From contig QKFD01000025.1 of the NCBI GenBank assembly GCA_003251535.1, positions 1-48,676 on the forward strand: 48,676 nucleotides of DNA, read 5' to 3'. A program made the position numbers and the translations under genes. The stretch is from Chromatiales bacterium. Lineage in GTDB: Bacteria; Pseudomonadota; Gammaproteobacteria; Thiohalomonadales; Thiohalomonadaceae. The notes under the pieces were generated by a model. It worked only from the letters and a program-made list of their open reading frames with translations. It made no database searches and was not told where the DNA came from. Positions 1 to 48,676 of this stretch are shown here, one piece after another. The stretch's first letter is position 1. Each line of letters opens with the position of its first letter.

Positions 1-250
1 GTCTAAGGAAGAGGGGGGGCGTCATACCCCGTTCTTCAACGGATATCGCCCGCAGTTCTACTTCCGTACGACTGACGTAACCGGAGCCATTGATCTGCCT
101 GAAGGGGTAGAGATGGTAATGCCTGGGGACAACATCAAGATGGTGGTTGCGTTGATCGCCCCCATTGCGATGGAAGAGGGTCTCCGTTTTGCTATCCGTG
201 AAGGTGGCCGTACTGTCGGCGCCGGCGTGGTTGCTAAGATCATAGAGTAA
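1..250 (+). CDS. tuf: Elongation factor Tu, C-terminal part (partial)
   Basis: The open frame enters from the left edge (codons in phase from base 2) and ends at TAA 248-250. It encodes the last 82 residues of EF-Tu, the GTPase that delivers aminoacyl-tRNA to the ribosome. The visible part is domain 3, with the motifs [14 protein letters not shown] and the terminal [10 protein letters not shown] typical of the end of all bacterial EF-Tu proteins. Only 7 bases separate it from rpsJ, matching the usual str-S10 order (tuf then rpsJ). The GTPase domain lies outside the window. Confidence 0.97.
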
Positions 251-257
251 AGGGCAA

Positions 258-569
258 ATGGCAAATCAGAAGATTCGCATCCGGCTCAAAGCATTTGATC
301 ATCGTCTCATTGACCAGTCGGCCAGAGAGATTGTTGACACTGCTAAGCGCACTGGTGCCCAGGTGAAAGGTCCTGTGCCACTGCCGACCAAAAAGGAGCG
401 CTTCACTGTGCTGGTATCTCCTCACGTCAATAAAGACGCTCGGGACCAGTATGAGTTGCGTACCCACAAGCGGCTGATGGATATTGTGGACCCCACTGAT
501 AAGACCGTTGACGCTTTGATGCGGCTGGATTTGGCCGCTGGCGTGGACGTTCAGATCAAGTTGACCTAA
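258..569 (+). CDS. rpsJ: 30S ribosomal protein S10
   Basis: This 103-residue protein has the same length as E. coli S10. It starts [19 protein letters not shown] and contains the conserved [10 protein letters not shown] segment and the [11 protein letters not shown] motif. S10 sits in the head of the 30S subunit and also acts as NusE, the partner of NusB in transcription antitermination. The start ATG follows AAAGGGC, a workable ribosome binding site. It is the first gene of the S10 operon here. An unusually long 98-base gap with a hairpin separates it from rplC, while later genes in the operon are almost contiguous. Confidence 0.98.
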
Positions 570-586
570 CAAGGTCAAAGCACGGA

Positions 587-614
587 GGCGGGCAGCCTAC
601 AGAGGTTGCCCGCC
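587..614 (+). promoter_or_regulatory. Hairpin in the rpsJ-rplC gap
   Basis: An 11-base-pair inverted repeat (GGCGGGCAGCC / GGTTGCCCGCC, one G-U pair, 6-base loop) lies between rpsJ and rplC. No U-run follows, so it is not a classical terminator. It could be an mRNA processing or stabilising element, or a site of feedback control. The function is inferred only from position. Confidence 0.5.
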
Positions 615-667
615 GCTAATCGTTCAGGCGCTGGTCAATCGAAATCAGCGCGATGAGAGGTAATAAC

Positions 668-1312
668 ATGGCGATCGGTGTGATCGGCCGCAAATGCGGC
701 ATGACGCGCGTCTTTACAGAAGACGGTGCGTCTATCCCTGTTACCGTGATTGAAGTCGAGCCTAATCGAGTCAGTCAGGTAAAGGGTCAGGATACTGACG
801 GGTATAGCGCTATTCAGGTGACCGTCGGTATTCGTCGTCCAACGCGCGTAACTAAGGCGCAAGCCGGCCATTTTGCTAAAAATGGTGTTCAAGCAGGTAG
901 AAAGATCAAAGAGTTCCGCCTCGCAGACGGCGAAGGTGAGGGCCTCGTGCCAGGCTCTGAGATTAAGGTAGAGCAGTTCCAAGTTGGGCAGAAGGTTGAT
1001 GTGCAGGGCACCTCTATCGGTAAGGGGTTTGCTGGCAATATCAAGCGCCACCATTTTTCTGCTCAGGATGCTACTCACGGTAACTCCGTATCCCATCGGG
1101 CGCCCGGTTCTATCGGTCAGCGCCAGTCTCCCGGCAAAGTCTTCAAAGGTAAGAAGATGGCCGGGCATCTCGGTAACGCTACCCGCACTGTGCAAAACCT
1201 CGAAGTCGTCCGCGTCGATGTCGAGCGTAACCTGCTTTTGGTGAAGGGCGCCGTTCCCGGCCCCCGGGGTTGTGACGTCGTGATCAGCCCTGCTGTTAAG
1301 GCAAAAGGGTAA
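668..1312 (+). CDS. rplC: 50S ribosomal protein L3
   Basis: The 214-residue product begins [16 protein letters not shown], the standard L3 start, and binds near the 3' end of 23S rRNA, where it is needed early in 50S assembly. The start at 668 is preferred over an in-frame ATG at 653 because GAGAGG lies eight bases upstream of it and L3 proteins begin at this Met. The loop [20 protein letters not shown] that reaches towards the peptidyl transferase centre is present, including the Gln region that PrmB modifies in E. coli. The next gene, rplD, follows after 9 bases. Confidence 0.97.
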
Positions 1313-1321
1313 GGGGGAACG

Positions 1322-1942
1322 ATGGAGATAAAATACACCAACGGCAATGGCCAGATTGCAGATGCGGGGATCGAACTTTCCGATAGCGCGTTTGCTCAGC
1401 CGTTCAACGAAGATTTAATTCATCAGGTGGTGACCGCCTATATGGCTGCCGGGCGTGCCGGTACCAAAGGGCAGAAAACCCGCTCTGAGGTAAGAGGCGG
1501 CGGTCAAAAGCCGTTCCGTCAGAAAGGGACCGGCCGGGCGCGTGCAGGCACCATTCGCAGCCCCTTATGGCGCGGTGGTGGCAAGACGTTTGCCGCTGAA
1601 AACCGGGATTTCAGCCAGAAGGTAAATCGCAAGATGTACCGCGGGGCTATTCGCTCCATCTTGTCTGAGCTCGTGCGTCAAGATCGCCTGATGATCGTTG
1701 AGTCTCTCCTGGTTGAGGCGCCTAAGACCAAGCAATTGGCGCAGAAGCTGAAGGGAATGGGGATCGGTAATGTGCTTATCGTGACCGATAGTCTCGACGA
1801 CAATCTCTACCTCTCTGCACGCAATCTTCCTGAGGTAGAGGTGCGCACTGCGCGTGGGGTTGATCCCGTCTCCCTGATTCGGTTTGACAAGGTGCTGATG
1901 ACCGCACCCGCGGTTAAGCAGATGGAGGAGATGCTGGCATGA
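1322..1942 (+). CDS. rplD: 50S ribosomal protein L4
   Basis: This 206-residue protein belongs to the L4/L1e family. It has the long Arg/Gly-rich loop (about residues 45-95, with [12 protein letters not shown] and the [19 protein letters not shown] stretch) that reaches into the peptide exit tunnel. In E. coli L4 also represses its own S10 operon at transcription and translation; whether this applies here is unknown, because no S10 leader before rpsJ resembles that system. Its stop overlaps the start of rplW by four bases (ATGA), so the two are probably translationally coupled. Confidence 0.97.
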
Positions 1943-2235
1943 GTCAAGAGCGTTTGATGAAGGTTCTGCTGGCGCCCCACATCTCTGAGAAGGGCACCAT
2001 TCTTGGCGATAGCGCCAATCAATACATCTTTAAAGTGGCTACGGACGCTGACAAGCAGGAGATCAAAGGGGCAGTTGAACTCCTCTTCAATGTCCAGGTT
2101 GCTCAGGTTCGCGTGGTGAACGTTAAGGGCAAAAATAAACGGTTTGGTGCGCGCCTCGGGCGGCGCTCCGACTGGAAAAAGGCCTACGTTACCCTGCAGC
2201 CGGACCAAGAGATTAGCTTCGCCGGCGGCGAGTAA
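1939..2235 (+). CDS. rplW: 50S ribosomal protein L23
   Basis: The 98-residue product starts [19 protein letters not shown], the typical L23 beginning. L23 lies at the mouth of the exit tunnel and is the docking point for trigger factor and SRP. The motif [27 protein letters not shown] is split between the flexible loop and the last strand. The ATG overlaps the rplD stop (ATGA), so re-initiation is likely. rplB follows after 17 bases with its own GAAGGGAG ribosome binding site. Confidence 0.97.
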
Positions 2236-2252
2236 GGCGAAGGGAGACAAAA

Positions 2253-3080
2253 ATGGCCGTTATCAAGCAAAAACCAACTTCGCCTGGGCGCCGCTTTGTC
2301 GTCCGGGTTGCGACCGAAGGGTTGCACAAGGGAGCCCCGCACGCGCCGCTGGTTGAGTCGAAGTCTAAGAATGGTGGGCGCAATAACCTGGGTCGGATTA
2401 CCACCCGCCACAAGGGGGGTGGACACAAGCAGAAGTACCGGGTTATCGACTTTAAGAGAAATAAAGATGGTGTTCCTGGTACCGTAGAACGGGTTGAGTA
2501 CGATCCCAATCGGTCCGCTCACATAGCGCTCATCAAATATTCCGATGGTGAGCGGCGTTACATTATCTCTCCTCGCGGTATCGTCGCTGGGGATGAGATC
2601 AACTCTGGTGTTGGCGTTGCCATCAAGCCAGGCAACTGTTTGCCGCTGCGTAATATCCCCGTCGGCACACTTGTCCATTGCATCGAAATGAAGCCTGGAA
2701 AGGGTGCTCAGATAGCTCGTAGTGCTGGGGCTTCCGTTCAGCTCGTCGCTCGTGAGGGGGCTCATGCCACTCTGCGCTTGCGTTCGGGCGAAATGAGAAA
2801 GGTCCCTGTGGACTGCCGGGCTACGGTCGGCGAAGTCGGCAACAGTGAACACAACCTCACGAAGGTGGGTAAAGCCGGTGCAACTCGTTGGCGGGGTGTA
2901 AGGCCGACGGTGCGTGGTGTTGCCATGAACCCCGTTGATCACCCCCATGGTGGTGGCGAGGGTCGCACCTCCGGTGGCCGGCATCCGGTAACTCCCTGGG
3001 GAGTGCCGACCAAGGGTTATAAAACCCGAAATAACAAGCGCACCGATTCCATGATCGTGCGCCGTCGTAACCAGAAATAA
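2253..3080 (+). CDS. rplB: 50S ribosomal protein L2
   Basis: This 275-residue protein is L2, which links the subunits and is needed for peptidyl transferase activity. It shows the N-terminal [18 protein letters not shown] motif, the RNA-binding core with [18 protein letters not shown], and the C-terminal [13 protein letters not shown] loop holding the conserved His near the catalytic centre. Length matches the family (E. coli 273). A 387-residue open frame on the opposite strand here is a shadow. Confidence 0.98.
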
Positions 3081-3098
3081 CGGAAGAGGCGAGAAGAC

Positions 3099-3374
3099 AT
3101 GCCGCGTTCTGTAAATAAGGGGCCGTTTGTAGATCACCATCTGTCGGCCAAAATCGCCGAGGCGGTGGCGAGTAACAATCGTCGTCCCATCAAGACCTGG
3201 TCGCGCCGGTCCATGATTTTGCCCGATATGGTGGGTCTGACTATTGCCGTGCATAACGGCAAGCAGCATGTTCCGGTTTTGGTTACCGAGAACATGGTCG
3301 GCCACAAATTGGGTGAGTTCGCGCCCACGCGCACCTTCCGTGGCCACGCCGCGGATAAGAAGTCCAAGAGGTAG
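3099..3374 (+). CDS. rpsS: 30S ribosomal protein S19
   Basis: The 91-residue product starts [15 protein letters not shown] and contains [20 protein letters not shown], both signatures of S19. S19 forms a pair with S13 in the 30S head and touches the A-site tRNA region. The start is preceded by GAGGCGAGAAG. Its TAG stop lies six bases before the preferred ATG of rplV. Confidence 0.97.
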
Positions 3375-3379
3375 TGGCG

Positions 3380-3712
3380 ATGGAATCGTTTGCCAAATAT
3401 CGATATGCGCGGATCTCTCCGCAAAAATGTCGGCTCATTGCCGATTTAATTCGGGGTCTTCCTGTTGAGAAGGCTCTGGAGCAGCTCACTTTCAGTCGCA
3501 AAAAAGCGGCGCACCTGGTGAAAAAGACGTTGGAGTCTGCTATTGCCAACGCCGAGCACAACGAAGGTGCAGACGTAGATGAGCTGAAAGTATCTAAGGT
3601 GTTCGTAGATGAAGGTCCGATTATGAAGCGTATGCATGCTCGGGCTAAAGGGCGCGGCAATCGCATTTCTAAACGGACCAGTCACATCACCGTGATGGTC
3701 GCGGACAGGTAA
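3380..3712 (+). CDS. rplV: 50S ribosomal protein L22
   Basis: L22 of 110 residues, the same length as E. coli L22. It begins [19 protein letters not shown] and ends with the highly conserved [18 protein letters not shown] type tail. Its hairpin lines the exit tunnel and is where macrolide resistance mutations fall. An in-frame GTG at 3374 would add two residues, but the AGAGG eight bases before 3380 and the family length favour the ATG at 3380. Confidence 0.96.
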
Positions 3713-3724
3713 CGGGAGCGGAAC

Positions 3725-4411
3725 ATGGGTCAAAAAGTACATCCGACCGGTATTCGTCTCGGCATCACGAAGGATTGGACCTCCAAGTGGTACGCCGATA
3801 GTAAGAATTATCCGGACTTTCTTCATACCGATCTGAAGGTTCGGCAGCACCTGCAGGTCAAGCTTGCTCAGGCATCCGTTAGCCGGATCCAGATTGAGCG
3901 GCCTGCGCGTAATGCCCGGATCACTATCCACACCGCCCGTCCCGGAATCGTGATTGGCAAAAAGGGTGAGGATATTGAGCGGATGCGTCAGGATATCTCC
4001 CGGATGATGGGCGTTCCTGTCCACATCACCATCGAGGAGATCCGCAAGCCTGAACTGGACTCCACTCTGGTTGCGCAAAGCGTTGCTCAGCAGCTTGAGC
4101 GGCGTATCATGTTCCGCCGTGCGATGAAGCGTGCGGTTGGGAATGCAATGCGCCTGGGGGCTCAGGGGATCAAGATCGCAGTCAGCGGTCGGCTGAACGG
4201 CGCCGAGATTGCGCGTGCTGAATGGTATCGCGAAGGGCGAGTGCCCCTGCATACCTTGCGCGCCGATATCGATTATGGGGTTGCCGAAGCCCACACAACT
4301 TATGGTGTTATTGGCATCAAAGTGTGGATCTTCAAGGGCGAGGTGTTCGACCGTCTTGAAACCGGTGAGGCGACGACCGAGAAGGCGTCAACCGGCAAGT
4401 CTGGGGGCTGA
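3725..4411 (+). CDS. rpsC: 30S ribosomal protein S3
   Basis: This 228-residue S3 starts [18 protein letters not shown]. It has an N-terminal KH domain with the [15 protein letters not shown] loop (about residues 77-91) and the C-terminal S3 domain with [13 protein letters not shown] and [14 protein letters not shown]3 lies at the mRNA entry channel and helps to unwind mRNA. The tail is slightly shorter than in E. coli (233). A good ribosome binding site (GGGAGCGGAAC) precedes the ATG. Confidence 0.98.
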
Positions 4412-4416
4412 TAGTC

Positions 4417-4830
4417 ATGCTTCAACCCAAGCGCACAAAATTTCGCAAGCAGTTTAAGGGTCGTAATCGCGGTCTAGCCATTACTGGTAGTAAGGTGAGC
4501 TTCGGCGAGTTTGGGCTCAAGACCCTTGAGCGGGGTCGCATTACTGCTAGACAGATTGAGGCTGCTCGTCGGGCTATGACTCGCCACGTTCGTCGCGGCG
4601 GCAAGATCTGGATTCGAGTCTTTCCAGACAAGCCAATTACCCAGAAGCCTTTGGAAGTTCGTATGGGATCTGGTAAGGGTAGCGTCGAGTACTGGGTGGC
4701 CGAAGTTCAGCCAGGCAAGATGCTGTATGAGATGGAAGGCGTCTCCGAAGAGATCGCTCGGGAGGCATTCCGCTTGGCAGCCGCTAAGTTGCCGCTCAAG
4801 ACCAGCTTTGTGATTCGGACGGTGCTCTGA
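4417..4830 (+). CDS. rplP: 50S ribosomal protein L16
   Basis: The 137-residue product is L16 ([19 protein letters not shown]), which organises the A-site side of the 50S subunit. The segment around [20 protein letters not shown] contains the conserved loop in which E. coli L16 is hydroxylated at Arg by RoxA; the Arg is present. It ends in a TGATG overlap with rpmC, so translation of the two is coupled. Confidence 0.97.
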
Positions 4831-5021
4831 TGAAGGCGAATGAACTACGGCAGAAGTCCGCCGACGAACTAAAAAATGAGCTCATGGGTCTGCTCAAGGA
4901 GCAGTTTAACCTGCGGATGCAAGCGGGCACTGGGCAGCTTACTCAATCTCATCGGGTTCGGCAGGTGCGTCGTGATATTGCGCGAGTTAAGTCGGTGCTC
5001 ACTGAAAAGGCAGGTAACTAA
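4830..5021 (+). CDS. rpmC: 50S ribosomal protein L29
   Basis: L29 of 63 residues, the same length as in E. coli. It is a two-helix protein ([20 protein letters not shown] ... [16 protein letters not shown]) beside L23 at the tunnel exit. The start codon shares a base with the rplP stop (TGATG). rpsQ begins 3 bases after its stop. Confidence 0.95.
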
Positions 5022-5024
5022 GTC

Positions 5025-5285
5025 ATGAGCGAACAAGGCAACGCCAAGCGCACCGTTCAGGGTCGGGTCATCAGCGACAAGATGGATAAGACCATCACGG
5101 TTCTGGTGGAGCGTCAGGTCAAACACCCGATCTACGGCAAGTACGTTCGTCGCTCTACCAAGCTTCATGCCCATGATGAGGCTAACCAGTGTCAGGTTGG
5201 TGACGTGGTGGCAGTTCAGGAGTGCCGCCCGCTCTCTAAGACCAAGACCTGGCGTCTGGTTGAGGTGATCGAAAAGGCGAGCTAA
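5025..5285 (+). CDS. rpsQ: 30S ribosomal protein S17
   Basis: This 86-residue protein contains the S17 signature: [20 protein letters not shown] followed by [19 protein letters not shown] and the [19 protein letters not shown] segment. S17 is a primary 16S rRNA binder of OB fold. It is the last gene of the S10 operon; a 155-base gap with a hairpin and a promoter follows. Confidence 0.97.
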
Positions 5286-5336
5286 CAGGTCGCGCTCCGC
5301 TCCGACCGCCCCAAGCAGCAGGGGGCGGCAGGGTGC

Positions 5337-5362
5337 CTAGGCCCAAAATTGTTTGGGCCTAG
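5337..5362 (+). terminator. Perfect hairpin at the S10-spc operon border
   Basis: CTAGGCCCAAA and TTTGGGCCTAG form a perfect 11-base-pair stem with the 4-base loop ATTG. Only a weak T-run (CTTCGTTT) follows, so termination on the + strand is probably partial. It lies between rpsQ and rplN, the classical end of the S10 operon, and its right arm overlaps the putative -35 element of the spc promoter. Confidence 0.65.
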
Positions 5363-5382
5363 CTTCGTTTGTGTGCTACAAT
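5353..5382 (+). promoter_or_regulatory. Putative sigma-70 promoter of the spc operon
   Basis: An extended -10 element, TGCTACAAT (TACAAT at 5377-5382), lies 58 bases before rplN. The best -35 is TTGGGC at 5353-5358, 18 bases upstream, inside the hairpin arm. The match to the extended -10 consensus and the position at a known operon border support the call. The overlap with the hairpin means the DNA dyad might also affect promoter access. Confidence 0.6.
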
Positions 5383-5440
5383 CTCGCTCCTTTGCGGTTA
5401 GAACCCCTGGACGGCGGGAAAGGTTACTGGAGAGACTTCG

Positions 5441-5806
5441 ATGATTCAGATGCAGACGAAACTTGAGGTCGCCGATAACTCCGGCGCCCGTGTCGTCCAG
5501 TGCATCAAAGTGCTGGGTGGATCGCACCGTCGGTACGCAAGTGTTGGCGATGTGATTAAGGTGAGCGTTAAAGAGGCCATTCCCCGCGGGAAAGTTAAGA
5601 AGGGTGAGGTTTATAACGCGGTTATCGTTCGTACTGCTAAAGGTGTTCGTCGTCCCGATGGTTCTGTCATTCGGTTTGATGGGAACGCAGCGGTGCTGTT
5701 GAGCAACAAGCTTGAGCCGATTGGGACCCGTATCTTTGGGCCCGTGACTCGTGAACTGCGCGAGCGGTTCATGAAGATCGTGTCGCTGGCCCCAGAAGTG
5801 CTTTGA
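5441..5806 (+). CDS. rplN: 50S ribosomal protein L14
   Basis: The 121-residue L14 starts [20 protein letters not shown], the near-universal L14 opening, and contains [19 protein letters not shown] and [11 protein letters not shown]14 forms inter-subunit bridges and is the binding site of the silencing factor RsfS. It has a clear GGAGAG ribosome binding site and is the first gene of the spc operon. Confidence 0.97.
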
Positions 5807-5818
5807 GGAGCCAGTAAC

Positions 5819-6136
5819 ATGCGTAAGATTAAAAAAGGTGACGAGGTTGTTGTCATCACCGGGAAAGATAAAGGGCGGCGGGGCGCTGTGGTCAAGTGCG
5901 TCGGCGATGACCGGGTGGTGGTCGAAAACGTCAATTTGGTGAAAAAACACCAAAAGCCTAACCCGATGCTGGGAACTCCAGGGGGAATTGTTGAGCGGGA
6001 AGCCGCTCTGCATGTTTCTAACATTGCGATCTACAACCCCGGCACGGGGAAGGCAGATCGAGTGGGGTTTCGGGTACTTGAAGACGGCCGCAAGGTTCGC
6101 TTCTTCAAGTCTAATGGCGAAGTGCTAGACGCTTAA
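5819..6136 (+). CDS. rplX: 50S ribosomal protein L24
   Basis: This 105-residue protein carries the KOW motif near its start ([20 protein letters not shown], about residues 5-24), as expected for L24, an assembly initiator protein of the 50S subunit. The central [20 protein letters not shown] is also typical. GAGGAGCC lies before the ATG. Confidence 0.97.
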
Positions 6137-6151
6137 GCGCGGGTGGGGGCA

Positions 6152-6691
6152 ATGGCAAGACTGAAACAGTTTTACCGAGATGTGGTCACGAGTAAGCTCA
6201 AGACCGAGTTCGGTTATGAAAATCCCATGCAGATCCCGCGTATCACCAAAATTACCCTAAACATGGGTGTTGGTGAGGCGGTGGCGGATAAGAAGGTGTT
6301 GGATCACGCAGTGGGTGACATGACCAAAATCTCTGGTCAGAAGCCTGTAGTTACTCGGGCGCGGAAGTCCATCGCCGGTTTTAAAATTCGCGAGGGGTGG
6401 CCCATCGGTTGTAAGGTGACTCTGCGCGGCGACCGGATGTATGAATTCCTTGACCGCCTGATCAGCATTTCTATTCCAAGAATTCGGGATTTTCGCGGTT
6501 TGAATGGTCGCGCCTTTGATGGTCGCGGGAATTACAGTATGGGTGTTAAGGAGCAGATCATCTTCCCCGAGATCGATTACGACAAGATCGATACGCTGCG
6601 GGGTATGGATATCACCATCAGCACGACTGCGCGTACCGATGAAGAGGGGCGTGCGCTGCTGAAGGCCTTCAACTTCCCATTCCGGGCCTAA
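6152..6691 (+). CDS. rplE: 50S ribosomal protein L5
   Basis: L5 of 179 residues, exactly the E. coli length when started at the ATG at 6152 ([10 protein letters not shown]); an in-frame GTG at 6143 would add three residues. It contains [34 protein letters not shown] and the end [20 protein letters not shown]5 binds 5S rRNA and contacts P-site tRNA. GGTGGGGG lies before the ATG. Confidence 0.97.
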
Positions 6692-6700
6692 GGAGAGACC

Positions 6701-7006
6701 ATGGCTAAGACTTCTATGAAGAACCGCGAAGCTAAGCGGGAGAGTTTGGTCAATAAGTACGCAGCTAAGCGTGCTGAGCTGAAGGCGAAATCCAAAGACA
6801 TCAGTCTTGATATCGAAGAGCGGATGGCGGCCAGCGTTGCGCTGCAGAAGTTACCGCGGGATTCCAGCCCTATTCGGCAGCGAAACAGGTGTAACTTGAC
6901 CGGTCGTCCCCATGGGTACTACCGGAAGTTTGGTTTGGGCCGCAACAAGCTTCGTGAGCATACCATGCGTGGTGATGTGCCCGGGCTGCGTAAGGCCAGC
7001 TGGTAA
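6701..7006 (+). CDS. rpsN: 30S ribosomal protein S14 (zinc-free form)
   Basis: The 101-residue S14 is the long, zinc-independent form found in most gammaproteobacteria. The C-terminal [20 protein letters not shown] retains only one Cys of the two CxxC pairs seen in the short zinc form. It lies in the 30S head near the decoding site. AAGGAGAGACC before the ATG is a strong ribosome binding site. Confidence 0.97.
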
Positions 7007-7030
7007 GGCGGAGCGAGGAGAAGTAATCAA

Positions 7031-7426
7031 ATGAGTATGACCGATCCGATTGCGGATATGTTGACTCGCATTCGTAATGGCCTGGCCGCAAACAAGCGCG
7101 AAGTACTGGTGCCGGCGTCTACCATCAAGAAAGCGATTGCCCAGGTCCTTAAAGACGAAGGCTACGTTGTCGATGTCGTCGATGCCGAGTTGGCAGGCAA
7201 GCCGGCGCTGAATATTGTGCTGAAGTATTACGAAGGTAAGCCGGTAATCGAGCGTTTGCAGCGCTATAGCCGTCCGGGCTTGCGCCAGTACCGGGGGCGC
7301 GACGAGCTGCCTAAGGTAATGGATGGACTGGGCATCGCTATTGTCTCCACTCCCGCTGGTGTGATGACCGACCGCGCAGCGCGGAAGGCCGGGCATGGCG
7401 GCGAAGTGCTGTGCTTCGTTGCTTGA
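7031..7426 (+). CDS. rpsH: 30S ribosomal protein S8
   Basis: This 131-residue protein begins [18 protein letters not shown] and ends with the S8 signature [17 protein letters not shown] ... [10 protein letters not shown]8 binds the central domain of 16S rRNA; in E. coli it also represses the spc operon by binding its mRNA in the rplE region. The start is preceded by GAGGAGAAG. rplF begins 13 bases after its stop. Confidence 0.97.
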
Positions 7427-7439
7427 TGAGGAGACAGAG

Positions 7440-7970
7440 ATGCCACGTGTACTGAAACCGGTCAATATCGTTCCTGGTGTCGAGGTGCAGGTTCAGGGTC
7501 AAACTCTGACTGCAAAAGGCAGCAAAGGGACGGCGAGCTTCTCTGTTCATTCTATTGTCGAGGTAGAGCAGAAAGAAGGTCAGCTTCATTTTCTGCCCCG
7601 CGACGCTTCCAACCAGGCGATTGCCTTGGTCGGGACGAGTCGTGCCTTGGCGAATAACCTGATGATCGGCGTTAGCAAAGGGTTCGAGCGTAAGTTGGAA
7701 CTCGTTGGCGTAGGTTATCGTGCCCAAGTACAGGGCAAGGTTCTTAATCTGACTTTGGGTTATTCCCATCCAATCGCCTATGCGATTCCGGAAGGGATCA
7801 CTATCGAAACGCCGAGCCAGACGGAAGTTATCATCCGAGGCACCGATAAACAGCGGGTTGGGCAGGTGGCCGCGGTCATTCGCGGGTACCGTCCTCCTGA
7901 GCCCTATAAGGGCAAAGGTGTCAAATATTCGGATGAAACTATCATCCGTAAAGAGGCGAAGAAAAAGTAA
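7440..7970 (+). CDS. rplF: 50S ribosomal protein L6
   Basis: L6 of 176 residues (E. coli 177), beginning at ATG 7440 ([20 protein letters not shown]) after GAGGAGACAG. Longer in-frame starts lie within rpsH and lack support. Two repeated L6 folds are present; the C-terminal signature [18 protein letters not shown] lies at about residues 150-167. L6 sits near the factor-binding site and is required late in 50S assembly. Confidence 0.97.
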
Positions 7971-7981
7971 GGGGCTAGAGC

Positions 7982-8338
7982 ATGCATATCAAAAAGGCCA
8001 GCCGTCTTCGTCGCGCCGCGCGTACCCGGGCACGCATCCGCGAGTTAGGAGAGTATCGGCTCTGTATCAACCGTACTCCTCAGCATATGTACGCCCAGGT
8101 TATCGCACCGAATGGCTCCCAGGTAGTGGCGTCCGCATCTACGTTGGACGGCGTGTTTCGGGAAAGTGCCAAGTCTTCCGGGAATATGGAAGCAGCGGCC
8201 GCTGTGGGGCGTTCTATTGCTGAAAAGGCAAAGGCTGCCGGCATCACCAAGGTGGCGTTTGATCGCTCGGGTTTTAAATATCATGGCCGTGTAAAGGCGC
8301 TTGCCGACGCTGCGCGCGAAGCCGGTCTGGAGTTCTAA
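7982..8338 (+). CDS. rplR: 50S ribosomal protein L18
   Basis: The 118-residue product is L18, with the Arg-rich N-terminus ([16 protein letters not shown]) that binds 5S rRNA and the conserved end [20 protein letters not shown] followed by EAGLEF. With L5 and L25 it forms the 5S particle. The start follows GGGGCTAGAGC, a moderate ribosome binding site. Confidence 0.97.
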
Positions 8339-8347
8339 GGGTCTAAT

Positions 8348-8857
8348 ATGGCTGGATTCGACGTAGCACCAGGCACTGATGGGCTGAACGAGAAGCTGAT
8401 CGCTGTCAATCGTGTATCTAAAACTGTCAAAGGTGGTCGGCAGTTTGCCTTCGCTGCTTTGACTGTAGTTGGCGATGGACAGGGGCGGGTTGGCTTTGGC
8501 ATGGGTAAGGCACGGGAGGTTCCTGTTGCCATTGCCAAGGCGATGGAGCGGGCGCGGAAGAACATGCGCAAGGTTGCCATCACCGATACTGGTACGTTGC
8601 AGCACCCTGTTATCGCCAACCATGGCGCTTCCAAGGTGTACATGCAGCCCGCCTCAGAGGGTACCGGTATCATCGCCGGTGGTGCCATGCGCGCCGTCCT
8701 TGAGGTCGCCGGCATTCGTAACGTCCTCTCCAAGTGTATCGGCAGCAATAACCCCATCAATATCGTTCGGGCGACCATGGCGGGCCTGACGGAGATGACC
8801 TCTCCGGAGCAGGTGGCTGCCAAACGGGGAAAAACCGTCGAAGAGATTCTGGGGTAA
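8348..8857 (+). CDS. rpsE: 30S ribosomal protein S5
   Basis: S5 of 169 residues. It contains the dsRNA-binding-like N-terminal fold with [20 protein letters not shown] and the loop [20 protein letters not shown], and the C-terminal [22 protein letters not shown]5 maintains decoding accuracy and lines the mRNA entry channel. It lies 9 bases after rplR and 6 before rpmD. Confidence 0.97.
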
Positions 8858-8863
8858 TTAGCT

Positions 8864-9052
8864 ATGGCCGAAGCAAGCAAACTGCGCGTTACGCTTATTC
8901 GTAGCCCCATTGGGCGGCTTGCCGCACACAAGGGGTGTGTTAGCGGTCTTGGGCTGCGTCGTATGCACCATACGGTAGAAGTCGAAGACACTCCTTGTAA
9001 CCGGGGGATGATCAATCAGATCAGCTACCTCCTCAAGGTGGAGCAGGTTTGA
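8864..9052 (+). CDS. rpmD: 50S ribosomal protein L30
   Basis: This 62-residue protein is the bacterial short L30: [20 protein letters not shown] and [20 protein letters not shown] are clear family features. It is three residues longer than E. coli L30. The start is an ATG at 8864. Its TGA stop lies two bases before the preferred rplO start. Confidence 0.95.
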
Positions 9053-9054
9053 AA

Positions 9055-9489
9055 ATGCGTCTTAACAGTATTTCACGCGCTGCCGGTGCCAAGCAGGCAC
9101 CCAAGCGGCTGGGGCGGGGTATTGGCTCCGGTCTCGGCAAGACCAGTGGGCGCGGTCACAAAGGGCAGCACGCCCGGGCCGGTGGTTTCCATAAGGTGGG
9201 TTTCGAGGGAGGCCAGATGCCTCTCCAGCGGCGCCTGCCTAAAGTTGGATTTCGCTCAAAGATCGCCCCATTTGTTGCCGAAGTTCGCCTCCATGAGCTG
9301 GCGCGGGTGGCTGGAGATGTGGCTGACATGCTTTCCTTGAAGGAAGCTGGGATAATTGGCCACCAGATCTCTAAAGTGAAGGTCATCGCATCTGGAAACA
9401 TTGAGCGTGCAGTTTCTGTTCGCGGCTTGGGTGTGACTAAAGGCGCCCGAATCGCGATCGAAGCAGCCGGTGGAAAGATCGAGGAATAA
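9055..9489 (+). CDS. rplO: 50S ribosomal protein L15
   Basis: L15 of 144 residues, the E. coli length. It starts [20 protein letters not shown] and has the Gly-rich N-terminal extension ([19 protein letters not shown]) that threads into the 50S core. The ATG at 9055 is preferred over an in-frame TTG at 9049 that overlaps the rpmD stop; AAGGTGGAGCAGG upstream serves as the ribosome binding site. Its TAA is directly followed by the secY start. Confidence 0.96.
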
Positions 9490-10842
9490 GTGAGCACTCC
9501 CCGCTCCGTTGTCGCCGACGCACTAGCAGCCGGCAAGCTGACTGAACTAAAACAGCGCCTCCTCTTCCTTTTGGGGGCGCTCTTAGTTTATCGGATTGGT
9601 ACGCACATTCCGGTTCCGGGTATTAACCCGGTTGCTTTAGCGGAGATGTTCAGGCAACAGTCCGGCACCATCCTGGACATGTTTAACATGTTTTCCGGTG
9701 GTGCACTCCAACGCTTATCTGTATTTGCGCTTGGGGTTATGCCCTACATCTCAGCCTCAATTATTGTTCAGCTGCTGACCAAAGTGGTTCCCTATTTGGA
9801 GCAGCTCAATAAAGAAGGCGCAGCGGGTCGGCGCAAGGTGACTCAATACACCCGGTTGGGTACCTTGGTCTTGGCGACATTCCAAGGGTTAGGTATTGCC
9901 GTGGCTCTAGAGTCACAGCAGGCCGGGGGTATGTCGGTTGTTATGGACCCTGGCTTTTCGTTCCGTTTTACAGCAGTGGTGACGTTGGTGACCGGTACCA
10001 TGTTCCTGATGTGGCTTGGCGAACAGGTCACTGAAAGAGGCATTGGTAACGGCATCTCGATGATCATCTTCTCCGGCATTGTCGCCGGGCTGCCCCGCGC
10101 TATTGGGGGAACCCTTGAACTGGCGCGTACTGGCGAATTGAATGCTGGGTTGGTGCTGTTGCTGTTTGCTTTGGCAGTGGTGGTAACCGGTCTAGTCGTC
10201 TTCGTTGAGCGGGGGCAGCGCCGGATCACGGTCAACTATGCCAAGAGGCAGGTTGGTCGGAAGATGTTTGCTGGACAGTCTAGTCACTTGCCTTTGAAGG
10301 TAAACATGGCGGGGGTCATTCCGCCCATTTTTGCCTCTTCTCTTATCCTGTTTCCTGCGACCGTAGCGAGTTGGTTTGGCACGGGAGGCGGGTGGAGTTG
10401 GTTGCAGGATTTGGCGTCCGGCTTCTCTCCAGGGCAGCCACTGTATGTCATGGCCTATGCCGCGTTGATCATCTTCTTCTGTTTCTTTTATACCGCTCTC
10501 ATGTTTGATCCGCGGGAGACGGCAGAGAATCTTAAGAAGTCCGGAGCGCTGGTGCCCGGGATTCGTCCCGGTGAGCAGACGGCCAGATATATCGACGGGA
10601 TTCTTGGGCGCCTCACATTAGCCGGGGCCGTTTACATCACGGCTGTATGTTTGCTACCTGAGTTTTTGATCCTCTACTGGCACGTGCCATTCTATTTTGG
10701 TGGTACTTCGCTTCTCATCATCGTAGTGGTGGTGATGGACTTCATGGCGCAAGCTCAAGCCCACCTGATGTCTCATCAGTATGAGGGGCTGATGCGTAAA
10801 GCCAATTTGAAGGGGCACGGCCGTTCGGGCCTGTTGCGCTGA
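9490..10842 (+). CDS. secY: Protein translocase subunit SecY
   Basis: SecY forms the channel of the Sec translocon in the inner membrane, with SecE and SecG. The 450-residue protein has the expected ten membrane segments, beginning with [20 protein letters not shown], and the conserved [11 protein letters not shown] and [12 protein letters not shown] stretches. It starts with GTG directly after the rplO TAA (no intervening base), a sign of tight coupling. The stretch [20 protein letters not shown] precedes the cytoplasmic loop that contacts ribosome and SecA. Confidence 0.98.
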
Positions 10843-10875
10843 CCTTAGGCCCGTCTGTTTTTTAGGAGAACTGCA

Positions 10876-10992
10876 ATGAAAGTCCGTGCTTCTGTTAAGA
10901 AGATTTGCCGTAACTGTAAGATTATCCGCCGCAACGGGGTTGTGCGGGTGATCTGTTCTACCGATGCCCGCCATAAACAGCGCCAGGGCTGA
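10876..10992 (+). CDS. rpmJ: 50S ribosomal protein L36 (zinc-binding form)
   Basis: A 38-residue frame, [20 protein letters not shown] at its start and ending in ARHKQRQG, is bacterial L36. The zinc ligands CxxC, a third Cys (VICST) and the His of ARHKQ are all present, so this is the zinc-ribbon form. AGGAGAACTGCA before the ATG is a good ribosome binding site. It is the last gene of the spc operon, following secY as in E. coli. Confidence 0.97.
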
Positions 10993-11000
10993 AGTAACTC

Positions 11001-11029
11001 TTGATCAAGGCCGTATAAACGGCTATTAT
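11001..11029 (+). promoter_or_regulatory. Putative sigma-70 promoter of the alpha operon
   Basis: TTGATC (11001-11006) and TATTAT (11024-11029) are separated by 17 bases, close to the sigma-70 consensus, and lie 54 bases before rpsM at the spc-alpha border. The spacer contains a small dyad, GCCGT-ataa-ACGGC (11010-11023), which could be a weak hairpin ending the spc transcript or an operator. Confidence 0.7.
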
Positions 11030-11082
11030 TTCCCGTTTCCGCCGCCGCGGCGAGACGTTATCGTGGTATAGGGAGTGGCTCA

Positions 11083-11439
11083 ATGGCCCGTATTGCTGGC
11101 ATCAATATCCCCGTTCAAAAACACGCGGAAATCGCACTGACTGCGATTTACGGTGTGGGGCGTAACCGCGCTAAGAAGATCTGCGAAGCCGCTGGCGTGC
11201 GTCCCCAAGCTAAGATTAAAGATCTTAGTGAAGCGGAGATTGAGGCGTTGCGCACCGAAGTCGGTAAGTTTACCGTCGAAGGTGATCTGCGCCGTGAAGT
11301 TTCTATGAACATCAAGCGGTTGATGGACCTAGGCTGCTATCGCGGATTGCGTCACCGCCGCGGCCTGCCGGTGCGTGGTCAGCGGACTCGTACCAACGCA
11401 CGCACCCGTAAGGGGCCGCGTCGGCCCATCAAGAAGTAA
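11083..11439 (+). CDS. rpsM: 30S ribosomal protein S13
   Basis: The 118-residue product starts [20 protein letters not shown] and ends in the basic tail [16 protein letters not shown] that touches P-site t[22 protein letters not shown] is the S13 signature. S13 forms inter-subunit bridges with L5. It is the first gene of the alpha operon. In E. coli S4 represses this operon by binding an mRNA pseudoknot at the rpsM start; no such structure was worked out here. Confidence 0.98.
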
Positions 11440-11464
11440 TCGGCAATCCATTTAGAGAGCGGAC

Positions 11465-11860
11465 ATGGCCAAGGCATCAGCGAGCAACCGCGTTCGGAAG
11501 AAGGTAAAGAAGAACGTGGTAGATGGGGTGGCTCACATTCACGCCTCCTTCAATAACACTATCATCACCATCACCGACCGGCAGGGCAATACGCTGTGCT
11601 GGGCAACCTCCGGTGGTTCAGGTTTCCGTGGCTCCCGTAAGAGCACGCCTTTCGCTGCGCAGGTTGCAGCAGAGAAGGCCGGTGCGCAAGCGCTGGAGTA
11701 CGGAATGAAGAACCTTGAAGTTTTGGTTAAAGGACCCGGACCGGGTCGTGAGTCTGCCGTTCGGGCGCTCAATGCCAAGGGCTTTAAGATTACCAATATC
11801 GCCGACGTGACGCCGATCCCCCATAACGGGTGTCGTCCGCCGAAGAAGCGCCGCGTATAA
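11465..11860 (+). CDS. rpsK: 30S ribosomal protein S11
   Basis: S11 of 131 residues, with the basic N-terminus, [19 protein letters not shown] and the C-terminal [16 protein letters not shown], all diagnostic. It lies on the 30S platform by the Shine-Dalgarno helix. The Asn-Gly of PHNGCRPP, the isoaspartate site in E. coli S11, is kept. Confidence 0.98.
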
Positions 11861-11876
11861 GTCAGGAGACCGAAAG

Positions 11877-12503
11877 TTGGCTAGGTATATCGGTTCCAAA
11901 TGCCGTCAGTGCCGCCGTGAAGGTGAGAAACTCTTCCTCAAGGGCGAGAAATGCTACAGCTCTAAGTGCCCCGTTGAGAATCGGGCCTTTCCTCCGGGGC
12001 AGCACGGGCAACGCCGGGGTCGTCTCTCTGACTATGCACGTCAGCTCCGAGAGAAGCAGAAGCTGCGCCGTATCTATGGCGTGCTAGAGGGGCAGTTCCG
12101 CCTCTATTATCAGGAAGCTGATCGTCGTCGTGGTTCCACCGGCGAGAACCTGTTGCAGCTTCTCGAATCCCGTTTGGATAACGTCGTTTATCGCATGGGA
12201 TTTGGGGTTTCAAGAACCGAAGCTCGCCAACTTGTTCGGCATGACGGAATCACCGTTAACGGTCGCAAGGTTAACATCCCGTCTTATCAGGTGGCTCCTG
12301 GGGATGTTGTGGCAGTCGCAGAGCGTGCTAAGGAGCAGTTGCGGATTAAGGCATCCGTTGATCTTGCTCAGCAGCGCGGCCTCCCCGACTGGATTGACGT
12401 GGACGCCAATAAGTTCTCCGGTGTGTTCAAGTCACGTCCGGAGCGTGGCGAACTGCCAGCCGAGATTAACGAGCAGCTCGTGGTCGAGCTTTACTCTAAG
12501 TAA
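11877..12503 (+). CDS. rpsD: 30S ribosomal protein S4 (zinc-ribbon form, TTG start)
   Basis: This 208-residue S4 is an assembly initiator of the 30S subunit. It must start with TTG at 11877: this gives the universal MARYIGSKC opening, and CAGGAGACC lies correctly upstream. The N-terminus has [12 protein letters not shown] and [13 protein letters not shown], so it is the Cys-containing zinc-binding form; E. coli S4 lacks this set. The S4 RNA-binding domain, with [20 protein letters not shown] and [17 protein letters not shown], lies at about residues 97-135. A rare start codon on a feedback regulator may hold its synthesis down. Confidence 0.97.
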
Positions 12504-12549
12504 TCGACCCGTTAGCCGTTAGGTTCGGCAAAGTCAGAGAGGATCGTTC

Positions 12550-13557
12550 ATGCAGGGCTCTGTTGGAGAACTACTGAAGCCGCGCCTGGTCGGTGTACAA
12601 AAAGTCACCGAAAATTGTGCCAAGGTGACCTTGGAACCTCTGGAAAGGGGGTTTGGTCACACGCTGGGCAATGCGCTTCGGCGAATCTTGCTCTCGTCCA
12701 TGGTTGGGGCCGCAGTGGTTGAGGCGGAGATCGAGGGGGTTGTGCACGAGTACACCACCGTTGAGGGCGTGCAGGAGGATGTTATAGAGATCCTGCTCAA
12801 CCTCAAGGGTATCTCCGCTCGGTTGCATAACCGGGACGAGGTTACTCTCACCCTGTCCAAGAAGGGACCTGGGGTTGTGACTGCTGCCGACATTGCGCTG
12901 GATCACGACATTGAGCTGATGAATCCCGAACATGTGATTGCTCACCTGACTAAAGAAGGTGAGTTGAACATGCAGCTTAAGTTTGCCAAGGGCGTGGGCT
13001 ATCAGCCGGCAGGACAGCGTAATAACCCGGAAGACGAGAGTCGCCCGTTGGGGCGGTTGCAGCTCGATGCTTCTTTCAGTCCCATTCGCCGTGTTTCTTA
13101 TGTGGTAGAGGCTGCGCGTGTTGAGCAGCGCACTAACCTCGATAAGCTTGTCATGGAGATTGAGACTAACGGCACTATCGAGGCTGATGAGGCGATTCGG
13201 CGGGCGGCCACCATTCTTCAGGATCAGTTGTCCGCCTTTGTGGACCTCAAAGGTAAGGAAGAGGCTAAGCCGGAAGCGCACGAGCCGGATATTGATCCTA
13301 TTCTCTTGCGTCCGGTGGATGACCTGGAGCTTACAGTTCGTTCGGCTAACTGTCTCAAAGCCGAGAATATTTTCTACATCGGCGACCTCATTCAGCGTAC
13401 CGAAGTGGAGCTGTTGAAGACCCCTAATCTGGGTAAGAAGTCGCTGACTGAGATTAAAGACGTTTTGGCGTCTCGCGGGTTGTCACTTGGGATGCGCTTA
13501 GAGAACTGGCCGCCGGCAAGTCTGCGCAATAAAGATGAAGAGAAGGCCGGCGCCTAA
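12550..13557 (+). CDS. rpoA: RNA polymerase alpha subunit
   Basis: The 335-residue alpha subunit has the N-terminal dimerisation domain ([20 protein letters not shown] at about residues 28-47) and the C-terminal domain that binds UP elements and activators ([18 protein letters not shown] and [13 protein letters not shown]). The linker is followed by the typical [17 protein letters not shown]. It is a few residues longer than E. coli RpoA (329). Position between rpsD and rplQ is the standard alpha-operon order. Confidence 0.98.
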
Positions 13558-13610
13558 ACGATGGGCCGCTAGTAGCCGAAATTACACGCAAAGATTAAAA
13601 GGGTAATACT

Positions 13611-14003
13611 ATGCGTCATCGTAACTCTGGCCGGCAGTTAAGCCGCAACAGCGCCCATCGCAAGGCAATGTTCCGTAATATGGCGGCCTCGCTGTTCCGC
13701 CATGAAATCATCAAGACTACTTTGCCTAAGGCGAAGGAGCTGCGGCGCGTTGCCGAACCTCTTATCACCATGGCCAAGCAGGATAACGTGGCTCGCCGTC
13801 GGCTTGCCTTCAGCCGCATGCGCGACCGGGACATGGTGACCAAACTCTTTAATGAGTTGGCTCCCCGCTATCAGGGGCGTCCGGGTGGTTATCTCCGTAT
13901 CCTCAAGTGCGGTTTCCGCCCCGGGGATAGTGCGCCGATGGCGATCGTGGAGTTGGTTGATCGTCCGGCTGGTGCCGATAGCGAAGTCTTCTCTGAAGAT
14001 TGA
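13611..14003 (+). CDS. rplQ: 50S ribosomal protein L17
   Basis: L17 of 130 residues starts [20 protein letters not shown] and contains [20 protein letters not shown] and [20 protein letters not shown]. It lies near the tunnel exit. It ends the alpha operon and is followed by a strong bidirectional terminator. GGGTAATACT is a modest ribosome binding site. Confidence 0.97.
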
Positions 14004-14023
14004 GTCGCTGCTGTTTTGTAGTT

Positions 14024-14052
14024 AAAAAAAGCCGGGCATTGCCCGGCTTTTT
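14024..14052. terminator. Bidirectional intrinsic terminator
   Basis: GCCGGGC-att-GCCCGGC (14031-14047) is flanked by seven A on the left and five T on the right, so it can end transcription in both directions: the alpha operon from the left and the alkylation-repair operon from the right. Confidence 0.95.
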
Positions 14053-14078
14053 GCGTTAAGGGGAGATTGAAAGGGGAG

Positions 14079-14808
14079 CTATTGGTTTTTTTACCGTGCG
14101 CCAACCAGTATTTTCTCTCCTCATGCGGCAGGCGCTCTATGGCATACCGCAACATGGTTCTTGGCATTTCGTAGGCGTGTTGTTCTAGGAAATGCCGCAA
14201 GTAGCGAGCATCGAGTTTACCCATTTCTCTCAACATCCATCCGCTTGCCTTATGAATGAGGGGCGCACTATCTGTCAGTAGCGTTTCACTCAATTGATAG
14301 GTGGGTTCCCATATCCCCCGCTTTAAGAAGTGAAACGTTGCCATGATGGCAATGCGGCGTTCCCACAGTGCTTTGCTCTTAGCGAGCTGATGCAGCAGCG
14401 TTAGGTCTTGGGCATAGAGCCATCCGCCTATAATCTCTTCAGCGGAAGCGTCCACTAAATCCCAATTGTTGATGTACGGGGTATGAGCTAAGTAGAAGTG
14501 GAAGATCGCCTTACGCTCCATTTCTGTTCCCCGTTCAAATTGCGCCACTAAGATCAGTAATGCTAGTAATCTTTCTTCATGCCAAGGAGAGGTGATGAGC
14601 GATTCTATGACTTTACGGTCGGCGTTTCGTTGTGTTTTAGCAATACGGCGAATAGGGGGAACCGTGATCCCTAAAAAACCTCGCCCTCGCCATATTCGCC
14701 TGGACCCGTTTTGAAAAAGCGCGCTAATACCCTCGCTTTTTCAGGATTGGCATGGGCTCGTAACTGGCGCTTTAGTTGAGGCAATGAGAGTGGTTGAGAG
14801 GGGACCAT
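14079..14808 (-). pseudogene. AlkD-type DNA alkylation repair gene, split by a frameshift
   Basis: The 5' piece starts at ATG 14808 ([20 protein letters not shown]) and runs 45 codons to TAG 14671-14673. The stop lies in a run of six A/T bases (14673-14678); one more base would continue the frame as [20 protein letters not shown] and on into the large second piece. That piece contains NNWDLVDASAEEIIG and ends near ERKYWLAHGK, as in AlkD-like HEAT-repeat glycosylases that remove alkylated bases. As read, the second piece runs on through the terminator into rplQ antisense (to 13889); one extra base in the seven-base run at 14086-14092 would end it at 14079. Two single-base losses in homopolymers suggest sequencing error, but a real pseudogene is possible. 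The gene is clearly more AT-rich than its neighbours. It follows mutM by 41 bases. Confidence 0.85.
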
Positions 14809-14849
14809 AGACGCATTTTCTGTCGTTTTTGGTAGTGCTCACTTTTCCT

Positions 14850-15665
14850 TCATCGTTGGCAGTGGGGGCAGTAGTAGGTGGCCCGCTGTCCCAGCCGAGT
14901 CATGCGTAATGGTGTGGTACAGCGGGGGCATGGTTGTTGGTCGCGGCCATATACATTGAGCTGTTGGGCAAAATACCCCGGACGCCCATCCCCCCCTACA
15001 AAGTCACGTAAGGTGGTTCCTCCAGCCGCAATGGCCTCTGTGAGGACTTGGCGAATCGCCGCTACGAGACGTTGGATGCGTGGCCTCGAAAGTGTGGCCG
15101 CTTGTCGTTCCGGATGGATGCCTGCGAGGTAGAGGGCCTCATTCGCATAGATGTTGCCTACCCCTACCACTACCTTGGAGTCCATGATGAAGGTTTTGAT
15201 GGGTGCCTTGCGGTTACGGGTACGCTGATAGAGATAGGTGGTTGTGAACTCCTCCGCTAACGGTTCTGGTCCCAGGGCGGCGAGTAGCGGATGCTGGCTA
15301 GGCTCTTCTTGGCACCATAGAACGGCGCCAAATCTGCGCGGATCGGTGAGGCGCAGGCAGCTGCCGCTATCAAGACAGATATCGAGATGGTCGTGCTTGC
15401 CCGGGGCAGTGGCGGCATTCACTAGGCGTAAACTACCTGACATGCCGAGATGGAGGATCAACGTACCGTGCTTAAAAGGCAGCAGCAGATATTTCCCGCG
15501 CCTTAACACCTCATTGACTGCATATCCTCGAAGGTATTTTTCAAGGTCTGGCTCTACGGGCCAACGCAGGCGCGGGTTACGTACGACCACCGCCGAGATG
15601 GTGCGCCCCTTCAAGTGAGGTTCAATTCCGCGTCTAGTTGTCTCTACTTCAGGGAGTTCTGGCAT
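14850..15665 (-). CDS. mutM: Formamidopyrimidine-DNA glycosylase
   Basis: MutM removes 8-oxoguanine and formamidopyrimidines from DNA and cuts the abasic site. The 271-residue protein starts with the catalytic PELPEVET (Pro at position 2 after Met removal, then Glu), has the conserved Lys in LRRGKYLLL, the helix-two-turn-helix stretch VVGVGNIYANEALYLAGIHP, and a C-terminal zinc finger with CPRC and CPHC. All catalytic residues are present. It starts 21 bases after the DUF4340 gene stop and is probably in the same transcript as the ABC transporter genes. Confidence 0.98.
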   Translation of the reverse strand: MPELPEVETTRRGIEPHLKGRTISAVVVRNPRLRWPVEPDLEKYLRGYAVNEVLRRGKYLLLPFKHGTLILHLGMSGSLRLVNAATAPGKHDHLDICLDSGSCLRLTDPRRFGAVLWCQEEPSQHPLLAALGPEPLAEEFTTTYLYQRTRNRKAPIKTFIMDSKVVVGVGNIYANEALYLAGIHPERQAATLSRPRIQRLVAAIRQVLTEAIAAGGTTLRDFVGGDGRPGYFAQQLNVYGRDQQPCPRCTTPLRMTRLGQRATYYCPHCQR

Positions 15666-15686
15666 TGACCGGCGGTGTTGGCAAAC

Positions 15687-16544
15687 TTAAGGGGAGGTGG
15701 ACTGCTGCCCACTATTTATGCGCAATAATGTTTCTTTGCTGGCCGCTGGTAGTCGCCAAGCCAATCCTAGGTCAGGGCGTACCAGTAGTAAGTCATCGGG
15801 CTGATCTACCACAACAAAATGTATAGGTTCATTCGCCCCTGCGATTGAAAGCGTGATGTCAGTACCCATCGTATCACCGCTATGACGTTCCACCTGGATG
15901 GCCTGGGCGTGGCGCCACTCCTCTAGGAGATCGTTGATTTGATCCGGGGTGAGGGCATCCGGGGGTTCCACCTGCCAGCGTCCCTCAGCATGGTGTAGTG
16001 TTATTTTGGGTAACTGCAATGCAGTGATCTCTGCATCGGGTGGTAACGGGTTGAGGGCCACCAAGGTGGTGGCATCCCCGGCGACGTGATAGTAATTATT
16101 GTCGCGGATGAGATGTATGGTGTCAGCGAGTCGTACATAGCGGCGCTGCTCCAATGAGTTTTGATCGCCAAAGGCGATGCTTTGGTCGTTTAGCTCCAGT
16201 TGGAGCCGTGGTGGAGAGAGACCATAGCGAGGTAGCTCCTGCTCATTGGCGGGAAAGGCTGACAGGCTTTGGGCTTGGGCGATCTCAAGGATCCCATCTA
16301 CCCGAAAGGGGTTGGCTGCCACCGTGAAGGGGGCAACCAGACGCCAGCCATCTTGCGTACGGTGTAGTTCAATGGGCGGGGTGTCAGCCTGCTGAATGCG
16401 GATCGAGTTGATGGCAGAGGGTTGTAGTGTGGTCAGGCGCTGCGCTGGTGCTGGCGGCGTCTTGCCGGGTTCTAACCAGGCGACCACGCCGAGCAGTGTC
16501 ACTATCAGCAACAGACCGATATTGAGCAGGATGCGTTTGCCCAT
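15687..16544 (-). CDS. DUF4340 domain protein, partner of the GldG-type transporter
   Basis: The 285-residue product has one N-terminal membrane segment (ILLNIGLLLIVTLLGVVAW, about residues 4-22) and a large periplasmic part of DUF4340 type, a repeated fold found next to GldG genes. The start at 16544 is chosen because ATG overlaps the upstream TGA (TGATG); a longer in-frame version from 16718 would run over the GldG gene. Features such as DGWRLVAPFTVAAN and RYVRLADTIHLI fit the family. No enzymatic motif is visible; the family function is unknown. Confidence 0.88.
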   Translation of the reverse strand: MGKRILLNIGLLLIVTLLGVVAWLEPGKTPPAPAQRLTTLQPSAINSIRIQQADTPPIELHRTQDGWRLVAPFTVAANPFRVDGILEIAQAQSLSAFPANEQELPRYGLSPPRLQLELNDQSIAFGDQNSLEQRRYVRLADTIHLIRDNNYYHVAGDATTLVALNPLPPDAEITALQLPKITLHHAEGRWQVEPPDALTPDQINDLLEEWRHAQAIQVERHSGDTMGTDITLSIAGANEPIHFVVVDQPDDLLLVRPDLGLAWRLPAASKETLLRINSGQQSTSP

Positions 16545-17935
16545 CACTGTTTCCGCCGCTTCAACCAGATCCCGATACCTGCTGCCACCAACAAGAGGGG
16601 GAGCGCTATTAGGAGGACGAGGGCGATCAGGATGCGTTTGCCATCGGATAGCTCCAGGTGGAGATCTGGCGCCGGTCGCGGTGGGATCTGTACCAACTGA
16701 TCGTCGCGGGTCAACCAATTGAGGATGCGTAGGCCTAGGTCGAGGTTGGCCCCGTTACCGAGGTAGGCGTTGGAGAGAAAGTCGCCATCCCCCACCACCA
16801 CCGCGCGCTGTTCCGGCGGGGCTCTCCCCTCTTCTTCCGTCACCTCTTGCTCCTGGCCAGGGTGAGGTATCGGGCGAGTCAGGGCGTAGCCAATCACCAA
16901 CGGGCCAGCGTGGTCGCTGTCGGCATCAAAGCGGATGGTCCCTTCGATGGGTCCACTCTCGGACCAGCTATTGTCCACGGTGGTGAGGATGGGCTCTGCA
17001 CTCCAGATATCCCCCACGGCGCGTAGGCCACTGGCACGGGGGAATAGCGTGAGTTGGTCTAACCCGGCCACTATCGGTTGATTGGGATACTCGCCGATCA
17101 CGGTGAAATCGGGCTGCGGCAAGCCAAGCAATTGGGTTGTGGGGTCCACGACGACGCCTGGGATCTGTTCAATCCCAAGCTGTTCCGCGATCAGCTCCAG
17201 ACCACCCTTCTGTTCAGGCTCTGCTAACCAGAGTAGATGACCTCCCCGAGCCAGGTAGTCGTTGATGAGCGTCAGCTCTCCAGGGAGCAACGCCACCTGA
17301 GGTGCCGCAATCACCAGGACACTGATATCACTGGGGATGGCCCGTTCCGTGGTGAGATTGAGTGGCAGCGTCTCAATCCCCTTCCCGGCCAGTTGTCTAC
17401 CAAACTCCCCTAGATCATGGTTGGCCTCCCCTTGGGGGTTACGTTCGCCATGACCAGCGAGGAAGGCGACACGCCGTTCCCCGCCGCGTGCTAGTCGCTC
17501 CAATGCCTGGGTGATGGCGGCCTCGTCCAGAGATCGCACCTGCTCATGGCGGGCGCCATATTCAATGACCAGCTCACCATCCACCATGATGCCTAGCTCT
17601 CTCACCTGATCCGGGGCGCGATCGGGATCGACGAAACTGAGGCTCATGTTGGGCGCCTTACGTTGATAGCGCCCGATTAACTCCTTAATCGCCTGGCGAA
17701 CCCCAGACACCTCACTGTCGCGGGCGTAGGCCGTGACGGTGATGGGATCCGCCATCCGCGTGAGCAGGCTCTGGCTGGCCTCTGAGAGGGTATTGCGCCC
17801 CGCAGCGGTCCAATCAGTCTGGAGGTGGTAGCGGGTGCTCAGCCAACCCAACAGGAGTAGGGCGGCGATGAACAGGATGGCGAAGGTGGCCGAATGTAAC
17901 CGCAATAGGCGTCGGCTCTGGCGGGTGATTTCCAT
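16544..17935 (-). CDS. GldG-like ABC-type transport auxiliary protein
   Basis: This 463-residue protein has an N-terminal membrane segment (ATFAILFIAALLLLGWLSTR), a large periplasmic domain of the GldG/ABC-type uncharacterised transport family with VAFLAGHGERNPQGEAN and LLWLAEPEQKGG, and a second membrane segment at the C-terminus (ILIALVLLIALPLLLVAAGI). GldG works with GldA and GldF in Bacteroidetes gliding, but in proteobacteria the same cassette occurs without gliding and its substrate is unknown. Both ends overlap neighbours in TGATG, so the cassette is translated as a unit. Confidence 0.9.
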   Translation of the reverse strand: MEITRQSRRLLRLHSATFAILFIAALLLLGWLSTRYHLQTDWTAAGRNTLSEASQSLLTRMADPITVTAYARDSEVSGVRQAIKELIGRYQRKAPNMSLSFVDPDRAPDQVRELGIMVDGELVIEYGARHEQVRSLDEAAITQALERLARGGERRVAFLAGHGERNPQGEANHDLGEFGRQLAGKGIETLPLNLTTERAIPSDISVLVIAAPQVALLPGELTLINDYLARGGHLLWLAEPEQKGGLELIAEQLGIEQIPGVVVDPTTQLLGLPQPDFTVIGEYPNQPIVAGLDQLTLFPRASGLRAVGDIWSAEPILTTVDNSWSESGPIEGTIRFDADSDHAGPLVIGYALTRPIPHPGQEQEVTEEEGRAPPEQRAVVVGDGDFLSNAYLGNGANLDLGLRILNWLTRDDQLVQIPPRPAPDLHLELSDGKRILIALVLLIALPLLLVAAGIGIWLKRRKQ

Positions 17936-18693
17936 CAGTGCTGCAACCGGTCGTTGTCCAGGCGGCGCACACTAAAGACTAAGAACGCCGCGATGAAGAG
18001 GAGGAAATAGGCGAGATCGGCGGTATCGAATACCCCGCGCAACAGGGCGCCATAGTGGCGTTGAAGCGACAACCAGGAGAGCACGCTGGCCTGTTGATCG
18101 CTGGCACGGGTACCGGCCCAGTCGATGATCCAGATGAACAGGACCAAGCCGAAGCTCCCCACCGCGGCGATGGTCGGTTGGGCTGTAAGGGTCGATACCC
18201 ACAGGCCGGCGGCCCCGAAGGCGGCAAGGAGCAGGGCCAGGGCCAGAAAGCCCGCCGCTAGTAGGCCAAAGTCGAGGCCGCCACCCAGGGTGAGGGAGAG
18301 TGGCATGAGCGCCAATAGCCCCAACATGACAGCAAAGAAGCCCAACAGGCCGAGATATTTGCCCAGGATGATCTCAGTCATGGAGAGGGGCGCGGAGAAG
18401 AGCAGTGGCAGGGTGCGGGCGCGTCGCTCTTCACTGATAAGGCGCATCGATAGCAGCGGCACCACCAGCATGAGCACTATGGCAGCGGTGGCGAGCACCG
18501 GCATAACCACCACCTCGGTGACCCCAGGGGCGTTCTCCATCAGCGCCAGCTGGGCCTGTACCGCCATGTATTGATCCAGTTGGGCCAGAAATAGCCAGGC
18601 CATGATGAATGACACGACCGCCAGCACCAGCCAGGCCAGGGGCGAGAGAAACAGCGAGCGGAGTTCTCGGGCGGCAATATGAAATATCATCAT
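17935..18693 (-). CDS. GldF-like ABC transporter permease
   Basis: The 252-residue permease is of the ABC-2 type, with about six membrane segments, the first being LAWLVLAVVSFIMAWLFLAQ. The segment MRLISEERRARTLPLLFSAP followed by LSMTEIILGKY is characteristic of GldF and other ABC-2 permeases. Its ATG overlaps the stop of the ATPase gene (ATGA), and its stop overlaps the GldG gene (TGATG). Confidence 0.93.
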   Translation of the reverse strand: MMIFHIAARELRSLFLSPLAWLVLAVVSFIMAWLFLAQLDQYMAVQAQLALMENAPGVTEVVVMPVLATAAIVLMLVVPLLSMRLISEERRARTLPLLFSAPLSMTEIILGKYLGLLGFFAVMLGLLALMPLSLTLGGGLDFGLLAAGFLALALLLAAFGAAGLWVSTLTAQPTIAAVGSFGLVLFIWIIDWAGTRASDQQASVLSWLSLQRHYGALLRGVFDTADLAYFLLFIAAFLVFSVRRLDNDRLQH

Positions 18694-19625
18694 GCCGATG
18701 CCTCCTGGGTCGTTATGTGGACGAAGATATCCTCCAGACTCATGCGCTCCGGGATGAGTTCATACAGACCCCAACCGGCGGCCACTGAGCGTTCAACCAA
18801 CGCCTCTGCGGGACTGGCCTCCACGGCGTGATGGAGGCGGAAGCGACCGTCCTCCAGCGCTGTGACCTCCACCACTGATGGCAGTGCCGATAGCTCGGCA
18901 AGGGCCGGTGGATGGCGCAGGGCCACGGTGACGCTATTGCTCTCCATGCGCCGCGCTAGGCCATCGATGGTGTCGCTCAGCACCAGCTGGCCGTGATGGA
19001 TGATTTGCACCCGGTCGCAAGTGGCCTGCACCTCCGGCAAGATATGGGTCGAGAGGATGACGCCATGCTCCTCTCCCAGCTCTTTGATGAGGTGGCGGAT
19101 CTCGCGGATCTGCACCGGATCGAGGCCCACCGTAGGCTCATCCAGCACCACAACGGCGGGGGAGTGAATAATGGCCTGGGCGATCCCCACCCGTTGCTGA
19201 AACCCTTTGGACAGGTTGCCGATGAGGCGCGTGCCGACGTTGGTGAGGCCACAGCGCCCTTTGGCGCGTTTGACCGCGGTGGCCACCTCGCGGCCTGGCA
19301 GGCGGTTTAAGCGGGCGCAATAGCGGAGGTATTCATCCACCGTCAGCTCGCGGTAGACCGGTGGCTGCTCCGGCAGATAACCGAGGTGCGCCTTGGCCTC
19401 GCGCGGCGTCTCCAGCAGGTCGATGCCAGCAATGGCCACCTCGCCTGTGGTGGGGGCCAGGTTGCCGGTGATCATCTGCATGGTGGTGGATTTGCCCGCC
19501 CCATTAGGGCCAAGGAAGCCCAGCACCTCACCGCGGTGGAGTTCAAAGGAGAGCCCGTCCACGGCCTTGATGGGGCCGTAAAGGCGGGTCAGATGACGAA
19601 CCAGGATCAGCGTGTCAGTGTTCAT
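18690..19625 (-). CDS. GldA-like ABC transporter ATP-binding protein
   Basis: This 311-residue ATPase has Walker A GPNGAGKST, the Q-loop region, signature LSKGFQQRVGIAQA, Walker B VVVLDEPTVGLDP and the H-loop in LSTHILPEV. A C-terminal extension of about 80 residues (after QLVLSDTIDGLARRM) is usual in GldA/CcmA-like ATPases. The ATG at 19625 (MNTDTLILV) fits the family start better than the upstream in-frame codon at 19649. It is the first gene of a six-gene - strand operon that includes mutM. Confidence 0.95.
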   Translation of the reverse strand: MNTDTLILVRHLTRLYGPIKAVDGLSFELHRGEVLGFLGPNGAGKSTTMQMITGNLAPTTGEVAIAGIDLLETPREAKAHLGYLPEQPPVYRELTVDEYLRYCARLNRLPGREVATAVKRAKGRCGLTNVGTRLIGNLSKGFQQRVGIAQAIIHSPAVVVLDEPTVGLDPVQIREIRHLIKELGEEHGVILSTHILPEVQATCDRVQIIHHGQLVLSDTIDGLARRMESNSVTVALRHPPALAELSALPSVVEVTALEDGRFRLHHAVEASPAEALVERSVAAGWGLYELIPERMSLEDIFVHITTQEASA

Positions 19626-19742
19626 GGAGAGGCAATGATACGCACCCAAAGGGAGATGTGAAGGGGGGAGGACGACCTATTTTGCAATGTATAGGGCGCC
19701 TTGAACTTCAATTGGTTAGCACAGTCAAAAGGCCTTTTTTGC

Positions 19743-21704
19743 ATGGATTTACTCGGCGTCGATACCGGCGGCACCTTTACCGATTTTGTCCATTTTGATG
19801 GCGTCTCGCTGGTGGTGCACAAGGTGCTTTCTACCCCGGAGGCACCCGAGCGGGCCATTCTCCAGGGGATCCAGGAGTTGGGGTTACTGCCCCAGTTGGA
19901 ACAGCTCACTGTGATCCACGGCTCCACGGTGGCCACCAATGCGGTGCTGGAGGGTAAAGGGGTACGTACGGTCTACATCGGCAACCGTGGTTTGGCCGAT
20001 CTGCTTACCATCGGCCGCCAGGCGCGGAGCCGGCTCTACGATCTGGCGCCACGCTTACCCCCGCTACCGGTCCCGCCAGAACTCTGCCTGGAGAGCGGCG
20101 GGCGGCTGGCGGCCGATGGTGCCGTAGTGGAGCCCCTGACCGCCTCTGAGCTGGCCGAGCTGGTGGCGGCGGTGAGCCGCCTCGCGCCGCGTGCCGTGGC
20201 CATCAATCTGCTCTTCTCCTTTCGGGATGACCGCTTTGAACGGGCCATTGCAGAGGCGTTGCCAGCGGGGCTGTTTATCAGCCGCTCGTCAGTGGTGCTG
20301 CCGGAGTACAGGGAGTATGAGCGCGGTATCGCCACCTGGTTGAACGCCTGGGTGGGTCCATTGGTGGAGGGGTATCTCCAGCGGTTGGCCGATGCCCTGA
20401 CCGGTGCGCGAGTACAGGTGATGCAGAGTGCCGGGACCACCATCGCCGCCCGCCAAGCGGGGACGGCGGCCGTGCGGTTGCTGCTCTCGGGTCCTGCGGG
20501 AGGGTTGGCTGGGGCCGCCCACATCGCCCAGGTCACTGACTGTGGGGCGCTCCTGACCTTCGATATGGGCGGGACATCCACCGACGTTGCCCTGGTGGAT
20601 GGGCGGCCTGCTTTGACCAGCGAGGGACAGATTGGGCCCTGGCCGGTGGCGGTGGCACAGGTGGACATGCACACCATCGGGGCCGGTGGTGGTTCAATCG
20701 CCCGTATCGATGGTGGCGGTATGTTGCAGGTGGGGCCGGAGTCGGCGGGCGCCTCTCCGGGCCCGGCCTGCTATGGGCGGGGAGGGGTGGAGCCAACGGT
20801 GACCGATGCCAATCTGGTGTTGGGACGACTGCGGGCCGATCGCTTTCTCGGCGGGGCAATGGCATTAGAACCTGCCGCTGCCCGCGCCGCCCTGGAGCCC
20901 ATCGCCCAGGCCCTGGGTGGATCCATCGAGGATGCCGCCCTTGGGGTGGTGGCGGTGGCCAACGAGCACATGGCGCGGGCGCTGCGGGTGATGTCGGTGC
21001 GGCGGGGGGTCGATCCGCGGACCCTCACCCTGGCCTGTTTTGGGGGGGCCGGCGGGTTGCACGTCTGCGCCTTGGCGGAGGCCCTGGGGATGACCCGGGC
21101 GTTGGTACCGATCCACGCCGGGGTCTTGTCGGCCCTGGGGATGTTGGCCGCCCGTAGGGGGCGCCACCTCTCCCGCACCGTGGGCGGCAGGTTGGCAGAG
21201 CAGCCAGCAGAGGGCTTGATGCAGGGGTTTGCTGAGCTGGAGCGGGAGGGGCGGGCCGCGCTCTCTGAGGAGGGGGTAGCAGAGGCGGCAGTGGAGGTAC
21301 AGCGTAGCTTGGATCTGCGCTACGCCGGTCAATCCTACACCTTGGAGGTGGCATGGGCCGGGGTGGCCGAGAGTGTGGCGGCGTTTCACCGCAGCCACGC
21401 GGAGCGCTATGGTCATCAACTCGACCTACCCGTGGAGTTGGTCAATCTACGGCTTGTGGTGGAGGGGCCGGACTCAGGGTTTGCGCTCACGCCACTTGCC
21501 GATCTGCCTACCCCTCAACCGACCTGGGGGGAGGCGGTGGGCAGCGGTCCGGTGGCTATTTGGGAGCGGGAGTTACTGCCGGCTGGCTTTACCCTGGTGG
21601 GGCCGGCCCTCATCACCGAGCGGGTCGCCACCATCTGGCTCGACCCGGGTTGGCAGGCCACCATTGATCCCAGTGGGAACCTGCTATTGGTGCGGCTGCC
21701 GTGA
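19743..21704 (+). CDS. Hydantoinase/oxoprolinase subunit A family protein
   Basis: The 653-residue protein has an N-terminal Hydant_A_N domain, with the ASKHA-like phosphate loop GVDTGGTFTDF at the start, and a Hydantoinase_A domain with LTFDMGGTSTDVALVDG and HTIGAGGGSIARID. Family members are ATP-dependent amidohydrolases (N-methylhydantoinase, 5-oxoprolinase) or acetone and acetophenone carboxylase subunits. They normally work with a HyuB-type subunit, but none is encoded next to this gene. Start ATG 19743 is chosen because the domain begins immediately there. It converges with the EAL-HDOD gene with one base between the stop codons and no terminator. Substrate unknown. Confidence 0.92.
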   Translation: MDLLGVDTGGTFTDFVHFDGVSLVVHKVLSTPEAPERAILQGIQELGLLPQLEQLTVIHGSTVATNAVLEGKGVRTVYIGNRGLADLLTIGRQARSRLYDLAPRLPPLPVPPELCLESGGRLAADGAVVEPLTASELAELVAAVSRLAPRAVAINLLFSFRDDRFERAIAEALPAGLFISRSSVVLPEYREYERGIATWLNAWVGPLVEGYLQRLADALTGARVQVMQSAGTTIAARQAGTAAVRLLLSGPAGGLAGAAHIAQVTDCGALLTFDMGGTSTDVALVDGRPALTSEGQIGPWPVAVAQVDMHTIGAGGGSIARIDGGGMLQVGPESAGASPGPACYGRGGVEPTVTDANLVLGRLRADRFLGGAMALEPAAARAALEPIAQALGGSIEDAALGVVAVANEHMARALRVMSVRRGVDPRTLTLACFGGAGGLHVCALAEALGMTRALVPIHAGVLSALGMLAARRGRHLSRTVGGRLAEQPAEGLMQGFAELEREGRAALSEEGVAEAAVEVQRSLDLRYAGQSYTLEVAWAGVAESVAAFHRSHAERYGHQLDLPVELVNLRLVVEGPDSGFALTPLADLPTPQPTWGEAVGSGPVAIWERELLPAGFTLVGPALITERVATIWLDPGWQATIDPSGNLLLVRLP

Positions 21705-21705
21705 C

Positions 21706-22923
21706 TTAATCCCCGGAGAGCAGGGCCGCCGAGCCCTGGGCCCAGGCGACCGCCTCCATAAAGGCGACGCGCAGGATCTGCGGCGGCAGGCTACTTGCCA
21801 AGAGTGCTTCCCAGCGCCCGGCCTCGTAGTCGAGCACCTCGCCCAACACCTCGCCCAGTGGCCCCTGCTCCTCCAGTAGGGCGGCCCGCACCTCCTCCGC
21901 GAGGGGGATGGAGTTCAGCAGCTCCGGTAGTGGTCGGTCTAGGAGGGCATCTAGCAGGGAGAACAGACCCACCGTGAAATACTGCTCCTTGCCCGGCAGT
22001 TTGCGGGCAATGGCCACCATTTCGCACATCTTGGCCCGTACTAAGGCCGTTTCAATCAGCCCCAGAGGCTTATCCTCCATGCGGGCCAGCAGGATGAGGG
22101 TGGCCCAGCTGCGGATGGTCTCCACCCCAATGAGCATCAGGGCGCGATGGACCGACTCCACTGGCTGGCGCAGCCCCACCGCCGCCGAGTTGATGTAGCG
22201 CAGCAAGCGGTAAGTTAAGGGCGGGTCGCGCACAATGAGCGATTCAATGTCATCAAACGATGCCTGCGGATCCCGCAACTTCGCCAGCAGGTTAACCAAG
22301 ACCAGCCGATTGGAGGGCTGCGCCCCGCTGCCGGCTACCAGGGTAGGACGGCAGAGGAAATAGCCCTGGAAGTAGTCGAAACCGAGCGCCTGACAGCGCT
22401 CAAACTCCTCCTGCGTCTCCACCTTCTCCGCCAGTAGCTTTACCTGTGGGTTGTCGTTGCGGATGAGGCTGACCTGCTCGGCCCACCTCTCCGGGGCAAG
22501 GGCCATCAGGTCGATCTTGATAATGTGGGTCAACTCAATCAGCGGGCGGTATTCGGGGCGATAGACGAAGTCGTCCAGGGCTATGGTGTACCCCTTTGCC
22601 ACCAGGCTGCGCACCGCCTCCACCACGCGGCTGTCGGGTTCTATATCCTCCAGTACCTCTAACACCACCCGCTCTGGTGGGAAGGGCAGTGGTCGGTCAC
22701 CCACTAGAAAGCCACGGGTTAGGTTGATAAAGGCGTAGGCGTTGCCTACCAGCAGATCGAGGCCAAAATCGAGAAAGGCGTTGATCATCACCTGTGAGGT
22801 GGCCTGGTCGCCGTTGCTCACCGTGGCCCGGTTGTCGCGGCCACTGCGGAACAGCAGTTCGTAGGCAAACAGCTGGAGATCGCGGTCGTAGATGGGTTGG
22901 CGGCCTACGAAGGAGTCACTCAT
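21706..22923 (-). CDS. EAL-HDOD signalling protein (YuxH type)
   Basis: The 405-residue protein has an N-terminal EAL-like domain (about 1-200) followed by an HDOD domain (about 210-390), the YuxH/CdgJ architecture. The EAL signature is replaced by YELLFRSG, so the domain probably does not cut c-di-GMP; IALDDFV and LLAEKVETQEEF are kept in form. The HDOD part has RDPPLTYRLLRYINSAAVGL. Such proteins regulate motility or surface behaviour through protein contacts. GGGGGCGGCAG precedes the ATG. It has no operon partner. Confidence 0.93.
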   Translation of the reverse strand: MSDSFVGRQPIYDRDLQLFAYELLFRSGRDNRATVSNGDQATSQVMINAFLDFGLDLLVGNAYAFINLTRGFLVGDRPLPFPPERVVLEVLEDIEPDSRVVEAVRSLVAKGYTIALDDFVYRPEYRPLIELTHIIKIDLMALAPERWAEQVSLIRNDNPQVKLLAEKVETQEEFERCQALGFDYFQGYFLCRPTLVAGSGAQPSNRLVLVNLLAKLRDPQASFDDIESLIVRDPPLTYRLLRYINSAAVGLRQPVESVHRALMLIGVETIRSWATLILLARMEDKPLGLIETALVRAKMCEMVAIARKLPGKEQYFTVGLFSLLDALLDRPLPELLNSIPLAEEVRAALLEEQGPLGEVLGEVLDYEAGRWEALLASSLPPQILRVAFMEAVAWAQGSAALLSGD

Positions 22924-23058
22924 CTGCCGCCCCCCAGGCGTATTAAGGGCACAACCCGCTGCGTTACCACCCTCCGACGGCCGTGACCTTGGTGTTAGCC
23001 GTGCCGGTGGTGGGTGTTATGGATCTGGCTCATGGGTGGAGCCCCCCACGCGGAGCGC

Positions 23059-23088
23059 CGCCCCCGAACCGTCACCGATTCGGGGGCG
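23059..23088. repeat. Perfect 10-base-pair inverted repeat downstream of the small membrane peptide
   Basis: CGCCCCCGAA and TTCGGGGGCG enclose a 10-base loop. It lies just beyond the stop codon of the 33-residue gene, on whose strand it could act as a terminator, although no T-run follows on either strand. Confidence 0.6.
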
Positions 23089-23103
23089 CGGGGCTCGCCC
23101 GGA

Positions 23104-23205
23104 TTAGAGCATAGTCAAGGTGGCCATGAAGCCAACCGTGGCGGCCACTAATACCCAGGCAGCACATTTACGGGCAAACGGATTGCCAGAACAGCGTTCC
23201 ATCAT
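23104..23205 (-). CDS. 33-residue membrane peptide, hypothetical
   Basis: The frame MMERCSGNPFARKC followed by a hydrophobic segment AAWVLVAATVGFMATLTML encodes a single-pass peptide with a positively charged N-terminal half. The double ATG start is preceded by AAGGGGGAG at good spacing, unusually strong for this region; the longer in-frame version from 23313 has no such site. A hairpin follows the stop. I do not recognise the family. The gene stands alone between the EAL-HDOD gene and the mutarotase gene. It could be a small regulator or subunit of a membrane protein, or part of a toxin-like system; none of these is shown by the sequence. Confidence 0.6.
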   Translation of the reverse strand: MMERCSGNPFARKCAAWVLVAATVGFMATLTML

Positions 23206-23477
23206 GAACTCCCCCTTTGGTGGTGTTAAAAAGGCACAACTTATGGTTATGGGATGCAGGTTAGCCCGGAACGGCGGCCCTTGCCTACTTCTCGAAAGGG
23301 GGAGTCTCGCCACAGGGGGCCGGGCCCCTCCGTGGCCGTCTCAATGGGGGTGCGCTGAGCGATCCGTGTGGGCAGTGCCCATATATTTCTCTCGGCCCTG
23401 GCACAATGGGGCGCCCCGTCCGTTGGCTGATTGGTTGGACGTGGCCAACTCCATAACTCCAATGAGATCCCCGCACC

Positions 23478-24386
23478 ATGCCCAACGTCGCCCAGCTTGC
23501 CCAACGTTTTGCCATCCCCGGTCGTCTCGACATCATCGAATCCCCGGCGGGTTACCCGCTGGTGGCCATCCACAACGACCACGCCACCGCCCGTGTCGCC
23601 CTCCAGGGGGCCCAGCTGCTCCACTGGGCGCCCCGTGACGAGGCCCCCGTCATCTGGTTGAGCCCCTGCGCCAAGCTGCTGCCGGGCAAGTCGGCACGCG
23701 GGGGGGTACCCATCTGCTGGCCCTGGTTTGGACCCCACGGGGAGGATGCCGCCAAACCGGCCCACGGCTTTGCCCGTACCGTCTTCTGGGAGCTGGCAGC
23801 GGCGACCGATGAGCCAGACGGCACCCGGCTCCGCTTTGTGCTGCCGGCCCAAACCAAGGTGGCACTCTGGCCCCACGACACCCCAGCACAGCTCGATCTC
23901 GTGATCGGCAGACAGCTAGAGATCACCCTGACGACCCGCAACCAGGGGGCCGTGCCGCTCTCCCTGGGCGAGGCGTTCCATACCTACTTCCAAGTGGGCG
24001 ATATCGAGCAGGTGCGCGTGGAGGGGTTAGAGGGGGTGACGTTTGCCGATAAGGTGCAGCAGTTTGCCCGTGCCGAGCAGCAGGGGGCGGTCACCATCAA
24101 TGGTGAGATTGATCGCGTCTATCTAGGCCATACAGAGGGGTGTGCCATCGTCGATCCAGGGTTGGGGCGACGGATCCGCATCGATAAGCGCGGCAGTCGC
24201 TCAACGGTGATCTGGAACCCATGGGAGGAGAAGGCGCAGGCAATGGGTGACTTCGAAGAGGGGGGATACCGCCACATGCTCTGTGCGGAGAGTGGCAACG
24301 CCCTGGATGACACCCTGACCTTAGCCCCCGGAGCGGAGCATAAGTTGGCGGTTACCTACGCCGTAGAGCCGCTGCTCCCTTCATAG
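23478..24386 (+). CDS. yeaD: D-hexose-6-phosphate mutarotase
   Basis: This 302-residue protein belongs to the aldose epimerase superfamily, YeaD branch, which interconverts the anomers of glucose-6-phosphate. The conserved GARG-like stretch is KSARGGVPICWPWFGPH, the catalytic His lies in HGFARTVFWEL and the Glu in the LGEAFHTYFQVGDI region; the C-terminal VIWNPWEEKA and MLCAESGNA are also typical. It is followed after 20 bases by the YchJ-like gene, probably as a two-gene operon. The ATG at 23478 has only a weak ribosome binding site. Confidence 0.94.
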   Translation: MPNVAQLAQRFAIPGRLDIIESPAGYPLVAIHNDHATARVALQGAQLLHWAPRDEAPVIWLSPCAKLLPGKSARGGVPICWPWFGPHGEDAAKPAHGFARTVFWELAAATDEPDGTRLRFVLPAQTKVALWPHDTPAQLDLVIGRQLEITLTTRNQGAVPLSLGEAFHTYFQVGDIEQVRVEGLEGVTFADKVQQFARAEQQGAVTINGEIDRVYLGHTEGCAIVDPGLGRRIRIDKRGSRSTVIWNPWEEKAQAMGDFEEGGYRHMLCAESGNALDDTLTLAPGAEHKLAVTYAVEPLLPS

Positions 24387-24406
24387 CGACCAAGGGGTTC
24401 GCCGTC

Positions 24407-24877
24407 ATGCCACAACTCTGCCCCTGCGGCTCTGGCCGCACCCTAGCCGCCTGCTGCGGTCGTTACCACCAGGGTCAGCCGGCACCCACCGCGGAGGCGC
24501 TGATGCGTTCGCGCTACAGCGCCTATGTGCTGGGCGCGGCGGACTATCTACGGGCCACCTGGCACCCCACCTGTTGCCCCGCGGAGTTGGACCCCTCCCA
24601 GGGGCCCCACTGGTTGGGGTTGGAGATCGTGACCACCGAGGGTGGCGGCGCCGGGGAGAGCCGTGGGGTGGTGGAGTTTATCGCCCGTTATCTGGAGAGC
24701 GGGCGGGTGGCGACGCTGCATGAGCGTAGCCGCTTTATCCACGAGGGTGGACGCTGGTACTACCTAGATGGGGAGATCAACACCACCGCTACGCCTCAGA
24801 AGAGAGGGCGCAACGAGCCCTGTCCCTGTGGCAGTGGTAAGAAGTTCAAACGCTGCTGTGGGCGAGGCGCTGAGTAA
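24407..24877 (+). CDS. YchJ-family SEC-C motif protein
   Basis: The 156-residue protein has SEC-C type metal-binding motifs at both ends: CPCGSGRTLAACCGRYH at residues 5-21 and EPCPCGSGKKFKRCCG near the C-terminus. Between them is the YchJ (UPF0225, NTF2-like) domain with ALMRSRYSAYVLGAADYLRA. The two motifs should each bind zinc through Cys residues. The cellular role of YchJ is unknown. It converges with the acyltransferase gene. Confidence 0.94.
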   Translation: MPQLCPCGSGRTLAACCGRYHQGQPAPTAEALMRSRYSAYVLGAADYLRATWHPTCCPAELDPSQGPHWLGLEIVTTEGGGAGESRGVVEFIARYLESGRVATLHERSRFIHEGGRWYYLDGEINTTATPQKRGRNEPCPCGSGKKFKRCCGRGAE

Positions 24878-24887
24878 TCGTCGCCCC

Positions 24888-25769
24888 TCAATAGAGACCC
24901 GCCTCCCCCGGGGGGCGGGTCCGGAACCGCTTGTAGATCCACTGATACTGCTCCGGCTTGGGGGTGACGCACGCCTCCACCCCGGCGTTGAGGGCGCGGG
25001 CGGCGACGGCGGCGTCAGGGCTGCCGATCCCCGTTGGGGCCGGGAGGAAGTGGAGATGGAAGCCGCGTCCCCACGGTAGCCGCTCCGCCCAGCAGAAGAT
25101 CACCGTGGCGCCACTACGCTCCACCAGTCTGGGTAGCAGGGTCATGGTATTGGCCGGCACGCCAAAGAAGGGGGCAAAGCTCCCGGCCCCTTGCCGCGGG
25201 TCTTGATCCGGCAGGATCCCCACCAGTTCACCGCGGCCAAGCGCCTGGTAGAGCGAGCGGATCCCACGGGCGTCGGTGGGGACCAATTTGGCACCCATCC
25301 GCTCCCGGGCGGCCCGCACCCGTTCAGCCCAGTGGGCCGCGGTGCGTGGTGGCCGATAGAGGCTGGTGATCCCGTAGTGGACCGACAGATAGAGCCCGCA
25401 TAGCTCCCAGTTGCCCTGGTGGGGTGATACGGCGATGGCGCCGTGGCCGGCGGCGAGGGCCTCGCGCACCAGCTCTTCGCCGCTCACCTCGCGGATCAGG
25501 GGCGCCACCGCCTCCCAACGACTCCACCAGATCCGCGGCGCCTCGCACAGTGCCTTGCCGGTCTCCACCAGCGCCGCCCGCTTTAGACGGGCCAAGGCGC
25601 GTGGGGGTTGGGTGGGGAAACAGAGGCTGAGGTTGCGGCTGGCGATGGTCCGGTGGCGGTTGGGGAGCAGGGCGAAGAGCCAGCCGATCAGGGTGCCGCA
25701 GAGGTGCATCCAAGGGAGCGGCAGATAGGCGGCGATACGCAGTAGCAGGGGTGGCGTGGCGGTGGACAT
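24888..25769 (-). CDS. LpxL/HtrB-type lysophospholipid acyltransferase
   Basis: This protein of about 293 residues belongs to the LpxL/LpxM family of late acyltransferases, which add secondary acyl chains to lipid A at the inner face of the inner membrane. It has an N-terminal hydrophobic anchor, the catalytic H-x4-E motif in SPHQGNWELCG, the conserved VGILPDQDPRQG and FFGVPANTM segments, and the C-terminal PEQYQWIYKRFRTRP. ATG 25769 is used; an in-frame GTG at 25814 adds 15 residues and has GGGAGG close upstream, so the start is uncertain. The acyl chain length cannot be read from the sequence. It has no lipid A partner nearby. Confidence 0.92.
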   Translation of the reverse strand: MSTATPPLLLRIAAYLPLPWMHLCGTLIGWLFALLPNRHRTIASRNLSLCFPTQPPRALARLKRAALVETGKALCEAPRIWWSRWEAVAPLIREVSGEELVREALAAGHGAIAVSPHQGNWELCGLYLSVHYGITSLYRPPRTAAHWAERVRAARERMGAKLVPTDARGIRSLYQALGRGELVGILPDQDPRQGAGSFAPFFGVPANTMTLLPRLVERSGATVIFCWAERLPWGRGFHLHFLPAPTGIGSPDAAVAARALNAGVEACVTPKPEQYQWIYKRFRTRPPGEAGLY

Positions 25770-25814
25770 CGATGGGGAGTAGCCAGATTCGGATGGCCAT
25801 TCTAGCAGCGTCAC

Positions 25815-26119
25815 GCGCCTCCCATCCCGGCCATGAGGTGGGGCATAGGCTGGGTTGAGAAGATGTTACATAGATAGTATGAAACTTATAGCGGGCCGCC
25901 CTGGACCCGGTTGGATTGGGCGCCTCCCTTGGCCTAAGCGTTGGATGGCGCCGCTCTGGGCGGGAGGCTCCCCCGCCCGAGGGGTAGGCGGGCAGGGCCA
26001 ATATCACTTTCAGGCCATAGTTGATAAACACTTTTTTGAGGGCGTGGTCATCCTCTAGCAACATCCCTCCGCCATGCTGCGCTGCTATTTGGCACGGGCA
26101 TAACTCAGCGGGGGAATTC
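25815..26119. other. Intergenic region upstream of the lamin-tail protein gene
   Basis: About 300 bases between two divergent genes. It holds a GC-rich inverted repeat (GGGCGGG 25958-25964 and CCCGCCC 25972-25978) and a more AT-rich stretch around 26000-26040. No convincing promoter or small gene was found. The ribosome binding site of the next gene (GGGGGAA) lies at its end. Confidence 0.5.
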
Positions 26120-29100
26120 ATGGGTATCGGGCAGCAGGCGGCGCTATTGGTGGCACTGGGAGGGGTCGCACTCTCGGCCCAGGCAGAGATGCGGATCACC
26201 GAGTATCTCTACTCAGGCACACCAGGGGAGTTTGTCGAGTTCACCAACGTGGGGGCTACCCCCATTGATATGAGTGGCTGGAGCTTCGACGACGACAGCC
26301 GCACCCCAGGCACCTTTGATCTCTCCGCCTTTGGCGTGGTGGCTCCAGGGGAGTCGGTGATCCTCACCGAGAGCGCCAGCGTTGACTTCAGGGCCGGCTG
26401 GCGGCTCTGCTCGCGGGTCAAGGTGGTCGGGGGTCTCTCCGCCAACCTGGGACGCAACGATGAGATCAACCTCTACGACGCCAGCAACACCCTGGTCGAT
26501 CGCCTCACCTACGGTGATCAGAGCTTCTCTGGCACCATCCGTACCCAAGACGCCAGCGGTTGGGTAAGCGGCGCCGGCCTGGGGGCCAACGATGCCAGCG
26601 CCTGGACGCTCGCCAGCGACGGCGATACCGAGGCGAGTTGGACCAACCTCGACGGCAATGTCGGCAGCCCGGGCCGCTCTAGCCACGGTAGTGGTAGTAA
26701 CCCCTGCGGGGTGCGCATCACCGAATATATGTACTCCGGGGGCGACGGCGAGTTTATCGAGTTCACCAACCTCGGCCCGCTCCCGGTGACGATGGCGGGG
26801 TGGAGCTTTGATGACGATAGCCAAAGTGCCGGTACCGTCGATCTCTCCGCCTTCGGCAGTGTGGCGGTGGGCGAATCGGTGGTCTTGACGGAGGCGGCCG
26901 CCAGCGCCTTCCGTACCGCCTGGGGGCTGTGTGAGGCCCAAAAGGTGATTGGGGGCCTCTCTACCAATCTCGGGCGTAACGATGAGATCAACCTCTACGA
27001 TGCGGGCGACACCCTGATCGATCGCCTCACCTACGGTGATCAAAACCTCCCCGGCACTATCCGCACCCAGGACGCCAGCGGTTGGGTGTCCAGCAGTGGT
27101 GTCGGAGCCAACGATGCCAGCGCCTGGACCCTCTCCAGCGCAGGGGATAGCGAGCAGAGTGCCGCCTCCGCCTTGGGCGATATCGGCAGCCCCGGCCTCA
27201 GCAGCCTTGCGCCAGAGGCGTTCGACCCCTGTCCGGTGGTCGCCGGGGCGCCTACCATCGAAGTGGCCGCCACCACCACCAGCCGGCTGTCGTTGCCGGC
27301 GAGCGGGGGCGGTGCCATTGGGGCGGCACTCTCCGACCCCACCGATCCGGCGGCCACCGCAGGGATCGATTTCACCCTCAGCGATAGTGATACTGCCCTG
27401 GGTGCCCTGAGCGTGACTGCCGTGAGCAGCGATGCCGCGGTGGTGGCGAGTGGTGGTCTGCTACTGAGCGGCAGCGATGGCACCCGCAATCTACAGATCG
27501 TGCCCACTGGGGTGGGTATGGCCACCATCAGCGTGACGGTGGACGATGGTAGTCACCAGGCGAGTTACACCATTGACTACCGTGTCACCGCCGCCTCCCT
27601 CAACCCGGCGACCACCCGTTTCCACTCCGATGCCGCTGACGCCAGCGCCGCGGTGGGGATTGATGCCGACTGGATGCTCATCGCCAATGATGAGGATCAG
27701 GTGCTGCGGCTCTACCCCCGTAACGACTCCGGCTACCCCCAAGGGCGTACCCCCTTGAGCGACGAGATCGCCCCCGATAGCGGCCCCTTGGCCCTCACCG
27801 ACGCCTCTGGTAGCGGTCGGGTGCGGGAGGTGGATATCGAGGCGGTGGCGCGGGCCGGCAGTCGTCTCTACTGGATCGGCTCCCACAGCAACAATAAGGA
27901 TGCCGAGGCGGCCCCCAACCGTCGCCGCCTGTTCGCCACCGATCTGGGGGGGAGCGGTGCCACCACCACCCTGACCTATGTCGATCGCTACGACTACCTA
28001 CGGGAAGATCTCATCGCCTGGGACGCCGCCAATGGCCATGGTTTAGGGGCCAACGCCCTCGGGTTGGCCGCCAGCGCCGCGGAGGGCACTACCCCAGAGG
28101 CGAGCGATGGCTCCGGTTTCAACATCGAGGGGATGGTGATGGCGCCAGACGGCGTGGCCGCCTATCTCGCCTTCCGGGCCCCGCTACAGACCACCAGTAG
28201 CCGTGATCAGGCGCTGATCATCCCGGTCAATGAGCTAGACAATCTGGTGGCCGACGGGGCGGCCGGTTCTCGTGCGGTGGGTGCGGCCAGCTTTGGCTCC
28301 CCTATCCTGCTGGACTTGGGGGGCCGGGCGATCCGCGACATCGCCCGCAATGATGCCGGCTACTACCTGATTCTGGCGGGGCCTAGCGCCAGCGCCAGCG
28401 GGATTGCGCCGGCCGACTTCCGGCTCTTCGCCTGGAGCGGTCTGCGGGAGGATGCCCCCCAGGAGCTGGCGGTGGATCTCACGGCGCTGGCACCCCGCGG
28501 TAGTTTCGAGGGGATTGTCGAGGTGCCGACCGCGGCCGGCCCTGGGACGGCGGTGCAGCTGATTGTCGATAACGGTGACACCGATCTCTATGGCGACGGT
28601 AGCGCGGCCAAGGATCAACCCAACCCCGGCCAGCGCCTGTTCCGCAGCGAGTGGGTCACGGTCACTCTGCCGCAGCTCGATGGCGACAACCTGCCGGAGG
28701 CGGTAGAGGACGGGGTGCCGGGCTTCGCTGGCGGCGCCCAGGGTGACGGCAATGGCGATGGCATTCCTGATAGCACCCAGGCCTATGTCGCCTCCCTGCC
28801 GGCGGTGAGCGGCGGCTGCTACTTCACCGTTGTCGTCCCCACGGGCTACACCCTACGGGCAGTGGCCGCGACGGCGCCAAGCGAGCTTCCCGCCAACGTC
28901 ACCTTCCCGTGTGGCGTTGTGGGGTTTGAGGTGGGCGGGCTGAGTAGCCATCAGGCGCTACCGGTCACGGTGATCGCCCATGGGTTGCAGCTACCTGACG
29001 GCCACTACTTCAAGCAGACCGTGGTGGGCGGGATGGATGAGCCTGGGGCCACGGTCAGCGTGGTGGGCAATGCCACGCGCTTTGAGCTGACCCTGGCGGA

Positions 29101-29269
29101 CGGGGATAACTTCGACCTCGATGGCAGCGCCGATGGCCACCTCACCGATCCCGGTGGCCCGGCGGTGGTGGGGCCCACCGAGGCGGTCCCTGGGCTACAG
29201 CCGTGGCAACTGGCCGGCTTGGCCCTGCTGTTGGCCGCTGCGGTGGCACGCCGCCAGCGGTTGGATTAA
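26120..29269 (+). CDS. Exported protein with two lamin-tail domains, a DUF3616-like domain and an IPTL-CTERM-like tail
   Basis: The 1049-residue protein starts at ATG 26120, seven bases after GGGGG. Residues 1-22 are a signal peptide ending SAQA. Two lamin-tail domains follow (about 24-195 and 198-370), each with RITEYxYSG, GEFxEFTN and GWSFDDDS; they are spaced 174 residues apart and very similar. A beta-rich Ig-like part (about 390-495) leads to a DUF3616-like domain (about 497-830) with WMLIANDEDQVLRLYPRN, YWIGSHSNN and GFNIEGMVMAPDG. Next come a Ca-binding-like GDGNGDGIPDS and a beta domain resembling choice-of-anchor U domains (PTGYTLRAV). The tail is VPGLQPW, a hydrophobic segment and ARRQR, resembling IPTL-CTERM sorting signals. 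It is probably a surface protein; lamin-tail domains often accompany nucleases or phosphatases, but no catalytic site was identified. Confidence 0.87.
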   Translation: MGIGQQAALLVALGGVALSAQAEMRITEYLYSGTPGEFVEFTNVGATPIDMSGWSFDDDSRTPGTFDLSAFGVVAPGESVILTESASVDFRAGWRLCSRVKVVGGLSANLGRNDEINLYDASNTLVDRLTYGDQSFSGTIRTQDASGWVSGAGLGANDASAWTLASDGDTEASWTNLDGNVGSPGRSSHGSGSNPCGVRITEYMYSGGDGEFIEFTNLGPLPVTMAGWSFDDDSQSAGTVDLSAFGSVAVGESVVLTEAAASAFRTAWGLCEAQKVIGGLSTNLGRNDEINLYDAGDTLIDRLTYGDQNLPGTIRTQDASGWVSSSGVGANDASAWTLSSAGDSEQSAASALGDIGSPGLSSLAPEAFDPCPVVAGAPTIEVAATTTSRLSLPASGGGAIGAALSDPTDPAATAGIDFTLSDSDTALGALSVTAVSSDAAVVASGGLLLSGSDGTRNLQIVPTGVGMATISVTVDDGSHQASYTIDYRVTAASLNPATTRFHSDAADASAAVGIDADWMLIANDEDQVLRLYPRNDSGYPQGRTPLSDEIAPDSGPLALTDASGSGRVREVDIEAVARAGSRLYWIGSHSNNKDAEAAPNRRRLFATDLGGSGATTTLTYVDRYDYLREDLIAWDAANGHGLGANALGLAASAAEGTTPEASDGSGFNIEGMVMAPDGVAAYLAFRAPLQTTSSRDQALIIPVNELDNLVADGAAGSRAVGAASFGSPILLDLGGRAIRDIARNDAGYYLILAGPSASASGIAPADFRLFAWSGLREDAPQELAVDLTALAPRGSFEGIVEVPTAAGPGTAVQLIVDNGDTDLYGDGSAAKDQPNPGQRLFRSEWVTVTLPQLDGDNLPEAVEDGVPGFAGGAQGDGNGDGIPDSTQAYVASLPAVSGGCYFTVVVPTGYTLRAVAATAPSELPANVTFPCGVVGFEVGGLSSHQALPVTVIAHGLQLPDGHYFKQTVVGGMDEPGATVSVVGNATRFELTLADGDNFDLDGSADGHLTDPGGPAVVGPTEAVPGLQPWQLAGLALLLAAAVARRQRLD

Positions 29270-29278
29270 CCCTGGCAC

Positions 29279-29310
29279 TGCCCGGCCCGCCACGGGCGGC
29301 GGGCCGGGCA
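29279..29310. terminator. GC-rich hairpin after the lamin-tail gene
   Basis: TGCCCGGCCCGCC and GGCGGGCCGGGCA form a perfect 13-base-pair stem with a 6-base loop, starting nine bases after the stop codon. It lacks a T-run; it is either a terminator of an unusual type or a 3'-end stabiliser of the mRNA. Confidence 0.7.
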
Positions 29311-29578
29311 CGCACTACCTTGCCCCCTGCTTTGGCGGGGGGCACTCCCCCCTTACCCACCATCCAGTTACCCCTAACCGCTCCGGTCGCGGGCGGCTCT
29401 CTTGGTGGCCATTACCGCAAGCGCGTCCAGGCGGTGATGCCGCTGGTGGCCGAAGGGGTCACCCCCGATACAGAACTGCGGCAAGTGGTGTCGGGGTGTG
29501 CGATATTCCTGGGAGGCGCTGCCCACCGTGGCAGAGCGGCGCTGCTGTTCCTCGGGGAGATCAAGCTGGGTAACTATC

Positions 29579-32500
29579 ATGGCAGTTCTGACCAAATCTG
29601 ACGGCCGCGCCCTATCGTCCACCTCCCATCCACTGCTGCGCCCCCTTCTGTGGCGCACCCTGCCGGTGGTCCTACTCATATTGGTCGCCGCCGGCTACCT
29701 CGGCTACACCGAGCTGGAGGCGGAGGTGTCGCAGGTGCGCACCACCGATGAGCTGCACACCCGCCTAGCGGCGGCGGAGCTGGTGCGGCATGTCGATGCG
29801 GTGATACAGAGTGTCCGCTTCTTGGCCCGCCAACCCCTGATGTGCCAGGTGTTGGAGGCCGAAAACGCACGGCGCCTCACCCAGCTCACCGAGACCTTCG
29901 CCGCCCTCGCCGAGACCAGTGGCCGCTATGCCCAGATCCGCTGGTTGGATGAGACGGGACAGGAGCGGGTACGGGTTGATTACCGGGCGGGCAAGGTGAT
30001 CCGAGTACCCCAGGAGGAGCTGCAGTTTAAGGGCAACCGCTACTACTTCGTCGAATCGGTCCACCTGGCACCCAATGAGATCTATGTCTCCCCCATTGAC
30101 CTCAACGTCGAACATGGCGTGATCGAGGAGCCCCATTCACCGATGCTGCGGGTGGCCACGCCGCTCTATGACTCCGCCGGGCGCTCCCGCGGCATTGTGA
30201 TAGTGAACTACCTGGCGCAGGAGATGCTGGAGCGTCTGACCAAGGCGCTCGATGGGATTGCCGATCACACCGCACTGTTGAATGCCGATGGGTACTGGCT
30301 ACGCAGCCCTAACCCCACCGATGATTGGGGTTTTATGTGGGGGCGTGCGGATACCCTCGCCCTGCGTGCCCCCCAGGCCTGGGCCCAGATCGATAGCGCG
30401 CCGTGGGGGCAGTTGGAGCTTGAGGACGGCCTCTGGACCTGGAGCAGTGTCGGCCCTCCCGGGGAGGAGGAGGGCGCCATGGATCCGCGTTGGCGGGTGG
30501 TGGCCCACCGGGCCGAGGCGGAGTTAAGCGGTCTACGGCTGCACATCGCCGCCATCATCGGTAGTGGCGCGCTGCTGCTGGTGGGGCTCTATGGTTGGGG
30601 GAGTTGGCGCCTCACCCGCGCCTCGGTGGCCCGCCACGCCGCTGAGGCGGCAGAGGCCCAGGCGCGACTGGAGGCGGAGGCCGCCCAGCGGCTATCCACA
30701 AGCCAAGAGCGGGCGCTCTTGGCGGAGCGGGCCCTGCGGGTAGAGCAGGAGCGGTTTCGTCTAGTGGTGGAGGCGAGTAGTAGCGGTCTGCTGGTGATCT
30801 CCGCCGATGGCACCATCGTCTTGACCAACCCCGCATTAGAACAGCTGTTCGGCTACTCCAGCGTTGAGTTGCTGGGTCAGCCGTTGGAGCTGCTACTGCC
30901 AGAGACCATGCGGACCCAACATATCCAGGAGCGCTCCGCCTTCTTCCGGCAACCGAGCCATCGCGCTATGGGAATTGGGCGCGATCTGCGGGCCTGCGCC
31001 AAGGGGGGCCGCACCTTTCCGGTGGAGGTGGGGTTGAGCCCCTTCACCATCGATGAGGCGACCTTCGTCCTCGCCTCAGTGGTGGATATCTCTGAGCGCA
31101 AGCGGGTGGAGGAGGAGCTGTCCAACTATCGCGCCAACCTCGAACGGCAGGTGACCGAACGCACCGAGCAGCTCCAGCTGGCCAACCGGGAGCTGGCGCT
31201 GCGCACGCAACAGGCGGAGGCGGCCAGCCGCGCCAAGAGTGACTTTGTGGCCAATGTCAGCCATGAGGTGCGCACCCCAATGAATGCGGTGTTGGGGATG
31301 TTGCATCTGCTGGAGGATACCGCCCTGGAGCCCCGCCAGCGGGAGTATGTGCGCAAGATTGAGGCCGCCTCCCGCGCCCTGCTGGGGCTACTCAACGACA
31401 TCCTCGACTTCTCCAAAATGGAGGCGGGCAAGCTGACGCTGGAGCACACCGAGTTCCAGCTTGATGATGTGCTGGACAGCTCCTGTGGTCTGTTTGCGCT
31501 CTCCGCGGAGGCGAAGGGGGTGGAGCTGCTATTGGAGGTGGATCCCACATTGCCAGAGCGGTTGTGGGGTGACCCCATGCGGCTTGGCCAGGTGTTGACC
31601 AACCTAGTGGGCAACGCCTTGAAGTTCACCGAACGGGGTGAGATCCACGTCACCGTGGTGCCGCAGCCTGACGATCAGCCCGGCCTCCTGCTGCGTTTTG
31701 CGGTCCGCGATACGGGGATCGGCATCCCGCCCGAGCAGGTGCGGGCGCTGTTCGACGCCTTCCACCAGGCCGATACCACCACCACCCGCCGCTACGGCGG
31801 GACCGGTTTGGGATTGGCGATCAGCAAGCGGCTGGTCACCATGATGGGGGGCGAGATTGGCTGTGATAGCCAACCCGGCGTGGGGAGCACCTTCTATTTC
31901 AGCGCCCGTTTCGGTGGGACGCTGTTGGCCGCACCGCGGCGTCAGCTCGATCGCCTGCGGGGCTTGCCGGCACTGGTGGTGGACGACCCGATCAACTCCC
32001 AAGGGGTCCTGCTGCGGGTGTTGAGTAGCTGGGGGATCGTGGTGGAGACCGCCAACTCGGGTGAGGCGGCGCAGGAGCAGATCCTCCGCGCCGCCGCGGC
32101 CGGCCGACCCTACAAGCTGGCGTTGCTGGCGTGGCATCTACCCGATATGGACGGTGCCAGCCTGATGGAGCGGTTGCGCGCCATGGTGGCCCAGGGGCGG
32201 ATTACCGGTCTGCCGACGGTGGTGTTGGTGGCCGGCGCTGATGCGCCGGAGATCGCCCAGCGCGGAGCCGAGGAGGGGATGCCGCCGGTGCTCAGCAAAC
32301 CCATTAACACCTCGCGCCTGTTCGATCTCCTGATCGATCTCGACCTCAACCGCTATCGCCCTGTGGTACGTCCCATAGTGACCACCGGCAGTTGGCGGCA
32401 GCGGGCGGGACCGCTGCGGGGCGCCCGGGTATTGGTGGCGGAGGACAACCACACCAACCAAGAGGTGGCGCGGGAGCTGCTGGAGAAGCTGGGGATCAAG

Positions 32501-33427
32501 GTCGATGTGGCCAGCAATGGGCGCCTGGCCGTGAAGTTAACGGAGCAGATCCCTTACGACGCGGTGCTAATGGACCTCCAGATGCCAGAGATGGATGGCC
32601 TGGAGGCGGCCACGCGGATCCGTGCCAGCGAGTGGGGGCGCAACCTCCCCATCATCGCCATGACCGCCGCCGCCATGGACGATGACCGAGCGGCTACCGA
32701 GGCGGTGGGGATGAATGGCCATGTCGCCAAACCCATCGACATCGAGCTGCTGGTGGATGAGTTGCTACGCTGGATTGCCCCTCACACCCCAGAGCCAGAG
32801 CCGCCTACCAGTGAGGTGGAGCGTATGGGCTGCGGTCTGCCGGAGCAGCTGCCGGGTTTTGACCTGGAAGCCGCGCTGCGGCGCATGGCGGGCGACTGCA
32901 CCCTCTTGGTCCGCTCCCTCCGCACCTTTGGGCGCGATTTCAGCGACTTCTCCCAGGTGCTGCGCACGGCGTTACAGCAGGGGGATCGGGTGCAGATCGG
33001 CCAACTGGCCCATAAGCTAAAAGGGGTGTCGGGTAGTATCGGGGCGGTGGTGGTGCAACAGGCGGCGACCGAGCTAGAGCGCTCCTTGCCAGAGGGTGAG
33101 GTGAGCGGGGAGGCTCTCATCACCGCCTTGGAACAGGCGCTGGCGGCCATCAAGTCCCTGCCCCTGCTGGCCGAGCCGCAAGGGCCGTGTCAGCTGGATG
33201 AGTTGCTGGCGCTGTTGGCCAGCCTGAGTGATCTGGTGGCACGGCACCGGGTGGTTCCCCAGGAGTCCATTGAGTTGCTGGAGCGCTGCCGCAATGAACT
33301 ACCGGCCGGGATGGCGGAGCGGTTGGTCATTGAACTCGACAGCTTCGACTACGACCGCGCCCAGCTCACCCTACAGGCGCTGTTGGCGGAGTTGACCCCC
33401 CCTGCCACTGGCGCTATGGGTGATTGA
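29579..33427 (+). CDS. Hybrid sensor histidine kinase with two receiver domains and an HPt domain
   Basis: The 1282-residue membrane kinase has a first membrane segment (about 17-40), a periplasmic Cache-like sensor, a second membrane segment (about 318-345), a coiled segment, a PAS domain (about 390-510), a HisKA domain with the phospho-His 562 in VANVSHEVRTPMN, an ATPase domain with NLVGNALKFTERG, DTGIGIPPEQV and GGTGLGLAIS, two receivers and a C-terminal HPt domain with His 1145 in LAHKLKGVSGS. In receiver 1 the phospho-acceptor Asp is replaced by Ala (residue 851, LLAWHLPDMDG), so it cannot be phosphorylated in the usual way. Receiver 2 has Asp 999 (VLMDLQMPEMDG). It probably signals to the receiver-PAS-GGDEF-EAL protein encoded 170 bases downstream. 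Start codon choice is uncertain; ATG 29579 precedes the first membrane segment by a normal distance. Confidence 0.95.
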   Translation: MAVLTKSDGRALSSTSHPLLRPLLWRTLPVVLLILVAAGYLGYTELEAEVSQVRTTDELHTRLAAAELVRHVDAVIQSVRFLARQPLMCQVLEAENARRLTQLTETFAALAETSGRYAQIRWLDETGQERVRVDYRAGKVIRVPQEELQFKGNRYYFVESVHLAPNEIYVSPIDLNVEHGVIEEPHSPMLRVATPLYDSAGRSRGIVIVNYLAQEMLERLTKALDGIADHTALLNADGYWLRSPNPTDDWGFMWGRADTLALRAPQAWAQIDSAPWGQLELEDGLWTWSSVGPPGEEEGAMDPRWRVVAHRAEAELSGLRLHIAAIIGSGALLLVGLYGWGSWRLTRASVARHAAEAAEAQARLEAEAAQRLSTSQERALLAERALRVEQERFRLVVEASSSGLLVISADGTIVLTNPALEQLFGYSSVELLGQPLELLLPETMRTQHIQERSAFFRQPSHRAMGIGRDLRACAKGGRTFPVEVGLSPFTIDEATFVLASVVDISERKRVEEELSNYRANLERQVTERTEQLQLANRELALRTQQAEAASRAKSDFVANVSHEVRTPMNAVLGMLHLLEDTALEPRQREYVRKIEAASRALLGLLNDILDFSKMEAGKLTLEHTEFQLDDVLDSSCGLFALSAEAKGVELLLEVDPTLPERLWGDPMRLGQVLTNLVGNALKFTERGEIHVTVVPQPDDQPGLLLRFAVRDTGIGIPPEQVRALFDAFHQADTTTTRRYGGTGLGLAISKRLVTMMGGEIGCDSQPGVGSTFYFSARFGGTLLAAPRRQLDRLRGLPALVVDDPINSQGVLLRVLSSWGIVVETANSGEAAQEQILRAAAAGRPYKLALLAWHLPDMDGASLMERLRAMVAQGRITGLPTVVLVAGADAPEIAQRGAEEGMPPVLSKPINTSRLFDLLIDLDLNRYRPVVRPIVTTGSWRQRAGPLRGARVLVAEDNHTNQEVARELLEKLGIKVDVASNGRLAVKLTEQIPYDAVLMDLQMPEMDGLEAATRIRASEWGRNLPIIAMTAAAMDDDRAATEAVGMNGHVAKPIDIELLVDELLRWIAPHTPEPEPPTSEVERMGCGLPEQLPGFDLEAALRRMAGDCTLLVRSLRTFGRDFSDFSQVLRTALQQGDRVQIGQLAHKLKGVSGSIGAVVVQQAATELERSLPEGEVSGEALITALEQALAAIKSLPLLAEPQGPCQLDELLALLASLSDLVARHRVVPQESIELLERCRNELPAGMAERLVIELDSFDYDRAQLTLQALLAELTPPATGAMGD

Positions 33428-33596
33428 CAGCTATTTCGATGATAGACATTCTCAACCGATAGGGATTGATGGGCGGGAGGTGGCCCGCCATCGGGCAAGG
33501 GGGGCGTGGTGTACTCGCTAAGCCCTCGGCCAGGGATATGAACCTGTGATATGCCAGTCTGCCACCACTGGCGATCCAAACCATGGGGTCAGCGCA

Positions 33597-35837
33597 ATGC
33601 GAGTGGAACTGCATGAGAGGACTCGGCCGGGGATTGAATTTGGCGGCGGCGGGGTATTGGCTCGGCCGCGGCCGTTGATCCTGATGGTGGATGATGTCCC
33701 CGCCAATATCCGGATCCTGGCCGATGCCCTACAGGCCGACTACGACGTTATGGTGGCCACCGATGGCGAATCGGCACTGCGCCTGGCGGCTGCGATGGAG
33801 CAGCCCAACCTCATCCTGCTGGATGTGATGATGCCGGGGATCGACGGCTATGAGGTCTGCCAGCGGCTGAAGCACGATCCACGGACCCGGGCCATCCCGG
33901 TGATATTCGTCACCGCCCGGACCGATGTCGAGTCGGAGGAGCACGGCTTCGACCTGGGGGCGGTCGATTACATCACCAAGCCGTTCAAGCTGCCGGTGGT
34001 GCGGGCGCGGGTGCGGACCCACCTGACCATCACCGGCATGATGGATGAGCTGGAGAGCCTCAATCACCGCCTCTCCCACAAGATTGCCGAACTCAAATTG
34101 GCGGGCCAGCAGTTGCAGAGCGCCCAGCAGCGGGAAGAGCTGTTTACCAAGGTGTTCGAGAGCACCGCTGAAGGGATCATGGTGACCGACGGCCGTGGCG
34201 TGATCCTGGCCGTCAACCGCTCCTTCTCCCGCATCACCGGCTATACCGAGGGCGAGGCCCTGGGGCAGACCCCGCGCTTGAGTCGCTCAGGCCGCCACTC
34301 CTCCGCCTTTTATCGTGAGATGTGGCGCCGCATCATGGAGCAGGGCCACTGGAGCGGCGAGATCATCAACCGCCGGAAAGGGGGCGAGATCTATCCCGAG
34401 CTACGGACCATCAGCGCGGTGAGGGATGGGAGTGGCCAGATCACCAACTTTGTCTCGGTCTTCAGCGATGTCTCCTCCCTCAAGCAGGTGCAGGAGCGCA
34501 TCGACTACCTCACCTGGCATGACCCGCTCACCACCCTGCCCAACCGCCTACTGTTCGCCGATCGCCTGCGCCAGGCCCTCAGCCTCTGCCAGCGGGAGGG
34601 GGGTCATGCGGCGGTACTGGTGCTAGATCTCGACCGCTTCAAGGCGATCAACGAGGCGCGCGGCATGTTGACTGGCGATGCCGTGCTCCAGGTGATCGCC
34701 GAGCGCCTCAAGGGGGCGCTACAGTCAGGCGATACCGTCGCCCGCTTGGCGGCAGACAGCTTTGCCGTGCTGCTCCCGCAACTCCTCCCGGAGCGGGAGG
34801 TGGTGGCCCGGCAGGCATTGGCCGTGGCGCAGCGGTTACGGGATGCCGTGGGTGAGCCGGTCCCACTGGAGCAGGGGATCTGGCATCTCAGCGCAACCAT
34901 CGGTATCGCCCTCTTCCCCGAGACACCGAGCGAGAGTGAGAGCGATGTGTTGGCCCGGGCCGAGACGGCGCGCAACCGGGCGGCGGCCGATAGCGCCAAC
35001 CCCATCCTGTTCTTTGAGGAGACCATGGGGCAGGGGGTGCGGGGTCGCTTCGAGCTGGAACAGGCGCTCTATCACGCCATAGAGGAGGATCAACTGCGGC
35101 TCTACCTCCAGTCCCAGGTGGATGGTAGCGGGCAGGTGGTGGGGGCGGAGGCGCTGGTGCGCTGGCAACACCCGCAGCGTGGGCTGATCCCACCGTTTGA
35201 GTTCATCCCGCTGGCGGAGGAGTCGGACCTCATTGTGCGGCTAGATCGCTGGGTATTGGAGGTGGTGGGTCGCTTGGTGTGCCATCTGCGGGCCGCGGGG
35301 CAGATGCTGCGTATCGCGGTCAACATCAGTCCGCGCCACTTCCGCAAGACCGACTTTGTAACCGAGGTGGAGGGGTGTCTCGCCCGTACCGGGGCGGTGG
35401 CCGATGCCCTGGTGCTGGAGGTGACCGAGGGGTTGATGGTGCGCGACGCCGATGAGGTGGCGGAGAAGATGAAGCGGCTCTCCGAACAGGGGATCCGTTT
35501 CTCCATCGACGATTTCGGTACCGGCTACTCCAGCCTGGCCTACCTGAAACGGCTACCGATCCATGAGCTGAAGATAGACAAGGGGTTCATCCTCGATGCC
35601 CCCACCGATCCCAGCGATGCCGCCCTGGTGGAGACCATCCTCGCTATCGCCCAGCACCTCGGACTACAGGTGGTAGCCGAGGGGGTGGAGAGTGCCCAAC
35701 ACGCCGAGTTTCTCAATCAGCGGGCCGCCGTCGTCCACCAGGGGTACCACTACAGTAAACCGACGCCGGTGGACCAGTGGCTGGCGGCGCTGGGTCTCCC
35801 ACCCCTGCCGCCAGGGCAGGGAAAGGCGGGCCATTAA
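33597..35837 (+). CDS. Response regulator with PAS, degenerate GGDEF and intact EAL domains
   Basis: This 746-residue soluble protein has an N-terminal receiver with phospho-Asp 76 (LILLDVMMPGIDGYE), a PAS domain (about 175-295), a GGDEF domain and an EAL domain. The GGDEF motif reads AADSF (residues 385-389), so diguanylate cyclase activity is very unlikely. The EAL motif (VGAEALVRW, Glu 518) and the metal and catalytic segments VLEVTEG, IDDFGTGYSSLAYLK and VVAEGVES are preserved, so it probably hydrolyses c-di-GMP. The GGDEF domain may serve as a GTP-sensing or dimerising part. The upstream hybrid kinase is the likely partner. ATG 33597 is preferred; an in-frame GTG lies at 33546. Confidence 0.94.
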   Translation: MRVELHERTRPGIEFGGGGVLARPRPLILMVDDVPANIRILADALQADYDVMVATDGESALRLAAAMEQPNLILLDVMMPGIDGYEVCQRLKHDPRTRAIPVIFVTARTDVESEEHGFDLGAVDYITKPFKLPVVRARVRTHLTITGMMDELESLNHRLSHKIAELKLAGQQLQSAQQREELFTKVFESTAEGIMVTDGRGVILAVNRSFSRITGYTEGEALGQTPRLSRSGRHSSAFYREMWRRIMEQGHWSGEIINRRKGGEIYPELRTISAVRDGSGQITNFVSVFSDVSSLKQVQERIDYLTWHDPLTTLPNRLLFADRLRQALSLCQREGGHAAVLVLDLDRFKAINEARGMLTGDAVLQVIAERLKGALQSGDTVARLAADSFAVLLPQLLPEREVVARQALAVAQRLRDAVGEPVPLEQGIWHLSATIGIALFPETPSESESDVLARAETARNRAAADSANPILFFEETMGQGVRGRFELEQALYHAIEEDQLRLYLQSQVDGSGQVVGAEALVRWQHPQRGLIPPFEFIPLAEESDLIVRLDRWVLEVVGRLVCHLRAAGQMLRIAVNISPRHFRKTDFVTEVEGCLARTGAVADALVLEVTEGLMVRDADEVAEKMKRLSEQGIRFSIDDFGTGYSSLAYLKRLPIHELKIDKGFILDAPTDPSDAALVETILAIAQHLGLQVVAEGVESAQHAEFLNQRAAVVHQGYHYSKPTPVDQWLAALGLPPLPPGQGKAGH

Positions 35838-36183
35838 CATAGTGGCCAGGGGGGTCACAAGGGGGTGGGCCCAGGTTATGCACATGTATACAGTTTTTGC
35901 CGGTGCCGCCACGGTGCCGTTGAATAGCGCCGAATTTCCTTGTATTTTTCCTTTAAAATCATAACGTTGTTGAATTGTCGAAAATCTCGCCAATCTGGCT
36001 CTAGGCCTTGAGAGGCGGGCATTTCGGCGCTTTAATCGACACTCATCCACAGAGTTATCCACAGCTTCTGTGGACAACCCGGATGACGAGTGTGTGATCA
36101 AGAGGTTACGGAACTGACTTAGAGCGCTGTTGTCACTCCGCCGTCCCACTGCGCTGCGGCCCCCTTGTGTACACTGCCTCCCC
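35838..36183. promoter_or_regulatory. DnaA-box-containing region upstream of priA
   Basis: This 346-base gap contains three sequences that match the DnaA box consensus TTWTNCACA: TTATGCACA (35876-35884, +), TTATCCACA (36055-36063, +) and TTGTCCACA (36069-36077, - strand), plus a one-mismatch copy TCATCCACA (36043-36051). The last three are packed into 35 bases. Between the outer boxes lies an AT-rich stretch (about 35920-35990, with TTTCCTTTAAAATCATAAC). This could be a DnaA-controlled regulatory region for priA or an origin-like element. Confidence 0.7.
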
Positions 36184-38364
36184 ATGACCACCACCCTCCG
36201 GATCGCCGTCCCCACCCCTCTGCGGCGCGCCTTTGACTACCTCCCTCCCGCGGCCTCCCCACTGCCGGCCCCCGGCTGTCGGGTGCGGGTGCCATTTGGT
36301 CGGCGGACCGAGATCGGGGTGGTGTTGGACCACGCACCGAGTGCGTTGGCGCCGGAGCGGTTGCGGCCGGTGTTGGAACTCCTCGATAGCGAGCCCCTAC
36401 TGCCGGCCGATCTGCTGGCGCTGCTCGATTGGGTGGCCACTTACTACCACCACCCCATCGGTGAGGTGATGGCTACGGCACTGCCGGTGGCGCTGCGGCG
36501 GGGGGATCCGGCCCGCCCGCAGCGGATCCAGCGTTACCGCCTAGTGCCTGGGATCTCCCCTGAACAGGGGCGCCGTGCCCCGCGTCAGGCGGCGCTCATC
36601 GCCCGCCTGGCGGCGGCCGGTGATGCCGGTTTGGCCGCTGCCGAGTTGACCGCCCTTGAAGGGGCGGGTTGGCAGGGGGCGATGCAGCGGCTGGTGGCTA
36701 GGGAGTGGGTGGTGGTCGAGGCGGAGTCGGTGTTGCGGGCGGCCCCGGGGGGGGAGATGGGGCTGCACCTCACGGCCGAGCAGGCGACGGCGGTGGCGGC
36801 GGTGGTGGCCTCGCTGGGCCGTTTTGGCGCCTTCTTGCTAGAGGGGATCACCGGCGGAGGTAAGACCGAGGTCTACCTACAAGCGGTTGCCGCCGCCCTG
36901 GCGGCCGGTCAGCAGGCGTTGGTGCTGGTGCCGGAGATCGGCCTCACGCCGCAGTTGGTGGAGCGCTTCCGGCGCCGCTTTGCGGTGCCGATGGCGGTGC
37001 TCCACTCCGGCTTGGCGGATGGTGAGCGGGCTACCGCCTGGCTGGCGGCCCGGGCTGGCGAGGTGCCGCTGGTGCTCGGTACCCGCTCGGCCATCTTCAC
37101 CCCGTTACCGCGGCTTGGTCTCATCGTGGTGGACGAGGAGCACGACGCCTCCTTCAAACAGCAAGAGGGGCTGCGTTACTCCGCCCGCGATGTGGCGGTG
37201 GTGCGGGCCCATCGCGCCGGTGTGCCGATCCTGCTCGGCTCGGCCACCCCATCGTTGGAGAGCCTGCACAACAGCGCTACGGGTCGTTACCACCACCTGC
37301 GCTTGAGCCAGCGCCCCGGCGCCGCCCGCCCGCCGACCCTGGGGCTCATCGATCTGCGTCGTCAGCCACTGGACGAGGGGCTCTCGGCCCCCCTCAAGGC
37401 GAGCGTCGAGCGCCACTTGGCGAGCGGTGGCCAGGTCCTGCTGTTTCTCAACCGGCGCGGTTTTTCACCAGTGCTGCTGTGCCATGAGTGCGGTTGGATT
37501 GGGCGCTGTAGCCGTTGTGACGCCCACTTCACCTACCACGCCGCCGAGCGGCGCCTACGCTGCCACCACTGCGGGGCCGAACGACCGCTGCCGACCCACT
37601 GCCCCGCCTGCGGGAGTGTCGATCTGCGCCCCTTGGGGCTGGGGACCGAACGTATCGAGGAGGCGCTGGCGCGCCACTTTCCCGGGGTGGAGGCGGTGCG
37701 TATCGACCGTGACGCGACCCGCCGCAAGGGGTCGATGGAGCGGCTATTGGCCCGGATCCAGGCGGGCGAGGCGCGTATCCTCATCGGTACCCAGATGCTG
37801 GCCAAGGGGCACCACTTTCCGCTGGTGACCTTAGTGGGGATCTTGGAGGCCGATCGGGGCCTCTTCAGCGCCGATTTCCGCGCCAGTGAGCGCATGGCCC
37901 AGTTGATCTTGCAGGTGGCCGGCCGGGCCGGCCGGGCCGAGCGCCCGGGTGAGGTGTTGATCCAGACCCACCACCCCGACCATCCGCTGCTGGCCACCCT
38001 GGTGACCGAGGGTTACCCTGCCTTTGCCCAGGCCGCCCTGGCGGAGCGGCAGGCGGCGGCCCTGCCACCCTATGCCCACGTTGCCCTGCTGCGGGCCGAG
38101 GCGACCCAAGCGGGTGAGCCGCTAGGTTTTTTGGAGTCGGTGGCGCGGCTGCTGCCGCCGGAGCCGGAGGTACAGCTGTGGGGGCCGGTACCGGCCCCCA
38201 TGGAGCGGCGCGGGGGGCGCTATCGGGCCCAGCTACTGCTCCAATCTACCCAACGCCCCCAGCTCCAGCGCTACCTCGACCGCTGGTTGCCCCTGGTGGA
38301 GGGGCATGAGGCGGGGCGCCGAGTGCGCTGGTCTCTCGACGTTGACCCGGTGGATCTATTCTGA
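36184..38364 (+). CDS. priA: Primosomal protein N' (replication restart helicase)
   Basis: PriA recognises stalled replication forks and reloads DnaB. The 726-residue protein starts at ATG 36184 (MTTTLRIAVPTPLRRAFDYL); an in-frame codon at 36130 is less likely. It has the N-terminal DNA-binding domain, Walker A in EGITGGGKTEVYLQ, the DEEHD box (VVDEEHDASFKQQ), the GSATPS motif, the zinc-binding region with eight Cys (CHEC, CSRC, CHHC, CPAC), and the helicase C motifs GTQMLAKGHHFP and QVAGRAGR. It lies upstream of argS and a SPOR gene, an order seen in many gammaproteobacteria. Confidence 0.98.
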   Translation: MTTTLRIAVPTPLRRAFDYLPPAASPLPAPGCRVRVPFGRRTEIGVVLDHAPSALAPERLRPVLELLDSEPLLPADLLALLDWVATYYHHPIGEVMATALPVALRRGDPARPQRIQRYRLVPGISPEQGRRAPRQAALIARLAAAGDAGLAAAELTALEGAGWQGAMQRLVAREWVVVEAESVLRAAPGGEMGLHLTAEQATAVAAVVASLGRFGAFLLEGITGGGKTEVYLQAVAAALAAGQQALVLVPEIGLTPQLVERFRRRFAVPMAVLHSGLADGERATAWLAARAGEVPLVLGTRSAIFTPLPRLGLIVVDEEHDASFKQQEGLRYSARDVAVVRAHRAGVPILLGSATPSLESLHNSATGRYHHLRLSQRPGAARPPTLGLIDLRRQPLDEGLSAPLKASVERHLASGGQVLLFLNRRGFSPVLLCHECGWIGRCSRCDAHFTYHAAERRLRCHHCGAERPLPTHCPACGSVDLRPLGLGTERIEEALARHFPGVEAVRIDRDATRRKGSMERLLARIQAGEARILIGTQMLAKGHHFPLVTLVGILEADRGLFSADFRASERMAQLILQVAGRAGRAERPGEVLIQTHHPDHPLLATLVTEGYPAFAQAALAERQAAALPPYAHVALLRAEATQAGEPLGFLESVARLLPPEPEVQLWGPVPAPMERRGGRYRAQLLLQSTQRPQLQRYLDRWLPLVEGHEAGRRVRWSLDVDPVDLF

Positions 38365-38482
38365 ATTCCAGGGGTGTCGCCCCTTCGTCACTGGCAGTGG
38401 CAGGGGGGATGGCCGATAATAGGCGGCTGTCCGGGCCGCGACCCGGGATTGTTCCCTCTCCTCCGAAAAGACCTTTCTCCCC

Positions 38483-40240
38483 ATGAAACACCATCTCCGG
38501 CAACTGGTTAACGCCGCCTTAGAAACGCTCCAGCAGGAGCAGATCATCACCGACGCCCCGAGCGATCCCCTCATTGAGCGCGCCCGTGACTCCCGTTTCG
38601 GTGATTTTGCCTGCAATGTCGCCCTCACCCTGGCCAAGGCGGCGCGCCGTAAGCCGCGAGAGCTGGCGGAGCTGATCGTCGCGCGTCTGCCTGAGTCGGC
38701 CAAGGTGGCCCGTGCGGAGATCGCCGGTCCCGGTTTTATCAATTTTTTTATCACCGCCGAGGCGCAGCGGGCGGTGGTGGGGGAGGTCCTGGCAGCAGGA
38801 GAGGCCTACGGTCGCTCCACCATCGGCGCCGGCAAGCGGGTCCAGGTGGAGTTTGTCTCCGCCAACCCCACCGGCCCACTCCATGTGGGCCATGGGCGGG
38901 GGGCGGCCTATGGCGCCACCGTGGCCGATCTGCTGGCCGCTGCCGGCTTTGCCGTCCACCGCGAGTACTACGTCAATGATGCCGGTCGGCAGATGGATAT
39001 CCTGGGAACCTCCATCTGGCTGCGCTACCTGGAGCTGTGCGGCGAGCAGTTCCCTTTCCCCAGCAATGGTTACAAAGGGGACTATGTATTTGACATCTCA
39101 GCTGATCTGCACCGGCTCTACGGTGATCGCTTCCACCGTTCGCAGGCAGAACTGCTGGCCGATCTCCCCGCGGATGAGCCGGCGGGTGGTAACAAAGAGG
39201 AGCACATCGACGCCCTCATCGCCCGCGCTAAAGGGCTTTTGGGGATGGCAGACTATCGTGTCGTTTTTGACCTCGGTCTCGATACCATCCTTAGCGATAT
39301 TCGTCAGGATTTGGAGTCGTTTGGAGTGGTCTACGAGGAGTGGTACTCCGAGCGTTCCCTGGTAGAGAGTGGCAAAGTGGATCAGGCCATCCAGCGGCTC
39401 CAGGCCGCCGGCCACCTCTATGAAAAGGAGGGTGCCCTCTGGTTCCGCTCCACCGATTTTGGTGATGAGAAGGACCGGGTGGTGGTGCGTGACAACGGGG
39501 TGAAGACCTACTTCGCCTCTGATATTGCCTACCACATGGAGAAGCTGGAGCGCGGTTTTGAGCGGGTGATCGATGTCTGGGGGGCGGATCACCATGGCTA
39601 TGTGCCGCGGGTCAAGGCGGCGCTCCAGGCGCTGGGGGATGACCCCAGCAAGTTGGATGTACTGCTTGTGCAGTTCGCCATCCTCTACCGTGGCGGTGAG
39701 CGGGCGCAGATGTCCACCCGCTCCGGTGAGTTTGTCACCCTGCGGGAGCTGCGGCAGGAGGTGGGCAACGATGCCGCCCGCTTCTTCTACGTCATGCGCA
39801 AATGTGAGCAGCATCTCGACTTCGATCTGGATCTGGCCAAGAGCCAATCCTCGGACAACCCCGTCTACTACATTCAATATGCCCATGCCCGTATCCACTC
39901 GGTGATGCGGCAGCTGGCAGAGAAGCAGCTCTCCTATGAGCGGGGGGCGGGACTCAAGCAGCTGGCGCTGCTCAGTGAGTCCCATGAGCAGGCGCTCATC
40001 ACCACCCTCTCTCGCTATCCTGAGGTGGTGGAGGATGCCGCCCTCAGCCATGAGCCGCATCAGCTGGCCCACTATCTGCGCGAGCTGGCCAACGACTTCC
40101 ACACCTACTACAACGCCCATCAGTTCCTGGTTGATGCCAGCGGTCTGCGCGATGCCCGCCTGGCCCTCATTGAGGCGGTGCGCCAGGTGATCGCCAACGG
40201 CCTGGGACTATTGGGGGTAACGGCACCGGAGACCATGTAA
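38483..40240 (+). CDS. argS: Arginyl-tRNA synthetase
   Basis: ArgRS joins arginine to tRNA-Arg. The 585-residue protein has the N-terminal additional domain ([14 protein letters not shown]), the class I HIGH motif as [11 protein letters not shown], the substrate-binding [15 protein letters not shown] and the KMSK-like region [12 protein letters not shown], in which the first Lys is Gln; many ArgRS enzymes have altered KMSK motifs. The C-terminal anticodon-binding helices include [13 protein letters not shown]. The stop is directly followed by the ATG of the SPOR gene. Confidence 0.98.
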
Positions 40241-40906
40241 ATGGCCAAAGACTACGCCCGTCGCCCGGCTACCAAGAAGGGGGGCGGGACCGCCCAGACC
40301 CCAGGTTGGGTATGGATGCTGATGGGGCTGCTGCTCGGCGTCATCGTCACCGGCCTGGTCTTCATGCGTAACGATCCCCAGGTGGCCAAGGTGGTGGATA
40401 GCCTGCCCAAGGTGCAGATCGAGACCTCGCCCCCTACATCGGCTGCTGCCCCAGGGCCCAAGGCGATTGAGCGTACCCCGCCGCCGGCCCCCAAGCCGGC
40501 GCCAGCGCCTCAACCGGCACCGAAGCCAGAAGAGGCCAAGCCGGCGCCGAAGCCGGAAGAGAACAAAATGGCCTACGACTTCTACACCGTCCTGCCGGAG
40601 CAGGAGGTGGCCGTGGTCGAGGGGGGGAGCGGGAGCCCGAAGGAGGAGAAACCAAAGGAGCTGCCGGCCGGCAAGTATGTGCTACAGGTTGGCTCCTTCC
40701 AGACCCGCAAAGAGGCCGAGGAGCAGAAGGCGCGGCTGGCCCTGACCTTGGGGGAGACGGCTTCGGTGCAGAGTGTTGAGGTGAGCGGCGCCACTTGGCA
40801 CCGGGTGCGCCTGGGCCCCTATACCGACACCAAGGCACTGGATCGGGTCCGGGATAAGCTGAAAGAGAGCAATGTGAAGTATGTGGTGTTGAAGGAGAAG
40901 TCCTGA
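40241..40906 (+). CDS. SPOR-domain cell division protein (FtsN-like)
   Basis: This 221-residue protein has a short cytoplasmic N-terminus, one membrane segment (WVWMLMGLLLGVIVTGLVFM, about residues 25-44), a Pro/Lys/Ala-rich periplasmic linker (about 65-105) and a C-terminal SPOR domain (YVLQVGSFQTRKEAEEQKA to the end), which binds denuded peptidoglycan at the division site. Architecture and position after priA and argS match FtsN-like proteins of gammaproteobacteria. The ATG directly follows the argS TAA (TAAATG). A strong hairpin follows. Confidence 0.93.
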   Translation: MAKDYARRPATKKGGGTAQTPGWVWMLMGLLLGVIVTGLVFMRNDPQVAKVVDSLPKVQIETSPPTSAAAPGPKAIERTPPPAPKPAPAPQPAPKPEEAKPAPKPEENKMAYDFYTVLPEQEVAVVEGGSGSPKEEKPKELPAGKYVLQVGSFQTRKEAEEQKARLALTLGETASVQSVEVSGATWHRVRLGPYTDTKALDRVRDKLKESNVKYVVLKEKS

Positions 40907-40911
40907 GCCGG

Positions 40912-40943
40912 GGGAGCCGCTACGCGATAGCGGCTCCCGTTTC
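40912..40943 (+). terminator. Intrinsic terminator after the priA-argS-SPOR operon
   Basis: GGGAGCCGCTA (40912-40922) and TAGCGGCTCCC (40928-40938) form a perfect 11-base-pair stem with loop CGCGA, followed by a short GTTTCC tract. It lies six bases after the SPOR stop codon. Confidence 0.85.
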
Positions 40944-41165
40944 CCACCTGGCTTGGCGAAGCGCCGGCCCCTGCTTGCCGGTGTCCCCTCCCATTAGCGT
41001 CTCCCCCCGTTCTGCCCGATGAGAGGGCCTTGGGTGCCACTGGCTGGCCCAATGACCTCACCGCATCGGGAGGGGATTATCTCTCCGCTCGATAGGCTTC
41101 AATCCCCTCCGACCATGGGCTGGCACCCCCTCCACCAGGGTTGGCATATGCGCCCTGGGGGCGGT
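40944..41165. other. Intergenic region between convergent genes
   Basis: About 220 bases between the SPOR gene terminator and the 3' end of the CGC-motif gene. No small gene or clear second hairpin was seen. Confidence 0.5.
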
Positions 41166-42020
41166 CTATTGGGCGCTGGCTAGGGTGACACCGCGTTGCA
41201 GCAGTGCGGCGCGCAGCTCAGGCGGGAGGGGGGCCATCGCCTCCAGTTGAGGGGGCAGGGCCACCGCTTGGGCGGTGCTGGGGAGTAGCGGATAGCTCCC
41301 TTGGTTCCCCAGCTTCTGCTCTAGGGCGTAGATCCACGCCTTGACCACGCTATCGCCTCCGCTGGCCTGGGTGGGCCAGCTCCCCTTGAAGGAGCTGAGT
41401 ACGCCGGGGGTGGTGTCAAATGAGAGGCGATAGGTGTAGGTGGCGCCGCTCTCCATGTGGGTGACCAGGGCGATGGCAAAGTCGCTGTCGGGCCAGGGCC
41501 AGCCGGGGTTCGTGCTGCCCTGTCGGATGGGGCAGCCGCACATCATGGTGACCATGGCCGAGCAGCTCACGACGGGCCCCTCCAAGACGGCGCTGCCGTT
41601 GCTGATGCAGAGCCCATTGATCTCCAGTACCAGCCCCTCGGGGAAGGCGGCGCTGCCACCGATGTTGACCCCCGGCAATAGGGTGATCTCCGATCGGGTC
41701 CAGCGGGCCTGATCCATATGTTTGAAGGGTCCCCATATATGGACATAGAGGCGGGTCGGGACATTGATGTCTGCCGTGAGCTGTACCTGCACCGTATCGG
41801 CAGCGGTGGCGAAGGGCTGGGCGCGACTGACCGGATCCATGAGATTGTTGGGACCGGCGCTCTGGGGATTGGAGGCGTCGGCCAGGGCAAAGTCGAGATA
41901 GAGGCCGCTGTCGGCCTCTTGCAACATGATCAGGGCACTGGTACCGCTGCTATCGGCGGCATCGTGCCCGAGATATTTACCGCCCCGCGCCGCTGGACGG
42001 ATGGTGATTTGGGTCTGCAT
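41166..42020 (-). CDS. Uncharacterised CGC-motif protein, copy 1
   Basis: I do not recognise a named family. The 284-residue protein has no signal peptide or membrane segment. It starts MQTQITIRPAARGGKYLG after GAGGGAG at good spacing. It seems to have two beta-rich halves: the first ends around ITLLPGVNIGG and LVLEINGLCISN, the second begins with VVSCSAMVTMMCGCPI and includes SGATYTYRLSFDTTPGVLSS. The MMCGC segment with the nearby Cys could bind a metal or form disulphides. A tail of about 30 residues rich in Leu, Pro and Ala is absent from copy 2. The paralogue lies 50 bases upstream on the same strand, so this is a tandem duplication. Confidence 0.85.
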   Translation of the reverse strand: MQTQITIRPAARGGKYLGHDAADSSGTSALIMLQEADSGLYLDFALADASNPQSAGPNNLMDPVSRAQPFATAADTVQVQLTADINVPTRLYVHIWGPFKHMDQARWTRSEITLLPGVNIGGSAAFPEGLVLEINGLCISNGSAVLEGPVVSCSAMVTMMCGCPIRQGSTNPGWPWPDSDFAIALVTHMESGATYTYRLSFDTTPGVLSSFKGSWPTQASGGDSVVKAWIYALEQKLGNQGSYPLLPSTAQAVALPPQLEAMAPLPPELRAALLQRGVTLASAQ

Positions 42021-42070
42021 CGGTGACTCCCTCTTGACTGGCGGATGGTGGTGTAACGCGAGCCCTTAGA

Positions 42071-42883
42071 TCAGCTCGACGCCTGGCGACACTCCACTAA
42101 TGCCAGGGCACTCTCTACCTCCGCCGGCCGGGCGGTCCCATTGGGGTTGTATGGATAGATCGCATAGCGACCCTGATTGCCCAGTTTGGGTTGTGAGGCG
42201 AAGACCCACGCCTGGAGCACGCTATCACCGCTGGCCGCTTGGCTAGGCCAGTCACCGATGAAGGTGCTGCTTTGACCCGGGGTGGTATCGTAATGGAGTG
42301 GATAGCTATAGACGGCGCCACTTTGCATATAGGTCACCAGTTGAATGGTGAAGTCACTGGCGGGCCAATAGAGATTGGAGTTATCGCCGATGTGGCAGCC
42401 GCACATCATGGTGACCATGGCGCTGCAACTCAACAGCGCCCCTTCATAGACCGCAGTGACGTTACTGATGCACAACCCCGGGATCTCGATCACCAAACCT
42501 TCTGGGTAGTAGGCGCTATCCCCGATATGGACGCCCGGCAGGAGGGTAATGGTCGAGCGGACCAGCGCCGCTTGATCGCCATATTTATAGGGTCCATAGA
42601 CCGAGAGGCAGTAGGTGGTAGGTTCTGATATATCGACCGTTAGATTGGTGAAGACCGTATTGCTGTCGGTGGCGAAGGGGGCCGCCCGACTGACCGGTGT
42701 CATCAGCGTAGCGGGGCCGGAATCTTGGGGGGGATTGGTGAGTACAAAATTGGCCGTGACCTGTTGCCCCGTGGTGTAGTCACTCAAGATCGCCATGGCG
42801 CTGACGTAGGCCAGATCGGCGGCATCGGGGCCTAAATATTTACCCCCGCGGGCGGCGGGACGGACGATGAGGGTGGTGCGCAT
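42071..42883 (-). CDS. Uncharacterised CGC-motif protein, copy 2
   Basis: This 270-residue paralogue of the next downstream gene shares RPAARGGKYLG, PVSRAAPFATD, ITLLPGVHIG, EIPGLCISN, SCSAMVTMMCGC and the end KLGNQGRYAI. ATG 42883 is chosen over ATG 42889 because AGGA lies seven bases before the former but only one base before the latter, and it gives an N-terminus equal to copy 1. Central and N-terminal positions differ more than the CGC part, suggesting a constrained core and a diverged ligand or partner surface. No signal peptide. The function is unknown. Confidence 0.85.
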   Translation of the reverse strand: MRTTLIVRPAARGGKYLGPDAADLAYVSAMAILSDYTTGQQVTANFVLTNPPQDSGPATLMTPVSRAAPFATDSNTVFTNLTVDISEPTTYCLSVYGPYKYGDQAALVRSTITLLPGVHIGDSAYYPEGLVIEIPGLCISNVTAVYEGALLSCSAMVTMMCGCHIGDNSNLYWPASDFTIQLVTYMQSGAVYSYPLHYDTTPGQSSTFIGDWPSQAASGDSVLQAWVFASQPKLGNQGRYAIYPYNPNGTARPAEVESALALVECRQASS

Positions 42884-42889
42884 AACCAT

Positions 42890-43212
42890 ATCCTATGGAG
42901 TTATCTTCACTGAAACATGGGTCTGGCCGTGTGTGACCCAACCGGTGATGGGCGTCGCCTGCTCTGGTGCGGCGCCGGGGCGCGGACCGATTGTGCGCAT
43001 TGTTGCATGACGGTTGCAAGTCGCCCGCCTGCCGCCTGGATAGAGTGACCTGGGGCCATATGCCGCCGCGGCCTCCCCAGGCGATCCATTTCATATAAAG
43101 ATGTGGTGGCGGCGAAGGTGGGGTGGGGGCGCAGAGGGGCGACCGCAGATGGGTATGGAAAATGAAATAGGGCCGGGCCTCCTTGCCCTGCCGTATGCGG
43201 TTCCCGCACGGA
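42890..43212. other. Intergenic region upstream of the CGC-motif genes
   Basis: About 320 bases between the O-methyltransferase stop and the start of the CGC-motif pair, both read on the - strand. It probably holds the promoter of the pair. The best candidate on the - strand, TTGCAA and CACAAT about 18 bases apart (near 42990-43020), is weak. No small gene seen. Confidence 0.4.
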
Positions 43213-44337
43213 CTAAGTGTGGGTGACCCCGTTGAGTACCAATAACTTGCCGAAGGGGCGCCAGGTCACCACCTCCTCCAGCTGCCACGCCCCTTGGGCA
43301 CACAGCTGTTGCCACTCGCTATCGGTGCGCTCTCGACCCCGAGTATTGATCCACATCTGCATATCAAAGGCCGCGGCCATGGGATCGGCACCGCACTCTG
43401 GCAACATCAACTCCATGAGGGCGACGCGCGCCCCGGTTGTGCCGGCGGCCTGACGCAGGTTACGCAACACCTGCACCGCCTCCTCCTCTCCCAAACCGTG
43501 AAAGACGGCGCTCAGTAGGTAAATATCTTTCTCGTCGCGGGCTGGGGGGATCGCCACCAGTAGGTCCTGGGCCTGAAATTGGACCCGTGGCAGGAGCGCC
43601 GCCTGCTGCCGCTGTCGCCAGTGGGCCTCGGCCTCGGCGATGACGCCAGGGCGATCAACCACCACGGCGGTCAAGTGGGGATGGTGGCGCAATAGGGCAA
43701 TGGATTTATCACCGCGGGAGCCGCCGATATCAAATACCCGGTGGAACTGTCCCCAGTCGAAATCTTGCGCAAAGTAGTCGCCCGTCAGGGCATCGACGCT
43801 GGCCATCGCCTGGGCAAATAGGGCATCGAACTCGGGATGCTGCTCCATGTATTGGTAGAGCGGGGTGCCATGGACCGACTCGAACGGTGTCTGGCCCGTG
43901 CGCAGATCCGGCACCATCTGTTCATACCACGGTCGGCTCATCGTGCCGCTGTTGTGCATCAGGATCATGGCGCGCACGCACTCCGGGTGATCGCGGCGTA
44001 GACGATCTGAGAGGGGGTTATTGCGAAACTGCTGCGGCGCACTCTCGGTGAAGACCCCGTTGGCCGCCAACATCCGCAGGAGGCGATAGGTGGCATCGGG
44101 GTGGCTGGCGCAGCGGCTGGCCAGCTCCGCCGCGCTGAGCGTCGCATCGCCTAGGTGGGTGGCGATGTCTAGCTCCGCGGCGGCGTGGAGGGCGCGGGAT
44201 TGCCAGAAGGCGGAGCCTATCTGGATCAGTCGAAAAGGTGGGGGAACCAGCCGGTTGGGGAGTCTCTGCAACCAGTTGGCGAAGCGGGTCAACTGCAAAA
44301 AGAGCCACACCTGGAGGCGGTGTTTCTGTCTGGACAT
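43213..44337 (-). CDS. SAM-dependent O-methyltransferase (Methyltransf_2 type)
   Basis: The 374-residue protein has an N-terminal winged-helix dimerisation domain (about 40-130, with SRALHAAAELDIATHLGDAT and TYRLLRMLAANGVF) and a C-terminal Rossmann methyltransferase domain with the SAM motif VFDIGGSRGDKSIALL (about residue 198) and VVVDRPGVI. The family methylates hydroxyl groups on small aromatic or polyketide molecules, and also includes the carotenoid enzyme CrtF. The usual catalytic His may lie in the AVFHGLGEEEAVQVL segment. AGGAGGT lies eight bases before the ATG. The substrate cannot be inferred; a glycosyltransferase pair is divergent upstream. Confidence 0.9.
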   Translation of the reverse strand: MSRQKHRLQVWLFLQLTRFANWLQRLPNRLVPPPFRLIQIGSAFWQSRALHAAAELDIATHLGDATLSAAELASRCASHPDATYRLLRMLAANGVFTESAPQQFRNNPLSDRLRRDHPECVRAMILMHNSGTMSRPWYEQMVPDLRTGQTPFESVHGTPLYQYMEQHPEFDALFAQAMASVDALTGDYFAQDFDWGQFHRVFDIGGSRGDKSIALLRHHPHLTAVVVDRPGVIAEAEAHWRQRQQAALLPRVQFQAQDLLVAIPPARDEKDIYLLSAVFHGLGEEEAVQVLRNLRQAAGTTGARVALMELMLPECGADPMAAAFDMQMWINTRGRERTDSEWQQLCAQGAWQLEEVVTWRPFGKLLVLNGVTHT

Positions 44338-44890
44338 TGAGGGGACCTCCTAAATTGAGGGAGTGGGAGTTAGGCCAACGGCCACCCGCCGGCGCGCCTG
44401 CGGGGTATGAGTTTGACTTGGGCCGCCGCGCGATACTGAGGGGTGCTGGCCCTGCGGTGTTCGGTGGATCGGCGGGCTGGGTGAGTGCGATCTCGGCCGC
44501 CCGATAGCGTCGCGCAAGCCGTTTTTTTCAGGCTTTCCGGCCGAGTCTTGGGTGGATGGTGGGGGCTAAAGTGCATGGCAAGCGCTGTGCTTCGGAATGC
44601 AAAAAACGGTAGCACTGGCCCGCGCTGGATCCCTAGCAATACCGTCAATCAATTTCACTGATTTGATTGAACGCAGCGCGTCATGCGCGCCATGCACAGC
44701 GAACCGCATCACAGTTTTTGGGGCCTATTTGAACGGCCCGATTGAGCCCACGTTCTGGCACCAATATTCGATAGGTGGTCAGCGTGGAAGGGGCGGGTGC
44801 TATCTGGTATAAACCCCCGTTGTCGTGGCGGTCGTTATATTCGCGGCCGTTGTAGCCGTTTTTCTCCATCCGCGAAGCCTTCGACTGCAT
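44338..44890. other. Divergent intergenic region between methyltransferase and glycosyltransferase genes
   Basis: About 550 bases, markedly more AT-rich in the middle than the genes on each side. It holds a perfect inverted repeat TCAATCAA (44645-44652) / TTGATTGA (44663-44670) with a 10-base spacer, a possible operator or hairpin, and a weaker dyad AAGCC / GGCTT near 44515-44535. Open frames on both strands have no recognisable features. The true 5' end of the following gene is uncertain, so part of this region may be coding. Confidence 0.55.
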
Positions 44891-45706
44891 GTGACCGCCC
44901 CGCTCATCTCCATCATCGTTGCCACCTACGAGAGCGCTACCTCCATCGCCGCCTGTCTGGAGAGCGTGGTGACCCAACAGTTCACCGATTACGAACTGCT
45001 TGTTGTCGATGGTGGCTCGCAAGATGGCACCGTGGAGATCATCCAGCGCTACCATCCGCACATCCGCTGGTGGGTGAGCGAGCCGGATGGTGGTGTCTAC
45101 GACGCCTGGAACAAGGCGTTGGCCCAGGTTCGCGGTGAGTGGTTCGGTTTTCTCGGTTCCGATGATCAATTGGCTGGGCCACACGTGTTGGGTCAGCTGG
45201 CCGTCCAGTTGCGGGCGGCGGAGCCACAGACAGATCTGATCTACGGCCAAGTGGATCTGCGGGCGCAGGGGCGCTTGGTGATGCGCCTGGGCCAGCCGTG
45301 GCGCTCTCCCTGGGTGTGGCCCTGGACACAACTGGATATGGTGTTGCCCCTGGCCCACCCCATGGCCATGCATCGGCAACGGGTCATCGAGCGCTATGGC
45401 CGCTTCGATACCGACTTTCATATCGCGGGCGATACCGACTACATCCTGCGCCTCACCCGCACCGGGCCCACGCCCCGTTTCCTGCCGCTCCTCCTGGTGG
45501 AGATGGACTCCGGTGGTCTATCGACCCAGCCGGAGCGGGTCACCCGACTGCTGGAGGAGATGGCCCGGATCCGGCGGCGTTACGCCCTACCGCTAGGCCT
45601 CGGTTGGCATCTGTTCCGTTGGCGCACGCTGCTGCGCGGGCGGATTGAGGGGGGGCGATTTCATTGGCTGTTGGCCTACTATCGCCGCCTGCGCAACACC
45701 CTATGA
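44891..45706 (+). CDS. Family 2 glycosyltransferase
   Basis: The protein of about 271 residues has the GT-A fold of family GT2: LISIIVATYESATSIAACLE, LLVVDGGSQDGTVEII, and the metal-binding DxD-like FLGSDDQL. The end of the domain has FDTDFHIAGDTDYILRL. It transfers a sugar from a nucleotide sugar to an acceptor, probably for exopolysaccharide or lipopolysaccharide. GTG 44891 is chosen because GT2 proteins begin just before the first strand; an in-frame GTG at 44825 would add 22 residues, mostly hydrophobic. The next glycosyltransferase gene starts 7 bases after its stop, so the two form an operon. Confidence 0.9.
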   Translation: MTAPLISIIVATYESATSIAACLESVVTQQFTDYELLVVDGGSQDGTVEIIQRYHPHIRWWVSEPDGGVYDAWNKALAQVRGEWFGFLGSDDQLAGPHVLGQLAVQLRAAEPQTDLIYGQVDLRAQGRLVMRLGQPWRSPWVWPWTQLDMVLPLAHPMAMHRQRVIERYGRFDTDFHIAGDTDYILRLTRTGPTPRFLPLLLVEMDSGGLSTQPERVTRLLEEMARIRRRYALPLGLGWHLFRWRTLLRGRIEGGRFHWLLAYYRRLRNTL

Positions 45707-45713
45707 GGCGAGC

Positions 45714-46976
45714 ATGAGCGCATCTCTCCCCACTATTTTGCATCTCAACACCCGCTCCGATGCCGGTGGCGCAGCGGTGGCGGTGCGCACCCTGCATACC
45801 GAGCTGAACGCCCTGGGGGAGGTCCACTCCAGCCTATTGGCGGGGCGGGGCATCAGCGATCCGGCCCATGGCTTCCACACCTTGGCCAATGGTCGATTCC
45901 GCTTTTTGGCCAATGTGCTGGCCTTCCGCCTGCTGGGCCTAGAGGGGGCCTGCAACCACGCCGCTTGGCGGCGGGCGCGCCCCACCATTGCGGCAGCGGA
46001 TCTACTCCATCTACACAACGCCCACGGTTACTACCTGCCGCTGGGGCTGCTGCGCCAGCTGTTGCAGCGTCCGTTGGTCTGGACCCTCCATGACCACTGG
46101 CTCGCCACGGGGCGCAGCGGATGGCTGCCGGATGGGGTGCCGGCGTCCCCCTTAGAGCGGCTGCTGCCGTGGTATGGCGGCGGCTATCCGGTGGAGTGGT
46201 GGGATCGGTCACGCCAGCGGCGGGCGGTGCTCTGGCGCTTGCTCAGCGCCGCAGGTAGTCGCCTGCGGTTGGTCTGCCCGTCGGCCGCCCAACGGGAGCG
46301 GATGTTGGCCACTGGGCTGCCGGTCTCGCGTATTGATGTCATTCCGCTGGGGCTGTTTGGTGATGAAGCGGCCCCCCAGGCCGAGCAGCGGGCGGCTGCA
46401 CGCGCCCAATTGGGGTTGGCAGGGGAGGGGCGGCGGATCGCCCTATTTGCCGCCCTGCGCCTGGATGAGGAGCGCAAGGGCTGGTCTGTGTTGGAGCAGG
46501 CGTTGGCCCGGACGGCCGATCCCGCCTCCTGGCTGGTGATCGCCTGCGGTGAGCGGGGGCGGCGCCCGGATCGATGGGTGACCGAGAGGGGGAGTGAGAT
46601 CCGCTGTCCCGGTCTGCTACCCAAGGGGGAGCTGATCCAGTACTTCCAGGCGGCAGATCTCTTCGTCAACCCCAGCTTCCAAGAGACCTTCGGCCTGACC
46701 AACATTGAGGCGGCGGGGGAGGGGACGGCGGTGGTCTGTTCCGATCTCCCGGTGTTTCACGAAACCATGGGGGAGTGGGCGACCTATGTCGCGCCCGGCC
46801 AGGTGGCAGCGCTGGCCGCTGCCCTGGATGGTCCAGCGCCGGTGGCGGGCCCGGCGCTGGCCGCCGCCGTGCGCCAGCGCTACGCCCGCGCCACCATGGC
46901 GGCCCGCTACACGGAGATCTACCGTGAGCTTTTGGCGATGCACGGGGGGCGGCAGGCGAGGGGCGATCTGGGATAA
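45714..46976 (+). CDS. Family 4 (GT-B fold) glycosyltransferase
   Basis: This 420-residue protein starts at ATG 45714 (MSASLPTILHLNTRSDAGGA) after GAGGCGAGC. It has the two Rossmann-like domains of GT-B enzymes, with LLHLHNAHGYYLPLGLL and WTLHDHWLATGRSGW in the first, and the nucleotide-sugar-binding EX7E motif region NPSFQETFGLTNIEAAGEGT in the second. Proteins of this kind (WcaC-like) act in surface polysaccharide synthesis. It is coupled to the upstream GT2 gene. Confidence 0.92.
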   Translation: MSASLPTILHLNTRSDAGGAAVAVRTLHTELNALGEVHSSLLAGRGISDPAHGFHTLANGRFRFLANVLAFRLLGLEGACNHAAWRRARPTIAAADLLHLHNAHGYYLPLGLLRQLLQRPLVWTLHDHWLATGRSGWLPDGVPASPLERLLPWYGGGYPVEWWDRSRQRRAVLWRLLSAAGSRLRLVCPSAAQRERMLATGLPVSRIDVIPLGLFGDEAAPQAEQRAAARAQLGLAGEGRRIALFAALRLDEERKGWSVLEQALARTADPASWLVIACGERGRRPDRWVTERGSEIRCPGLLPKGELIQYFQAADLFVNPSFQETFGLTNIEAAGEGTAVVCSDLPVFHETMGEWATYVAPGQVAALAAALDGPAPVAGPALAAAVRQRYARATMAARYTEIYRELLAMHGGRQARGDLG

Positions 46977-47010
46977 TATCCAGCCCACCCACTGCTACTC
47001 GAATCTCCCC

Positions 47011-47871
47011 ATGGCCCGTCGTTCATCATCTTCGCTCGTCCGTCTCGTGCTACGCCACCCGCGTCTTTGGCTACCTATCCTGCTACTCGGTGCCGGTGCC
47101 TATGGCTATGAGGTGTGGGTCGCCCGCCCCGCCATGAGCTACTTGGGGGTGCCGCAGACGGCGATCTTCTCCCCCCAGAACTGGACCCACATCCTAAGAA
47201 ATGAGGGCTTCCTGGTGGGGTACTCGGAGCTGCGCGGCAACCCGTTGTGGGTGACCTACCGGGTGGCGCCGTTCGATAGCTCCACCCCGTCACCGCCCCG
47301 CCCCGACCGCTTTGAGCGCGACTGGCGCAACCTCACCGGGGTGGAACACAACGACTACCGTGGCAGCGGCTATGACCGTGGCCACCTCGCCCCCAACTAC
47401 CTCATCGCCAAGCTCTATGGTCGCAGCGCCCAGCTGGAGACCTTCCGCATGACCAACATCACGCCGCAGCGGCCGAAGCTGAATCAGAAGCTGTGGCAGC
47501 GGCTGGAGGAGATCGAGGCGGGACGGTTCGCTGGCCGCTTTCCCGAACTATGGGTGGTGACCGGGCCGATATTCGATGCCAAGCAGGAGACGCTAAAGGG
47601 CTCCTCGCGGGTCGAGGTGCCAGATGCCTTCTTCAAGGTATTTGCGGCGCCGGGGGATACCCCCCGTTATCTCGCCCTCCTCGTGCCGCAGGAGGTCAAG
47701 GGGAATGAGGACCTGAGCCGTTTTGTGGTGAGCGTGGATGAGGTGGAGGCCCAGAGCGGGCTGGACCTCTTTCCCGACCTGGCCGACGCGCTGGAGGCGC
47801 CGCTGGAGGCGGCGGTGGATCCAGGGCCGTGGGGTCTGGATGAGTTGGGGCACCGGCCCTCGCGTTACTAG
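47011..47871 (+). CDS. Membrane-anchored DNA/RNA non-specific endonuclease (NUC1 type)
   Basis: The 286-residue protein has an N-terminal membrane anchor or uncleaved signal (LWLPILLLGAGAYGYEVWVA, about residues 19-38) and a beta-beta-alpha metal nuclease domain with the catalytic DRGHLAPN (residues 122-129, His 125 the general base) and MTNITPQRPKLNQKLWQRLE, whose Asn binds the metal ion. The family cuts both DNA and RNA and is exported. The anchor would place the domain in the periplasm, suggesting a nucleotide-scavenging or defensive role. The ATG at 47011 lies 34 bases after the glycosyltransferase stop. Confidence 0.93.
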   Translation: MARRSSSSLVRLVLRHPRLWLPILLLGAGAYGYEVWVARPAMSYLGVPQTAIFSPQNWTHILRNEGFLVGYSELRGNPLWVTYRVAPFDSSTPSPPRPDRFERDWRNLTGVEHNDYRGSGYDRGHLAPNYLIAKLYGRSAQLETFRMTNITPQRPKLNQKLWQRLEEIEAGRFAGRFPELWVVTGPIFDAKQETLKGSSRVEVPDAFFKVFAAPGDTPRYLALLVPQEVKGNEDLSRFVVSVDEVEAQSGLDLFPDLADALEAPLEAAVDPGPWGLDELGHRPSRY

Positions 47872-47894
47872 AGGTACTTGGCGCGGAGCGGGGT

Positions 47895-47940
47895 GCCTAG
47901 CGGGCTTGGGAGAGGGGCCTTTGGCGCCAGGCCGCTAGGC
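47895..47940. terminator. Inverted repeat after the nuclease gene
   Basis: GCCTAGCGG (47895-47903) and CCGCTAGGC (47932-47940) are perfect complements with a 28-base spacer that itself contains short GC dyads. The A-run that follows (47949-47955) is of the wrong type for a + strand terminator, so its function is uncertain. Confidence 0.45.
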
Positions 47941-47948
47941 CAGCAGGC

Positions 47949-47982
47949 AAAAAAAGGGACCGCCCTCATCGAGGGCGGTCCC
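47949..47982 (-). terminator. Strong intrinsic terminator of the small nif-linked gene
   Basis: GGGACCGCCCTC-atc-GAGGGCGGTCCC is a perfect 12-base-pair stem (47956-47982) with a 3-base loop. On the - strand it is followed by seven T, a textbook terminator. It begins 9 bases after the stop of the 65-residue gene. Confidence 0.95.
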
Positions 47983-47991
47983 TAGCCGTCG

Positions 47992-48189
47992 CTAATCGAG
48001 GTCGGAGGAGAGTTCCGTCCTCACTGCTGCCAGCCGCTCAGCCCCACGCCGCTCGGCAGGCATCTCTGCTTCCCAGGTGGCCAGCCTTGGTTCGCACCAC
48101 GGAAGCGCGGGCCATTCGCCCTCATTCGGTTCTCGCACTGGGGGGTGCTGCTCCTCCTCCCAGGTTGACATGTCATAGACGGTAACCAT
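47992..48189 (-). CDS. Small acidic Trp-rich protein divergent from nifH, hypothetical
   Basis: The 65-residue frame begins MVTVYDMSTWEEEQHPPVRE and ends in SSDLD. It is strongly acidic, has four Trp residues in the first half, one Cys, and a C-terminal charged helix-like part. ATG 48189 is preferred because GGAGG lies seven bases upstream; a longer in-frame version from 48426 would run through the divergent promoter region of nifH and reads as non-coding. The strong ribosome binding site and strong terminator mark a real, probably well-expressed gene. I do not recognise the family. Its position next to nifH suggests a link to nitrogen fixation. Confidence 0.75.
   Translation of the reverse strand: MVTVYDMSTWEEEQHPPVREPNEGEWPALPWCEPRLATWEAEMPAERRGAERLAAVRTELSSDLD

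Positions 48190-48676
<487 letters not shown>

Follow-up and report, generated by a model that had tools for sequence, protein, structure and literature searches.

A tandem gene pair from a Chromatiales bacterium encodes diverged members of a widespread, unnamed protein family with a probable selenocysteine/cysteine redox site

Two adjacent genes, P0001 and P0002, on a 48,676-nucleotide stretch of DNA from a Chromatiales bacterium (contig QKFD01000025.1, positions 1 to 48,676, referred to as the window) encode proteins that, judged from sequence comparisons, are strongly diverged members of a widespread and unnamed bacterial protein family whose members are mostly exported. This family is very probably an undescribed one with a Sec/Cys redox site, located in a Cys-Gly-Cys (CGC) motif. 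Taken as a whole, the data are explained best by a redox protein of the periplasm that uses thiol or selenol chemistry on reactive sulfur, of which the pair in the window would be a fast-evolved tandem offshoot; we give this complete account about an even chance of being correct.

P0001 and P0002 (Table 1) share 53% identical residues (E 8e-87, far above chance), and both reading frames are intact. The blocks RPAARGGKYLG, PFAT, ITLLPGV and SCSAMVTMMCGC are identical in the two proteins, in keeping with the original prediction of two adjacent same-strand paralogues with long common blocks. At the DNA level, the two genes contain a direct repeat of 172 nt (73% identity, in register), and more blocks recur at 863-nt spacing. 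The CGC part had been described as the best conserved portion, with the rest of the proteins being different; a 12-residue block identical in both bears out the first half of this statement, but RPAARGGKYLG and other blocks are identical as well. Two extra cysteines (140 and 155 of P0002) are also common to both proteins. The gap between the genes is short enough for a single transcript, and we infer that they are co-transcribed; a search for a sigma70-like promoter between positions 40800 and 43400 yielded none, with 1.0 expected by chance.

Table 1. Position of the tandem genes, of their CGC codons and of the conserved basic residues in the window.
Feature	Coordinates	Strand	Remarks
P0001	41166..42020	-	284 aa; diverged CGC/UGC family member; no recognisable signal peptide
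P0002	42071..42889	-	tandem paralogue of P0001; 272 aa (270 aa if translation starts at the internal ATG at 42883, as in the original prediction)
P0001 Cys161-Gly162-Cys163 codons	41532..41540	-	invariant in 80/80 aligned rows
P0002 Cys163-Gly164-Cys165 codons	42395..42403	-	invariant in 80/80 aligned rows
P0001 Lys15 (= family Lys37, P0003 numbering)	41976..41978	-	retained in 79/80 rows; absent from the Cys-less clade
P0002 Lys17 (= family Lys37)	42839..42841	-	alignment and comparison with the Cys-less clade
P0001 Arg66 (= family Arg81)	41823..41825	-	retained in 74/80 rows; absent from the Cys-less clade
P0002 Arg68 (= family Arg81)	42686..42688	-	alignment and comparison with the Cys-less clade
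P0002-P0001 intergenic gap, 50 bp	42021..42070	-	P0002 would be transcribed ahead of P0001

As had been predicted, neither protein contains a known domain (no Pfam or NCBIfam model matched up to an E-value of 10) and neither has a signal peptide that can be recognised by eye. The upstream open frame starts at the start codon of P0002 and 15 codons ahead of that of P0001, and use of the longer start adds no signal peptide; the segment flagged in P0002 by a crude hydropathy window (residues 26-35) lies within a predicted strand and not at the N-terminus. Searches of its own genome revealed no third copy. The pair occurs in one of 20 genomes of its order, namely its own, and is absent from the other 19 that were examined. 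Its adjoining genes encode a SPOR protein, an O-methyltransferase and glycosyltransferase-like ORFs and have no link to sulfur. A phage origin is not favored, given that no viral relative of P0002 and no PHROGs match were found.

Alignment of the pair with the canonical family by hhalign gave a probability of 99.5% (E 4.5e-23) over 217 columns that cover both domains. With P0002 as query, distant relatives were detected in three of 94 other genomes (four of 95 when its own is counted). Within the class, a five-row profile matched 12 of 369 genomes (own included, one match being a weak fragment), and within the phylum an 11-row profile matched seven of 398 (own included). When four closer members were used to scan genome_contigs, 106 relatives were recovered, the best 80 of which were retained. 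Members are present in about a dozen phyla as judged by record titles (Pseudomonadota, Thermodesulfobacteriota, Myxococcota, Nitrospirota, Nitrospinota, Acidobacteriota, Bacteroidota, Planctomycetota, Latescibacterota, Poribacteria, Hydrogenedentota, and KSB1), in 45 of 198 genomes in a separate scan of the Nitrospirota, and on six plasmid records. The canonical member is a single protein of about 250 amino acids, and a signal-like start was found by crude hydropathy in 65 of the 75 rows other than the window pair (three rows being duplicates). Some of the ten rows without such a start look like effects of start choice. Neither NCBIfam up to an E-value of 1 nor Pfam above its cut-off produced a match for nine canonical or UGA-containing members, and no solved structure was related by sequence (best E 0.48). 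Hence, the Pfam, NCBIfam, PHROGs and solved-structure searches offered no match above cut-off to a characterized family.

For the residue counts given below we used an 80-row alignment, which includes three duplicates (P0003/L021, L014/L052, L015/L047) and excludes ten loci of the genome_contigs set, eight with a UGA codon and two (L065, L088) with scrambled frames. Six rows were removed before the tree was built, and L094 and 21 of the 27 Cys-less loci described below are not part of it. Homologues found always as pairs would have spoken for a working unit, but pairing is not the rule of the family: among the 78 of 80 loci in which the gene was recognized, the only one with two family pieces is L075, and these represent one gene split by its UGA (a count of called genes in flanks of up to 10 kb, some of them much shorter). 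The suggestion that the pair is the best candidate in the window for an undescribed protein system is thus upheld for the family and not for a heterodimer.

Cys-Gly-Cys is present in each of the 80 aligned rows, usually in the context Met-[Met/Leu]-Cys-Gly-Cys-Pro and just after a strand in the C-terminal domain. Three further positions are conserved (P0003 numbering): Lys37 (79/80), Arg81 (74/80), and Trp187 (79/80). Together with ten loci reading UGA-Gly-Cys (see below), this substantiates the constrained CGC core of the original prediction. Both cysteines are absent, not from most homologues, but from one clade of the Nitrospirota (27 of 27 inspected loci). In all 27, Cys1 is replaced by Ser, Cys2 by Ala, Ser or Thr, Lys37 by Met or Leu, and Arg81 by Met or Ile, while Pro102, Pro112, Pro130, Gly131, Gly146, Trp187, Phe219, Gly243, Asn244, and Gly246 are retained, the five invariant Pro/Gly positions included. 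The loss spans more than four residues, since Phe38, Thr71, Met176, Gly229 and others are altered in this clade as well. Because Lys37 and Arg81 were lost jointly with both cysteines in one clade, the alignment suggests that they belong to the CGC site.

In eight of the 80 genome_contigs loci (L035, L075, L082, L084, L092, L094, L095, and L096) an in-frame UGA occupies exactly the first Cys codon, and Gly-Cys and the rest of the protein follow in frame; two further examples (L116, L117) came from the Nitrospirota scan. These ten loci derive from nine genomes, which belong to three or more groups, and contain nine distinct hairpin regions, with L092 and L094 representing the same protein in two assemblies and L092 and L095 residing in one assembly. 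Each of them runs in frame to a later stop and has no other stop inside. According to PMC13188914, bacterial SECIS elements have a loop of 3-9 nt with a G in its first two positions and an upper stem of 4 or more bp, at 16-37 nt from the UGA. Hairpins that fit these stem, loop and spacing rules (PMC13188914) were found directly behind the UGA in 10 of 10 UGA loci, with stems of 6-9 bp and a G in the first two loop positions. In all ten the loop starts 16-17 nt after the UGA, versus three of 70 Cys loci with such a hairpin at this distance; 19 of the 70 have one if a start anywhere from 16 to 37 nt is permitted. The fourth SECIS rule, total folding energy, does not discriminate (10/10 UGA and 69/70 Cys loci comply). 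A stricter test, an apical stem that alone reaches <= -7.5 kcal/mol, is passed by 3/10 UGA and 3/70 Cys loci, with means of -7.0 vs. -3.1.

Compared with synonymous recodings, the UGA loci fold more stably (mean z -1.54, n = 10) than the Cys loci (mean z -0.28, n = 70; Mann-Whitney p 5e-4), a comparison of related sequences that are not independent. Three loci are unremarkable when taken singly: L084 (+0.44; a different hairpin is its most stable fold), L096 (-0.32), and L117 (-0.75). One stem is shared by L035 and L117 in the same register, with a base pair exchanged on both sides, C-G in L035 for U-A in L117. A search of Rfam at the hairpins of the UGA loci other than L094, L116, and L117 gave no match at gathering scores. 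Codon usage sets the two forms apart: the Leu of the PGGLW peptide is encoded by TTA in 8/8 UGA loci that have this peptide vs. 0/15 Cys loci, and in L084 this codon is the sole TTA among 29 Leu codons.

Among 45 genomes searched, SelB scored above the NCBIfam cut-off in six of seven UGA genomes vs. 17 of 38 Cys genomes, the UGA genome without a match being a 0.9-Mb assembly. A search for tRNA-Sec, which is blurred by cross-matches to other tRNAs, gave a clear signal in two of the seven UGA genomes (G764, G765), a marginal one in G763 (48.6 vs. 47 bits), and scores below cut-off in G766-G769. ARAGORN placed a tRNA-Sec about 1.3 kb from selB in G764 (L114) and found none within 10-20 kb around selB in G766-G769. 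UGA terminates other ORFs of at least 150 amino acids in five of eight UGA loci; L082, L092, and L094 have no other long ORF ending in UGA and too few such ORFs to tell. On the tree, the Sec and Cys forms are interleaved, which requires at least five changes, one of them forced by starred branches. On these sequence features, the UGA forms are apparently selenoproteins. The first Cys of the motif would then be a Sec/Cys position and therefore the mark of a reactive redox site. Standard gene callers would probably truncate the UGA forms at this site.

AlphaFold2 models were obtained for P0002 (mean pLDDT 89.4) and for the canonical member L085 (mean pLDDT 96.4). Both are beta-rich, with two beta-sandwiches and almost no helices, and both position the CGC motif just after a strand in a C-terminal Ig/FN3-like domain; a C-terminal helix is present in the P0002 model only. 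Among the Foldseek matches listed for P0002, 3hn5 ranked best (E 1.3e-5), DUF3823 entries began at 2.6e-5, and TM values were 0.25-0.40; L085 gave nothing better than 9.2e-5. With VIA, L085 matched an engineered protein (Z 12.4, 93 residues, rmsd 2.4) and the C-terminal domain of sulfite oxidases (Z about 10), and the best Z for P0002 was 8.7. No thioredoxin appeared among the 50 matches listed in each of the four structure searches with P0002 and L085. Judged from these models, the matches are to common Ig/FN3-like folds and imply no function.

A gene that always adjoins the family gene was not found across the loci, and recurring neighbor clusters cover few of them; a single obligate neighbor was accordingly discarded as a partner, and MFP/RND clusters were discarded because they are too thinly spread over the loci. 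Sulfur-linked neighbor families lie within 3 kb at 13 of 81 loci (one of which, L079, on weak evidence), while 68 of 81 have none. The same five families were found at no locus in the farther flank, though this is larger (755,274 vs. 435,624 bases), with the reservation that the queries were drawn from near flanks, which favors near matches. Pfam confirmed the identities of ten representative neighbors. A Tll0287/DUF3365 haem protein is encoded at six of 81 loci, 25-192 bp away and on the same strand, and YeeE/YedE is likewise found at six; metallo-beta-lactamase neighbors occur at four (one weak, L079), ArsR at three and TauE at two of the 81 loci, all within 3 kb. We read the metallo-beta-lactamases as persulfide-dioxygenase-like, the Pfam name being Lactamase_B only.

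The plasmids enlarge this picture. On L145 and L146 the family gene lies beside genes for an FAD/NAD(P) oxidoreductase, which we identify as SQR-like, a rhodanese, RND, ArsR and DUF3365, with DUF2202, TlpA and cyd genes also near; on L147 it is accompanied by TauE and TSUP, and by DsbB 2 bp upstream, and on L148 by YeiH and a LysR regulator. Plasmid-derived queries matched near/far in the 81 loci as follows: DUF3365 6/0, ArsR 3/0, RND 5/1, MFP 2/0, rhodanese 1/0, CydA 1/0, TlpA 0/1, and CydB 0/1. No match in these loci was found for SQR, DUF2892, DUF2202, CydD, DsbB, TauE, YeiH and a peroxiredoxin fragment, and of the control queries PriA matched nowhere and ArgS at no near and one far position. 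The BigR-controlled sulfide response comprises yeeE-yedE-pdo2, TauE, SQR and CydAB (PMC7315123), and stand-alone DUF3365 haem proteins are assigned a redox role in PMC12889525. Because the neighbor set overlaps with this sulfide-response kit and with the redox role of DUF3365 (PMC7315123; PMC12889525), we regard reactive sulfur, with moderate confidence, as the best-supported neighbor theme. That the family itself acts on sulfur is a more tentative proposition, to which we assign somewhat less than an even chance. The neighbor context covers a minority of the loci; elsewhere the family gene stands alone.

From these observations the following course of events can be proposed. The exported canonical protein would consist of an N-terminal beta-sandwich and a C-terminal Ig/FN3-like beta-sandwich that carries CGC. 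Cys1 or Sec would provide the attacking thiolate or selenolate, and the thiol of Cys2 would be the resolving one. The conserved Lys and Arg would be situated near the site, and the Cys pair would either cycle between dithiol (selenol-thiol) and disulfide (selenenylsulfide) or carry transferable sulfane sulfur. The gene neighbors suggest persulfides, polysulfide, thiosulfate or over-sulfurated protein thiols as periplasmic substrates, and DsbB, the DUF3365 haem protein or YeeE/YedE as recipients of the electrons or the sulfur. A bolder version would make the family a redox enzyme class of its own, with Sec/Cys-Gly-Cys on an Ig-like beta-sandwich, Lys and Arg contributed by the other domain, and a function as periplasmic persulfide/polysulfide reductase or sulfur carrier feeding YeeE/YedE, DsbB or the DUF3365 haem protein, the window pair being a duplicate that moved to the cytoplasm; we consider this version rather doubtful.

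The pair in the window is probably a lineage-specific, cytoplasmic offshoot. Because both proteins retain Lys, Arg, and CGC and an export signal is not recognizable, they probably carry out related thiol chemistry inside the cell, perhaps, as a guess, on a private substrate. Their branch on the tree is very long (4.92 changes per column), and given this length their function may have changed; any assignment of an exact role carries low confidence. It is quite improbable, in our view, that they are mere leftovers, i.e., Ig-domain proteins in decay or put to another use, whose CGC is a structural disulfide or nothing at all. The long branch, the missing signal peptide, the absence from all 19 further genomes examined in the order, and the lack of Trp127 and Gly69, two positions conserved elsewhere in the 80-row alignment, would suit such a fate. 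However, both frames are intact, the three conserved elements persist in both proteins, the P0002 model is confident, and a structural disulfide would be odd in a protein without an export signal. Even less probable, and by a wide measure, is that the UGA codons reflect sequencing errors, readthrough or a reassigned stop, in which event the Sec-based argument for a redox site would fall. The eight named UGA records are metagenome-assembled, a tRNA-Sec is clear in only two of seven genomes, and three of eight loci have no other long ORF ending in UGA; against this speak the recurrence of UGA at one codon in ten loci (nine genomes, three or more groups), the lack of any other internal stop, a hairpin at a fixed distance, a codon choice unlike that of the Cys genes, SelB in six of seven genomes, UGA as a normal stop in five of eight loci, and Sec and Cys forms interleaved on the tree.

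Two other functions deserve consideration for the family as a whole. The Met-rich MxMMCGCP segment might bind a soft metal such as Cu(I) or Hg(II), for which Sec would be the better ligand, and the protein would then serve as a periplasmic metal chaperone or buffer. Met-Met-Cys-Gly-Cys is a plausible soft-metal site, some members have genes for an ArsR-type regulator and for RND efflux nearby (for RND, five of 81 loci within 3 kb and one farther away), and plasmid L147 carries a heavy-metal P-type ATPase and a cation diffusion facilitator within 8 kb. We nevertheless judge metal binding to be unlikely: the nearer and repeated neighbors are DUF3365, YeeE/YedE, the persulfide-dioxygenase-like proteins and TauE, an SQR-like oxidoreductase and a rhodanese accompany the gene on L145 and L146, and the joint loss of Lys and Arg with the Cys pair would be easier to reconcile with an anionic thiol substrate than with a metal site. 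The other function is that of a periplasmic oxidase or isomerase for protein disulfides in general, of non-thioredoxin fold, whose CGC pair would act on the thiols of exported proteins with DsbB or TlpA as redox partner; in our estimation it is quite unlikely. Protein disulfide isomerase is mimicked by short CGC peptides, the gene 2 bp upstream on L147 is annotated as disulfide bond formation protein B, and a TlpA-family gene is located on L145, at a distance of two genes, and on L146, at about 3 kb. Against this stands the rarity of both partners, the DsbB of L147 being without a homologue in the 81 other loci and the TlpA of L145 having one, 8.6 kb away. The redox protein for reactive sulfur thus remains the reading that we prefer.

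DUF1573 is a beta-sandwich domain, and the TlpA disulfide reductase family has the thioredoxin fold. Like the family described here, DUF1573 (PF07610) has a Cys/Sec-Gly-Cys motif, UGC being listed for it in the catalogue of PMC13188914. However, neither PF07610 nor the DUF3823 model of Pfam matched any of the 14 family members scanned, and kinship with DUF1573 was rejected on an hhalign probability of 1.2% against one DUF1573 protein (G777; usable frame from L150), which has CGCT where the present family mostly has CGCP. The UGC-containing TlpA family (cd02966; PMC13188914) resembles ours in its motif and its thiol-disulfide chemistry, but differs from the two beta-sandwiches of our models. 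Within the portion available, the 119-entry selenoprotein catalogue of PMC13188914 holds no fitting entry as compared by domain ID, motif and an NCBIfam scan, not by sequence, and none was found in the available text of PMC12013277. The likeness to DUF3823 (4fxt, Foldseek E 2.6e-5) and other Ig/FN3-like domains and to sulfite oxidase in its C-terminal domain (Z 10.1 to chain 2a9a over 94 residues, rmsd 2.5) concerns the fold only, with TM-scores of about 0.25-0.40 and about 10-14% identity.

For a family without a Pfam or NCBIfam model that is found in many phyla, this analysis defines a candidate active site, points to a form that is apparently a selenoprotein, and proposes a role that can be tested. 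Its neighbor set overlaps with the BigR/FisR sulfide/persulfide response genes (PMC7315123) at 13 of 81 loci and on plasmids L145-L147, and no protein of this family is named among these genes in the available text of that source. Compared with the BigR/FisR kit, the family would be an additional periplasmic member; if the sulfur link is true, the gene sets for the sulfide/persulfide response gain an exported thiol protein that they had been missing.

The Cys pair of the family is missing from all 27 inspected relatives in Nitrospirota genomes (L118-L144), a large clade that is a natural inactive or repurposed form. In the underlying scan, 42 of 198 Nitrospirota genomes yielded a match without the UGA codon, and the Cys-less count covers 27 of these 42.

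The Thermosulfurimonas/Thermodesulfatator group includes sulfur disproportionators. At four of its loci (L074, L083, L087, L090), two half-size YeeE/YedE genes lie directly downstream of the family member. This arrangement differs from the YTD cluster set out in PMC8780430, because neither a TusA nor a DsrE gene was seen by eye beside the member at these four loci. On a Sphingomonas plasmid (L147, 7486-8729), a gene annotated as DsbB is located 2 bp upstream of the family member; the two possibly form an oxidant-protein pair.

In the genome from which the window derives, the tRNA-Sec model matched contig 127 (45755-45840) with 48.2 bits, barely above the 47-bit cut-off, and this match is perhaps some other tRNA.

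The O-methyltransferase gene is positioned 323 bp upstream of the window pair on the shared strand. By eye, the 1082-residue ORF resembles a sorted surface protein: a repeat (RITEY..YSG..GEF.EFTN) occurs twice in almost identical form, and the C-terminal stretch is hydrophobic and closes with basic residues. We take RGSGYDRGHLAPN to resemble a DNA/RNA non-specific endonuclease active site.

Other features of the window
Feature	Position	Strand	Basis
O-methyltransferase with dimerisation domain	43213-44337	-	PF00891, PF08100
1082-aa ORF	26021-29269	+	repeats and C-terminus judged by eye
ORF with RGSGYDRGHLAPN in its second half	46705-47871	+	active-site-like motif
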